Made by a program: the position numbers and the translations under genes. This document shows, in pieces, positions 1 through 41,229 of a stretch of 41,229 nucleotides of DNA. This DNA is from an uncultured Opitutia bacterium (lineage in GTDB: Bacteria > Verrucomicrobiota > Verrucomicrobiia > Opitutales > UBA953). The stretch lies in contig CAISXT010000055.1 in NCBI GenBank assembly GCA_903889525.1, positions 1 through 41,229 on the forward strand. Direction: 5' to 3'. Numbering within the stretch: the stretch's first letter is position 1; every line of letters starts with the position of its first letter. The notes beneath the pieces were generated by a model that ran no database searches, was not told the DNA's origin, and saw only the letters and a list, made by a program, of their open reading frames with translations.

Positions 1-633
1 CGCGCGGTTAATATCACCGATGAGCCTTACAGCTATCGTCGCACAATTTACGGCTTCATCGATCGCGACCGCTTGAGCGAGTTGCAAACGCAGTTCGACT
101 TCGCTGACCCCGACATGGCGAACACCAAGCGCTCCACGACCATCGTGCCCCAGCAGGCATTGTTCTTCATGAACAACCCTTTGGCTATCGAAGTCGCCCG
201 TAACGTCACGTCGCGTCCGGAATTACTCAAGGCGACTTCCGACTCCGAGCGCATCTCGCAGCTCTACCGCATCATGTACCAGCGCTCGCCGACGGTACCA
301 GAGATGAAGGTCGCCAGCGAATTCATCGCCCGCATCGCCGGCTATATCGATGAGCCCGCCCAGGCGGCCTCGCCGGCCAAGGTCGATCGCCTCGCCAAAG
401 CCAAGGAAGTTAAGGCTAAAACTAAGGCTGCCGGCGCCGCCGCGATTGCTGCATCCGGCAAACCCCTACAGCCGGCGACCGTCGCCGTGCCGGAGGTAAA
501 GCTCGAAACTGAGGTAAAAGGCGGCAAAATCGTGAATAAGACCGAAATGGTCTCACGCAAAGAGCCTTCCAACCCCTGGGTCATGTTGGCCCAGTCAATG
601 ATTTGCTCGAACGAGTTTGTATATTTGAACTAA
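1..633 (+). CDS. DUF1553 domain protein, C-terminal part (gene starts before window)
   Basis: The reading frame is open from base 1 to the TAA at 631-633, so only the C-terminal 210 residues are present. The stretch RRTIYGFIDR, then DPDMANTKRS and VPQQALFFMNNP, is the characteristic C-terminal signature of DUF1553, the last domain of large Planctomycetota/Verrucomicrobiota secreted proteins that usually begin with a cytochrome-c-like PSD1 domain. Unusually, an Ala/Lys/Val-rich low-complexity stretch of about 70 residues (bases ~355-560) separates the helical part from the terminal motif WVMLAQSMICSNEFVYLN, which is normally reached directly. A DUF1501 gene follows 35 bp downstream, the usual partner of DUF1553 genes. 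The biochemical function of the pair is not known; a role in polysaccharide or sulfated-glycan degradation is often supposed from context. Confidence 0.85.
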   Translation, partial: RAVNITDEPYSYRRTIYGFIDRDRLSELQTQFDFADPDMANTKRSTTIVPQQALFFMNNPLAIEVARNVTSRPELLKATSDSERISQLYRIMYQRSPTVPEMKVASEFIARIAGYIDEPAQAASPAKVDRLAKAKEVKAKTKAAGAAAIAASGKPLQPATVAVPEVKLETEVKGGKIVNKTEMVSRKEPSNPWVMLAQSMICSNEFVYLN

Positions 634-646
634 CCCCCCCTATAAT
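617..646 (+). promoter_or_regulatory. candidate sigma-70 promoter for the DUF1501 gene
   Basis: A perfect TATAAT lies at 641-646 and TTGTAT at 617-622, an 18-nt spacer. The -35 lies inside the last codons of the preceding gene. The spacer contains a run of seven C (634-640). The predicted start site falls about 15 nt before the ATG at 669. Judged by eye only. Confidence 0.4.
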
Positions 647-668
647 CACTCATACCCAACCCCCACCA

Positions 669-2057
669 ATGAAAGACACCAGCTGCGGCAATTACGTGCC
701 GACCCCTAACTCACGACGTGAGTTCCTCCGCCAGACCGGTCTCGGCATGGGAACGATCGCCTTCGGCGCCATGGTTGCCGACTACATGGTCACCGACGCT
801 CACGCCGAGGTCATGGCCAACCTGAAGCCTCGCAAGGCTCCGCTCGCCGCCAAGGCGAAGCACGTCATTCACATCTTCGCGGGCGGTGCTCCTTCGCACC
901 TCGATACTTTCGATCCGAAGCCGAAGATGAAAGACGTCGCCGAGATGTCCGCCGCTGGCATGAACGGTGTGCTCTTCCCCACGCCTTTTGAATTCAAGAA
1001 GTCCGGCAAGTCCGGCCTCGAGATCAGCGAAATCTTCCCGAAGCTTCAGGGCGTCGCGGACGAGATGTGCGTCATCCGCTCCATGCACCAGGATCTCCCT
1101 GCGCACGGACCGGCTGCCAAGCTCATGCACACGGGTTCGGCGATTCTCTCCAAGCCTTCTCTCGGCGCTTGGGTCCTTTACGGTCTCGGCACCGAAAGCC
1201 AGGACCTTCCTGGTTTCGTCAGCCTCGGTGGCAACAACGACGCTCGTACGTCGGCGTTCCTGCCGTCCCTCTACCAGGGTGCGAACACCCAGTTCCGCCC
1301 AGGGGCTGCTCCGAACAAGATCATCGCCAATCTACAGAGCGAATTCACCACGCAGGACGCGCAGCGCAAGCAGCTCGACCTCGTTCGCCAGTTGAACGAA
1401 CGCCACATGCAGACTGTCCAGAAGGACGAGCAGCTTGAGGCCCGCATCGAATCCTTCGAACTCGCCTTCCGTATGCAGACCGCTGCGACCGACGCCTTCG
1501 ATATCTCCAAGGAGCCAGAAAAGATTCGCGAGATGTACGGCAAGACCGACCTCGGTGCCAAGCTCCTCTGTGCTCGTCGCCTCGTCGAGCGCGGCGTCCG
1601 CTTCGTCCAGATCGATGCCGGCGGTTGGGATCACCACACGAATCTGAACACCGCAATCAGCCGCACGGCTGGCGCCATCGACGGCCCTGCCGCCGCTCTG
1701 ATCGCCGACCTTAAGCAGCGCGGTCTCCTCGACCAGACCCTCATCATCTGGGGGGGGGAATTCGGTCGCACGCCGACCACCGCTGGTCGCGTTAACGCGG
1801 CTTCCGGTCGTGACCACCATGGTAAGGCTTTCTGCTGCTGGATGGCTGGCGGCGGCGTCAAGGGCGGTATGGCTTACGGCGAAACCGACGAAGTCGGTGC
1901 CCAGGTTGCTGCGGACGGCGTCGATGTGCATGACCTACACGCCACGATCCTTCGCCTCCTCGGCTTCGATCACACCAAGCTCACCTACCGCTACAACGGC
2001 CGCGACTTCCGCCTCACCGATAACTTCGGTAAGATCGTCGAGAAGGTCATTGCCTAA
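669..2057 (+). CDS. DUF1501 domain protein, Tat-exported
   Basis: A 462-residue protein. The start at 669 is chosen because it puts a twin-arginine signal (NSRREFLRQTG, Arg16-Arg17) followed by a hydrophobic stretch at the N-terminus; an upstream in-frame start would bury it. Family landmarks are visible: HIFAGGAPSHLDTFDPKP near residue 75 and IIWGGEFGRTP at 359-369, both hallmarks of DUF1501, a domain distantly related to the alkaline-phosphatase/sulfatase fold. It follows a DUF1553 gene, the usual pairing in Planctomycetota and Verrucomicrobiota. No Shine-Dalgarno sequence; the 5' leader is C/A-rich. The codons for WGGE form a run of nine G (1750-1758). A strong terminator follows the stop. 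The substrate is unknown. Confidence 0.88.
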   Translation: MKDTSCGNYVPTPNSRREFLRQTGLGMGTIAFGAMVADYMVTDAHAEVMANLKPRKAPLAAKAKHVIHIFAGGAPSHLDTFDPKPKMKDVAEMSAAGMNGVLFPTPFEFKKSGKSGLEISEIFPKLQGVADEMCVIRSMHQDLPAHGPAAKLMHTGSAILSKPSLGAWVLYGLGTESQDLPGFVSLGGNNDARTSAFLPSLYQGANTQFRPGAAPNKIIANLQSEFTTQDAQRKQLDLVRQLNERHMQTVQKDEQLEARIESFELAFRMQTAATDAFDISKEPEKIREMYGKTDLGAKLLCARRLVERGVRFVQIDAGGWDHHTNLNTAISRTAGAIDGPAAALIADLKQRGLLDQTLIIWGGEFGRTPTTAGRVNAASGRDHHGKAFCCWMAGGGVKGGMAYGETDEVGAQVAADGVDVHDLHATILRLLGFDHTKLTYRYNGRDFRLTDNFGKIVEKVIA

Positions 2058-2080
2058 GCTTAGGCTGCTCCGAAAGAGAA

Positions 2081-2114
2081 GGGCGACACCTCGCGGTGTC
2101 GCCCTTTTTGTTTT
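2081..2114 (+). terminator. Rho-independent terminator after DUF1501 gene
   Basis: Perfect 10-bp stem GGGCGACACC / GGTGTCGCCC with a TCGC tetraloop, then TTTTTGTTTT. It lies 24 nt after the stop codon. Confidence 0.93.
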
Positions 2115-2168
2115 CACGGGGCCACTGCTTGCATCCGCCGCCTTTTGGTTTCTAATAGAATCATCCTT

Positions 2169-2723
2169 ATGAAGACTTTCCTCGTCCTCGGCGCCCTTGG
2201 CTTCGCGATACTCTTCGCCGCCCCGGCGGATCCGAAGAAAGAAGCCAGCCGCAAGGAGCCGGCCCGGCCCGAGGCGAAGTCGGAGACGAAGCCTGAAGCC
2301 AAGCCGGCAGCCGAAGTGAAGATCGCCTCCCGCACGGGCGAAGCACCGAGGTCTGGCGTCAAGGGTACCGATGCGTTTGGCCGCACTCAGACCCGCTACG
2401 ATAACGGCGTGACCGCCGTGACGACGCCGGACCCCTTTGGTGGCTCTTCCACGCGCTACAGCAATGGCGTCACGGCAACCACGCGTACCGACCCCTTCGG
2501 GGGCGCCACGACCCGCTACAGCAACGGCGTGACGGCGACCACGCGGCCCGATCCGTTCGGTGGGTCGACCACTAATTACAGCGACGGTACGCGCGCAACC
2601 ACGCGGCCAGACCCGTTCGGCAACCAGGTGACGACATATTCCGACGGCCGTCGCGAGACGATCCGCCCCGACCCTTTTTCCTCGGCTCCGGCGAAGAAGG
2701 ACGGGTCGAACGAGCGGAAATGA
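2169..2723 (+). CDS. small secreted protein with five 20-residue tandem repeats
   Basis: A 184-residue protein of unknown function. Residues 1-18 look like a signal peptide (MKTFLVLGALGFAILFAAP). They are followed by a Lys/Glu/Pro/Ala-rich linker to about residue 60, then five tandem 20-residue units (bases 2370-2669) of the form D-P-F-G-x3-T-x-Y-x-[ND]-G-x-x-A-T-x-R-P, and a sixth truncated DPF. The T-x-Y-x-[ND]-G core resembles the YD/RHS repeat motif, but the unit is too short and regular to assign to that family. The start at 2169 gives the signal peptide. There is no ribosome-binding site, and TAGAAT ends 7 nt before the ATG, so the mRNA may be leaderless. Probably cell-surface or periplasmic. 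Confidence 0.75.
   Translation: MKTFLVLGALGFAILFAAPADPKKEASRKEPARPEAKSETKPEAKPAAEVKIASRTGEAPRSGVKGTDAFGRTQTRYDNGVTAVTTPDPFGGSSTRYSNGVTATTRTDPFGGATTRYSNGVTATTRPDPFGGSTTNYSDGTRATTRPDPFGNQVTTYSDGRRETIRPDPFSSAPAKKDGSNERK
2370..2669 (+). repeat. five 60-bp in-frame tandem repeats
   Basis: Five direct units of exactly 60 bp encode the DPFGG-x-TTRYSNGVTATTRP-type peptide repeats. Units 2 and 3 are nearly identical in protein; units 4 and 5 diverge (NYSDGTRA, TYSDGRRE). The repeat number could vary between strains by recombination or slippage. Confidence 0.9.
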
Positions 2724-2788
2724 TGGTGCCATCGTAATAGGACACTTGAAATCGGACGGCAGGCTTTCAGTCTCCGCCCTCTACCCCC

Positions 2789-3865
2789 ATGAAGCGTCAT
2801 CTCCATCTCTGGGCCGCCCTCGCTGCGCTGGTCCTCGCTCTCCCGGCTGTCGCCGCGGAGGCTTTTACGTCCGGCCCCGGCTGGCTTGAATTCCCTGCCG
2901 GCAAGGGTGCAGGCGCCGGTAAGCATGTCGTGCTGCTCGCGGGCGACGAAGAATATCGCTCCGAGGAGTCGATGCCGATGCTGGCGCGCATCCTGTCCGA
3001 GCGCCACGGCTTCAAGTGCACCGTGCTCTTTTCACATGACGATGGCGTGATTAATCCGAACAGCGGCGCTTCCCTTGGTAAGCCTGAAGCCCTCGACACC
3101 GCCGACGCCCTAGTGCTTGGCCTCCGTTTCCGTAAGTGGAATGAAGCTGCCCTCGCGAAGTTCGATGCCGCAGTGAAACGCGGGGTGCCTATTATCGCGA
3201 CTCGCACCAGCACGCACGCCTTTGCCGGCATCCCTAAGGACAGCGCTTTCGCCGCCTATAATTGGAATGCTAAAGGCGGCTTCGGTCGGAACGTCCTCGG
3301 CGAGACTTGGATCAGCCACTGGGGCAACCATAAGGGCGAGGCCACTCGCACGGCCGTCGAGCCCGGCTCCGAGAAGAGCGCCCTCCTGAATGGCGTCGGC
3401 GTTATCTTCGCCGATACCGATGTCTACGAGGCTCACCCTCCGGCCGACGTTAAGGTGCTGCTCCGCGGCCTCGTGCTCAAGGGCATGAATCCAGAAGACC
3501 CGCTGAGCGAGCGCTCGAAGAAGAACGCCGACAAGCAGGAACAAGGCGTGAACACCCCGGCCATGGCCGTGGCTTGGACGCGCGAAGTTCCGAATGCCGC
3601 TGGCACCAAGAATCGCATCCTGACCACGACGATGGCTTCGGCCAGTGACCTGCGCGATGAATCCCTCCGTCGCTTGCTCGTCAACGGTGTGTTCTGGGGT
3701 CTGGGTCTCGACGTCCCGGCTAAGGCCGACGTGACGACGGTGGTCGAGTGGAAGCCCAGTCACTACTCCTTCAACCTCTTCCACAGGGGCCTGAAAGCCG
3801 AGGATTTTGCCGGCGTCTTGCCTCCGGAAGAGAAGGCCGCCCCAGCTGCTCCCAAGAAGAAGTAA
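2789..3865 (+). CDS. ThuA-like secreted protein (trehalose-utilisation fold)
   Basis: A 358-residue protein with an N-terminal signal peptide (hydrophobic residues ~5-22, ending AVAAEA). The body begins KHVVLLAGDEEYRSEESMPMLARIL, continues with DTADALVLGLRFRKW and GVPIIATRTSTHAF, and has HWGNHKGEATRT in the middle. This is the glutamine-amidotransferase-like flavodoxin layout of the ThuA family as found in Planctomycetota/Verrucomicrobiota. Such proteins are often linked to sugar metabolism, but no reaction is established. The C-terminus is Lys/Ala/Pro-rich. It stands alone between the repeat protein and a convergent gene, and a terminator follows. The leader is CCCTCTACCCCC with no Shine-Dalgarno. 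Confidence 0.75.
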   Translation: MKRHLHLWAALAALVLALPAVAAEAFTSGPGWLEFPAGKGAGAGKHVVLLAGDEEYRSEESMPMLARILSERHGFKCTVLFSHDDGVINPNSGASLGKPEALDTADALVLGLRFRKWNEAALAKFDAAVKRGVPIIATRTSTHAFAGIPKDSAFAAYNWNAKGGFGRNVLGETWISHWGNHKGEATRTAVEPGSEKSALLNGVGVIFADTDVYEAHPPADVKVLLRGLVLKGMNPEDPLSERSKKNADKQEQGVNTPAMAVAWTREVPNAAGTKNRILTTTMASASDLRDESLRRLLVNGVFWGLGLDVPAKADVTTVVEWKPSHYSFNLFHRGLKAEDFAGVLPPEEKAAPAAPKKK

Positions 3866-3889
3866 GCAACTGCAAGACGCTGATTATTT

Positions 3890-3921
3890 GGGCGCATCGG
3901 CTGGTGCGCCCATTTTGTTTT
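3890..3921 (+). terminator. terminator after ThuA-like gene
   Basis: Stem GGGCGCA / TGCGCCC (7 bp, 8-nt loop) followed by ATTTTGTTTT. The T tract runs only on the plus strand, and it overlaps the stop codon of the convergent minus-strand gene. Confidence 0.85.
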
Positions 3922-5746
3922 ATGGTTTGATCCCGCGATTCACAAATAGCTGAATAAGTGCGTCGTTGTAGATGATGTAGGCGCCTTCTCGAGAGGTGGC
4001 ATCGCGCACTTCGATGTCATCACTTACGACGAACCACGGTGCTTCGACCGTCTTATCCTTGGCGACTAAGTCCATGATGTCGTGGTCAGCCTTACCGCCG
4101 GCGCGGCTGAAGGTGATCTTCACACGCTGGTTCGAGGTTTTGAGGATGGCGGGCTGGCCATCGAAGCTCACCCAGATATGTAAGCCAGGTGCATCGTCGG
4201 CCAACTTCTCCATCAGTTGCACAACCTTTTGGCGGGCGGCGGTATCGAGCAGGAAGCGGCTTTCTCCTTGGGCGTTCTTCTTTGTCGGCAGGCGCAGGCC
4301 GAGGTAATCCTGACGGAGGCAGGCGAAGTTATTGGCATCTAGTGCCAAGCGGGCTGGTTCGCCGGTGGCCGCAGCGCGTTCGAGCAAGGCCAGGGGCCCA
4401 GATTGCTTATGCTCGTGAAAGGCTTGATCGGCGATGTACGAGCGCCGGCGGTGAATGTCCCGTCGGTAGAGGTCCGCATGGCGTGAATCGACGAGCCCGG
4501 ATTGTTCAGCGAGGACGAGGGCATTCTCAATCGACTTCAGCTCCTGCGCGTCCGCCACGTTAATTTTGGCAGAAATGCGTTCGAGGAAGGGGTCGGAAGG
4601 GTGGTCGCGCTTCTCAAGTTCGTAGCGTACCTTCTCAACGTGCTCAGTGATGCGTTTCTCGAGGGCGATGACTTCTGGTAGCGTCTGGCCAGCGGTGCGC
4701 TGGTAGCGGCGCAGAAGTTTGAGCATGTCCTCCATCTGCGGAATCGCCTGCCGCAATTCATGCTCCTTCGCGAGGAAGGGATCGGCGTCGCGCTGGGCCT
4801 TCCGGACTTTCTCCACCGTTTCCGTGGTGAGTTGGCGGAGCTTGCCAACCTCTTCAGAGGCGGCCTTCAGGGTGCGGGCGTCCGCCAGCCATGGGCGGAT
4901 TTCCTCCGAAAGTAATTCCTCGGCGATTTCTCGGGCCCGCTTAGCGACCTGTTCTCGGGCTCGATCGAGTTCGCCGCGGAGGCGGAGGATTTCTTCTTCC
5001 GACTTGGCCGCACGTCCGTTGGCCGCCGTGACCGATGCCTCAAGTATTCCTAAATTCCGGGCTGATTCTTGGGACTGGCGGGTTGTCTCTTCGCGGGCTT
5101 TCCGGTTTTCGGTTTCTTTGGCCTCGATCTCGTTGGCATGCTGCCGGCGGACTTGACGGAGTTCGTTTTCGCGGGCCGCCTTGCCTTGGGCGAGGTCTTG
5201 TTGGAGTCGGCGCAGTGTGCGGTCCGCGGAGTCTAGGGCGTCCGCTGAATCCGGCGGAGTCTTATCCGTTTGCCCGCTGAACTTCGCCATCACCGATTTC
5301 CAAGCCTTGCCGTCTGGCTTGTTTGCTTGGGGCTTGGAGAGGGCGATGAGCCTAGCGAGTTGATCGCTCGGCAGGGCGGCGTCCTTTTGTTCGGCTTGGT
5401 TATTCCAAAGGATGCACAGTAGGGCGGCGCGAGGTCCGCCAATTACGCCAGCCAGCTCGTCGAGGTGTTCCAGTAGTTTCGCTTTCTCGCCCTTTAATGC
5501 CTCCGCGTACCATGGGAGATGCTCGGCGATAGCGGTGGCATCGAGGGCCAGGTGTCCGAGGCGTTTCTTGAAGAGAAACTTGGCGTCGCGCAGGAATGGC
5601 TTGCGGTGGATGTACCCGCCCGGAACTTGCTTGGCGAGGGCGAGCAAGGGCGCATCGGCGACATGCTGTAGGTCCAGGATGAGTTGCTCGGAGAGGATCT
5701 TGCGGTGCGGATCGACCGCCTCGTTCTTGTAGGAAAATTGCCCCAT
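3920..5746 (-). CDS. long coiled-coil protein with C-terminal NYN/YacP-like PIN domain
   Basis: A 608-residue protein. Residues 1-140 are helical with no family I recognise; ~165-380 is a charged, heptad-like coiled coil. The C-terminal ~145 residues read as a NYN (PIN-like) nuclease of the YacP/Rae1 type: strand RLALDANNF (Asp470), IWVSFDG (Asp529), ITFSRAGGKADHDI (Asp554, Asp556) and WFVVSDDIEVRD (Asp576, Asp577), the order of acidic residues expected for metal-dependent RNA cleavage. YacP/Rae1 proteins of Firmicutes are about 170 residues and ribosome-associated; a ~460-residue N-terminal extension is atypical. It stands alone, divergent from a permease gene with a 114-bp gap. TTGCCC lies 34 nt before the ATG. 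The nuclease role is inferred from motifs and the partner of the coiled coil is unknown. Confidence 0.7.
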   Translation of the reverse strand: MGQFSYKNEAVDPHRKILSEQLILDLQHVADAPLLALAKQVPGGYIHRKPFLRDAKFLFKKRLGHLALDATAIAEHLPWYAEALKGEKAKLLEHLDELAGVIGGPRAALLCILWNNQAEQKDAALPSDQLARLIALSKPQANKPDGKAWKSVMAKFSGQTDKTPPDSADALDSADRTLRRLQQDLAQGKAARENELRQVRRQHANEIEAKETENRKAREETTRQSQESARNLGILEASVTAANGRAAKSEEEILRLRGELDRAREQVAKRAREIAEELLSEEIRPWLADARTLKAASEEVGKLRQLTTETVEKVRKAQRDADPFLAKEHELRQAIPQMEDMLKLLRRYQRTAGQTLPEVIALEKRITEHVEKVRYELEKRDHPSDPFLERISAKINVADAQELKSIENALVLAEQSGLVDSRHADLYRRDIHRRRSYIADQAFHEHKQSGPLALLERAAATGEPARLALDANNFACLRQDYLGLRLPTKKNAQGESRFLLDTAARQKVVQLMEKLADDAPGLHIWVSFDGQPAILKTSNQRVKITFSRAGGKADHDIMDLVAKDKTVEAPWFVVSDDIEVRDATSREGAYIIYNDALIQLFVNRGIKP

Positions 5747-5860
5747 GTCTGCAGTGTGCCTGCTGCGCTCCCGGGGGCAAGATTCCCTCGGACGGCTGGG
5801 TGCTTATTTGGGTTCTGGCTCGCCAGCGGGAAGGGAAGGGGGTTCGTTCTGGCCTGCCTG

Positions 5861-6736
5861 ATGCACCCGACCGCCTCCATCGTCCTCCCCCTCTGCTCGG
5901 CCTTGGGTTATACCTTCGCCGCGATGATGCTCAAGCGGGCGATGGATGGGGGGCATCCGTGGCGGGTGGTCTTTATCGTGAACCTTCTGGGCGCCGTTCT
6001 TTTCCAGACCTGGCTCCTGCATGGCGGCGAACCCTTCACCGCTACCAATGTGACGCACGCCGTGCTGGCGGGTACGGCTTTCTTTATCGGTCAGGTCTTC
6101 ACCTTCATTGCGATTAGCCGTGGGGACATCTCCATTGCCACGCCCGTGCTCGGGACGAAGGTGGTCTTTGTCGCGGTGTTCGTCTTTCTGGCGAAAGGGC
6201 AGCTGGATTCGAAGCTCTGGGCGGCAACTTTTTTGACCACACTCGCGTTGGCCCTCTTGGGCGGCGAGTGGCAGGCGAACCGCCAGCGCCTGCTGGTCAG
6301 CGTCGGGTTCGCGTTTCTGGCCTCCATCGCCTTTGCGGCGACGGATGTTATGCAGCAGCTTTGGGTGCCGGCTTTCGGCTTCGGGCATTTCGGGCCGGTG
6401 ATGTTTGCGACCGTCGGCCTCCTGTCCCTCGCTTTGATTCCGTTCTTCTCCGCCCCGCTGAGCCAGATGCCGCGCCCGATGGTCAAGTGGGCTTTGGGCG
6501 GTGGGCTACTCCTGACCATTCAGGCGATGGGCATCGCTTACTGTATCGCTGAATACCATCAGGTGACCGTCACGAATGTCCTCTACAATACCCGCGGTCT
6601 TTGGAGCGTCGCGTTGGTCTGGGTCGTCGGACACTGGTTCTCCAATACCGAGAAACATGTGGGCAAGGCCATCATGACGCGCCGTCTGATCGGTGCGCTC
6701 ATCTTGCTGGCGGCGGTTTACCTCAGCCTCTCCTAA
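5861..6736 (+). CDS. EamA/DMT-superfamily membrane permease
   Basis: A 291-residue, almost wholly hydrophobic protein with about ten predicted membrane helices in two similar halves, as in the drug/metabolite transporter (EamA) superfamily. Features include LGYTFAAMMLKRA in helix 1, SRGDISIATPVLGTKVVFVAVFVFL split by the usual helix 3/4 turn, and NVLYNTRGLWSVALVWV near the end. Start at 5861 is preferred because longer in-frame starts add a charged region lying over the promoter of the divergent gene. The substrate cannot be read from sequence. The stop codon (6734-6736) abuts the stop of convergent panC with no gap and no terminator hairpin. Confidence 0.75.
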   Translation: MHPTASIVLPLCSALGYTFAAMMLKRAMDGGHPWRVVFIVNLLGAVLFQTWLLHGGEPFTATNVTHAVLAGTAFFIGQVFTFIAISRGDISIATPVLGTKVVFVAVFVFLAKGQLDSKLWAATFLTTLALALLGGEWQANRQRLLVSVGFAFLASIAFAATDVMQQLWVPAFGFGHFGPVMFATVGLLSLALIPFFSAPLSQMPRPMVKWALGGGLLLTIQAMGIAYCIAEYHQVTVTNVLYNTRGLWSVALVWVVGHWFSNTEKHVGKAIMTRRLIGALILLAAVYLSLS

Positions 6737-7579
6737 TCAAAGGTCGAGATTATCGATCAGACGCGTCGCGCCGAGATGGCAGGCGATCGCGATGGCACAT
6801 TTTCGGCCGCTGATATCCGGCACCTTCGCCATGCTCTCAAGGTCCACGATCTCGCAGTACTGCAAGCGTACGGCGGGCTCGGCGGCAAGGAGTCGGGTGG
6901 CCGCGGAGCAAAGTTGTGCCGAATCGGTGACGCCTGACTGGGCGAGTTTACGGGCGACTTCCAGTACTTGCGGAATCACGGCAGCCTTTTTCCGATCGTC
7001 GGTGGCTAGGTAGCGGTTGCGCGAACTCATTGCGAGCCCGTCGGCTTCGCGGATGGTCTCATGTGCGATGATTCGTACCGGGAAGTGCAGGTCGCGCACG
7101 AGGCGGCGAATGACGGCTAGCTGTTGCAAGTCTTTGCGGCCGAAAATTGCGACGTCGGCCTGGGTGGCATTGAAGAGCATCGCAACGACGGTAGCGACGC
7201 CATCGAAGTGTCCCGGACGGAATTCGCCGCAGAGTCCAGCGGAGACACCGGCCACTTGTACGGTGGTGGTGGCGTCCGCAGCGTAGAAAGCTTCCGTCGA
7301 GGGCGCAAAAATCAGATCCGCGCCCGCTTGCGCGCATCCGGCTTGGTCGGCATCGAAGGCCCGGGGGTATTTGCTAAAATCCTCATTGGGCCCGAACTGG
7401 GTGGGATTGACGAAAATCGAGACCAGCACGAAGCCGGCTTCCTGCTTGGCCCGGCGTATCAGGCTGAGGTGTCCTTCATGCAGGCAGCCCATGGTCGGCA
7501 CGAAGCCGATGGTTTGGCCATCGGCCCGGGCACGGGCGACCGCCTCGCGTAATTCGGGAATGGTGTGGACGACCTCCAT
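6737..7579 (-). CDS. panC: pantothenate synthetase (pantoate-beta-alanine ligase)
   Basis: A 280-residue cytoplasmic enzyme that joins pantoate and beta-alanine with ATP to make pantothenate (coenzyme A pathway). Diagnostic motifs are [19 protein letters not shown] (HxGH nucleotide-binding motif), [24 protein letters not shown] and [10 protein letters not shown], all in the expected order and at typical family length. The ATG at 7579 ([14 protein letters not shown]) is chosen over an upstream in-frame start because it matches the usual N-terminus and has TTGCGG-N16-TAGGGT placed 7 nt before it. panB and panD are not in this window. It is divergent from xylA. Confidence 0.95.
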
Positions 7580-7586
7580 GGATTCC

Positions 7587-7614
7587 ACCCTAAGGGGCGA
7601 GGGTCTGCCCGCAA
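7587..7614 (-). promoter_or_regulatory. candidate panC promoter, possibly leaderless
   Basis: On the minus strand TTGCGG (from 7614), a 16-nt spacer, and TAGGGT (7592-7587) ending 7 nt before the panC ATG. This geometry recurs in front of several other genes here. Confidence 0.3.
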
Positions 7615-7723
7615 GGAACACTTCACCGCACCTTTGTCGTTTTCGTCATACCCGCCACCGATTCCTTACTTGGCAGGTCAGGCTGGAACCCCAAAGTCGG
7701 AAGACTCACTCCTCCCTCCAGCC

Positions 7724-9034
7724 ATGTCGCACTTCCCTACTGTTCCCCCAATCGAGTTCGAAGGATCGAAGTCCAAGAACCCGTTCGCCTTTAAGCACTA
7801 CAACCCGAACGAGAAGATCGGCGGGAAGAAGATGAAGGACCACATGCGCTTTGCGGCGGCCTATTGGCACGTGATGCGCAACAGCCTTTCGGATCCTTTC
7901 GGTGCCGGCACCGCCCTGATGCCTTGGGATGATGGCTCTGACTCGCTCGATAACGCACTCCGCCGCGTGCCGGTCTTCTTCGAGTTCCTCCAGAAGTGCC
8001 AGATCGACTTCTATTGTTTCCATGACCGCGACATCGCCCCCGAAGGCAAGACCCTCGCGGAGACGCATGCCAATCTCGCTCGCGTTACCCAGGAGCTGAA
8101 GGCTTTCCAGAAGGGCACGGGCAAGCAGCTCCTCTGGGGCACCGCCTGCCTCTTCTCCCATCCGCGTTATGCTCAGGGTGCCGGCACCTCGCCGAACGCC
8201 GATGTTTTCGCCTATGGCGCCAGCCAGGTCCGTCATGCGCTTGAAGCCACTAAGGCGCTCGGCGGCGAAGGTTATGTATTCTGGGGCGGACGCGAAGGTT
8301 ACGCGACCCTGCTGAACACTAATATGAAGCGCGAGCTGGATCACCTTGCGGCGCTATTGCACCTCGCGGTCGACCACGCGAAGAAGATCGGCTTCAAGGG
8401 CCAGTTCCTCATCGAACCTAAGCCGCGCGAACCCTCGACCCACCAGTATGATTCGGATGCGGCGGCCTGCCTCAACTTCCTCCGTGAATACGGCCTCCTG
8501 AAGCACTTTAAGCTCAACCTGGAGACTAACCATGCCACCCTCGCGGGCCATACGATGGAGCATGAGATGGAAGTCGCCATCGGCTCCGACGCCCTCGGCT
8601 CAGTCGACGCCAATCGCGGCGACACGCTCCTCGGCTGGGATACGGACCAGTTCCCGACGGACCTTTACCTGACGACTAATATCATGCTGCGCATCCTCAA
8701 GATGGGCGGTTTCACGAAGGGCGGCCTTAACTTCGATGCCAAGCGTCGTCGCGAATCCCACGAGCCTGTCGATCTTTTCCACGCCCACATCGGTGGGATG
8801 GATGCGTTCGCTCGCGGCCTCAAAATCGCGCATGCCATCATCCAAGACGGCAAGATGGATAAGTTCGTCGCCAAGCGTTATTCGTCCTGGGACAGCGGCA
8901 TCGGCAAGAAGATTGAGTCCCGCAAGGTCACCCTCGCCCAGCTCGATGCTTATGCTCAAGGCGTCACGCCTCCGCGCCTCGATTCCGGCCGCCAGGAGAT
9001 GCTCGAGAATCTGATCAACGAGTACATCCGCTAA
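7724..9034 (+). CDS. xylA: xylose isomerase
   Basis: A 436-residue TIM-barrel enzyme converting D-xylose to D-xylulose with two divalent metals. Active-site motifs of the longer (class II) xylose isomerases are present: [12 protein letters not shown] (His100, Asp103), [32 protein letters not shown] (catalytic Lys), [18 protein letters not shown] and the metal site [17 protein letters not shown]. The start at 7724 gives the standard length; an upstream in-frame start would overlap panC. The leader CTCACTCCTCCCTCCAGCC has no Shine-Dalgarno. xylB begins 4 nt after the stop, so the two form an operon covering xylose entry into the pentose phosphate pathway. No xylose transporter or XylR is present here. 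Confidence 0.97.
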
Positions 9035-9038
9035 GGCC

Positions 9039-10568
9039 ATGGCGATCGTCCTTGGTCTGGACCTATCCACGCAGAGCGCGACTGCGCTCGTGCTCGATAC
9101 GGCGAAGGGGACGACGGTCGCCCGTGCCCGTGCGGCCTTCGGCACCGATTTTCCTGACCGCGGACATCCGGAAGGATTTATCCGTGGCGGGCAGGGCGGT
9201 GAAGTGCATGCGGATCCGCTCCTCTGGCTCGATGGACTAGAACTCGCTCTGGATCGGCTAGCGAAACTCACCGATCTTTCCAAGATCGAGGCAGTGGCGG
9301 TCTCCGGCCAGCAACACGGCAGTGTCTATATCGGTGCGGGTTATGAGGGTGCCTTCAGCGATGGCAATCGGGCCACGCCGCTCTCCGCGAAGATCGCCCC
9401 GGTGCTCTCTCGCCGCACCTCTCCGATCTGGATGGACTCTTCCACCTCCGCTGAGTGCACGGAAATCGCCGCTGCCCTAGGCGGCAATCAAGCGGTGTGC
9501 GACTTGACTGGCTCGGTTGCCACGCAACGTTTCACTGGACCCCAGATTCGTCGTTTCGCTAAAAACGATGCCGCGGCTTGGGCTCTGACCAAGCGCGTCC
9601 ATCTCGTCTCCTCATTCTTTGCCTCGATACTCGCGGGCAAGGATGCCGCCATTGATACCGGTGATGGTGCGGGCATGAATCTGATGGATATCCGGAAGGG
9701 CGATTGGTCACCTGCGGCGCTGGCCGCGACGGCGCCAGAACTCGCCGCCAAGCTTCCTCCCGTGCGACCTGGGTCGACAGTGGCTGGGAAAATTTCGGCT
9801 TACTTTGTCTCTCGACATGGCTTCTCGCCTCATTGTCAGGTCGTCATCGGCACGGGGGATAACCCCTCGAGCCTTGTCGGCATGGGTGCATCGAAGCCGG
9901 GCAAGGTTGTCATCAGCCTCGGCACAAGCGACACGCTTTTCGCCGCGATTGAAGGGATCCGTACCGACTCAGCTGGGCTCGGTCACGCCTTCGGTAATCC
10001 GATGGGCGGCAGCATGAGCCTCGTCTGCGTCCGTAACGGCTCGCTCGCCCGCGAAGCCATCCGTCGCGAATGTGGCTTGGGTGATTGGGTGGCGTTCTCC
10101 GCGGCCGTCGATGCGGCCCCCGCGGCCGTTTCGGCAGTGTTGCCGATGGAAGAGCCGGAGATTACGCCTCGCCGGCCAGCTGGTCGTATCGCCTTGGGTG
10201 TGCCTGCGACGAAGGGCTCGCTCCCGCGTGCGGCCGTCGAGGGCCAGGCACTCAGTCTTCGCTTGCATAGCCGCTGGGTGGGCACTCCGACGACCCAGTT
10301 ACTTTTGACGGGCGGCGCCTCCGAGAACCCCTCCGTAGCCAAGATTTTCGCCGATGTTTTTGGCGCCCCGGTGCTCCGTTTGGCGGTTTCGGACTCCGCG
10401 GCGTTAGGGGCCGCCCTCCGGGCGGCCGAAGGCGCTTGTGGGTCGAAAATGGCTGATTTGGAGAAGGTTTTCTGTGCTCCGGCCCCAGGCGTTGTTCTGC
10501 CTGATCTGGCCCTCCGGGCGGCCTACGACAAGCTCGAGGCCGAACTCGGCCAAGCCCTGTCGCGATAA
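9039..10568 (+). CDS. xylB: xylulokinase (FGGY family)
   Basis: A 509-residue sugar kinase phosphorylating D-xylulose. The N-terminal ATPase-fold phosphate-1 motif is IVLGLDLSTQSATALVLD, and AVSGQQHGSVY is the sugar-binding loop. The motif LTGSVATQRFTGPQIRRF and the C-terminal TQLLLTGGASENPSVAKIFADVF (split phosphate-2/adenosine motifs) follow. SGQQHGSVY and the RFTGPQI element resemble the eukaryote-type XYLB branch more than E. coli XylB. It starts 4 nt after xylA and is surely co-transcribed. The context supports xylulose as substrate over other FGGY sugars. Confidence 0.93.
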   Translation: MAIVLGLDLSTQSATALVLDTAKGTTVARARAAFGTDFPDRGHPEGFIRGGQGGEVHADPLLWLDGLELALDRLAKLTDLSKIEAVAVSGQQHGSVYIGAGYEGAFSDGNRATPLSAKIAPVLSRRTSPIWMDSSTSAECTEIAAALGGNQAVCDLTGSVATQRFTGPQIRRFAKNDAAAWALTKRVHLVSSFFASILAGKDAAIDTGDGAGMNLMDIRKGDWSPAALAATAPELAAKLPPVRPGSTVAGKISAYFVSRHGFSPHCQVVIGTGDNPSSLVGMGASKPGKVVISLGTSDTLFAAIEGIRTDSAGLGHAFGNPMGGSMSLVCVRNGSLAREAIRRECGLGDWVAFSAAVDAAPAAVSAVLPMEEPEITPRRPAGRIALGVPATKGSLPRAAVEGQALSLRLHSRWVGTPTTQLLLTGGASENPSVAKIFADVFGAPVLRLAVSDSAALGAALRAAEGACGSKMADLEKVFCAPAPGVVLPDLALRAAYDKLEAELGQALSR

Positions 10569-10649
10569 GCATATTTTGGGGACTGTGAGCATTGCCCACT
10601 TGAACAAAGGGGCGTGATTGGCTGACATAGAGACCTCACCCCCATCCCT

Positions 10650-11711
10650 ATGTCACAGCGCCCCGTTACCCTCTTCACCGGCCAGTGGGCCGACCTCAAA
10701 ATCGCCGAACTCCTCCCCAAGGTGAAAGCCATGGGTTACGAAGGGGTCGAACTCGCCTGTTGGGGTGATCACTTCGACGTCTCGCGTGCCGTCAACGAAA
10801 AGGGCTACGTGGAGTCCATTTGGGAATTGCTCAAGAAGCATGACCTCGGCTGCTGGGCCATTTCCGCGCACCTCGTCGGTCAGGCCACCTGCGATAATAT
10901 CGATGAACGCCATCAGTGCATTCTGCCGGCCCATGTCTGGGGTGATGGTAATCCGGAAGGCGTCCGCCAGCGTGCTTGCGCTGAGATGGCGCTGACGGCT
11001 CAGGCCGCCCGCAAGTTCTTTGATGCCGGTAAGGCCTATATGGCCAATAAGCCGAAGGGCACGGGCAAGACCGTGGTCAACGGTTTCACCGGTTCCTCGA
11101 TCTGGCACGCCATCTACGCGTTCCCGCCCACCAATCAGGCTTACCTGCAGAAGGGCTATGATGATTTCGCCAAGCGCTGGCAGCCCATCCTCGAGGTCTT
11201 CGAAAAGAACGACGTCTACTTCGGCCTCGAAGTGCACCCGACCGAAATCGCCTTCGACATCGCTTCCGCTCAGCGCGCGCTCGATGCGGTCGGTAATCAC
11301 AAGCGCTTTGGCTTCAACTACGACCCCAGCCACCTCGGCTATCAGGGCGTCGACTACGTGAAATTCATCCGCACCTTCGGCAAGCAGATCCACCACGCCC
11401 ACATGAAGGACGTCTGGTGGGGTCACGGTGATGGCACGGTCGGCGTCTTCGGCGGCCACACGGATTTCTGCGACGCCCGTCGCGCTTGGGATTTCCGCTC
11501 CGTCGGTCGCGGCGATATTCGCTTCGAGGACGTCATTGTTGCCCTCAACGATGTTGGCTACGACGGCCCGCTTTCCGTTGAGTGGGAAGATGGTCGGATG
11601 GATCGCTTCTTCGGTGCCGCTGAATCCGCTGCTTACGTCAAGAAGCTCTCCTTCCCGACCAACAAGGTCGCCTTCGACGCCGCTTTCGACAAGTCCGCGC
11701 AGGGCAAGTAA
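10650..11711 (+). CDS. sugar phosphate isomerase/epimerase-like TIM-barrel protein
   Basis: A 353-residue protein of the AP-endonuclease-2-like (xylose isomerase-like) TIM-barrel superfamily. It begins with [34 protein letters not shown]. The metal ligands of this superfamily are visible in [16 protein letters not shown] (Glu), [16 protein letters not shown] (Asp/His), IHHAHMKDV (His) and PLSVEWED (Glu). The exact substrate is unknown; relatives epimerise or isomerise keto-sugars and inositol derivatives. It lies 81 bp after xylB and 23 bp before a Gfo/Idh dehydrogenase, so it likely acts with the two dehydrogenases on an unidentified sugar. Confidence 0.82.
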
Positions 11712-11734
11712 TCACCGCTCACTCCACACATATC

Positions 11735-12817
11735 ATGGCAACTAAAGTAGGCGTCATCGGCGCAGGTGGCATGCTTCAATACCACGCGGCTGGCTTCAAG
11801 CAGGCGGGCGCGGAAATCATCGCGGTCGCCGATCCGGCACCCGGCGCTGCCAAGAAGGCCGCCGAAAAGCATGGCATCAAGCACTCTTACGAGTCCGTCG
11901 AAGCGATGCTCGCGGCGCACAAGGAATTGGACGCCGTGAGTGTCATTGTCCCGAACAAGTTCCACGCCTCCTTGGCGATCCAGTGCCTCGAGGCTGGTAA
12001 GCATGTATTCTGCGAGAAGCCTCCGGCGCTGAGCGCCCCCGAGGTGCTCGAAATCATTACTGCCTCCAAGAAGTCCGGTAAGCACGTGATGTTTAATTTC
12101 AATAACCGTGCCCGCCCGGAATCCCAGGCGATGATCAAGTACGTCGAGCAGGGTCAGGTCGGGAAGATCAACTCCGCTCAGGCGAAGTGGATTCGCCGCA
12201 CTGGGATTCCGGGCTTCGGTGGCTGGTTCACGACCAAGGAGCTCTCTGGCGGCGGCCCCCTCATCGACTTGCTGCACATGGTCGACCTCGCGATGTATTT
12301 GATGGGCTACCCCGAGCCAGCCCACGTGCTCGGCCAGACCTTCAATGACTTCATCCAGGACAAGGCTTTCAAGGGCCCTTGGGGCATTCCTGACCGCGTT
12401 GGCGGCGTCACGGACGTTGAGAACGCTGCGCACGGCTTCGTGACCTTCAAGACCGGCCAGGTGCTGACCCTGCAGGTCTCGTGGGCTGAGATGATCAAGC
12501 GCGAGGAAGTCTCCGTCGTCTTCCAGGGCACCAAGGCCGGCGGCAAGGTCGAGCGCCTCTTCGGCATCGATGGACTCGACAACACCGCGATTGATACCTG
12601 CGAACTCTACGTCCAGGAAAACGGCAACAGCGTGAACCGCTCCATCGTCACGCCGGCGTGCGAAGACATGGGCCGTATCGCCTCCGCCGCGAACTTCATC
12701 GAGGCCATCGAAGGCCGCGCCAAGCCTCTCAATACCCCTGAGCAGGCCTACCGCCTGATGCAGGTTATCGACGCCATCTACGCTTCGGCGAAGAGCGGCA
12801 AGCCCGTCTCCCTCTGA
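11735..12817 (+). CDS. Gfo/Idh/MocA-family oxidoreductase
   Basis: A 360-residue NAD(P)-dependent sugar or polyol dehydrogenase. The N-terminal Rossmann fold shows VGVIGAGGMLQYHAAGFKQAG. The signature catalytic Lys-Pro is in HVFCEKPPALSAPEV at ~93, and the C-terminal half has the family's alpha/beta fold with the histidine region GGGPLIDLLHMVDLAMYLMG. The leader (CTCACTCCACACATATC) lacks a Shine-Dalgarno. It is followed 15 bp later by a second dehydrogenase of the same superfamily but low similarity, which argues for two steps of one pathway (for example oxidation then reduction around the TIM-barrel epimerase). The substrate is unknown. Confidence 0.88.
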   Translation: MATKVGVIGAGGMLQYHAAGFKQAGAEIIAVADPAPGAAKKAAEKHGIKHSYESVEAMLAAHKELDAVSVIVPNKFHASLAIQCLEAGKHVFCEKPPALSAPEVLEIITASKKSGKHVMFNFNNRARPESQAMIKYVEQGQVGKINSAQAKWIRRTGIPGFGGWFTTKELSGGGPLIDLLHMVDLAMYLMGYPEPAHVLGQTFNDFIQDKAFKGPWGIPDRVGGVTDVENAAHGFVTFKTGQVLTLQVSWAEMIKREEVSVVFQGTKAGGKVERLFGIDGLDNTAIDTCELYVQENGNSVNRSIVTPACEDMGRIASAANFIEAIEGRAKPLNTPEQAYRLMQVIDAIYASAKSGKPVSL

Positions 12818-12832
12818 TCACTCTCTACTCCT

Positions 12833-14002
12833 ATGGCATCTCTTAATCGCAAACTCCGGATGGGCATGGTCGGTGGCGGTCGCGGCGCTTTCATCGGCGG
12901 CGTGCATCGCATGGCCGCGGCCCTCGACGGGAAAATCGACCTCGTGGCAGGTGCTTTCTCCTCGGATCCCGAGAAGTCCAAACTCTCCGGCCAGGACTTC
13001 AACCTCGACCCAGCGCGCGTGTACGGTTCGTACGCCGAGATGGCTAAGTCTGAGGCCAAGCGCCCGCTCGGCGATCGGATCGACTTCGTCTCCATCGTCG
13101 CCCGCAACGACCTGCATTATCCCGTGGCCAAAGCCTTCCTTGAGGCAGGCATCCATGTGATTTGTGAGAAGCCCCTCGCATTCTCCCTCGCTGAAGGGAA
13201 GAAGCTCAAGGCCGTCGTCAAGAAGAGCGGCTTGGTCTTTGCCTTGCTGCACAACTACACCGGTTATCCGATGGTCAAGGAAGCCCGTGATTTTGTGGCT
13301 GCCGGTAAGCTCGGCAAGATCAACAAGGTCCTCGTCGAATACCCGCAGGGTTACGGCATCGGTGCGTTGCAGTCGGGGAAAATCCAGAAAATCGCCAACT
13401 GGCGCATGGACCCGAACTGCTCCGGCGTCTCGAACTGCGTGGGCGATATTGGCACGCATGCCGAGAATCTCGTCCATTACGTCACTGGCCTTGAAATTAA
13501 GGAAATCGCCGCTGACCTCAGTACCTTCATTCCTGGCCGCCTGCTTGATGATGACGCCAATATGCTCGTGCGTTACAAAGGCGGCGCCAAGGGCGTCCTG
13601 CACGCCTCGCAGATTTCCACCGGTGATGAGAATAATCTCAATATCCGTGTCTACGGCACCCTCGCTTCGCTCGAGTGGCACCAGGAACATCCGAATGAGT
13701 TGATCGTGAAATACCTCGATCAGCCGCGCCAGACCCACCGTCGCGGGAACTCTTACAACGGCGACGCCTGCAAGAAGTTTAGCCGCACACCCTTTGGCCA
13801 TCCTGAGGCCTTTATCGAAGCGTTCGCGAACATCTATCGCGCTGCCGCTGAAGCCATCACTGATCGTCTTGAAGGCCGCAAGGCTCCTAAGGCTGGCTAC
13901 GACTTCCCGTCGATTGACGACGGTGTCACCGGCATGGCCTTCATCGAAGCCGCGGTGAAGTCTTCGCAGGGCAACGCCCGCTGGACTAAGCTCGCCGACT
14001 AA
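12833..14002 (+). CDS. Gfo/Idh/MocA-family oxidoreductase, long form
   Basis: A 389-residue NAD(P)-dependent dehydrogenase. The Rossmann motif is MGMVGGGRGAFIGGVHRMAA; the catalytic motif HVICEKPLAFSLAEG is at ~110, and VSNCVGDIGTHAENLVHYVTG carries the usual catalytic histidine in the second domain. The N-terminal GRGAFIGGVHR layout is typical of the longer oxidoreductases common in Planctomycetota/Verrucomicrobiota. It is the last gene of the cluster that starts at xylA; a strong terminator follows 21 nt after the stop. Its substrate is unknown, but co-transcription with a TIM-barrel isomerase and another dehydrogenase suggests carbohydrate conversion. Confidence 0.88.
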   Translation: MASLNRKLRMGMVGGGRGAFIGGVHRMAAALDGKIDLVAGAFSSDPEKSKLSGQDFNLDPARVYGSYAEMAKSEAKRPLGDRIDFVSIVARNDLHYPVAKAFLEAGIHVICEKPLAFSLAEGKKLKAVVKKSGLVFALLHNYTGYPMVKEARDFVAAGKLGKINKVLVEYPQGYGIGALQSGKIQKIANWRMDPNCSGVSNCVGDIGTHAENLVHYVTGLEIKEIAADLSTFIPGRLLDDDANMLVRYKGGAKGVLHASQISTGDENNLNIRVYGTLASLEWHQEHPNELIVKYLDQPRQTHRRGNSYNGDACKKFSRTPFGHPEAFIEAFANIYRAAAEAITDRLEGRKAPKAGYDFPSIDDGVTGMAFIEAAVKSSQGNARWTKLAD

Positions 14003-14023
14003 GGCGCCCGCCAGTCCGTTACC

Positions 14024-14056
14024 AAGGCCCCGGTTTCTGGGGCCTTTTTATTTATT
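14024..14056 (+). terminator. terminator closing the xylose/dehydrogenase cluster
   Basis: Perfect 8-bp stem AAGGCCCC / GGGGCCTT with a 7-nt loop, followed by TTTATTTATT. The T tract overlaps the end of the convergent TspO gene. Confidence 0.92.
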
Positions 14057-14521
14057 GAGCCACCAGATGCTCGCGTTGAGCACGGTGGCGAAACTGACCC
14101 AGAGTAGGTGGATGACTTGAAGCTTGGCGTGGTCGCGGTGGAGTGGCCAGAGCTGGCGAATCCAGATGACGAGCAAGATGAGATAGATGAGTACATCGAT
14201 CAGCGCGAGATCGGGTCGGTGCAGCCCGAAGAAGAGCAGGGACCAGAGCGCATTCACCGGCAGGATGATGAAGAATGTCCGGCGGGCGGCTCGGTTATCC
14301 CAGGCGGCGGAGGCGTCTAGGGCCATCCAGACATAAATCATGAGCCAGACGGGCCCGAAGACCCAGTTCGGCGGATTAAACCACGGCTTGGTCAGCCCAG
14401 CGTACCAGCCCTTGATCTCGGGCAGCGTGGCCTCGGCGCTCAGCGCCCCGATGGTCGTGCAGAGGACGGCGAGCAAGATGGCTCGCCCTATGTTTCTTGG
14501 CTGCGCTCGGGCCGGTTCCAT
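14048..14521 (-). CDS. tspO: TspO/MBR (tryptophan-rich sensory protein) family
   Basis: A 157-residue membrane protein with five predicted helices. The diagnostic stretch GWYAGLTKPWFNPPNWVFGPVWLMIY is the conserved loop of TspO/peripheral benzodiazepine receptor proteins, which bind porphyrins and cholesterol-like ligands. Other family features are LPVNALWSLLFFGLHRPDLALID and a tryptophan-rich helix 5. The start at 14521 is preferred over one 20 codons upstream because it gives the usual N-terminus length and has TTGCCT 34 nt before it with AATATT or TATTAG near -10. The gene is monocistronic, divergent from the aminotransferase gene. Confidence 0.93.
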   Translation of the reverse strand: MEPARAQPRNIGRAILLAVLCTTIGALSAEATLPEIKGWYAGLTKPWFNPPNWVFGPVWLMIYVWMALDASAAWDNRAARRTFFIILPVNALWSLLFFGLHRPDLALIDVLIYLILLVIWIRQLWPLHRDHAKLQVIHLLWVSFATVLNASIWWLNK

Positions 14522-14527
14522 GACGCT

Positions 14528-14555
14528 AATATTGGCCAGAGTTTGGCCTAGGCAA
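14528..14555 (-). promoter_or_regulatory. candidate tspO promoter
   Basis: Minus strand: TTGCCT from 14555, a 16-nt spacer, AATATT at 14533-14528, then 6 nt to the ATG. The predicted transcript would start at or next to the ATG. Confidence 0.3.
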
Positions 14556-14618
14556 GGCTGGGTGCGGAGTCCGCTTGCCATCGGCCGTCTTGCCCCTCTT
14601 TTTCAAGGCCTTACCGCC

Positions 14619-15863
14619 ATGTCCGAGTCCTACATCCAGCAGCTTTTCGCCGAACGCATCGGCGGAGCCAACTACGGCAAATCAACTGCCATTTATAAGT
14701 TCGAGAAGATCAAGCGCGCCAAGGCTGCCGCCAAGAAGGCCAAGCCGGATGTCGCCCTAATCGACCTCGGCGTCGGTGAGCCCGACGAGATGGCTTTCCC
14801 GATGGTGGTGAAGGCGCTGCAGACCGAAGTCGCCAAGCCGGAGAATCGTGGCTACGCCGATAACGGTGGCGCGGACTTCAAGCAGGCCGCGGCGCGCTAC
14901 ATGCAGAATCTCTTTGGCGTAACCGTCGATGCGGACACGGAAGTGCTCCACTCGATCGGCTCCAAGGCCGCGCTTTCGATTCTGCCGGGCTGCCTCATCA
15001 ATCCTGGTGACTATGTACTGATGACTGTGCCGGGTTACCCCGTCTTCGGTACCCACGCCAAATACTACGGCGGCCTTGTTCATAACCTGAAGCTCACTGC
15101 CGAGAACGCCTTCCTGCCGGACCTGAAGTCAATTCCCGCCGAGATCTTGGCCAAGGCCAAGGTGCTCGTCCTGAACTACCCGAATAACCCCACTGGGGCT
15201 GTCGCCACGCGCAAGTTCTTCGAGGAAGTCGTCGCGTTCGCCAAGCAGCATAACCTCGTCGTCATCCAGGATGCCGCCTACGGCTCGCTGCATTTCGGCA
15301 CGGAGCAGGTCTCTATTCTCCAGATTCCGGGTGCCAAGGATGTCGCCCTCGAACTGCACTCGCTTTCCAAGAGCCACAACATGACTGGCTGGCGCATCGG
15401 CTTCGTCGCCGGCAACGCGCTGCTCGTCCGTGCTTACGGCGACGTGAAGGATAATTCTGACTCCGGTCAGTTCCTCGGCATCCAGAAGGCCGGTGCTGCC
15501 GGACTTGATGAAGTCTCCATCCCGAAGGCCATCGCCGCCAAATACTCTCGCCGCATGGACAAGCTGGTCGGGGTGCTCGCCAAACTCGGCTTCCAGGTGC
15601 GCAAGCCCGGCGCCGGCTTCTTCCTTTACATGCCTGCCCCGAAGTCCGCCACCGGCCCGTCTGGCACGGTGAGTTTCGATTCCGGTGAAGCCTTTTCGCA
15701 ATGGATGATCACCGAGCACCTCATTTCCACCGTGCCGTGGGATGATTGTGGCTCATTCGTGCGTTTCTCCGTGACCTTCGTTTCCGATAAGGGCGAGGCA
15801 GGCGAAGCGGAAGTCATCGCCGAGGTGGAGCGTCGCCTGGCCCCTTGGAAATTCAGCTTCTGA
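14619..15863 (+). CDS. dapL: class I/II aminotransferase, probably LL-diaminopimelate aminotransferase
   Basis: A 414-residue PLP enzyme. It shows LIDLGVGEPDEMAFPMVV, RGYADNGGADFKQAAARYM, the fold-type I motif LNYPNNPTGAV and the PLP-lysine motif ELHSLSKSHNMTGWRIGFVAG. Length and the N-terminal LFAERIGGANYGKSTAIYKFEKIKRA resemble DapL, which converts tetrahydrodipicolinate to LL-diaminopimelate for lysine and peptidoglycan synthesis in Verrucomicrobiota. The PLP region is less typical of plant/Chlamydia DapL (which has a TG(F)TGTR-type sequence), so a DapL2-like or alanine/aspartate aminotransferase is an alternative. The start at 14619 avoids overlap with tspO. It is followed by a weak hairpin and tRNA-Phe. 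Confidence 0.68.
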   Translation: MSESYIQQLFAERIGGANYGKSTAIYKFEKIKRAKAAAKKAKPDVALIDLGVGEPDEMAFPMVVKALQTEVAKPENRGYADNGGADFKQAAARYMQNLFGVTVDADTEVLHSIGSKAALSILPGCLINPGDYVLMTVPGYPVFGTHAKYYGGLVHNLKLTAENAFLPDLKSIPAEILAKAKVLVLNYPNNPTGAVATRKFFEEVVAFAKQHNLVVIQDAAYGSLHFGTEQVSILQIPGAKDVALELHSLSKSHNMTGWRIGFVAGNALLVRAYGDVKDNSDSGQFLGIQKAGAAGLDEVSIPKAIAAKYSRRMDKLVGVLAKLGFQVRKPGAGFFLYMPAPKSATGPSGTVSFDSGEAFSQWMITEHLISTVPWDDCGSFVRFSVTFVSDKGEAGEAEVIAEVERRLAPWKFSF

Positions 15864-15880
15864 CCGTCTTTTTAAGCCTC

Positions 15881-15916
15881 TCTCCCTTGTCGGATTGACA
15901 GGGAAGGGGGGTTTTG
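15881..15916 (+). terminator. possible terminator after aminotransferase gene
   Basis: Imperfect stem TCCCTTGTC / GACAGGGA with one bulge, a 5-nt loop, then a G run and TTTTG. The intervening G tract makes it non-canonical. Confidence 0.4.
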
Positions 15917-15939
15917 TCCTTCTGAAAGTCCAGTTAATT

Positions 15940-16015
15940 GGCCTGATAGCTCAGTTGGTAGAGCAGACGCCTGAAGAGCGTCGTGTCGTTGGTTCGATTC
16001 CGACTCAGGCCACCA
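15940..16015 (+). tRNA. tRNA-Phe (GAA)
   Basis: Complete cloverleaf: acceptor GGCCTGA / TCAGGCC, D stem GCTC / GAGC, anticodon stem GACGC / GCGTC with loop CTGAAGA (anticodon GAA at 15973-15975), T loop TTCGATT. Discriminator A and encoded CCA at 16013-16015. Confidence 0.97.
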
Positions 16016-16022
16016 TTTAACG

Positions 16023-16061
16023 CCAGCCCATCCGCTTTAACCCGGGTGGGCTGGTCCTTTT
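16023..16061 (+). terminator. terminator after tRNA-Phe
   Basis: Perfect 8-bp stem CCAGCCCA / TGGGCTGG with a 16-nt loop, followed by TCCTTTTA. It overlaps the stop codon of the convergent minus-strand gene. Confidence 0.75.
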
Positions 16062-16812
16062 AGCGGCCGAAGATGAGGCGCCAGACCGAGAACTCGCGCC
16101 CCCGGTCGATGGTTTCGGCGGGCGGCTGCTCCCAGCCGTTAGCTATTAAGCGGAGGGCTTTGAGCTCTTCGCGGCTCTGGTCCTTCTTCGTGGTTTTCTC
16201 GGTCCATTCTGCCTGCACGACGCCGAAAGGGCTTTGGGCCGAGCGCCAGACGGTACCCTTAAATTCAATGGTTTGCTTCGGGACGATGGGGGGATCGGTA
16301 ATCGTCGAGGCTCGCATCTTCATGCGCGCGCAGCCGAATTTACGGCCGCCCGCTTCGATGACTTCCTGGGCGGGCACGTCGTCGGTAAGTTCGCTGGTGT
16401 AGCTGAGGTTCGCCCATTTCGAGACCCAGTCGATATCATCGCGGGTCATGTGGTAGGTGCCTTTGACCGGATTGGAGAAGACAATCTCATGGGAGTTCTC
16501 GATGAGGCGGCTCGCCCCGGTTCGATCCATGTCCTCGCGCAGAAGTAAACGGAGCGGAGCTTGTTCGCGAGAGCCGAGCCAACCGACGGGCTCAACGGTG
16601 AACCAGACGTGGGGCTTGCCGCCGACATCCATCCCCGTGCGGATGGAGATACTAATCTCGGATTTGGAGACCACTTTGCCGCCGATTCGATTCTCGATTT
16701 GATAGCGTGCCCAAGAGCCGGGCTTCGGCAGATTCTCCGCGAATATCTGCCACTGAGCACGGGCGGGAATGAAGCTGGCCCCGAGTAAAAGAAGGGAGAA
16801 CAGGCAACGCAT
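16060..16812 (-). CDS. secreted protein of unknown function
   Basis: A 250-residue protein. The ATG at 16812 begins a clear signal peptide (MRCLFSLLLLGASFIPARAQ); longer in-frame starts add a charged extension before it. The mature part is a soluble, beta-strand-rich sequence (WARYQIENRIGGKVVSKSEI, KPHVWFTVEPVGWLG, EFKGTVWRSAQSPFGVVQAEW) that I cannot place in a family. The early phrase PGSWARYQIE and later GTVWRSAQSPFGVV are reminiscent of uncharacterised periplasmic proteins in which a short beta domain follows the signal, but this is only an impression. Its leader lacks a Shine-Dalgarno sequence. It is convergent with tRNA-Phe, and the isoleucine leader is divergent. Confidence 0.6.
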   Translation of the reverse strand: MRCLFSLLLLGASFIPARAQWQIFAENLPKPGSWARYQIENRIGGKVVSKSEISISIRTGMDVGGKPHVWFTVEPVGWLGSREQAPLRLLLREDMDRTGASRLIENSHEIVFSNPVKGTYHMTRDDIDWVSKWANLSYTSELTDDVPAQEVIEAGGRKFGCARMKMRASTITDPPIVPKQTIEFKGTVWRSAQSPFGVVQAEWTEKTTKKDQSREELKALRLIANGWEQPPAETIDRGREFSVWRLIFGR

Positions 16813-16917
16813 GGGGGATTGTGGGGCTTTTGAGGGGGTTTTGGCGAGTCTCGACCTCTCTGGATGCCTTTGCCTTTGACTCACCCGTGGCCGTCCGTTG
16901 AAGTCGGGGTCTTCGTC

Positions 16918-17007
16918 ATGGAATCCCCGGCACAGTCTTCGACCTCCCTCCGCTCCGCGGCTGGTCGTGCCTCGATTCCGGCGATTATTACCATCATCGG
17001 GCTCTGA
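16918..17007 (+). CDS. 29-codon leader peptide with Ile-rich end, upstream of cimA
   Basis: ATG at 16918 to TGA at 17005-17007. The peptide ends S-I-P-A-I-I-T-I-I-G-L. Four of the last seven sense codons are isoleucine (16984-16989 and 16993-16998), with a fifth at 16975. It lies between the divergent secreted-protein gene and cimA, whose product feeds isoleucine synthesis. The stop codon sits in the loop of a perfect 5-bp hairpin, and two alternative stems follow. A TTGACT box (16876-16881) lies 42 nt upstream. This arrangement is that of amino-acid attenuator leader peptides; expression itself is inferred. Confidence 0.7.
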   Translation: MESPAQSSTSLRSAAGRASIPAIITIIGL

Positions 17008-17063
17008 GCCCGCTGAACGGAACGCCCGACGGGCGACTCCCCGTTCCGCGGCACTCGGAACGG
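16998..17063 (+). promoter_or_regulatory. putative isoleucine attenuator: competing RNA hairpins
   Basis: Hairpin A: CGGGC / GCCCG (16998-17012) enclosing the leader stop codon. Segment 1 CGGAACG (17018-17024) can pair with segment 2 CGTTCCG (17042-17048), with CGCCC / GGGCG hairpin between them. Segment 2 CCGTTCCG (17041-17048) pairs perfectly (8 bp, 7-nt loop) with segment 3 CGGAACGG (17056-17063). 1:2 and 2:3 exclude each other. A ribosome stalled on the Ile codons would leave segment 1 free; one at the stop codon would cover it. After segment 3 only a pyrimidine-rich stretch with TTTTT at 17083-17087 follows, so termination would be non-canonical or Rho-dependent. Confidence 0.6.
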
Positions 17064-17112
17064 TCCCACCTCTTTACATCCCTTTTTCACTCTCTCACCT
17101 ACCAACACCACC

Positions 17113-18672
17113 ATGGCACGCTCCATCGAAGTCTATGACACCACCCTCCGCGACGGCTCGCAGGGGCAGGGCATTCATTTCACCGTTGATGACAAGTTGC
17201 GCATCGCGGTCGAGCTCGAGCGCTTCGGTATGACTTATATCGAGGGGGGCTGGCCGGGCTCTAATCCGCGAGATATCGAGTTCTTCGCCCGGGCGAAGAA
17301 AATCAAGTTCAAGCACGCCAAGCTCGCCGCGTTCGGTTCGACCCGCCGTAAGGGCGTGCGGGCAGCCGAAGATGCCCAGGTGCGCGGCCTCCTCGAAGTG
17401 GGTACCCCAGTGGTGACTATCTACGGCAAGACTTCCGCGCTCCATGTGCGCGAAGTGCTCCGCTGCTCCCCTGAGGAAAATCTCGAGATGATCCGCGACA
17501 CGGTTGCTTTCCTGAAGTCCCACCGCCGCGAGGTCGTCTACGATTGCGAACACGCGATCGACGGCTGGAAGGAAGATCCGGCCTACGCCATCGCTTCCAT
17601 GCTCGCCGCCGTCGAAGGCGGGGCTGACCGCATCGTACTTTGCGATACCAATGGGGGTTCGCTGCCGGCAGAAGTGGCTGCCGCCACGCGTGCGGCCCTC
17701 GCGGCTCTGAAGAAGACGCCCATCGGCATCCACACGCACGATGACGCCGGCCTAGGCCTTGCTAACGCCCTTGCCTCCCTCGAAGCGGGCGCCTCACACG
17801 TCCAGGGCACGGTCAATGGCATCGGCGAACGTACGGGCAATTGCGACCTCACGGCCGTCATCCCCTGTGCCCAATTGAAGTTTGGCTGGAAGTGCGTCTC
17901 CTCCACGGCCCTTAAGAGCCTCGCCAGTCTGTCTCGCTTTGTGGACGGCGTGGCCAATCTCGCTCCTGATCCGCGTCGCCCGTGGGTCGGCACGGCGGCC
18001 TTTGCCCACAAGGGTGGCACGCACGTGGATGCGGTTCGCAAGTTCTCGGCGGCCTACGAACATATCGATCCAACTGTCGTCGGCAACGAGCGCACGGTGC
18101 TCGTCAGTGACCAATCCGGCCGCAGTAATATCGTCCTCAAGGCGAAGGCCCTCGGCATCGATCTGGATCGCGATTCCCCGGCCACCGCCACCGCACTTGA
18201 TGAGCTGAAGAAGCTCGAGCACGCTGGCTGGAGTTTTGAAGACGCGGAAGCTTCATTGGCGCTTCTGCTTCGCCGCCATATCGGCAAGAGTAAGGCAGCG
18301 CCTTTCGAGGTCGCTTCTTATCATGTCACCGCCCGCGGTGCCCAGGGCTCTGCTTATTGCGAAGCCGTGGTCCGCCTGAGCATCGCCGGTAGGGAAACGC
18401 TCACGGTGGCCGAAGGCGATGGACCGGTCCATGCGCTCGACCAGGCCCTGCGTTCGGCCCTCGTGAAATCTTTCCCGAAGCTCGCGAAGGTGAGCCTCGT
18501 GGATTATAAGGTACGTATTCTTGGTGGGGCCGATGGCACCGCGGCTAAGACCCGGGTGGTCATCCGTTCCTCCGACGGCAAGGGCTCCTGGGGCACCGTC
18601 GGCGTGAGCGAAAATCTTGTCGAGGCCTCGCTCCAGGCGATTGTCGACGGTTACGCCTACGCTTTGTCCTGA
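17113..18672 (+). CDS. cimA: (R)-citramalate synthase
   Basis: A 519-residue enzyme of the LeuA/HMG-lyase-like superfamily. It condenses pyruvate and acetyl-CoA to citramalate, the threonine-independent start of isoleucine synthesis. It begins IEVYDTTLRDGSQGQGI (Arg13-Asp14 active site). The metal motif IGIHTHDDAG carries His207 and His209; GTVNGIGERTGNCDL is at ~234-247. The C-terminal ~150 residues have the LeuA-dimer regulatory-domain pattern (STAT: YHVTARGAQGSAYCEAVVRL, TRVVIRSSDGKGSWGTVGVS). Length and motif spacing fit the CimA subfamily better than 2-isopropylmalate or homocitrate synthase. The Ile-coded leader upstream agrees with this. A strong hairpin follows the stop codon. Confidence 0.9.
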   Translation: MARSIEVYDTTLRDGSQGQGIHFTVDDKLRIAVELERFGMTYIEGGWPGSNPRDIEFFARAKKIKFKHAKLAAFGSTRRKGVRAAEDAQVRGLLEVGTPVVTIYGKTSALHVREVLRCSPEENLEMIRDTVAFLKSHRREVVYDCEHAIDGWKEDPAYAIASMLAAVEGGADRIVLCDTNGGSLPAEVAAATRAALAALKKTPIGIHTHDDAGLGLANALASLEAGASHVQGTVNGIGERTGNCDLTAVIPCAQLKFGWKCVSSTALKSLASLSRFVDGVANLAPDPRRPWVGTAAFAHKGGTHVDAVRKFSAAYEHIDPTVVGNERTVLVSDQSGRSNIVLKAKALGIDLDRDSPATATALDELKKLEHAGWSFEDAEASLALLLRRHIGKSKAAPFEVASYHVTARGAQGSAYCEAVVRLSIAGRETLTVAEGDGPVHALDQALRSALVKSFPKLAKVSLVDYKVRILGGADGTAAKTRVVIRSSDGKGSWGTVGVSENLVEASLQAIVDGYAYALS

Positions 18673-18700
18673 GCTTCCGGCTGACGCGTTGACTGCCTTC

Positions 18701-18734
18701 AAGGGCGGGGTAGCAATCATCAACCCCGCCCTTT
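18701..18734 (+). terminator. terminator hairpin of cimA ending at the next start codon
   Basis: Perfect 11-bp stem AAGGGCGGGGT / ACCCCGCCCTT (18701-18711, 18723-18733), 11-nt loop. Only TTT follows before the ATG at 18735, so the short T tract runs into the start codon of the following gene. It may act as terminator for cimA, as an inhibitor of initiation on read-through RNA, or both. Confidence 0.65.
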
Positions 18735-19736
18735 ATGCGTTCCCTCTTGCTCCTCGTCCTGGCTACCGCGGCTGTCTCCGCCGCCGATACTGCCCAACTC
18801 CATATCTTCGAGATGGCGAAGCCGGGAGAGGTCAGCGACGTAGCCAAGATTCCGGCGCTTGCCGCCGCTGCCTATGGCCGGCCGCACATGACCGCGCCGC
18901 CCATTCCGGTCTTTCGTTTGAGCGACGTCGCCTTCCTGGGGGCCGCGCGCAAGGAGAAGCTCGACGTATATTTCCCTTTTGGAGCGGCACGCACCGATCG
19001 CCCAGCCGTCGTCTTCATTCACGGCGGCGGTTTCACGGCTGGTGATAAGGCCGAATATCGTTCCGCCAGCGTGAGCGCTGATCTGTGCCGAGCGGGCTAT
19101 GTCGTCGTGAGCTGTAATTACGTGTTGGGGTCGAAGTCTGCGCCCGGGGTCTGGCCGCAGAATATCGCGGACTGCCGACAGGCCATCCGCTGGGTGCGCA
19201 TGCATGCGAAAGAACTCGGCGTGAATCCGGAAAAGATTGCGGTGGCGGGCGGCTCAGCGGGCGGCTACCTCGCGCTCATGGTCGGGCTTTCGGATGACAA
19301 GACCGGGCCAGGAGGAGAGGTCGGGGCCCAGGTTTCGGCCAAAGTTTCTGGCGTCATCGACATGTATGGGGTCGTGGATTTTTCTAAGCATGGGGCGGGC
19401 GATATTCCCGGGGTGCCGGCAGCGGACCAGCGGACTTATCTCCCGGTGACGCAGTGCGACGCGAATGATCCTGCCGTGCTCATCCTGCATGGCACAGCCG
19501 ATACCACCGTAGATATCGCCCAGTCCACCGAGATGGCCAAGGCGCTCCGCACGGCAAAAACTTCCTATGAGTATGTGATGGTCGATGGCGCGCCTCACAC
19601 GTTCGATCTGCACCCACGGGGCAAGGGATGGAAGCGGACGGGGCAGGTCGCCGGGGCCGAGGTCGTCAGCCAGTCAGCTCAGCCGGACCTGACCGAGGTC
19701 GTGCTGGCTTTTCTCGCGCGGACGATTGGAAAGTAG
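18735..19736 (+). CDS. secreted alpha/beta-hydrolase (carboxylesterase/lipase-like)
   Basis: A 333-residue protein with an N-terminal signal peptide (MRSLLLLVLATAAVSAADT). The catalytic apparatus is clear: oxyanion motif FIHGGGF (His96-Gly99), nucleophile elbow AVAGGSAGGYLAL (Ser174), acid in LILHGTADTTVD, and histidine in DGAPHTFDLHP. This is the BD-FAE/hormone-sensitive-lipase-like layout, whose members deacetylate or de-esterify plant or algal polysaccharides. The substrate is not knowable here. The start codon is immediately after the cimA terminator hairpin. TTGACT (18689-18694) with TAGCAAT in the hairpin loop could be its promoter. It is convergent with the NYN gene, 2 nt between stop codons. 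Confidence 0.85.
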   Translation: MRSLLLLVLATAAVSAADTAQLHIFEMAKPGEVSDVAKIPALAAAAYGRPHMTAPPIPVFRLSDVAFLGAARKEKLDVYFPFGAARTDRPAVVFIHGGGFTAGDKAEYRSASVSADLCRAGYVVVSCNYVLGSKSAPGVWPQNIADCRQAIRWVRMHAKELGVNPEKIAVAGGSAGGYLALMVGLSDDKTGPGGEVGAQVSAKVSGVIDMYGVVDFSKHGAGDIPGVPAADQRTYLPVTQCDANDPAVLILHGTADTTVDIAQSTEMAKALRTAKTSYEYVMVDGAPHTFDLHPRGKGWKRTGQVAGAEVVSQSAQPDLTEVVLAFLARTIGK

Positions 19737-19738
19737 GC

Positions 19739-20887
19739 TTACTCCTTCAGTCGAGCCATCACCGTCGAGCCCTGAAGCTGGACGTCGAAACGGCCAGTGT
19801 CTTCGAGCATGCGATAGAATTTCGCATAGCGCGGGGCGTTCGCTTCCAGGCCAGGGTGTTCCTGGAGGAGGAATTTCTTAATCACCTCGACCTTGAGCCA
19901 TTCACCGGGAGGAGCCAGGCCCAGGGCCACGTCGGCGAGGGCTTCGATGATGTCGCGACGCGAGTGAAGTTGGGCCCGGCGTTGGTCGGACTCGGCCTTA
20001 CCCTGGGCTTGTTGGGCGGGGGTGAGATTCGGGGTGTCCCGGTAATCGTGACCAGAATTTTCGGAGGGCCGGCGAGGTTCGCGGGCTGGCCGTGGTTCGC
20101 GGCGGGGTGCAGTCGGGCGGGGCTCACGCTCCGGACGCGATTCACGGGCGGCCCTTTGTGGGGCGGCTCCGAATTGCAGTTCGGGGAGCATCTTTTCGAG
20201 CTGATCCAAGAGACCGCCGACTTCCTTATTCGTCTTGGGTGTGAGGGCGCGCAGGGCTTGTGCGATTAATCCGAGGGCGCGACGCGGGTCGGATTTGGCG
20301 GCCTGTTCATCGTCCAAGCGCTCACGGAGCTCAGAGAGATTTAGATAATGATGGGCGGTGGAGCGGAGGGCTTTGTGGGTGCGCTCACCCATGACGATGA
20401 TGCGGACGCCGAGGCGCTTGGCGTCTTCGACGACGGGCGTGAAATCGCTGTCGTTCGTAACGAAAATCAGCGTCGTGGGCGTCGTCGTTCCGGCCATTAA
20501 CTTAACCGCATCGATGGTTAGGCGCATATCCGCCGCGTTCTTACCAGGGGTGTAGCTGCGTTGATCAACGAGCTCGAGGGCGGGCCATTCTTGGGCCGCG
20601 GCTCGCCAGCCGCTGAGGCGCCCGTTGAAATCGCCGTAAGCTCGTGCCGCCGAGATTTCGGTTTCGCCGATGAAGCGGCGCAGGGTGGGGAGGTGCTGGT
20701 GCGAAACGTTGTCCGCATCGATGAGCACCCCGATGCGCTGATTAGGCTGGGCCTTGGCGGCCTCCGGGGTGGAGGTCGAACTGGCGTTGGCTTGGCGCGG
20801 CGCGGCGGGCTTAGCCCGACGGCTGGCTGGCTTGCTGGCGCGGCTGCGCGGGGCGGGAGCGGACTTCTTGGATTTAGGACGGGCCAC
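19739..20887 (-). CDS. NYN-domain (LabA/DUF88-like) protein with C-terminal OST-HTH/LOTUS-like domain
   Basis: About 382 residues from the GTG at 20887; a longer version would start at TTG 20920. The first 50 residues are Ala/Lys/Pro/Arg-rich. The NYN domain (~51-185) has RIGVLIDADN (Asp57, Asp59), GKNAADMRLTIDAVKL (Asp120) and LIFVTNDSDFTPVVE (Asp146, Asp148), the DDD set of LabA-type nucleases. A helical stretch at ~204-236 is followed by an Arg/Pro/Glu linker, then a winged-helix-like ~309-380 region (DIIEALADVALGLAPPGEWLKV) fitting OST-HTH/LOTUS, an RNA-binding domain that often accompanies NYN. It is predicted as an RNA-processing enzyme. It lies 68 nt downstream of the DUF4337 gene on the same strand. 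Confidence 0.85.
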   Translation of the reverse strand: MARPKSKKSAPAPRSRASKPASRRAKPAAPRQANASSTSTPEAAKAQPNQRIGVLIDADNVSHQHLPTLRRFIGETEISAARAYGDFNGRLSGWRAAAQEWPALELVDQRSYTPGKNAADMRLTIDAVKLMAGTTTPTTLIFVTNDSDFTPVVEDAKRLGVRIIVMGERTHKALRSTAHHYLNLSELRERLDDEQAAKSDPRRALGLIAQALRALTPKTNKEVGGLLDQLEKMLPELQFGAAPQRAARESRPEREPRPTAPRREPRPAREPRRPSENSGHDYRDTPNLTPAQQAQGKAESDQRRAQLHSRRDIIEALADVALGLAPPGEWLKVEVIKKFLLQEHPGLEANAPRYAKFYRMLEDTGRFDVQLQGSTVMARLKE

Positions 20888-20955
20888 GGGAGTGAAAGAG
20901 GCTCTTATCCGTGCGGCCAAAGTCCCGACCCTACAATGCGAAACACTACGGCTCG

Positions 20956-21627
20956 CTACTTCGCGTGGGCGGCGGCGGGCGCGGGCGTGATACCGTAGGG
21001 ATGTGCGTCGCTAGGCGGGAAGAGGGTGGAGAGGGCGAGGAGGATGCCAATCGCCGAGGCGGTCGCGGAGGCCCAGAAGAGCGCTTTGACCTTGGTCAGC
21101 GCACAGATCGACGCTAGCGCGATGCCGACTTGAATAAACGTGATGGCCTGGGCGAGTGTGTGGTGCGGGTGCATCAGGCGGCGACTTTCCTCGATGAGTG
21201 GCCCGACGGCGGCGTCCTTACGGTCCGCGGCGGCGTCGAGGGTTTGGGCGCCTTTAAGGATCTCCGCTTTCTCGGTTTTGTAGCGCTCGATGTCGGCGGT
21301 GAGTTTGCTGCGGGTTGCCTCCGAGTTCGTCAGGCTAGCCCCGAGTTCGGCGAGGTTCTGCTTCGTGCTTTTCGCCTGATAGAAGGCCCATTGATTGGCC
21401 GCCTGCGTGCGCAGCTGGTTAGCTTCGTTCTTCACCAGGATGGCATCATTCTTCAAATTGGCTGCGTCGCTCTGGTGGCTGGCTCCCAGGAAACTGAAGA
21501 CCGCCCCGAAGGTGGCGAGAATCGCTGTCATGATGGAGACGCGGATGGCGAGGGCTTCGCCATGTTGCGCCTGATGCTCCAGGGCGTGTTGATCCGGGCC
21601 GTGGACATGGAAGCCGTCGTGGGACAT
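20956..21627 (-). CDS. DUF4337 membrane protein
   Basis: A 223-residue protein with a His-rich start (MSHDGFHVHG, HALEHQAQHGE), one helix at ~30-50 (IMTAILATFGAVFSFLGAS), a long helical middle with the family mark ANQWAFYQAKSTKQNLAEL, and two helices at the C-terminus (~163-205). This is the DUF4337 layout; no function is established. ATG at 21627 is used here because TTGACT lies exactly 35 nt upstream; another ATG two codons earlier (21633) has GGAAG just before it and is the main alternative. The upstream region shared with the divergent gene holds an AT-rich patch (GATAATTTAAATATATTT). Confidence 0.8.
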   Translation of the reverse strand: MSHDGFHVHGPDQHALEHQAQHGEALAIRVSIMTAILATFGAVFSFLGASHQSDAANLKNDAILVKNEANQLRTQAANQWAFYQAKSTKQNLAELGASLTNSEATRSKLTADIERYKTEKAEILKGAQTLDAAADRKDAAVGPLIEESRRLMHPHHTLAQAITFIQVGIALASICALTKVKALFWASATASAIGILLALSTLFPPSDAHPYGITPAPAAAHAK

Positions 21628-21727
21628 AACCATATTTCTTCCAGAGTCTGGGGTGGAGTCAACGCGCCTGCTGATAATTTAAATATATTTGCTGGAACAT
21701 TGGCGGTAGCATGATGTTAGGAAAGTT

Positions 21728-22882
21728 GTGAATCGTCGTCTCCCCGCTTGGGGTCTCTTTTTAGTCATGCTTCTCTCGCCTTTGGCTTCGGTCGCCAAGG
21801 AACCCGTCTGGACGGCTAAGCCCGGCCCGTGGGGGCAACTGGAGGTGCGGGCGGTCTATCTTGAGCCGCCGGACAGCTTGTTGGCCGTCATCGCCAAGCC
21901 GAACTCGGTCACACGCTGGTCATTCGAGCAGACCACCGAGCAGGGCGTCCGCGAACTTTTGACCAAGGTGGGGGTATCTGCCCCGATCGTCGGTCGCCTC
22001 TTCGCGTCCGGTCGCACCCTTGTAAGCGGTAACTCGGTGAGCCTCTATCCGCAGGTCGAGGATCTCACTGCCCTGTCGACCGAGGTCCGCAGTGCTCTCT
22101 ACGTGGAGTTGGCTAAATATCCGGCGAACGAATATCAACGCGATCCGGTCTATATTCTCGGCGGCGATGTCGATGACTGGCTAGCCGAGGTTCCGCTCAG
22201 CCCTGCGCAGCAACAATTATTCCGCAGCCTGCTTTGGAAGCGTGGCGACACCCTGGTATTCAGTGATATGCAGGCTCTCCTGACGCTTTGCCATGGTCCG
22301 GAAGAGGTCAGCAACGTCTTCCGGACGATGACCCGGGTGCGAAGTCTAATCGTGGAATTGCAGCTCCCGCTTAAGTCCGACCGCAAGGAATTCCTTGATT
22401 ACTGGTCCGCCGGGCAGACCGACGCGCCACACCTCACTTTTATTAACGCGATCACGCAAAGGCGGGCGACGCAGACCGTCGACATCACGCATTTCTTACC
22501 CTCCTTGATGCGGCAGCGTGCCTATACTTTCCCGGAGATGGAGCTCGGGTTGAAGGGTCGCTTCCCGGATTGCCATTGGACTTCGCTCAATTTTTTTAAC
22601 ATCACCCCGAAGGAATTTTTTCTCGATACGCGTTTGGCCGCGGAGCAACTCTTGGCGAATTATACCACCGTCGAAGCCCCTTATCGTTTCGGTGACGTGC
22701 TCTGTTTCTTGGATAATGGGCAAGGGCTACACACCTGCGTCTTCATTGCCGATGATATTGTTCTGACCAAGAACGGCGATAGCATCCTCGCGCCTTGGGC
22801 GATGATGCAGATCAAGGATGTGGAATCAGTCTACCGTCGTTCCGCCAGCACGCGTATTCAGGGCTACCGACTGAAGAAGTAG
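21728..22882 (+). CDS. secreted protein, possible papain-like (NlpC/P60- or CHAP-like) hydrolase
   Basis: A 384-residue protein from GTG at 21728, preceded by AGGAA at a good distance (one of very few Shine-Dalgarno-like sites here). Residues 1-22 form a signal peptide (WGLFLVMLLSPLASVAKEP). The N-terminal two thirds are unfamiliar. The C-terminal ~110 residues contain FPDCHWTSLNFF (Cys282), YRFGDVLCFLDNG and LHTCVFIADDIVLTKNG (His335), the order of a papain-like cysteine peptidase or amidase: Cys at a helix start, GD before a strand, His in the next strand. This is an inference from pattern; a wall- or peptide-directed role is plausible, not shown. Confidence 0.5.
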   Translation: MNRRLPAWGLFLVMLLSPLASVAKEPVWTAKPGPWGQLEVRAVYLEPPDSLLAVIAKPNSVTRWSFEQTTEQGVRELLTKVGVSAPIVGRLFASGRTLVSGNSVSLYPQVEDLTALSTEVRSALYVELAKYPANEYQRDPVYILGGDVDDWLAEVPLSPAQQQLFRSLLWKRGDTLVFSDMQALLTLCHGPEEVSNVFRTMTRVRSLIVELQLPLKSDRKEFLDYWSAGQTDAPHLTFINAITQRRATQTVDITHFLPSLMRQRAYTFPEMELGLKGRFPDCHWTSLNFFNITPKEFFLDTRLAAEQLLANYTTVEAPYRFGDVLCFLDNGQGLHTCVFIADDIVLTKNGDSILAPWAMMQIKDVESVYRRSASTRIQGYRLKK

Positions 22883-22900
22883 GCCGTGGGCCTGTGTCGC

Positions 22901-22972
22901 TGTCCCCGGCGGGAATTGAACCCACATCCTCGGTTTAGGAAACCAATGTTCTATCCATTGAACTACGGGAAC
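22901..22972 (-). tRNA. tRNA-Arg (CCU)
   Basis: Minus strand: acceptor GTTCCCG / CGGGGAC, D stem GTTC / GAAC, anticodon stem TTGGT / ACCGA with loop TTCCTAA (anticodon CCT, complement AGG at 22937-22939), T stem GTGGG / CCCGC with loop TTCAATT. No encoded CCA: the discriminator A is followed by GCG. It reads the rare AGG codon. Confidence 0.95.
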
Positions 22973-22990
22973 GCGATAGGTAGTAAGTCT

Positions 22991-23007
22991 GGGCGGGGCG
23001 GGGCGGG
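22991..23007 (+). other. G-quadruplex-capable motif
   Basis: GGGCGGGGCGGGGCGGG: four runs of at least three G separated by single C. It lies between tRNA-Arg and the terC promoter, so it is in the non-template strand of terC and the template strand of the tRNA. Confidence 0.6.
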
Positions 23008-23031
23008 CAAGCCCGCATCGGCGGGGTTGGC

Positions 23032-23058
23032 TTGACTCCCCCGGGTTTAGGCTAACTT
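23032..23058 (+). promoter_or_regulatory. candidate terC promoter, possibly leaderless
   Basis: TTGACT (23032-23037), a 15-nt spacer, TAACTT (23053-23058), then 7 nt to the ATG at 23066. The -35 start is 34 nt before the ATG. Confidence 0.35.
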
Positions 23059-23065
23059 CAAGTTC

Positions 23066-24112
23066 ATGTACGCTGTCCTTTCCGCCGCTGAGGCGCTGAT
23101 GGTGGTTCCTAACTGGGCTTGGGCGGCTTTCCTTGGCTTCGTCGGGCTGATGCTTGCCCTAGACCTTGGCGTCTTCAAGAAGAACAGCGACCAAGCCCCG
23201 AGCTTCAAGGAAGCCGTGGCCTGGTGCATCGTCTGGGTGTCACTGGCCATCGGCTTCGCCTTCCTGCTCTCCGCTTGGCGCGGGCCAGAGGATGCCGAAC
23301 TCTTTGTGGGTGGCTACGTCCTCGAGCTCGCGCTATCGGTCGATAACCTCTTCATCTTCATTCTCGTCTTCGCTCACTTCGGCATTCCTGAACGCCTCCA
23401 GCATCGCGTACTCTTTTGGGGCATCTTGGGCGCCGTCGCTATGCGGGCGGTCTTCATTATTGCCGGCGTTGCCGCGGTCGACCGTTTTGCCCTCTTGCTG
23501 CCCTTGTTTGGCGCCTTCCTGCTCTTCACAGGAATCAAACTCGCCCTCTCGCATGACGAGGCTGAGGGCAAGGGGATCGAAGAGAACTTCATCGTCCGGA
23601 TGACGAAGCGCTTCCTGCCCGTGACCAATCGCCTCCACGGCGATGCTTTCTGGGCCAAGGAGGAGGGTCGCGGTGTTTTCACGCCACTCTTCGTGGTGTT
23701 GCTTGTCATCGAGGGTACCGACCTGCTCTTTGCGGTCGACTCCATCCCCGCGGTGCTCGGCATCCTGCCGACCGAGATGGCCATCGAGGAGAAGCGCTTC
23801 ATCGCCTTCACTTCCAATATTTTCGCGATCATGGGCCTGCGTTCGATGTATTTCGCCATCTCGGGCTTCATGCATTATTTCCGTTTCCTTAAGCCAGCCC
23901 TGTCTTTCATTTTGGTCTTCATCGGCCTCAAGATGATCCTGCCGTGGGCGGCCGGCCTCGGCCAGTTGGAGGGCCAGCTGGGTGCATGGGTGCCCGCCGT
24001 GCTCGTCCATGAAGGCAAAGTCCATGTCCCGACGGCCGTCTCGCTCTCGATTATCGGGTTCATCTTGGCGCTTGCGGTAGCTCTCTCGGTGGCTTTCCCA
24101 AAGAAGAAATAG
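23066..24112 (+). CDS. TerC/Alx-family integral membrane protein
   Basis: A 348-residue protein with about nine membrane helices. TerC-family motifs are visible: GYVLELALSVDNLFIFILVFAHF and, in the second half, EGTDLLFAVDSIPAVLGI, each with the conserved Asp/Glu residues in membrane helices; FIAFTSNIFAIMGLRSMYFAI follows. Members are linked to tellurium resistance, pH/alkaline stress (Alx) and manganese export or metallation of exoenzymes. No ter operon is near, so tellurite resistance is unlikely to be the job; metal handling is the better guess. There is no Shine-Dalgarno before the start. The MsbA-like gene follows after 48 bp. Confidence 0.92.
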   Translation: MYAVLSAAEALMVVPNWAWAAFLGFVGLMLALDLGVFKKNSDQAPSFKEAVAWCIVWVSLAIGFAFLLSAWRGPEDAELFVGGYVLELALSVDNLFIFILVFAHFGIPERLQHRVLFWGILGAVAMRAVFIIAGVAAVDRFALLLPLFGAFLLFTGIKLALSHDEAEGKGIEENFIVRMTKRFLPVTNRLHGDAFWAKEEGRGVFTPLFVVLLVIEGTDLLFAVDSIPAVLGILPTEMAIEEKRFIAFTSNIFAIMGLRSMYFAISGFMHYFRFLKPALSFILVFIGLKMILPWAAGLGQLEGQLGAWVPAVLVHEGKVHVPTAVSLSIIGFILALAVALSVAFPKKK

Positions 24113-24160
24113 GAAAGATTTGGTGTTTCCACCTGCGGGGCTCATCGCCACGCTGGTGGC

Positions 24161-25966
24161 GTGTTCCGAGGCCGCTACAAGCTTTACCTGCCCTATCTAA
24201 AGGGAAGCCGCACGTTGCTGACTTTTTCTCTACTGGCCGCCGCCGTCTTTGCGGCGGCCAATGCCCTTGGCTTGCCGTTTCTTGTGGGCAAGGTTCTCCC
24301 GGCCGTTTTCGGCGATGAGGTAACCCGCGCCGCGCCTCTCCTGACGTGGCCGAAATGGCTGGGCGGTCAGCCGGCGTTCACTCTGCCCAAGGGGTATGAG
24401 ATGGCCTTCGCGGTGGGCTTCCTGCCCGTCGTGATGCTGATCCGCGGCGTCGGGGAGTTTTTCTCAACTTACCTCCTTAATCTCGCAGGCTTGCGCGTCA
24501 TTGAGGCCGTGAGGCGTGATGTCTTCGCCAAACTTCAGCAGTTACACCTCGGTTTCTTCGGCAAAATGTCGATCGGCGATTTGCTCGCCCGCCTTATTGC
24601 TGACGCTAATTCGGTACGGCTGGTATTGGTAGACGTCTCGAATGACTTAATCGTCCAGCCCCTGACGATGGTCTTCTCCTTGGGCTACGTGGTCTTGATT
24701 TGTTTCTCTCACGAGAAGGGATACTGGTTCCTGCTCTGCCTGATGGTCGTGCCGATTGCGGTGCTGCTTGTTCGGGGTGTCGGTTTGCGGATCCAACAAC
24801 GTACCCGACAAGGGATGGAGTCGGCTTCCGATTTGAATAGTATCGCGGTTGAAAACCTTCAGTCGGCTCGCGAGGTGCGGGCCTATGGATTACAGGATCG
24901 CGAGTCCCAGCGCTTCAATCAGGCCAGTCAGGAAGGGTTGCGGATTCAGGGTAAGCTCATCCGCTACGAAAAGGCGCTTTCTCCCTTGGTTGAAATCACC
25001 GCTGGCTTGGGAATCTCCGCGGCTATCGCGGTCGGGGCGATGAATGGATTCACGCTCAACGAACTTATCTCGCTGATTGTCGCGTTCTACTTTGCGTATG
25101 GTCCGATCAAGCGACTCGGCGGCGTGAGCAGCCGACTGAACATGGCTGCCCCGGGCCTCGTCCGCTTGGAGGAAATTATCCTCGCACCCGTCGAAGTTGC
25201 GGACGCTTCTGACGCCCGTCCGCTGGCTCGTGTCCGCGGAGAACTGGCAATGAAGGACGTCACTTTTCATTATGGGGCCGAACCGGTATTGGCTGATATC
25301 ACGTTAAAGATTCCCGCTGGTCAGTCGGTGGCACTCGTGGGCCCCAGCGGCGCCGGTAAAAGCACCTTCGTTAATCTTGTGCCCCGGTTTTTCGATCCCC
25401 AGCGGGGCTCAATTTTGATCGACGGGCACGATGTCCGGAGCGTGCGGCAGACAGACCTCCGCGCCAATATCGCCCTAGTTTCCCAGGAGCCCGTGCTTTT
25501 CAACGAATCAATCCTCGAGAATATCCGCCTTGGTAGGCCAACGGCCATGGACGCCGAGGTCCGCGAGGCCGCTCGCCTGGCCGGTGCGTTGGAATTCATC
25601 GACGCGCAGCCCGAGGGCTTCCTGACCAAGGTGGGCGAGCGCGGCGGTCGTCTTTCCGGTGGCCAACGCCAGCGCATCTCCATTGCCCGCGCTTTCCTGA
25701 AGAATGCGCCGGTTCTCATTTTGGATGAAGCGACTTCCGCCCTAGATACAGATACGGAGCGCAGTATCCAGCAGTCGCTGGCGCTGCTGATGAAGGGGCG
25801 GACCACCCTCATTGTCGCTCACCGTTTTAGCACCATCCGCGATGTTGATCGGGTGTTGGTGTTTGATGGAGGCCGCATCGTCGCGGACGGTTCGCGGGAA
25901 GAGCTTTATAAGTCCTCAGAGCTTTTCCGGCGACTTTGGGATAATCAGTCCAAGAACTTAGGCTGA
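24161..25966 (+). CDS. MsbA-like lipid-flippase-type ABC exporter
   Basis: A 601-residue half-transporter: an N-terminal membrane domain with about six helices (~20-330), followed by an ATPase domain. The latter has Walker A ALVGPSGAGKST (Gly394-Thr402), Q-loop VSQEPVLFNES, ABC signature RLSGGQRQRISIARA (near 498) and Walker B VLILDEATSALD (Asp522, Glu523), and a HRFSTI H-loop. The sequence and the neighbouring GT9 glycosyltransferase suggest export of lipid A-core, but drug exporters have the same layout. The GTG start at 24161 is used; its G closes a CGCCAC / GTGGCG hairpin. The stop overlaps the next ATG by 1 nt (TGATG). Confidence 0.85.
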   Translation: MFRGRYKLYLPYLKGSRTLLTFSLLAAAVFAAANALGLPFLVGKVLPAVFGDEVTRAAPLLTWPKWLGGQPAFTLPKGYEMAFAVGFLPVVMLIRGVGEFFSTYLLNLAGLRVIEAVRRDVFAKLQQLHLGFFGKMSIGDLLARLIADANSVRLVLVDVSNDLIVQPLTMVFSLGYVVLICFSHEKGYWFLLCLMVVPIAVLLVRGVGLRIQQRTRQGMESASDLNSIAVENLQSAREVRAYGLQDRESQRFNQASQEGLRIQGKLIRYEKALSPLVEITAGLGISAAIAVGAMNGFTLNELISLIVAFYFAYGPIKRLGGVSSRLNMAAPGLVRLEEIILAPVEVADASDARPLARVRGELAMKDVTFHYGAEPVLADITLKIPAGQSVALVGPSGAGKSTFVNLVPRFFDPQRGSILIDGHDVRSVRQTDLRANIALVSQEPVLFNESILENIRLGRPTAMDAEVREAARLAGALEFIDAQPEGFLTKVGERGGRLSGGQRQRISIARAFLKNAPVLILDEATSALDTDTERSIQQSLALLMKGRTTLIVAHRFSTIRDVDRVLVFDGGRIVADGSREELYKSSELFRRLWDNQSKNLG

Positions 25967-26964
25967 TGCGATTGCTGGTCGTCAAGTTCTCCGGACTGCG
26001 CGGCGCGTTGGCCGCGACGGCGGGTTTGCGTTCAGTCCGCGAACGCCATCCCAGTGCCCATGTGACTTTTGTAACTTTACCGGGCTCGGAGCCGGCGTTG
26101 GAAGGTTGCCCGGCGATTATCGATGTGGTGGGCGCTGATCCGCAGGCGGGGACATTTTCACTGCTGGCTCATTTGCGCCGTCAGCGCTTTGACGCGGCGG
26201 TAGCCCTCGGCACGCATCCGGCTGCGGTCCGCCTGGTGGCGCTGAGCGGAGCCAAGCTTCGTGTGTGTGCCGGCCAGCCTGCTTGGTGGCTCCGTCCGTT
26301 CATACATCGCCAGATCGTCGGCTCCATTGTCGATCCCCACGAAGTCGCCCGGGATCATGAGGTGTTGGCCCGAGCTCTTAGCTTCCATGCCGAAACACCG
26401 GCTATGTGGTTTGCGCCGTCGCGCATGCAGGAGCACGGATTGCTGGTAGAGGAGGGTCGCTATGCCGTCATTCACCCCGGGTCGCGCCGTCCGGAGCGTA
26501 TTTTGGAAATCGATAAGTGGGCCGCCGTGGCCCGGACATTATTGGCCAGCCGAGCGGTTGAGCGCATCGTCGTCTCAGCCGGACCGACCGGCGAGGAGCG
26601 CATCATGGCTGAGGCTATCTGTGGCTTAATCGGTCCAGCGGCGATGTCGACCCGCGGGCGCCTCCGCTTTTCCCAGCTTGCTAGGCTGATTAAAGAATCC
26701 CGGCTATTCCTCGGCGCGGACTCCTCGGTGCTCCAGCTCGCGGCCGCGGCCGGAGCGCCCATCGTGGGGGTGTTCGGGCCGTCGGACTATGCGCGTGCCC
26801 GCCCCTGGGGGGGCGTGCACCGCGTGGTGCGTGTGGATACCTCGCGGTATGAAGGCGAGCCGCAGGCGGATTACCTTGCCCGGATGGATCGAGCCTTAGC
26901 TCGCATTACGGCGCTCCAAGTCGAGCAGGCGGCCGAGGAAGTTCTGCGAATTACCGCACCCTGA
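25966..26964 (+). CDS. glycosyltransferase family 9 (heptosyltransferase-like)
   Basis: A 332-residue GT-B enzyme. It begins MRLLVVKFSGLRGALAATAGLRSVRERHPSAHVTFVTLPG, the usual start of GT9 LPS heptosyltransferases. It then has AVIHPGSRRPERILEIDKWAAVA and, for nucleotide-sugar binding, FLGADSSVLQLAAAAGAPIVGVFGPSDYARARPWG. GT9 enzymes add heptose to the LPS inner core. The translational overlap with an MsbA-like exporter implies a joint role in LPS assembly. Sugar donor not knowable from the sequence. Confidence 0.88.
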   Translation: MRLLVVKFSGLRGALAATAGLRSVRERHPSAHVTFVTLPGSEPALEGCPAIIDVVGADPQAGTFSLLAHLRRQRFDAAVALGTHPAAVRLVALSGAKLRVCAGQPAWWLRPFIHRQIVGSIVDPHEVARDHEVLARALSFHAETPAMWFAPSRMQEHGLLVEEGRYAVIHPGSRRPERILEIDKWAAVARTLLASRAVERIVVSAGPTGEERIMAEAICGLIGPAAMSTRGRLRFSQLARLIKESRLFLGADSSVLQLAAAAGAPIVGVFGPSDYARARPWGGVHRVVRVDTSRYEGEPQADYLARMDRALARITALQVEQAAEEVLRITAP

Positions 26965-26974
26965 TGGCTGCCGC

Positions 26975-27002
26975 TTGACCTTCGCCTCTTCGCCGCGAAA
27001 TT
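26975..27002 (+). promoter_or_regulatory. candidate promoter for FAD oxidoreductase, possibly leaderless GTG start
   Basis: TTGACC (26975-26980), a 16-nt spacer, GAAATT (26997-27002), 6 nt, then the GTG at 27009. The -35 starts 34 nt before the start codon. The -10 match is weak. Confidence 0.25.
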
Positions 27003-27008
27003 AGCCCT

Positions 27009-28430
27009 GTGTCCGCCCCTGCTTCTCATTACGACGCCGTGATCATCGGTGCCGGCATGTCTGGATTGGCGGCGGCGGTACGCCTAGGGATGTTCGGGAG
27101 AAAAGTCCTCGTGCTGGAGCGGCATAATGCCGCCGGCGGCTTGAACTCATTCTATGCCCGGGGCCAGCGTAAGTATGATGTCGGCCTGCATGCCTTGACC
27201 AATTGGGTGCCCGAAGGCGTCAAAGGGGCGCCGTTGGTGAAGTTGATGCGCCAATTACGCATCCGCCGAGAAGAACTCGATCTCTGCCCGCAGTTGGGTT
27301 CGCGGGTGACGATGGCGGGGAAGAATTTACGGCTGAACAATAACTTTGACGACCTGCTGGCGGATGTCGCAAAGGAATTTCCGAAGTCGATCGACCGTTT
27401 TCGCGAGCTCGATGCTTGGATTGCGTCGCTCGATGAGGCTGCGCTAGAGGCCCATGGTGGTTCGGCTCGGGCCTTGCTCGAGGAGCGCCTCGGGGACCCG
27501 TTACTCCGGGATATGTTGCTTCTGCCGACGTGCTTCTACGGCAGTGCCCTGGAGGATGACATCGAAGTTTCCCAATTCGCCGTCATGTGGCGGTCGCTCT
27601 TTCGGGAGGGTTTCGCCCGTCCGTTCATCGGGGTACGCCAGGTCATCCGCCTCTTGCTCGACCGATGCCGCGAGCACGGGGTCGAGCGCCGGATGAAGTG
27701 CGGCGTCAAACGCATGGAGGTGCGCGCCGGCCGGGTGGCCGCGTTGCAACTCGATGATGGTACCGAAATTACCGCCACGGCGGTTTATTCATCGGCGGGA
27801 GCGGTTGAGACGCTGCGCCTGCGTTCCGATGTGGAGCCTGTTGCCGGGGCTGCGGCCATCGGTCGCCTCGGTTATGCCGAGACCATCGCCACTTATGAGC
27901 CCGCGGCTTTCGCTGGTTTTGGATGGAAGGACACCATTGTCTTTTTCTGCGACGCGGAGCGTTTCAGCTATCGCTCGCCGAAGGAGCTGGTCGATCCCGC
28001 CTCTGGGGTCATCTGCATTCCGAATAACTATCAATACGGAGAGGGCAGGGTGCTCGATGAGGGATGGTTGCGGGTGACGGCGCTAGCCAACCATGACGCC
28101 TGGTGTGCCTTGCCTGAAGCTGATTATCAGGCGCGTAAGCAGGAGTGGTGTGGGCAGCTTAACCGGGTAGCCCGGCGCCATCTGCCCGTGGTCACGGACG
28201 CGACGCATGACGCCGCCCTGACTTCGACCGACGTATTCACTCCGCGGACCGTGCGTAAGTTCACCGGGCATCTGAACGGTGCGATTTACGGATCGACAAC
28301 GAAGCGGCGCGATGGGCGGACCGACCTCGACAACCTCTTCTTGATTGGGACCGACCAGGGGTTCCTGGGGGTCACCGGGGCAATGTTATCTGGCATTTCC
28401 ATGGCCAACCTGCACGGTCTGAAGGCGTAA
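27009..28430 (+). CDS. FAD-dependent oxidoreductase (phytoene desaturase/retinol saturase-like)
   Basis: A 473-residue flavoprotein with the dinucleotide-binding motif YDAVIIGAGMSGLAAAVRL (Gly14, Gly16, Gly19), the conserved VLERHNAAGGLNSFYARGQRKYDVGLHAL of the CrtI/retinol-saturase branch, and a C-terminal FAD site DNLFLIGTDQGFLGVTGAMLSG. Relatives desaturate or isomerise carotenoids or reduce retinoids. No other carotenoid gene (crtB, crtE) is in the window, so the substrate is open. The GTG start at 27009 gives the usual N-terminus. It lies 44 bp after the GT9 gene and 9 bp before an MFS gene, which is probably co-transcribed. Confidence 0.78.
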   Translation: MSAPASHYDAVIIGAGMSGLAAAVRLGMFGRKVLVLERHNAAGGLNSFYARGQRKYDVGLHALTNWVPEGVKGAPLVKLMRQLRIRREELDLCPQLGSRVTMAGKNLRLNNNFDDLLADVAKEFPKSIDRFRELDAWIASLDEAALEAHGGSARALLEERLGDPLLRDMLLLPTCFYGSALEDDIEVSQFAVMWRSLFREGFARPFIGVRQVIRLLLDRCREHGVERRMKCGVKRMEVRAGRVAALQLDDGTEITATAVYSSAGAVETLRLRSDVEPVAGAAAIGRLGYAETIATYEPAAFAGFGWKDTIVFFCDAERFSYRSPKELVDPASGVICIPNNYQYGEGRVLDEGWLRVTALANHDAWCALPEADYQARKQEWCGQLNRVARRHLPVVTDATHDAALTSTDVFTPRTVRKFTGHLNGAIYGSTTKRRDGRTDLDNLFLIGTDQGFLGVTGAMLSGISMANLHGLKA

Positions 28431-28439
28431 CCCCTACCC

Positions 28440-29777
28440 ATGCGCGAACCTGATTTCTCCGCCGCGCCCAGACCCCTCTGGCGCGACCTCGCCCAGCCCG
28501 CCGTGATTGTCGGCGCCCTCGGTTACTTCGTCGATATCTACGACCTCACGCTGTTCATGACGATCCGTAAGGACAGCCTGACGAGCCTCGGCCTCGGGCA
28601 CCTCATCAGCGGGGCCGCTTGGTATCAGGATCTGCTGTCGTGGCAGATGATGGGCATGCTCATCGGTGGAATTCTTTTCGGTATCCTGGGTGACCGCATG
28701 GGCCGACTGACCACGCTGTTCGGATCAATTCTTCTCTACTCGGTCGCGAACATCGCTAACGGATTTGTGAACAGCTTCGAGGCTTATGCGACTTGGCGCT
28801 TCATCGCTGGGCTTGGCCTTGCGGGAGAGCTGGGCGGCTGTATCGCACTCGTTTCCGAGACGCTCTCCAAGGAACGACGCGGCTATGGTACCGCGCTGGT
28901 CGCGACCGTCGGCGTTTTCGGTGCCGTCGTCGCCGGCTACATGGCTGATCAAGTGGGCGATATCGGTCGGGTAGTCGGTGGAGTCTTCGGTGCGCCCATC
29001 GAAGGGTGGCGGATGAGTTATTTTATCGGCGGTGGACTTGGTCTGATGTTGCTCGCGCTACGCGTCGGCGTCCGTGAGTCGGGCATGTATCATCAGGCCA
29101 AGGAGCATGCGGAGGTCGGTTCCGTGGCCCGTGGTAATTTCTTTGCTTTGTTTTCAAGCGGTGAGCGCTTCCTGCGCTATGCGCGCTGTATCCTCATCGG
29201 CCTGCCGACGTGGTATATGATTGGCATTCTCGTGCAGCGTGCCTCGACGGTCTTCGCGCCCGCTGCCGGGGTCGTGGGCGAGCCCATCAAGGATAACTGG
29301 TCCGTCGCGGCTTTTTATCTAGGGCTTACCTTTGGCGACCTGGCTAGTGGCGTTTGCAGTCAGATGTTGCGCTCGCGCAAGAAGGTCGTCTGCGGCTTCC
29401 TTCTCTTCAGCCTGGCCTGCGTCGGCGTGTATCTCTTCGGAACCTCCGGTTGGACTTCGACTTCTTACTACCGCTTGATTTTCCTCATGGGCTTCGGGAT
29501 GGGTTACTGGGCTCTTTTTGTGACCATCGCGGCGGAACAGTTTGGCACCAATCTCCGTGCCACCGTGGCTACGACGGTGCCTAATTTCGCGCGTGGATCA
29601 TTGGTGCCGCTAACGTTCCTTTTCACTTTACTGGCGATGCCCTTAAATCAGGCACGGGTTGCGCCGTCGATTGCCGGGGCGATTCTCGGCGTGATCTGCT
29701 TTGGAGCCGCGTTCCTCGCCCTTTGGACGATGGAAGAGACCTTCGGCAAGGACCTGGACTACCAGGAGAAGCAGTAA
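28440..29777 (+). CDS. MFS transporter
   Basis: A 445-residue protein with about twelve membrane helices. Family signatures are LFGILGDRMGRLTTLFGSIL (the MFS G-x-x-x-D-R-x-G-R motif between helices 2 and 3) and the second-half counterpart around LRSRKKVVCGFLLFSL. RFIAGLGLAGELGGCIALVSETLSKERRGYGT is typical of the sugar porter/metabolite:H+ symporter branch. The substrate is unknown. It begins 9 bp after the FAD enzyme gene; its stop lies 3 nt from the convergent FGE-like gene with no terminator between. Confidence 0.88.
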   Translation: MREPDFSAAPRPLWRDLAQPAVIVGALGYFVDIYDLTLFMTIRKDSLTSLGLGHLISGAAWYQDLLSWQMMGMLIGGILFGILGDRMGRLTTLFGSILLYSVANIANGFVNSFEAYATWRFIAGLGLAGELGGCIALVSETLSKERRGYGTALVATVGVFGAVVAGYMADQVGDIGRVVGGVFGAPIEGWRMSYFIGGGLGLMLLALRVGVRESGMYHQAKEHAEVGSVARGNFFALFSSGERFLRYARCILIGLPTWYMIGILVQRASTVFAPAAGVVGEPIKDNWSVAAFYLGLTFGDLASGVCSQMLRSRKKVVCGFLLFSLACVGVYLFGTSGWTSTSYYRLIFLMGFGMGYWALFVTIAAEQFGTNLRATVATTVPNFARGSLVPLTFLFTLLAMPLNQARVAPSIAGAILGVICFGAAFLALWTMEETFGKDLDYQEKQ

Positions 29778-29780
29778 GCC

Positions 29781-30863
29781 TTACTTGTTGGCCGGCGTTG
29801 CCTCGTCGCGCACGCAGCGGAAGCCGGCGTGGTTCGTCGAGGTCAGCGTATCCAGGCCTTGGCGGGCGGTGGCGCGGTAGCGTAAGCAGTAGCCTTCGTC
29901 GCAGAGCCATGAGCCGCCGCGGATGACGTGTTGCCCGTAGCCCGTGCCTTCAGGGTCATGGCCGATGGCGGGGCCGGACGGGGCGTCTTTCGGGGAGACT
30001 CGGTAATAGGTGGGCTGATACCAGTCTTCGCACATCTCCCAGACGTTACCGGCCATATCATAGAGTCCGTAGCCATTGGCTGGAAAAGATTTTACGGGAG
30101 CGATGCCAGCGAAGCCATCCTCGGCGGTATCGCGTTCGGGGAACTTACCCTGCCAGTGATTGCACATGACCTTGCCGCCGGGACGTTCTTCGTCGCCCCA
30201 AACGTAGGCTTTATTTTTTAGGCCGCCGCGGGCGGCGTATTCCCATTCGGCTTCGGTCGGGAGGCGCTTGCCCGCCCATTTGGCAAAGGCCTGCGCATCC
30301 TTGTAGGTGAGGCAAATCACGGGGTGATTCATCCGCTCTTTAATGTCGGAGCCAAGGCCCTCGGGGTGGCGCCAGCTGGCACCCGCGGTAAATTTCCACC
30401 AGGGTAGATTGCCGACTCCGCATTGGAAGGGATTCACGCCAGCGACTTTCTTGAACAAGAGCGAGCCGCCCTTGAGGTATTCGGGCGGGGCGTTGGGGAA
30501 GTCGCGCGCACTAAGGTCCTTTTCGGCATCGGTGACGAAGCCGGTGGCATCTGTGAAGGCGGCGAATTGCGCATTGGTAACCTCCGTGACATCCATCCAG
30601 AAGCCTTTGAGGTGCACGGAGTGCCCGGGGGCTTCTTCGGCATGTTTTTCATCAGCCTTATCCGTGCCCATGCTGAACTCGCCGGCGGGTATGCGCACCA
30701 TTAGGGCGAGTCGCGGGTCGAGGCCAGCTCGGCTGACCTCCGCGTCGCGATGGGTCTTCCAAGCGAAGGCCGCAAACGGCGCGACGATGAGGATCGTCGC
30801 GAGGGTGATAATCCATCGCCGGGCGAGCTGGCTGGCTGACTGGCCTTCGCGGGGTGCGGTCAT
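29781..30863 (-). CDS. formylglycine-generating enzyme (SUMF1)-type protein, membrane-anchored
   Basis: A 360-residue protein. The ATG at 30863 (MTAPREGQSASQLA) is preferred over an upstream in-frame start that would run into pyrE. One N-terminal membrane segment (~20-40, RWIITLATILIVAPFAAF) precedes the FGE-sulfatase fold: VRIPAGEFSMGTDK, FWMDVTEVTNAQFAAFT, RLPTEAEWEYAARGG, YDMAGNVWEMCEDWY, GGSWLCDEGYCLRYRATARQG and HAGFRCVRDE. Both cysteines of the active-site pair of aerobic FGE are kept at Cys321 and Cys326, spaced C-x4-C as in human SUMF1 (Cys336/Cys341). Many FGE-fold proteins lack them, so sulfatase activation is a fair inference. No sulfatase gene is in the window; the domain would face the periplasm. 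Confidence 0.82.
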   Translation of the reverse strand: MTAPREGQSASQLARRWIITLATILIVAPFAAFAWKTHRDAEVSRAGLDPRLALMVRIPAGEFSMGTDKADEKHAEEAPGHSVHLKGFWMDVTEVTNAQFAAFTDATGFVTDAEKDLSARDFPNAPPEYLKGGSLLFKKVAGVNPFQCGVGNLPWWKFTAGASWRHPEGLGSDIKERMNHPVICLTYKDAQAFAKWAGKRLPTEAEWEYAARGGLKNKAYVWGDEERPGGKVMCNHWQGKFPERDTAEDGFAGIAPVKSFPANGYGLYDMAGNVWEMCEDWYQPTYYRVSPKDAPSGPAIGHDPEGTGYGQHVIRGGSWLCDEGYCLRYRATARQGLDTLTSTNHAGFRCVRDEATPANK

Positions 30864-30882
30864 GGGAGGCTTATTTCTAGGT

Positions 30883-30938
30883 GAAGGGCGACGGGGGTCG
30901 AACCTTTTGCATTCTTGGGCGGTATCGCCTCGCCCTTC
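30883..30938 (+). promoter_or_regulatory. inverted repeats in the pyrE leader, possible attenuator
   Basis: GAAGGGCGA (30883-30891) is complementary to TCGCCCTTC (30930-30938). GGGCG (30917-30921) can instead pair with CGCCC (30931-30935), so two stems exclude each other. A GTG-initiated 28-codon frame (30881-30967) ends 2 nt before the pyrE ATG. GCATTTTCCC follows the second arm. Function is inferred from structure only. Confidence 0.3.
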
Positions 30939-30969
30939 TGGGGCATTTTCCCTTATCGAAGCCTTGATC

Positions 30970-31539
30970 ATGAGCTCATCCCAAGAAGAAGTCCTCCAGA
31001 TTTTCCGTGATTCCAAGGCCCTGTTGACCGGCCATTTCGTCCTCCGCTCCGGCCTCCATAGCGGTCACTTCTTCCAGTGCGCCCAAGTCTGCCAGCACAT
31101 GGATAAGGTCACGCGTCTCATCGAGCTGCTTCGCCCCAAGCTACTCGCGCTTAACTGTGAGACGGTGCTCGCCCCGGCGATGGGTGGTTTGGTGGTCGGG
31201 CAGGAGGTCGCCCGGCAGCTCGGCGTCCGCTTCGTCTTTGTGGAAAAGGAAAACGACAAGCTGGTGCTGCGCCGTAATTTCACGTTCCGTCCCGGCGAGC
31301 GCGTGATCGTCGCCGAAGACGTCGTGACCCGGGGCGGTCGGGCCCAGGAGTGCCTAGACATTCTTAAGAACGCCGGAGCCACCGCCGTCGCCGTCGCCTC
31401 GCTTGTCGACCGGTCGGCCGGACAGACCAAGTTCAGCGTGCCTTTTGTGTCGTTGCTGGAACTAAATTTCCCGACTTATGCGGCCGACGCGGTGCCGCCC
31501 GAGCTGGCGAAGATTCCGGCGACCAAGCCTGGTTCCTGA
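30970..31539 (+). CDS. pyrE: orotate phosphoribosyltransferase
   Basis: A 189-residue enzyme converting orotate and PRPP to orotidine 5'-phosphate (pyrimidine synthesis). The PRPP-binding motif VIVAEDVVTRGGRAQE is clear, with FVLRSGLHSGHFFQCAQV near the start and VLAPAMGGLVVGQEVARQL in the middle, as in PyrE. The ATG at 30970 (MSSSQEEVLQIF) fits the family length; the frame stays open far upstream only by chance. The upstream hairpins suggest transcriptional control. It is upstream of yidC in the same direction, 126 bp apart. Confidence 0.95.
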   Translation: MSSSQEEVLQIFRDSKALLTGHFVLRSGLHSGHFFQCAQVCQHMDKVTRLIELLRPKLLALNCETVLAPAMGGLVVGQEVARQLGVRFVFVEKENDKLVLRRNFTFRPGERVIVAEDVVTRGGRAQECLDILKNAGATAVAVASLVDRSAGQTKFSVPFVSLLELNFPTYAADAVPPELAKIPATKPGS

Positions 31540-31665
31540 GGTCGGCGGGGGCAGTGTGCTCCTCTAGTCGTTATTTGAGCCTAAAAACCCCTTATTAAGG
31601 GTTCCTGCCTGCCTTGTGCCTTGCACACAGGCGAGCAGTTCCCTACGCCAAACCACTCACTTTCC

Positions 31666-33450
31666 ATGGATCGCAAGAACTTCTTCCTGGGTATAGCCTG
31701 CCTCGCCGGTGCCTTTGCCCTTTTCTTCCTGACTAAACCCCCGACCCCGGTTGCGGCTATCCCTCCGGCTGTGACGCAGGTGGCCGCGACGAAGGCACTG
31801 CCGACGATGAGTGCCGTGCCCAGCTCCGCTACGCGTGTTGACAGTCTGGCCATCGACAAATCGAAGGCCGAATACCCCTTCATCGAAAACGACTTAATCA
31901 AGGTGACCCTGACCACCCGAGGTGGTGCCGTCCATAAAATCGAGTTGAAGAAGGAATTTTCGGAAGTCGGTAAAAATGAGCCCATCGCTTTCAATGTCGG
32001 CAATGAAGATGCCGCTTTGGCCTTGGCCCATCGGGATTCGAATGCTGGCAGCCTCGTGGGTGTCTATTCGGTTTTTTCGGTTCGGTCCAAGACAGCTACC
32101 GCCGTCACGCTGGTCGGCTCGTTGTCCGACGGTTCTCGCGTGGAGCGCACCTACTCCGTGGCGACGCCCAAGGTCGGCGAGGTCGGTGAGTCTTATTCGC
32201 TTCGTTTCTCTACCCGGGTGATTCCCGTCGCAGGTAAATCTGCTCCCTCCGTTTGGATTTCCACGGGATGCTGGATGCCTACGGCGGGCGACACTTCCAA
32301 CCAGTTCCTCTCTGTGCTCGCTTATGACGGCGATGATTTGACCCGCGTCGGACTCGATAAGTTCACTGCCGCGAGCGGCTTTTTGGGCCTCGGTCAGCAT
32401 GATGCGGCGATTAGCTCCCCGATTGCCTCCGTGGCCAAGCCCCTCACCTGGGTCGCCTCCGGCAATCAATTCTTCGCCTCGATTCTGCATCCTGATGCGG
32501 CCGTTCGGGGTACCCGCACCGAAGTCATCGTGCTTCCGGTGAGTTTTGATCCACTCAAGCGGAGCTTACAGGCGTTCGCCTCATGGGAGACGCCCGCCGA
32601 TAAGGATGGGGTCCGGACGATGGAGGGCGATTTCTTTGTCGGCCCCAAGGAATACGCCCGGGTCGCCGCGCTGCCTGACAGCCAGGTCTACGTCCTGCAG
32701 TTCTCCAAGTTGCTTGGCTTCATTTCCTTTGGCGGAATCTGTAAACTGCTCCTCTTTGTTCTCGGCGCCGTCCATTGGCTGCTCGCTTGGAGTGGTGCCT
32801 GGTCTTGGGGTTGGGCCATCGTGCTGCTGACCTGCTTGCTTAAACTCATCACTTGGCCGCTGACCTCGATGCAGATGAAGGCGGCGAAAAAAATGCAGAA
32901 GTTCGCGAAACCGATGCAGGACATCCGCGAGAAGTACAAGGACAACCCGGAGAAGCTGCAGAAGGAGACGCTGAAGCTCTATAAGGATAATCAGATTAAT
33001 CCTCTCGCCGGCTGTCTACCGATTCTCATCCAGATGCCGATTTTCTTTGGCCTGTATACCGCTTTCCAGACGACCGTCGAGCTGCGCCTGCACTCCTTCC
33101 TCTGGATCGCCGACCTTTCGGCCCCGGATACGGTTTACACCATCGGTGGCGTCGGAGGCTTCCCGGTGAACATCCTCCCGATTTTGATGGGACTCTCGAT
33201 GTGGCAATCGATGCGCATGACCCCGAATCCTTCGGCGGACGGCTCACAGAAGACCATTTTCTTGATGATGACGTTGATGTTCCCGGTCATCTGTTACCCG
33301 ATGCCTGCTGCCCTGACGCTGTACATGACGATTCAGAACCTATTGACGATTCTGCAGACTTGGCTTACCAAGGATGAAGACGCTCGCATCAAGGATGAAG
33401 ACGTCGAGGTGATTCTCCCGACCACTACCCGCAGGAAGCCCAAAGGCTGA
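31666..33450 (+). CDS. yidC: membrane protein insertase YidC
   Basis: A 594-residue inner-membrane protein of the Oxa1/YidC family that inserts and folds membrane proteins with or without SecYEG. The first 25 residues form the first membrane helix (NFFLGIACLAGAFALFFL), followed by a large periplasmic beta domain (~50-350). The conserved C-terminal 60-kDa domain (~370-580) includes WGWAIVLLTCLLKLITWPL, MKAAKKMQKFAKPMQDIREKY and NPLAGCLPILIQMPIFFGLY. The long form with periplasmic domain is Gram-negative-type. Start at 31666 is chosen over TTG 31621. rnpA/rpmH, the common partners, are not here; yebC follows 22 bp later. Confidence 0.96.
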   Translation: MDRKNFFLGIACLAGAFALFFLTKPPTPVAAIPPAVTQVAATKALPTMSAVPSSATRVDSLAIDKSKAEYPFIENDLIKVTLTTRGGAVHKIELKKEFSEVGKNEPIAFNVGNEDAALALAHRDSNAGSLVGVYSVFSVRSKTATAVTLVGSLSDGSRVERTYSVATPKVGEVGESYSLRFSTRVIPVAGKSAPSVWISTGCWMPTAGDTSNQFLSVLAYDGDDLTRVGLDKFTAASGFLGLGQHDAAISSPIASVAKPLTWVASGNQFFASILHPDAAVRGTRTEVIVLPVSFDPLKRSLQAFASWETPADKDGVRTMEGDFFVGPKEYARVAALPDSQVYVLQFSKLLGFISFGGICKLLLFVLGAVHWLLAWSGAWSWGWAIVLLTCLLKLITWPLTSMQMKAAKKMQKFAKPMQDIREKYKDNPEKLQKETLKLYKDNQINPLAGCLPILIQMPIFFGLYTAFQTTVELRLHSFLWIADLSAPDTVYTIGGVGGFPVNILPILMGLSMWQSMRMTPNPSADGSQKTIFLMMTLMFPVICYPMPAALTLYMTIQNLLTILQTWLTKDEDARIKDEDVEVILPTTTRRKPKG

Positions 33451-33472
33451 TTTTAACCCCCCCCACCACCCC

Positions 33473-34213
33473 ATGTCTGGTCATAGTAAATGGCACACGA
33501 CCAAGCGGCATAAGGCCGTGATCGATGCGAAGCGCGGCAAGATTTTCTCCGTGCTGGCCAAGGAAATCTCACTGGCAGCCCGTGCTGGCGGCGGAAGCCC
33601 GGAGTCCAACGTACGCTTGCGTACGCTCATGGATAAGGCCCGGGCGGCCAACATGCCTTCGGATAATATCAAGCGCGCGGTCCAGAAGGGCACGGGCGAG
33701 ATTCCGGGCGTGACCTACGAGGAGATTGTCTATGAAGGCTACGCCCCAGGCGGAGTCGGGCTGATTGTCGAAGTCACCACGGACAATAAGAACCGGGCAG
33801 CCGCTGAGGTCCGCCAGGCTTTTAACGATAATGGTGGCAATATGGCTCAGACTGGCGCGGTGTCGCACAGCTTCCAGAAGAAGGGGCAGTTTCTGATTGG
33901 CGCTTCCCAGGTGGGTGAAGACGCCCTCATGGAGTTGGTCCTTGAGGTGGGCGCTGAAGACGTCGTGAACAACGGCGATCACTTTGAAGTGCTTTCGCCT
34001 GTCTCGGCTTTCGATGCGATTTCCAAGGCGCTGCAAGAGAAAGCGATTAAGCCGGAGTCGGCCGAGCTGGCCTATGTTTCGAGCCTGCCCGTGCCGGTTA
34101 CGGATGCCGCGATCGCCAAGCAGGTGCTGGAGCTCATTGATGCCCTTGAGTCGCTGGATGACGTGAAGGCGGTGCACGGCAACCAGGAGATTGATGAGAA
34201 GTTGATGGGCTGA
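33473..34213 (+). CDS. yebC: YebC/PmpR-family protein
   Basis: A 246-residue protein starting MSGHSKWHTTKRHKAVIDAKRGKIFS, the diagnostic YebC/TACO1 N-terminus, followed by SNVRLRTLMDKARAANMPSDNIKRAVQKGTGE and GYAPGGVGLIVEVTTDNKNR. The family was annotated as transcription regulators; recent work links YebC and its homologue TACO1 to translation of polyproline or difficult sequences. Cytoplasmic. The leader is a run of eight C and CACC, with no Shine-Dalgarno. It is close behind yidC and is probably co-transcribed with it. Confidence 0.96.
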   Translation: MSGHSKWHTTKRHKAVIDAKRGKIFSVLAKEISLAARAGGGSPESNVRLRTLMDKARAANMPSDNIKRAVQKGTGEIPGVTYEEIVYEGYAPGGVGLIVEVTTDNKNRAAAEVRQAFNDNGGNMAQTGAVSHSFQKKGQFLIGASQVGEDALMELVLEVGAEDVVNNGDHFEVLSPVSAFDAISKALQEKAIKPESAELAYVSSLPVPVTDAAIAKQVLELIDALESLDDVKAVHGNQEIDEKLMG

Positions 34214-34270
34214 GGATCCTCCTCGCTCAATAAACTTCTCCCTTGGTCGGTTATCATCCACACTCTGGAG

Positions 34271-34765
34271 GTGGCCGCTCCGTTTCGTAGATCCAGTCAT
34301 GACGTTTCTGGCGTCCGCACGGCTGCGCGTGCGGTGATTTTGCGCGGTGGGGATATCCTCGTGGTTCGGATCCGCACGGAAGAGGGCGAGTTCTTAGTCC
34401 TTCCGGGGGGTGGACAGAATCACGGCGAGACCTTGGAGGCCACGGTCATGCGCGAAGTCTTGGAGGAGTTGGGGCTGCGGGTTGCTCCGAAGGCTTTGCT
34501 CTATGTCCGGGAGTATGTCGGCAAGAACCATGGCATGCATCGGATTCACGGTCACTTTCATCAGGTAGAGGCCGTCTTCCATTGTGAGTGTGCAGATTTT
34601 TCGCCCATCGGGGAAGGACGAGAGCGGGATCGCCGTCAGGTTGGTTTCGAGTGGCTCCCCTTGGCCCGCTTGGCGGATTATCCGCTTTCGCCTCAGGGGC
34701 TGGGGGAGGTCATTCCACGGGCCTTGGAAAGCGGAGCCGCCACCTATCTGGGTGACATTCATTGA
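34271..34765 (+). CDS. NUDIX hydrolase
   Basis: A 164-residue protein from the GTG at 34271. The Nudix box GGGQNHGETLEATVMREVLEELGL matches G-x5-E-x7-R-E-U-x-E-E-x-G-U. It is preceded by AARAVILRGGDILVVRIRTEEG and followed by ERDRRQVGFEWLPLARL. These enzymes cleave nucleoside diphosphates linked to another moiety; the substrate is unclear. TATCAT (near -10) is found 13 nt before the GTG, and GGAG directly abuts it, so the start could be slightly different. Between yebC (57 bp upstream) and tRNA-Val. Confidence 0.85.
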   Translation: MAAPFRRSSHDVSGVRTAARAVILRGGDILVVRIRTEEGEFLVLPGGGQNHGETLEATVMREVLEELGLRVAPKALLYVREYVGKNHGMHRIHGHFHQVEAVFHCECADFSPIGEGRERDRRQVGFEWLPLARLADYPLSPQGLGEVIPRALESGAATYLGDIH

Positions 34766-34814
34766 AGGCTTGCCAGCCAGCCTTCGCCTCCCTTTGTTCA
34801 CCTTCCCTTTTATT

Positions 34815-36363
<1,549 letters not shown>

Positions 36364-36386
36364 GGCACGGTCGTAGGAAAAACGAA

Positions 36387-36414
36387 GGGCCGCCCGAGGG
36401 GCGGCCCTTTTTAT
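36387..36414 (+). terminator. terminator after enolase
   Basis: Stem GGGCCGCCC / GGGCGGCCC (9 bp, GAG loop) followed by TTTTTATT. Confidence 0.93.
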
Positions 36415-36454
36415 TGTCCGATGTGGCGGAGGTGATGAATGATGGGCGCCCGTG

Positions 36455-36572
36455 GGTAGGGACGCGATGACATCGCGTCCGTTCGCAGAGCCATATTCGA
36501 TCTAACGGGAAGAGTTTTTGGCCCTCCCGACGTTCGTCCTCCCACGGACGCGATGGTGATCGCGTCCCTACC
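36455..36572. repeat. REP-like doublet (118-bp inverted-repeat element)
   Basis: Two palindromic units in opposite orientation. Unit 1: GGACGCGAT-GAC-ATCGCGTCC (36460-36480). Unit 2: GGACGCGAT-GGTG-ATCGCGTCC (36546-36567). The outer ends are perfect 14-bp inverted repeats, GGTAGGGACGCGAT (36455-36468) and ATCGCGTCCCTACC (36559-36572). The inner flanks ATCGCGTCCGT and ACGGACGCGAT are also inverted copies (11 bp). About 60 bp of non-coding sequence lies between. This is the organisation of REP doublets (BIMEs) or small MITE-like elements moved by REP-associated tyrosine transposases; no transposase is in the window. Its right end supplies the stop codon of the adjacent minus-strand gene. Confidence 0.8.
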
Positions 36573-37860
36573 TCGATTCGAGGCCCGCCGTGTTAACGGC
36601 AATGATCTTGTACTTCGAGCCAGCCTTGGCGCCCTTATCGACGAAGCGCATCTGCGTCAGGGGTTGCAGGGGCGTGTCGCCGTAGCTCATGCCTTGGAAG
36701 AGCGGCTTGCCGAAGGTGTTCTTCGGGGTCTCGGGCACACGCCCGACGGTCTGCCCGTCCTTTTGCACAAGGAACTGGCGGATGCCGCTTTCGAAGTCCG
36801 CATGCGCATCCCAGGTTACTTCGACGCCATCCGCCGTAGCCTTAGAGGCAACGTTGAACGGTGCGGGCGGGGGCGTGGTGTCGGCGGTGGAGCCGGTCTT
36901 CACGTATTCCGTCCACGCCTTGGCATAGGTGGCATTGGGCAACCAGTTGGCTTCAGCCTTATCTCCGCTATATTCTCCGGCGGGCTTGGCTTCATTGCCG
37001 AGCAGAGGGGACATCCAGCCTTTCGACTGGTCGATTTTGCGGAGTTTGTTGCCTGAGGCGGGCAGGCGAAGTTCTAGACAGGCATCGAAGAAGGCGATGG
37101 AGGCGTAGCGCTGGTCGCCGGTTTGGTGTCCGGTGAGAGGGTCTGGTGCGAAGCCAATCGGTGCACCCTTTGCCCGGTAGGCCTTAAACATCGCAAGGTT
37201 GTCGACCCATGCTCCGTTAAAGCGCTTGTCGCCATTTTCTTTGACGCCCGGATTGGCCATCATCGGAATTTCGTAGGCTTCGGGAGGGAGGACTACTTCG
37301 GCAATGGCGCGAGCCTTCGTGGGGTCGGTGGGTTTTTGCCAAGCAGCGTAGGCCGTGCCGGAACGGAACCAGATGGCGACAATGCGCTCAGGATAATTGG
37401 CCTGCATGATGCTGGCCCAGAAGCCGCCACCGCTGTGGCCCCAAAGGCACCACGGAGCCGACGCGATTTCGGCGTGGCCGGTTTGCTTGGCGAGATCGGT
37501 CAATGCTTGGAGGTAGACTTTATCCGAACCATTGCGCGGATCGCACCACATGCGGCAGTTCGCTTTATCGGGTTCTTGGACCACGGGGCCGAGGAGGGCG
37601 CAGTCCCACTTGCGGGCGAGTGCCTGCCAGTGGAGGTCATCGGCGACGGTGACGGCACCTTTATTTGAGCCGAGGCCACAGCCGTGCTGGTGCACAATGA
37701 CGCCGCGGACGGTCTTCACGCCTTCGGGCAACCAAAGATTGTAGGTCGAGGCGAAGATGAGTTCGCCAGGTTTATCCGAGGCCGGGTAGCTCACGGAATA
37801 TTTGGTGCCATCAGCCAGAGCGGCCAAGGGCAGGAGGAGTAGGGCGAGTAAGGGTCGCAT
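36568..37860 (-). CDS. secreted alpha/beta-hydrolase with C-terminal fibronectin-III-like domain
   Basis: A 430-residue protein with a signal peptide (MRPLLALLLLPLAALADG). The hydrolase part shows VRGVIVHQHGCGLG (oxyanion loop) and APWCLWGHSGGGFWAS (nucleophile Ser in G-H-S-G-G), like polyhydroxybutyrate-depolymerase or feruloyl-esterase-type enzymes. The last ~100 residues (APFNVASKATADGVEVTWDA, SKYKIIAVNTAGLES) resemble a fibronectin type III domain, common on secreted carbohydrate-active enzymes. The stop codon TAG (36570-36568) is the inverted-repeat end of the REP-like element, so the C-terminus may be slightly truncated or extended compared with relatives. TATAAG lies 8 nt before the ATG. 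Confidence 0.72.
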   Translation of the reverse strand: MRPLLALLLLPLAALADGTKYSVSYPASDKPGELIFASTYNLWLPEGVKTVRGVIVHQHGCGLGSNKGAVTVADDLHWQALARKWDCALLGPVVQEPDKANCRMWCDPRNGSDKVYLQALTDLAKQTGHAEIASAPWCLWGHSGGGFWASIMQANYPERIVAIWFRSGTAYAAWQKPTDPTKARAIAEVVLPPEAYEIPMMANPGVKENGDKRFNGAWVDNLAMFKAYRAKGAPIGFAPDPLTGHQTGDQRYASIAFFDACLELRLPASGNKLRKIDQSKGWMSPLLGNEAKPAGEYSGDKAEANWLPNATYAKAWTEYVKTGSTADTTPPPAPFNVASKATADGVEVTWDAHADFESGIRQFLVQKDGQTVGRVPETPKNTFGKPLFQGMSYGDTPLQPLTQMRFVDKGAKAGSKYKIIAVNTAGLESR

Positions 37861-37912
37861 GGGGTTGGCTTATAGACACCCGAATCGCTGTCGGGTTCAA
37901 GCCGACGATGTC

Positions 37913-37940
37913 TTGCCGTGATTTTATTTGGGGCTAATTT
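37913..37940 (+). promoter_or_regulatory. candidate promoter of small membrane protein gene
   Basis: TTGCCG (37913-37918), a 16-nt spacer, TAATTT (37935-37940), then 6 nt to ATG 37947. The -35 is 34 nt before the start, as for terC and tspO. Confidence 0.3.
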
Positions 37941-37946
37941 ACCAAG

Positions 37947-38609
37947 ATGGGATTGAAAGATGATTTGCTGGCGAAAATGCAGGCTTGGAAGGCGCTGGCG
38001 GATGCGCGTGCCCAGCAGGCGGCTCCGACTGCGGTGTCGTTGCTCTCAGCCGAGCTGCTGGCCAAGGGGCATCCAAAGGTCTCTCGCGTCGTGGTCGGAG
38101 ATGGGCTCGTCTACGGGGTGCGCCAAGGGAGTGGCTTCGGGTGGTGCTGGCTCATTTTTACGATGGTGCATTGTTTCTTCATGTTTAGCGGCCTGCGGGG
38201 TGGCACGGTCACGATGAACCATCGGCTATTGAGCAATCCATCGCTCTGGGACTTCATGCTCTTGGGCTTGTTTTACATCCCCTTCTTCTTGGTCGGATTC
38301 GGTTTCACGATCGCCCGTTATCGTATTGAGCTGACGTCGGCGGCGGTGGCCGTGCGGTGGCGGATTCTGCCGTGGATTGGTTGGACATGGCGGCTGAGCG
38401 CCGGCGAAGAAGTGGCGGTGACGCTCGCCTTTCGCGGCTCCAGTGAGAATGAACGACCGCTCCCGGCGGTGGTGATTTCTTCCCAGGGTAAGGAAATTAG
38501 CTTCGGGAGCTTCCTGCCCGCCGGCGTGAAGGAGTTCCTCGCTGGTGCGATCCTTGATTATTATCAGGGCGCTGAGCCAAGTACGGCCCCGTTCATTCCG
38601 CGCGCCTAA
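37947..38609 (+). CDS. uncharacterised membrane protein, two helices
   Basis: A 220-residue protein I do not recognise. Residues 1-45 are a charged soluble N-terminus (LLAKMQAWKALADARAQQ). Two membrane helices follow (~68-82, FGWCWLIFTMVHCFFMF; ~102-125, LLGLFYIPFFLVGFGFTI). The C-terminal ~95 residues form a small soluble region starting ARYRIELTSAAVAVRWRILPWIG. The pair of helices followed by a beta-rich domain that reports V-R-W-R, W-T-W-R is somewhat like PH-domain-containing membrane proteins, but this is only a resemblance. The leader is short, without a Shine-Dalgarno. Its stop lies 3 nt from the sialidase gene, which converges on it. Confidence 0.6.
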   Translation: MGLKDDLLAKMQAWKALADARAQQAAPTAVSLLSAELLAKGHPKVSRVVVGDGLVYGVRQGSGFGWCWLIFTMVHCFFMFSGLRGGTVTMNHRLLSNPSLWDFMLLGLFYIPFFLVGFGFTIARYRIELTSAAVAVRWRILPWIGWTWRLSAGEEVAVTLAFRGSSENERPLPAVVISSQGKEISFGSFLPAGVKEFLAGAILDYYQGAEPSTAPFIPRA

Positions 38610-38612
38610 GTT

Positions 38613-39698
38613 TTATTTGCGCGGTAGTTCGACTGCCCGAAAGCGTACGAGGGTGTTACTGGACGGTTCGTAGAGCACGCCGAGGCGACCGTCTTTGAGT
38701 AACGCCATGCTGCTGTAGGCGAACGGTCCCGGGAAGGTCAGCTGAGTGGTATCCCAGGTGCGGCCGTTGTCGTGCGATAGGCGAAGGGTCCCATTGTTCC
38801 GGCCCTTGCCCACGGGGTTAAGAAAGGCGAGGGTATGGTCATCAATCCGCAGTAGGCTGCCCTGACAGGTGGGCTCGGGAAGCTTCAGGTCATCTTGGGC
38901 GGCGGTCCAGGTCTCGCCACCATCCTTCGACCAAGAGACCTTCCGGTAGTGGGTGCCTTTCCAGCGCCGGGAGTTCAGGTAGAGGCCGCCATCGGAGGTT
39001 TCCGCTACTTGGACTTCGTTCAATTGCAGTAAATCCGTCTGGGGGACGAGTGCGCCGCGCTGCCAGGTGGCGCCAGCGTCGTCACTGTAAGCGACCCAGT
39101 TGCAGAAGTTCTTCTTCGCGTCCTGTGAGTTGAAGGGAATGACGAGTCGACCAGCCTTGGGGCCGGTCTGGAGTTGGATGCCGATGCCTGGGCCGGAGGC
39201 GGTGGTGATGGCCTCAGCCGGCTTGAGGATCGCGGAAACGTCGGTCGGCTTGCTCCACGTCACGCCATCGTCATCGGATGTCACGAAGCAGGAACGATTA
39301 CCTTTGGGGTCGGCCGGGCCGACCGGGAGGCCGCTAAACTCATGTCCGCCGGTGGGAAAGGTTTGGTAGAAAAGGAAGACGCGCCCGGACTTGGCTTCTT
39401 GGAGTAGGCAGGGGTTGTTGCAGCTGTCGGTCCCTTGTTCGTAAGCGATGCGTGGTTTGCTCCAGGTGGCACCATCATCCTTTGAGATTGAGACCACGAG
39501 GTCATTGCCAGCCTGGTCGGAGGATTTATCACGTCCTTCGGCGGCGGCAATCAGGGTGCCTTGCTTTGTGCGAAGTAAGGCCGGGATACGCACCGAAGGG
39601 TGCGGCAGGTTCTTTTTAGCTTCAAAGACGATGACGTCGGCGCCGTCGGCGGCGAACGCGGAGAGGCAGAGCAGGCTGAGGAGCAGGGCGATGCGCAT
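38613..39698 (-). CDS. secreted exo-alpha-sialidase (GH33, BNR/Asp-box)
   Basis: A 361-residue beta-propeller enzyme with a signal peptide (MRIALLLSLLCLSAFAADG). The arginine of the RIP motif (SVRIPALLRT, Arg37) and the following EGRDKSSDQAGNDLVVS (catalytic Asp about 61) fit GH33. Five Asp boxes of the S-x-D-x-G-x-T-W type are visible (SKDDGATW, SDDDGVTW, SDDAGATW, SKDGGETW, SHDNGRTW). It releases terminal sialic acid from glycoconjugates outside the cell. The ATG is 2 nt downstream of nanA's stop, so it is co-transcribed, which strengthens the sialidase call over other BNR-repeat proteins. Confidence 0.88.
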   Translation of the reverse strand: MRIALLLSLLCLSAFAADGADVIVFEAKKNLPHPSVRIPALLRTKQGTLIAAAEGRDKSSDQAGNDLVVSISKDDGATWSKPRIAYEQGTDSCNNPCLLQEAKSGRVFLFYQTFPTGGHEFSGLPVGPADPKGNRSCFVTSDDDGVTWSKPTDVSAILKPAEAITTASGPGIGIQLQTGPKAGRLVIPFNSQDAKKNFCNWVAYSDDAGATWQRGALVPQTDLLQLNEVQVAETSDGGLYLNSRRWKGTHYRKVSWSKDGGETWTAAQDDLKLPEPTCQGSLLRIDDHTLAFLNPVGKGRNNGTLRLSHDNGRTWDTTQLTFPGPFAYSSMALLKDGRLGVLYEPSSNTLVRFRAVELPRK

Positions 39699-39700
39699 GT

Positions 39701-40618
39701 TTAGAAATTCCAGCTGAAGAAGCCGATGGTTTCGAGTTCACCGATCATCTTCTTAGTCTCGGCGTCGTCGGGGTTGCCGTTGGGCAGGCGGGCGGGGCCG
39801 AGCGGCACGCCGAGGTGGGCCATCAAAGCTTTGGCTGCGCCCATGTAGCCTCGCTGGGCGAGGATATCGACGACCGGCTGGACTTTGGCCTGTTCGGCTT
39901 CGGCCACGTGGGCGTCGCCTTTCGCATGCGCCGCAATTGTGCGGAGTAGGGGACCGGGGTTGAAATTGTAGGTGCTGCCCACGCCAGCGGTCGCGCCCGC
40001 TCGCAGCGCAGGGAGGAAGCGTTCGTCGATGCCATAGGGCAAGTCGAAGCGGCTGCCTTCGAGCGCCTGCGCCCGACGCATCGCGTCGAGGTCTGGGTTG
40101 GAATACTTTACGCCCGCAAGGTTCGGGATGATCGGCGAGGCGGCCTTGAGGAACTCGTCGACCGGGAGGCCGCCGATGCCGGTCATGCCGGGGATGTCGT
40201 AGTAATAGAACGGTGTCCGCGGGGCGGCCTTAGCCACCATCGCGCAGCTGGCGACGAGGTCGGCCATCGTGCGCGGCTTGAAGTAGGAAGGTGAGATCAT
40301 CGAGATCGCCTTGGCCTGATTCTTCTCCGCGTGGGCGGCGAGTTGCGCGGCTTCGGTCAGGCAGTTCGCGCCGACGTGCACGATGACATCGATGCCGGCG
40401 GCCGGACCGACGACGGCCCAGCGGTCATTGAGGGCTGCACGTTCGCCGGCGGTGAGCGAACTGCTTTCGCCCGTGGTGCCGCCGATGAAGACGGACGTGA
40501 TGCCGTGGCTGCGGAGGAAGGCCGCCTGGTGTTCGACGCCTTCCAGATTGAGCGAGCCATCGGCCTGGAAAGGTGTATGGGTGGCCGTGCAGAGGCCGGA
40601 GAATTTGAAGGCGGACAT
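39701..40618 (-). CDS. nanA: N-acetylneuraminate lyase (DapA/NanA superfamily)
   Basis: A 305-residue TIM-barrel aldolase. The family motif GGTTGESSSLT (48-56), the tyrosine in YYYDIPG (about 140) and the Schiff-base lysine in AGVKYSN (Lys171) are all present. GIDERFLPALRAGATAGVGSTYNF matches sialic-acid lyases rather than dihydrodipicolinate synthase. The reaction splits N-acetylneuraminate into N-acetylmannosamine and pyruvate. It is set between a sialidase gene (2 nt downstream) and a permease gene (2 nt upstream), an operon for sialic-acid capture. nanE/nanK are not in view and could lie upstream, beyond the window. Confidence 0.88.
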   Translation of the reverse strand: MSAFKFSGLCTATHTPFQADGSLNLEGVEHQAAFLRSHGITSVFIGGTTGESSSLTAGERAALNDRWAVVGPAAGIDVIVHVGANCLTEAAQLAAHAEKNQAKAISMISPSYFKPRTMADLVASCAMVAKAAPRTPFYYYDIPGMTGIGGLPVDEFLKAASPIIPNLAGVKYSNPDLDAMRRAQALEGSRFDLPYGIDERFLPALRAGATAGVGSTYNFNPGPLLRTIAAHAKGDAHVAEAEQAKVQPVVDILAQRGYMGAAKALMAHLGVPLGPARLPNGNPDDAETKKMIGELETIGFFSWNF

Positions 40619-40620
40619 GA

Positions 40621-41229
40621 TCAGGAAGTCGTACTTTCGCGCGGGCGGATGCAGAGCGCGATGAAGATGGAGAGCAAGGCGATCCCAGCGAAGACGCCGA
40701 AGATGAGGTTCAGCGGCATGTGTCGGTCGCGGAGCGCGCCGAAGATCCAGTCGGCGAAGCCGCCGCAGCTGATGCTCACGCAGTTCATCAGACCGTAGCC
40801 AGTGGCACGATGTTCCGGTCCGACTAGCTGGCAGAGGATGGGCATGCTATTGCAGTCGAAGAAGCCCCAGCCGAGTCCGAAGACCACGAGGAAGGCTACG
40901 GCCATGCCCAGGGACGTCGCGTTGCCGACGCCGAAGAGCGCGGGCAGGAGGAGAGAGGTGCCGATGACGCTGACGAAGATCCGCCCGCGGATATTCGTGC
41001 GCATCCAGCGATCCGCCAGCCAGCCCCCCAGCACCGCTCCGGCGATGGCGGCGAGTTGCCAATAAAGCACCGCGGAGACGCCAGCCACACCCTGGCCGAG
41101 GTTGAAGCGTTCGCGGAGGATGTCAGGCATCCAGTCGCGCACGACCCACGCCGCCATGGCGGGTAAGGTGAAGTAAACCACAAGAAGCAGGAAGCTGGGA
41201 TTGCCGAGCAGCGAGCGGACGGTCGAGCC
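40621..41229 (-). CDS. MFS permease, C-terminal part (cut by window end)
   Basis: The frame is open to the end of the window, so only the last 202 residues are seen; the apparent start inside the window is not the real one. Helices with MFS features are visible: FTLPAMAAWVVRDWMPDIL, AAIAGAVLGGWLADRWMRTN (cytoplasmic loop motif G-x-L-a-D-R), FGLGWGFFDCNSMPILCQLV and GYGLMNCVSISCGG. About six membrane helices. The TGA lies 2 nt before nanA, so it is first in the operon, and sialic acid uptake is a fair guess. Specificity is inferred only from context. Confidence 0.75.
   Translation of the reverse strand, partial: GSTVRSLLGNPSFLLLVVYFTLPAMAAWVVRDWMPDILRERFNLGQGVAGVSAVLYWQLAAIAGAVLGGWLADRWMRTNIRGRIFVSVIGTSLLLPALFGVGNATSLGMAVAFLVVFGLGWGFFDCNSMPILCQLVGPEHRATGYGLMNCVSISCGGFADWIFGALRDRHMPLNLIFGVFAGIALLSIFIALCIRPRESTTS

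Follow-up and report, generated by a model that had tools for sequence, protein, structure and literature searches.

The window analysed here, a stretch of 41,229 nucleotides from an uncultured Opitutia bacterium (contig CAISXT010000055.1), carries on its forward strand the gene cimA for citramalate synthase (17113-18672; 646.7 bits with TIGR00977, cut-off 450), which we propose as a regulated gene. Upstream of it lie a short ORF of 29 codons with an isoleucine-rich end and the stop codon TGA (16918-17007), the putative leader peptide, and three complementary segments on the same strand, namely segment 1 (17010-17020), segment 2 (17041-17051) and segment 3 (17056-17063). They are followed by a G-free, C-rich spacer (17064-17112), which is T-rich 10-12 nt after the hairpin of segments 2 and 3 and reaches to the cimA start. 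A GC-rich hairpin, presumably functional, stands behind cimA on the forward strand (18701-18733); this hairpin and the unrelated character of the following ORF (18735) point to a single-gene cimA transcript. In front of the leader ORF, a -35-like box TTGACT (16876-16881, forward strand) is followed after 17 nt by a -10-like box TGAAGT (16899-16904, forward strand), and both may act as a promoter that sets the transcription start. TTGACT is present in 44 of 44 relatives with its first T 37-42 nt before the leader ATG, while the -10-like place is occupied by TGAAGT or TGGAGT in 29 of them and by other hexamers in 15. If these boxes are the promoter, the leader ORF starts within a few bases of the RNA 5' end. 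The rhizobial trpL is leaderless, and the leader ORF in a study of Corynebacterium glutamicum ilvBNC reportedly has no ribosome binding site. A simple promoter and terminator scan did not distinguish real signals from shuffles (22 terminators vs 20.4 expected and one promoter vs 4.8 expected).

The role of cimA as entry to isoleucine synthesis is stronger than was known when the locus was initially described from its letters. None of the 12 genus members tested exceeded 69.3 bits with the threonine deaminase model (TIGR01127), and one member of the sister genus g5 gave 66.1 bits; 294 bits were obtained in one g4 genome and 288 bits in one g3 genome, all of these scores being below the curated cut-off of 378.75 and coming from TIGR01127 alone, not from the two-domain model. 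The CimA matches in the same g4 and g3 genomes were LeuA-like only (at most 72.6 bits). Because threonine deaminase was not detected in the 12 members, citramalate looks like the sole isoleucine-specific entry in the genus. Hence, the target belongs to the pathway of the amino acid that would be sensed, as in other attenuators. A conserved leader was not found before ilvB in 12 genus members, several of which have unconserved short ORFs with some Ile, Leu or Val codons; in this survey the start of L179 was probably mispicked and the window's own genome had no ilvB over the cut-off. Before the leuA-like genes, designated by a weak CimA match, 230 nt were examined in 13 members for ORFs with ATG starts, and no leader was evident.

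The translation of the leader ORF is MESPAQSSTSLRSAAGRASIPAIITIIGL-stop. Its five Ile in the last eleven codons, reported in the preliminary description, were borne out, and it is the only one among the 684 ORFs of at least 12 codons on both strands of the window with five or more Ile in this place; Ile-rich ends of this kind were absent from 20 dinucleotide shuffles of the window (about 963 ORFs per shuffle). The Ile-rich leader ORF and the complementary segments upstream of cimA are real features beyond chance. The comparison with relatives was based on an alignment of 44 leader sequences (A1, MAFFT columns; 42 distinct, the window included). All 44 full-length leaders retain an intact ORF, of 29 codons in 26, 27 codons in 17 and 30 codons in one, and its stop is kept while the letters vary (TAA 26, TGA 14, TAG 4). 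Isoleucine makes up 44.7% of the last nine leader residues vs 6.0% elsewhere in the leader, and its codons ATT and ATC interchange (ATT 117, ATC 109, ATA 2). Nine of the 44 leaders are poorer in isoleucine, five with two and four with three Ile in the last nine residues, and the leaders of L036, L037 and L051 terminate with KITILGR or IITTLGR. The pN/pS is about 0.99 over the first part of the leader and 0.56 over the last ten alignment columns; as judged from such comparisons, the end of the leader ORF evolves as coding sequence. A Gly codon GGG two codons before the stop is found in 42 of 42 distinct leaders, an invariance that can be explained by the stop-codon hairpin described below.

All three complementary segments of the preliminary description are present as written, namely CGGAACG at 17018-17024, CGTTCCG at 17042-17048 and CGGAACGG at 17056-17063. 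Its placement of segment 1 had to be revised, since the 1:2 register starting from 17018-17024 is fully paired in just 17 of 42 distinct sequences and the conserved segment 1 is 17010-17020. Full pairing was found in 39 of 42 distinct sequences for 17015-17020 with 17041-17046 and in 40 of 42 for its extension, 17010-17013 with 17048-17051; 98.8% of the cells of segment 1 are paired with segment 2. Segment 2, which is common to both alternatives, is nearly invariant, as would be expected of a strand with two obligatory partners. The alternative hairpin 2:3 (17041-17048 with 17056-17063) has 95.5% of its cells paired; on the MAFFT columns its helix is full in 35 of 42 distinct sequences, and one of its pairs is a U-G wobble in eight sequences. 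When the 2:3 stretch was folded alone, a hairpin with at least six pairs from segment 2 was obtained in 42 of 42 distinct sequences, with -9.6 to -15.0 kcal/mol. The related sequences L036, L037 and L051 have an altered segment 3 and form a new hairpin from the same segment 2 (-14.5 to -15.0 kcal/mol), which is the best single case of covariation. Two further conserved helices were absent from the preliminary description. One is a stop-codon hairpin over the last codons and the stop (16998-17012, forward strand; 16998-17003 with 17007-17012), in which the outer five pairs are full in 41 of 42 and one pair shows changes on both sides. The other is nested inside 1:2 (17023-17035, forward strand; 17023-17027 with 17031-17035), with 3 to 4 pairs changed on both sides. 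Within the leader ORF, 16929-16933 and 16941-16944 may pair with 16963-16971 (84.7% of cells paired, weak covariation).

The alignment of upstream regions, recommended at first as a check for a conserved ORF with compensatory changes in the three segments, was favourable for the Ile-rich ORF, for the nested and stop-codon hairpins with their double changes and for the rebuilt 2:3 in three sequences, but helix 1:2 showed no double change in the 44-sequence alignment, for which it is too invariant. Slid partners reduced the paired cells to at most about 51%, or to at most 49% in the 2:3-containing structure. The latter contains 9 double-change cells vs 1.4 in shuffles, the number of pair types is not in excess over shuffles, and RNAalifold gave a small covariation term (-0.37) with double changes at 3 of 21 pairs of the consensus. 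Since the shuffles ignore the relatedness of the sequences, we judge the covariation to be moderate, and the nested and stop-codon hairpins appear moderately supported by it. Only 1 of 200 shuffles folds as well as the region 16918-17112 (z -2.7), and 17005-17100 (z -2.0, 6 of 200), 17038-17095 (z -2.9) and 17005-17052 (z -3.1) are likewise more stable than their shuffles. As far as the aligned sequences tell, the cimA leader shares conserved, mutually exclusive hairpins with ribosome-mediated attenuators.

The distribution of the element was analysed in a genus sample of 55 genomes including the window's own, and 79 family genomes were searched for CimA. Residue 1 of CimA was matched in 45 of the 55 genus members; in the other ten, CimA was cut at the 5' end (four), gave a weak LeuA-like match only (three) or gave no match (three). 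A covariance model of the ORF end and the hairpins (R1), built on 35 distinct sequences, matched with 65-106 bits in the same 45 genomes, always just upstream of cimA. Since the training sequences match by construction, the informative result is that the element was present in each member that has the region and that a second copy was seen in none (at most 22.6 bits with R1). An absence of ORF and stems from close relatives had been named as a refuting outcome; what was found is their presence in 45 of 45 genus genomes with the cimA 5' end. The other 24 family genomes gave at most 19.4 bits, and at the level of the order (372 genomes) and of the phylum (387 genomes) R1 found nothing outside the genus above 26.4 bits, whereby searches over 40 genomes used stricter filters that lose some weak matches. 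Seven weaker R1 matches were viewed by eye, none of them before an evident cimA or ilv gene. In the sister genus g5, where CimA is 75-77% identical, a leader was found in none of the five upstream regions read (L043-L046, L058). By these matches the element seems to be confined to one Opitutae genus, with chance-level matches elsewhere. Rfam families did not match the leader at gathering score, and a search of 16840-17130 with E up to 10 gave three chance-level matches only (best 13.3 bits vs a gathering score of 39), hence membership in an Rfam family (T-box, ilvB motifs and others) was rejected. In the open-licence literature we found no description of a leader or attenuation of citramalate synthase or cimA, none of leader peptides or leader-linked structured RNAs in Verrucomicrobia and nothing on Verrucomicrobia together with Rho. 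The initial impression that no family with such a leader has been described in Verrucomicrobiota agrees with these searches.

Opposite folds for a ribosome stalled on the Ile codons and one at the stop codon had been anticipated, which was analysed with folding models. A ribosome footprint of assumed size was masked and pair probabilities were calculated for the 44 sequences on transcripts ending 12 nt past 2:3. With the ribosome at the last Ile codon, the median probabilities are 0.98 for 1:2 and 0.01 for 2:3, and 1:2 is ahead in 39 of 44 sequences; L003, L024, L029, L039 and L041 prefer 2:3 even in this state. A ribosome placed at the first Ile codon within the last nine gives medians of 0.96 (1:2) and 0.03 (2:3), with 1:2 ahead in 32 of 44 and 2:3 favoured in 12. 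At the stop codon the medians change to 0.00 for 1:2, a value partly built in because segment 1 is masked, and 0.91 for 2:3, and 1:2 is ahead in 3 of 44; the three sequences that lack 2:3 at the stop are those with the rebuilt hairpin, which the alignment columns do not capture. Without a ribosome, both pairings are about equal (medians 0.40 for 1:2 and 0.46 for 2:3; 1:2 ahead in 21 of 44). When the 42 distinct sequences were modelled as full-length transcripts, the states at the last Ile codon and at the stop held (0.98 and 0.97), whereas stalling at the first Ile codon within the last twelve left 2:3 slightly ahead (medians 0.57 vs 0.34). Hence, early stalling on full-length transcripts fails to favour 1:2, and only stalls near the end of the ORF clearly throw the switch. 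The models thus agree with the attenuation scheme in that moving the ribosome from the last Ile codon to the stop exchanges 1:2 for 2:3, and the anticipated opposite folds were recovered for these two positions but not for early stalls on full-length transcripts.

It is likely that the cimA leader represents an isoleucine-responsive, ribosome-mediated attenuator, and we hold its sensing half with still greater confidence. Transcription would begin at a promoter a few dozen bases upstream, resulting in a nearly leaderless mRNA with the leader peptide as first ORF. When charged tRNA-Ile is scarce, a translating ribosome would stall on the Ile codons just before the stop and leave segment 1 (17010-17020) free to pair with segment 2 (17041-17051), a pairing that would block hairpin 2:3 and permit RNA polymerase to proceed into cimA. 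When isoleucine is plentiful, the ribosome would reach the stop codon and cover segment 1, 2:3 (17041-17063) would form and cimA expression would fall. In the least certain step, 2:3 would arrest or terminate transcription despite its lack of a U-tract, perhaps as a hairpin-stabilised pause or as a weak terminator at the U-rich site 10-12 nt downstream. Of the attenuation logic first put forward for this locus, the leader, the exclusive hairpins and the ribosome geometry are upheld, with conservation across one genus; the original register of segment 1 and the Rho-dependent readout were given up.

A U-tract directly behind the hairpin is a feature of intrinsic-terminator attenuators that 2:3 does not have, and its absence, already seen in the window, was confirmed in the 44 aligned relatives, in which the first ten tail bases after 2:3 contain 1-4 T. 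With assumed parameters, the RNA:DNA hybrid behind 2:3 is of average strength (-13.2 kcal/mol, the window median being -13.0). Hairpins with U-runs stand at several other gene ends of this genome, and the gene before leuA ends with one in 13 of 13 genus members as viewed by eye. In the spacer, conservation concerns its C-rich character and T at +10, +11 and +12 after 2:3 (36, 38 and 30 of 42), and G is rare among the 44 relatives (none in 18, one in 17, 2-4 in 9). Hairpin-stabilised pause sites have a spacing similar to that of the T at +10 to +12, and from the readout data as a whole we favour transcriptional arrest at a U-poor hairpin. Nevertheless, a transcriptional readout by 2:3 reaches, in our estimation, somewhat less than an even chance. 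More tentative still is the complete picture of a so far undescribed readout, in which a ribosome-controlled hairpin without U-tract, 10-12 nt upstream of a conserved U-rich site, might stop or stall RNA polymerase on citramalate synthase in a clade that is Rho-less and seemingly without Shine-Dalgarno sites. If true, citramalate synthase would be the first known leader-peptide target of its kind.

The preliminary description had suggested a Rho-dependent or translational readout instead; the former is not supported by the present data, and the latter is judged unlikely. With regard to translation, Shine-Dalgarno-like motifs were found before 0 of 31 window genes, cimA included, although 13.4% of random 17-mers have one (P about 0.01), so there is no such site to hide. 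Several gene starts in the window follow C-rich, G-poor stretches. In the apparent lack of Shine-Dalgarno motifs, hiding of the start codon itself would be a natural translational control. The leader codons GGUCGUGCC could pair with the cimA start and hide the start codon unless a stalled ribosome covers these codons. This start-hiding helix joins CGUGCC with GGCACG and extends up to CGUGCCAU with AUGGCACG; five of its pairs occur in the RNAalifold consensus structure, all six bases are paired in 29 of 42 distinct sequences, and in the model it vanishes when the ribosome stalls at the first Ile codon within the last twelve (0 of 42 at 0.5 or more). However, double changes are missing from the helix and the shuffles are not exceeded (0 cells), and in the folding models it becomes weaker when the ribosome moves from the last Ile codon (median 0.51) to the stop (0.06), which is the wrong direction, while the accessibility of the start codon hardly changes between the states (0.32-0.46). 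Moreover, translational attenuation leaves the conserved 1:2/2:3 switch unexplained. It is an unlikely explanation as a whole, and start-codon occlusion was set aside as main readout on the missing covariation and the wrong direction.

The strong conservation of sequence and structure in the leader region would also suit a riboswitch-like RNA that binds a ligand or protein, with the leader ORF being incidental. We regard this as improbable, because the frame, the stop and the Ile are conserved at the codon level, the Rfam families do not match and the variable nested loop is unlike a ligand pocket. An arrest peptide, in which the nascent leader stalls the ribosome and the conserved AQS and GRA residues sense a ligand, appears slightly less probable again: some stretches of the N-terminal half seem to be conserved between the sequences, but it is the first part of the leader that has the higher pN/pS, on which this candidate was rejected, and its conserved wobble positions fit the coding-region hairpin. 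Rho-dependent attenuation, in which the 49 G-free bases after 2:3 (17064-17112, within the window's longest such run of 51 bases) would serve as a C-rich loading site for Rho that leader translation exposes or hides, is nearly refuted, because no Rho was detected in any of the 15 genus members and four members of the sister genus tested, and C-rich, G-poor starts also precede other genes in the window.

Regarding Rho itself, TIGR00767 gave at most 24.2 bits in these 15 genus members and at most 25.1 bits in the four g5 members at a cut-off of 509.45; all eight other genomes tested, six from g2-g4 and two from other families, exceeded 513 bits. A search for the Rho RNA-binding domain detected none in 12 genus members and one g5 member, whereas 193 of the 223 genomes in an order sample scored above the cut-off. 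Rho appears to have been lost in the window's genus and in the sister genus g5, while other genera of the family keep it.

The proposed isoleucine attenuator resembles the classical leader-peptide attenuators (trp, his, ilvGMEDA, leu), which likewise have regulatory codons before the stop, exclusive pairings and a ribosome position that decides the fold, and of which the target is likewise in the pathway of the sensed amino acid. It differs from them by Ile codons rather than mixed branched-chain codons, by cimA as target, by the three-segment switch with a nested hairpin, by the missing U-tract and by the presumably nearly leaderless ORF. The available part of a study on the ilvB-II motif, the C. 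glutamicum ilvBNC leader, describes an element that is also genus-restricted with one copy per genome, has a uORF varying in length by whole codons and a terminator/antiterminator alternative; unlike the cimA leader, it has a U-run after P2, Ile, Leu and Val codons, ilvB as target and an actinobacterial host (PMC10272879). The ilvB-OMG and Leptospira ilvB motifs, in the sections available of the two papers, are likewise suspected uORF attenuators of branched-chain genes; they have branched-chain and Thr codons and are situated before ilvB, a separation from the cimA leader that is based on description, not on alignments (PMC10272879; PMC8632094). Leaders of the Mycobacterium cys operons, as far as the available portion of their report goes, also carry a run of regulatory codons near the stop without a canonical terminator, and their polyY stretch between leader and gene can be likened to the cimA spacer; the authors suggested Rho (PMC1262725). 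Unlike the situation at cimA, Rho is present in Mycobacterium and, in the same portion, conserved hairpins do not occur (PMC1262725). Since no U-tract, no Rho and no Shine-Dalgarno motif were found, the cimA leader was filed in none of the three corresponding attenuator subclasses; it would work like classical amino-acid attenuation, but as a variant with an unusual readout. Our data would extend leader-peptide attenuation to citramalate synthase and to the Verrucomicrobiota. With Rho, Shine-Dalgarno motif and U-tract all apparently missing, they also raise the question of how a ribosome-controlled hairpin switches a gene without the three textbook readouts.

Some further observations were made at other loci. 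In two distant Verrucomicrobiota, other candidate leaders precede cimA, a clear one in L135 (2660-3010) ending with SIVVVGSIIIVD-stop and a weaker one in L136 (2660-3010) ending with ESSIVNVD-stop. Both are directly followed by a GAAACC...GGTTTC hairpin with a short T/C tail, possibly as an independent cimA attenuator of more canonical type. Many of the 12 genus members read upstream of ilvB (L177-L188) share a promoter-like TTATTCACACTTGCCCC ... TTTTCTAACCC and a small palindrome of the CCTGCAGGC type in the 5' region of this gene. In the sister genus, a TTGCCC ... TACGGT-like promoter stands before cimA in L044, L045, L058 and L096, with a reverse-strand gene just upstream; the promoter-like boxes are so close that cimA itself may be leaderless in some members. 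Finally, the assemblies of L060, L078 and L104 are titled Akkermansia muciniphila, Polynucleobacter meluiroseus and Klebsiella pneumoniae, while their cimA matches the window's genus (98%, 96%) or relatives (64%), and these titles look wrong.
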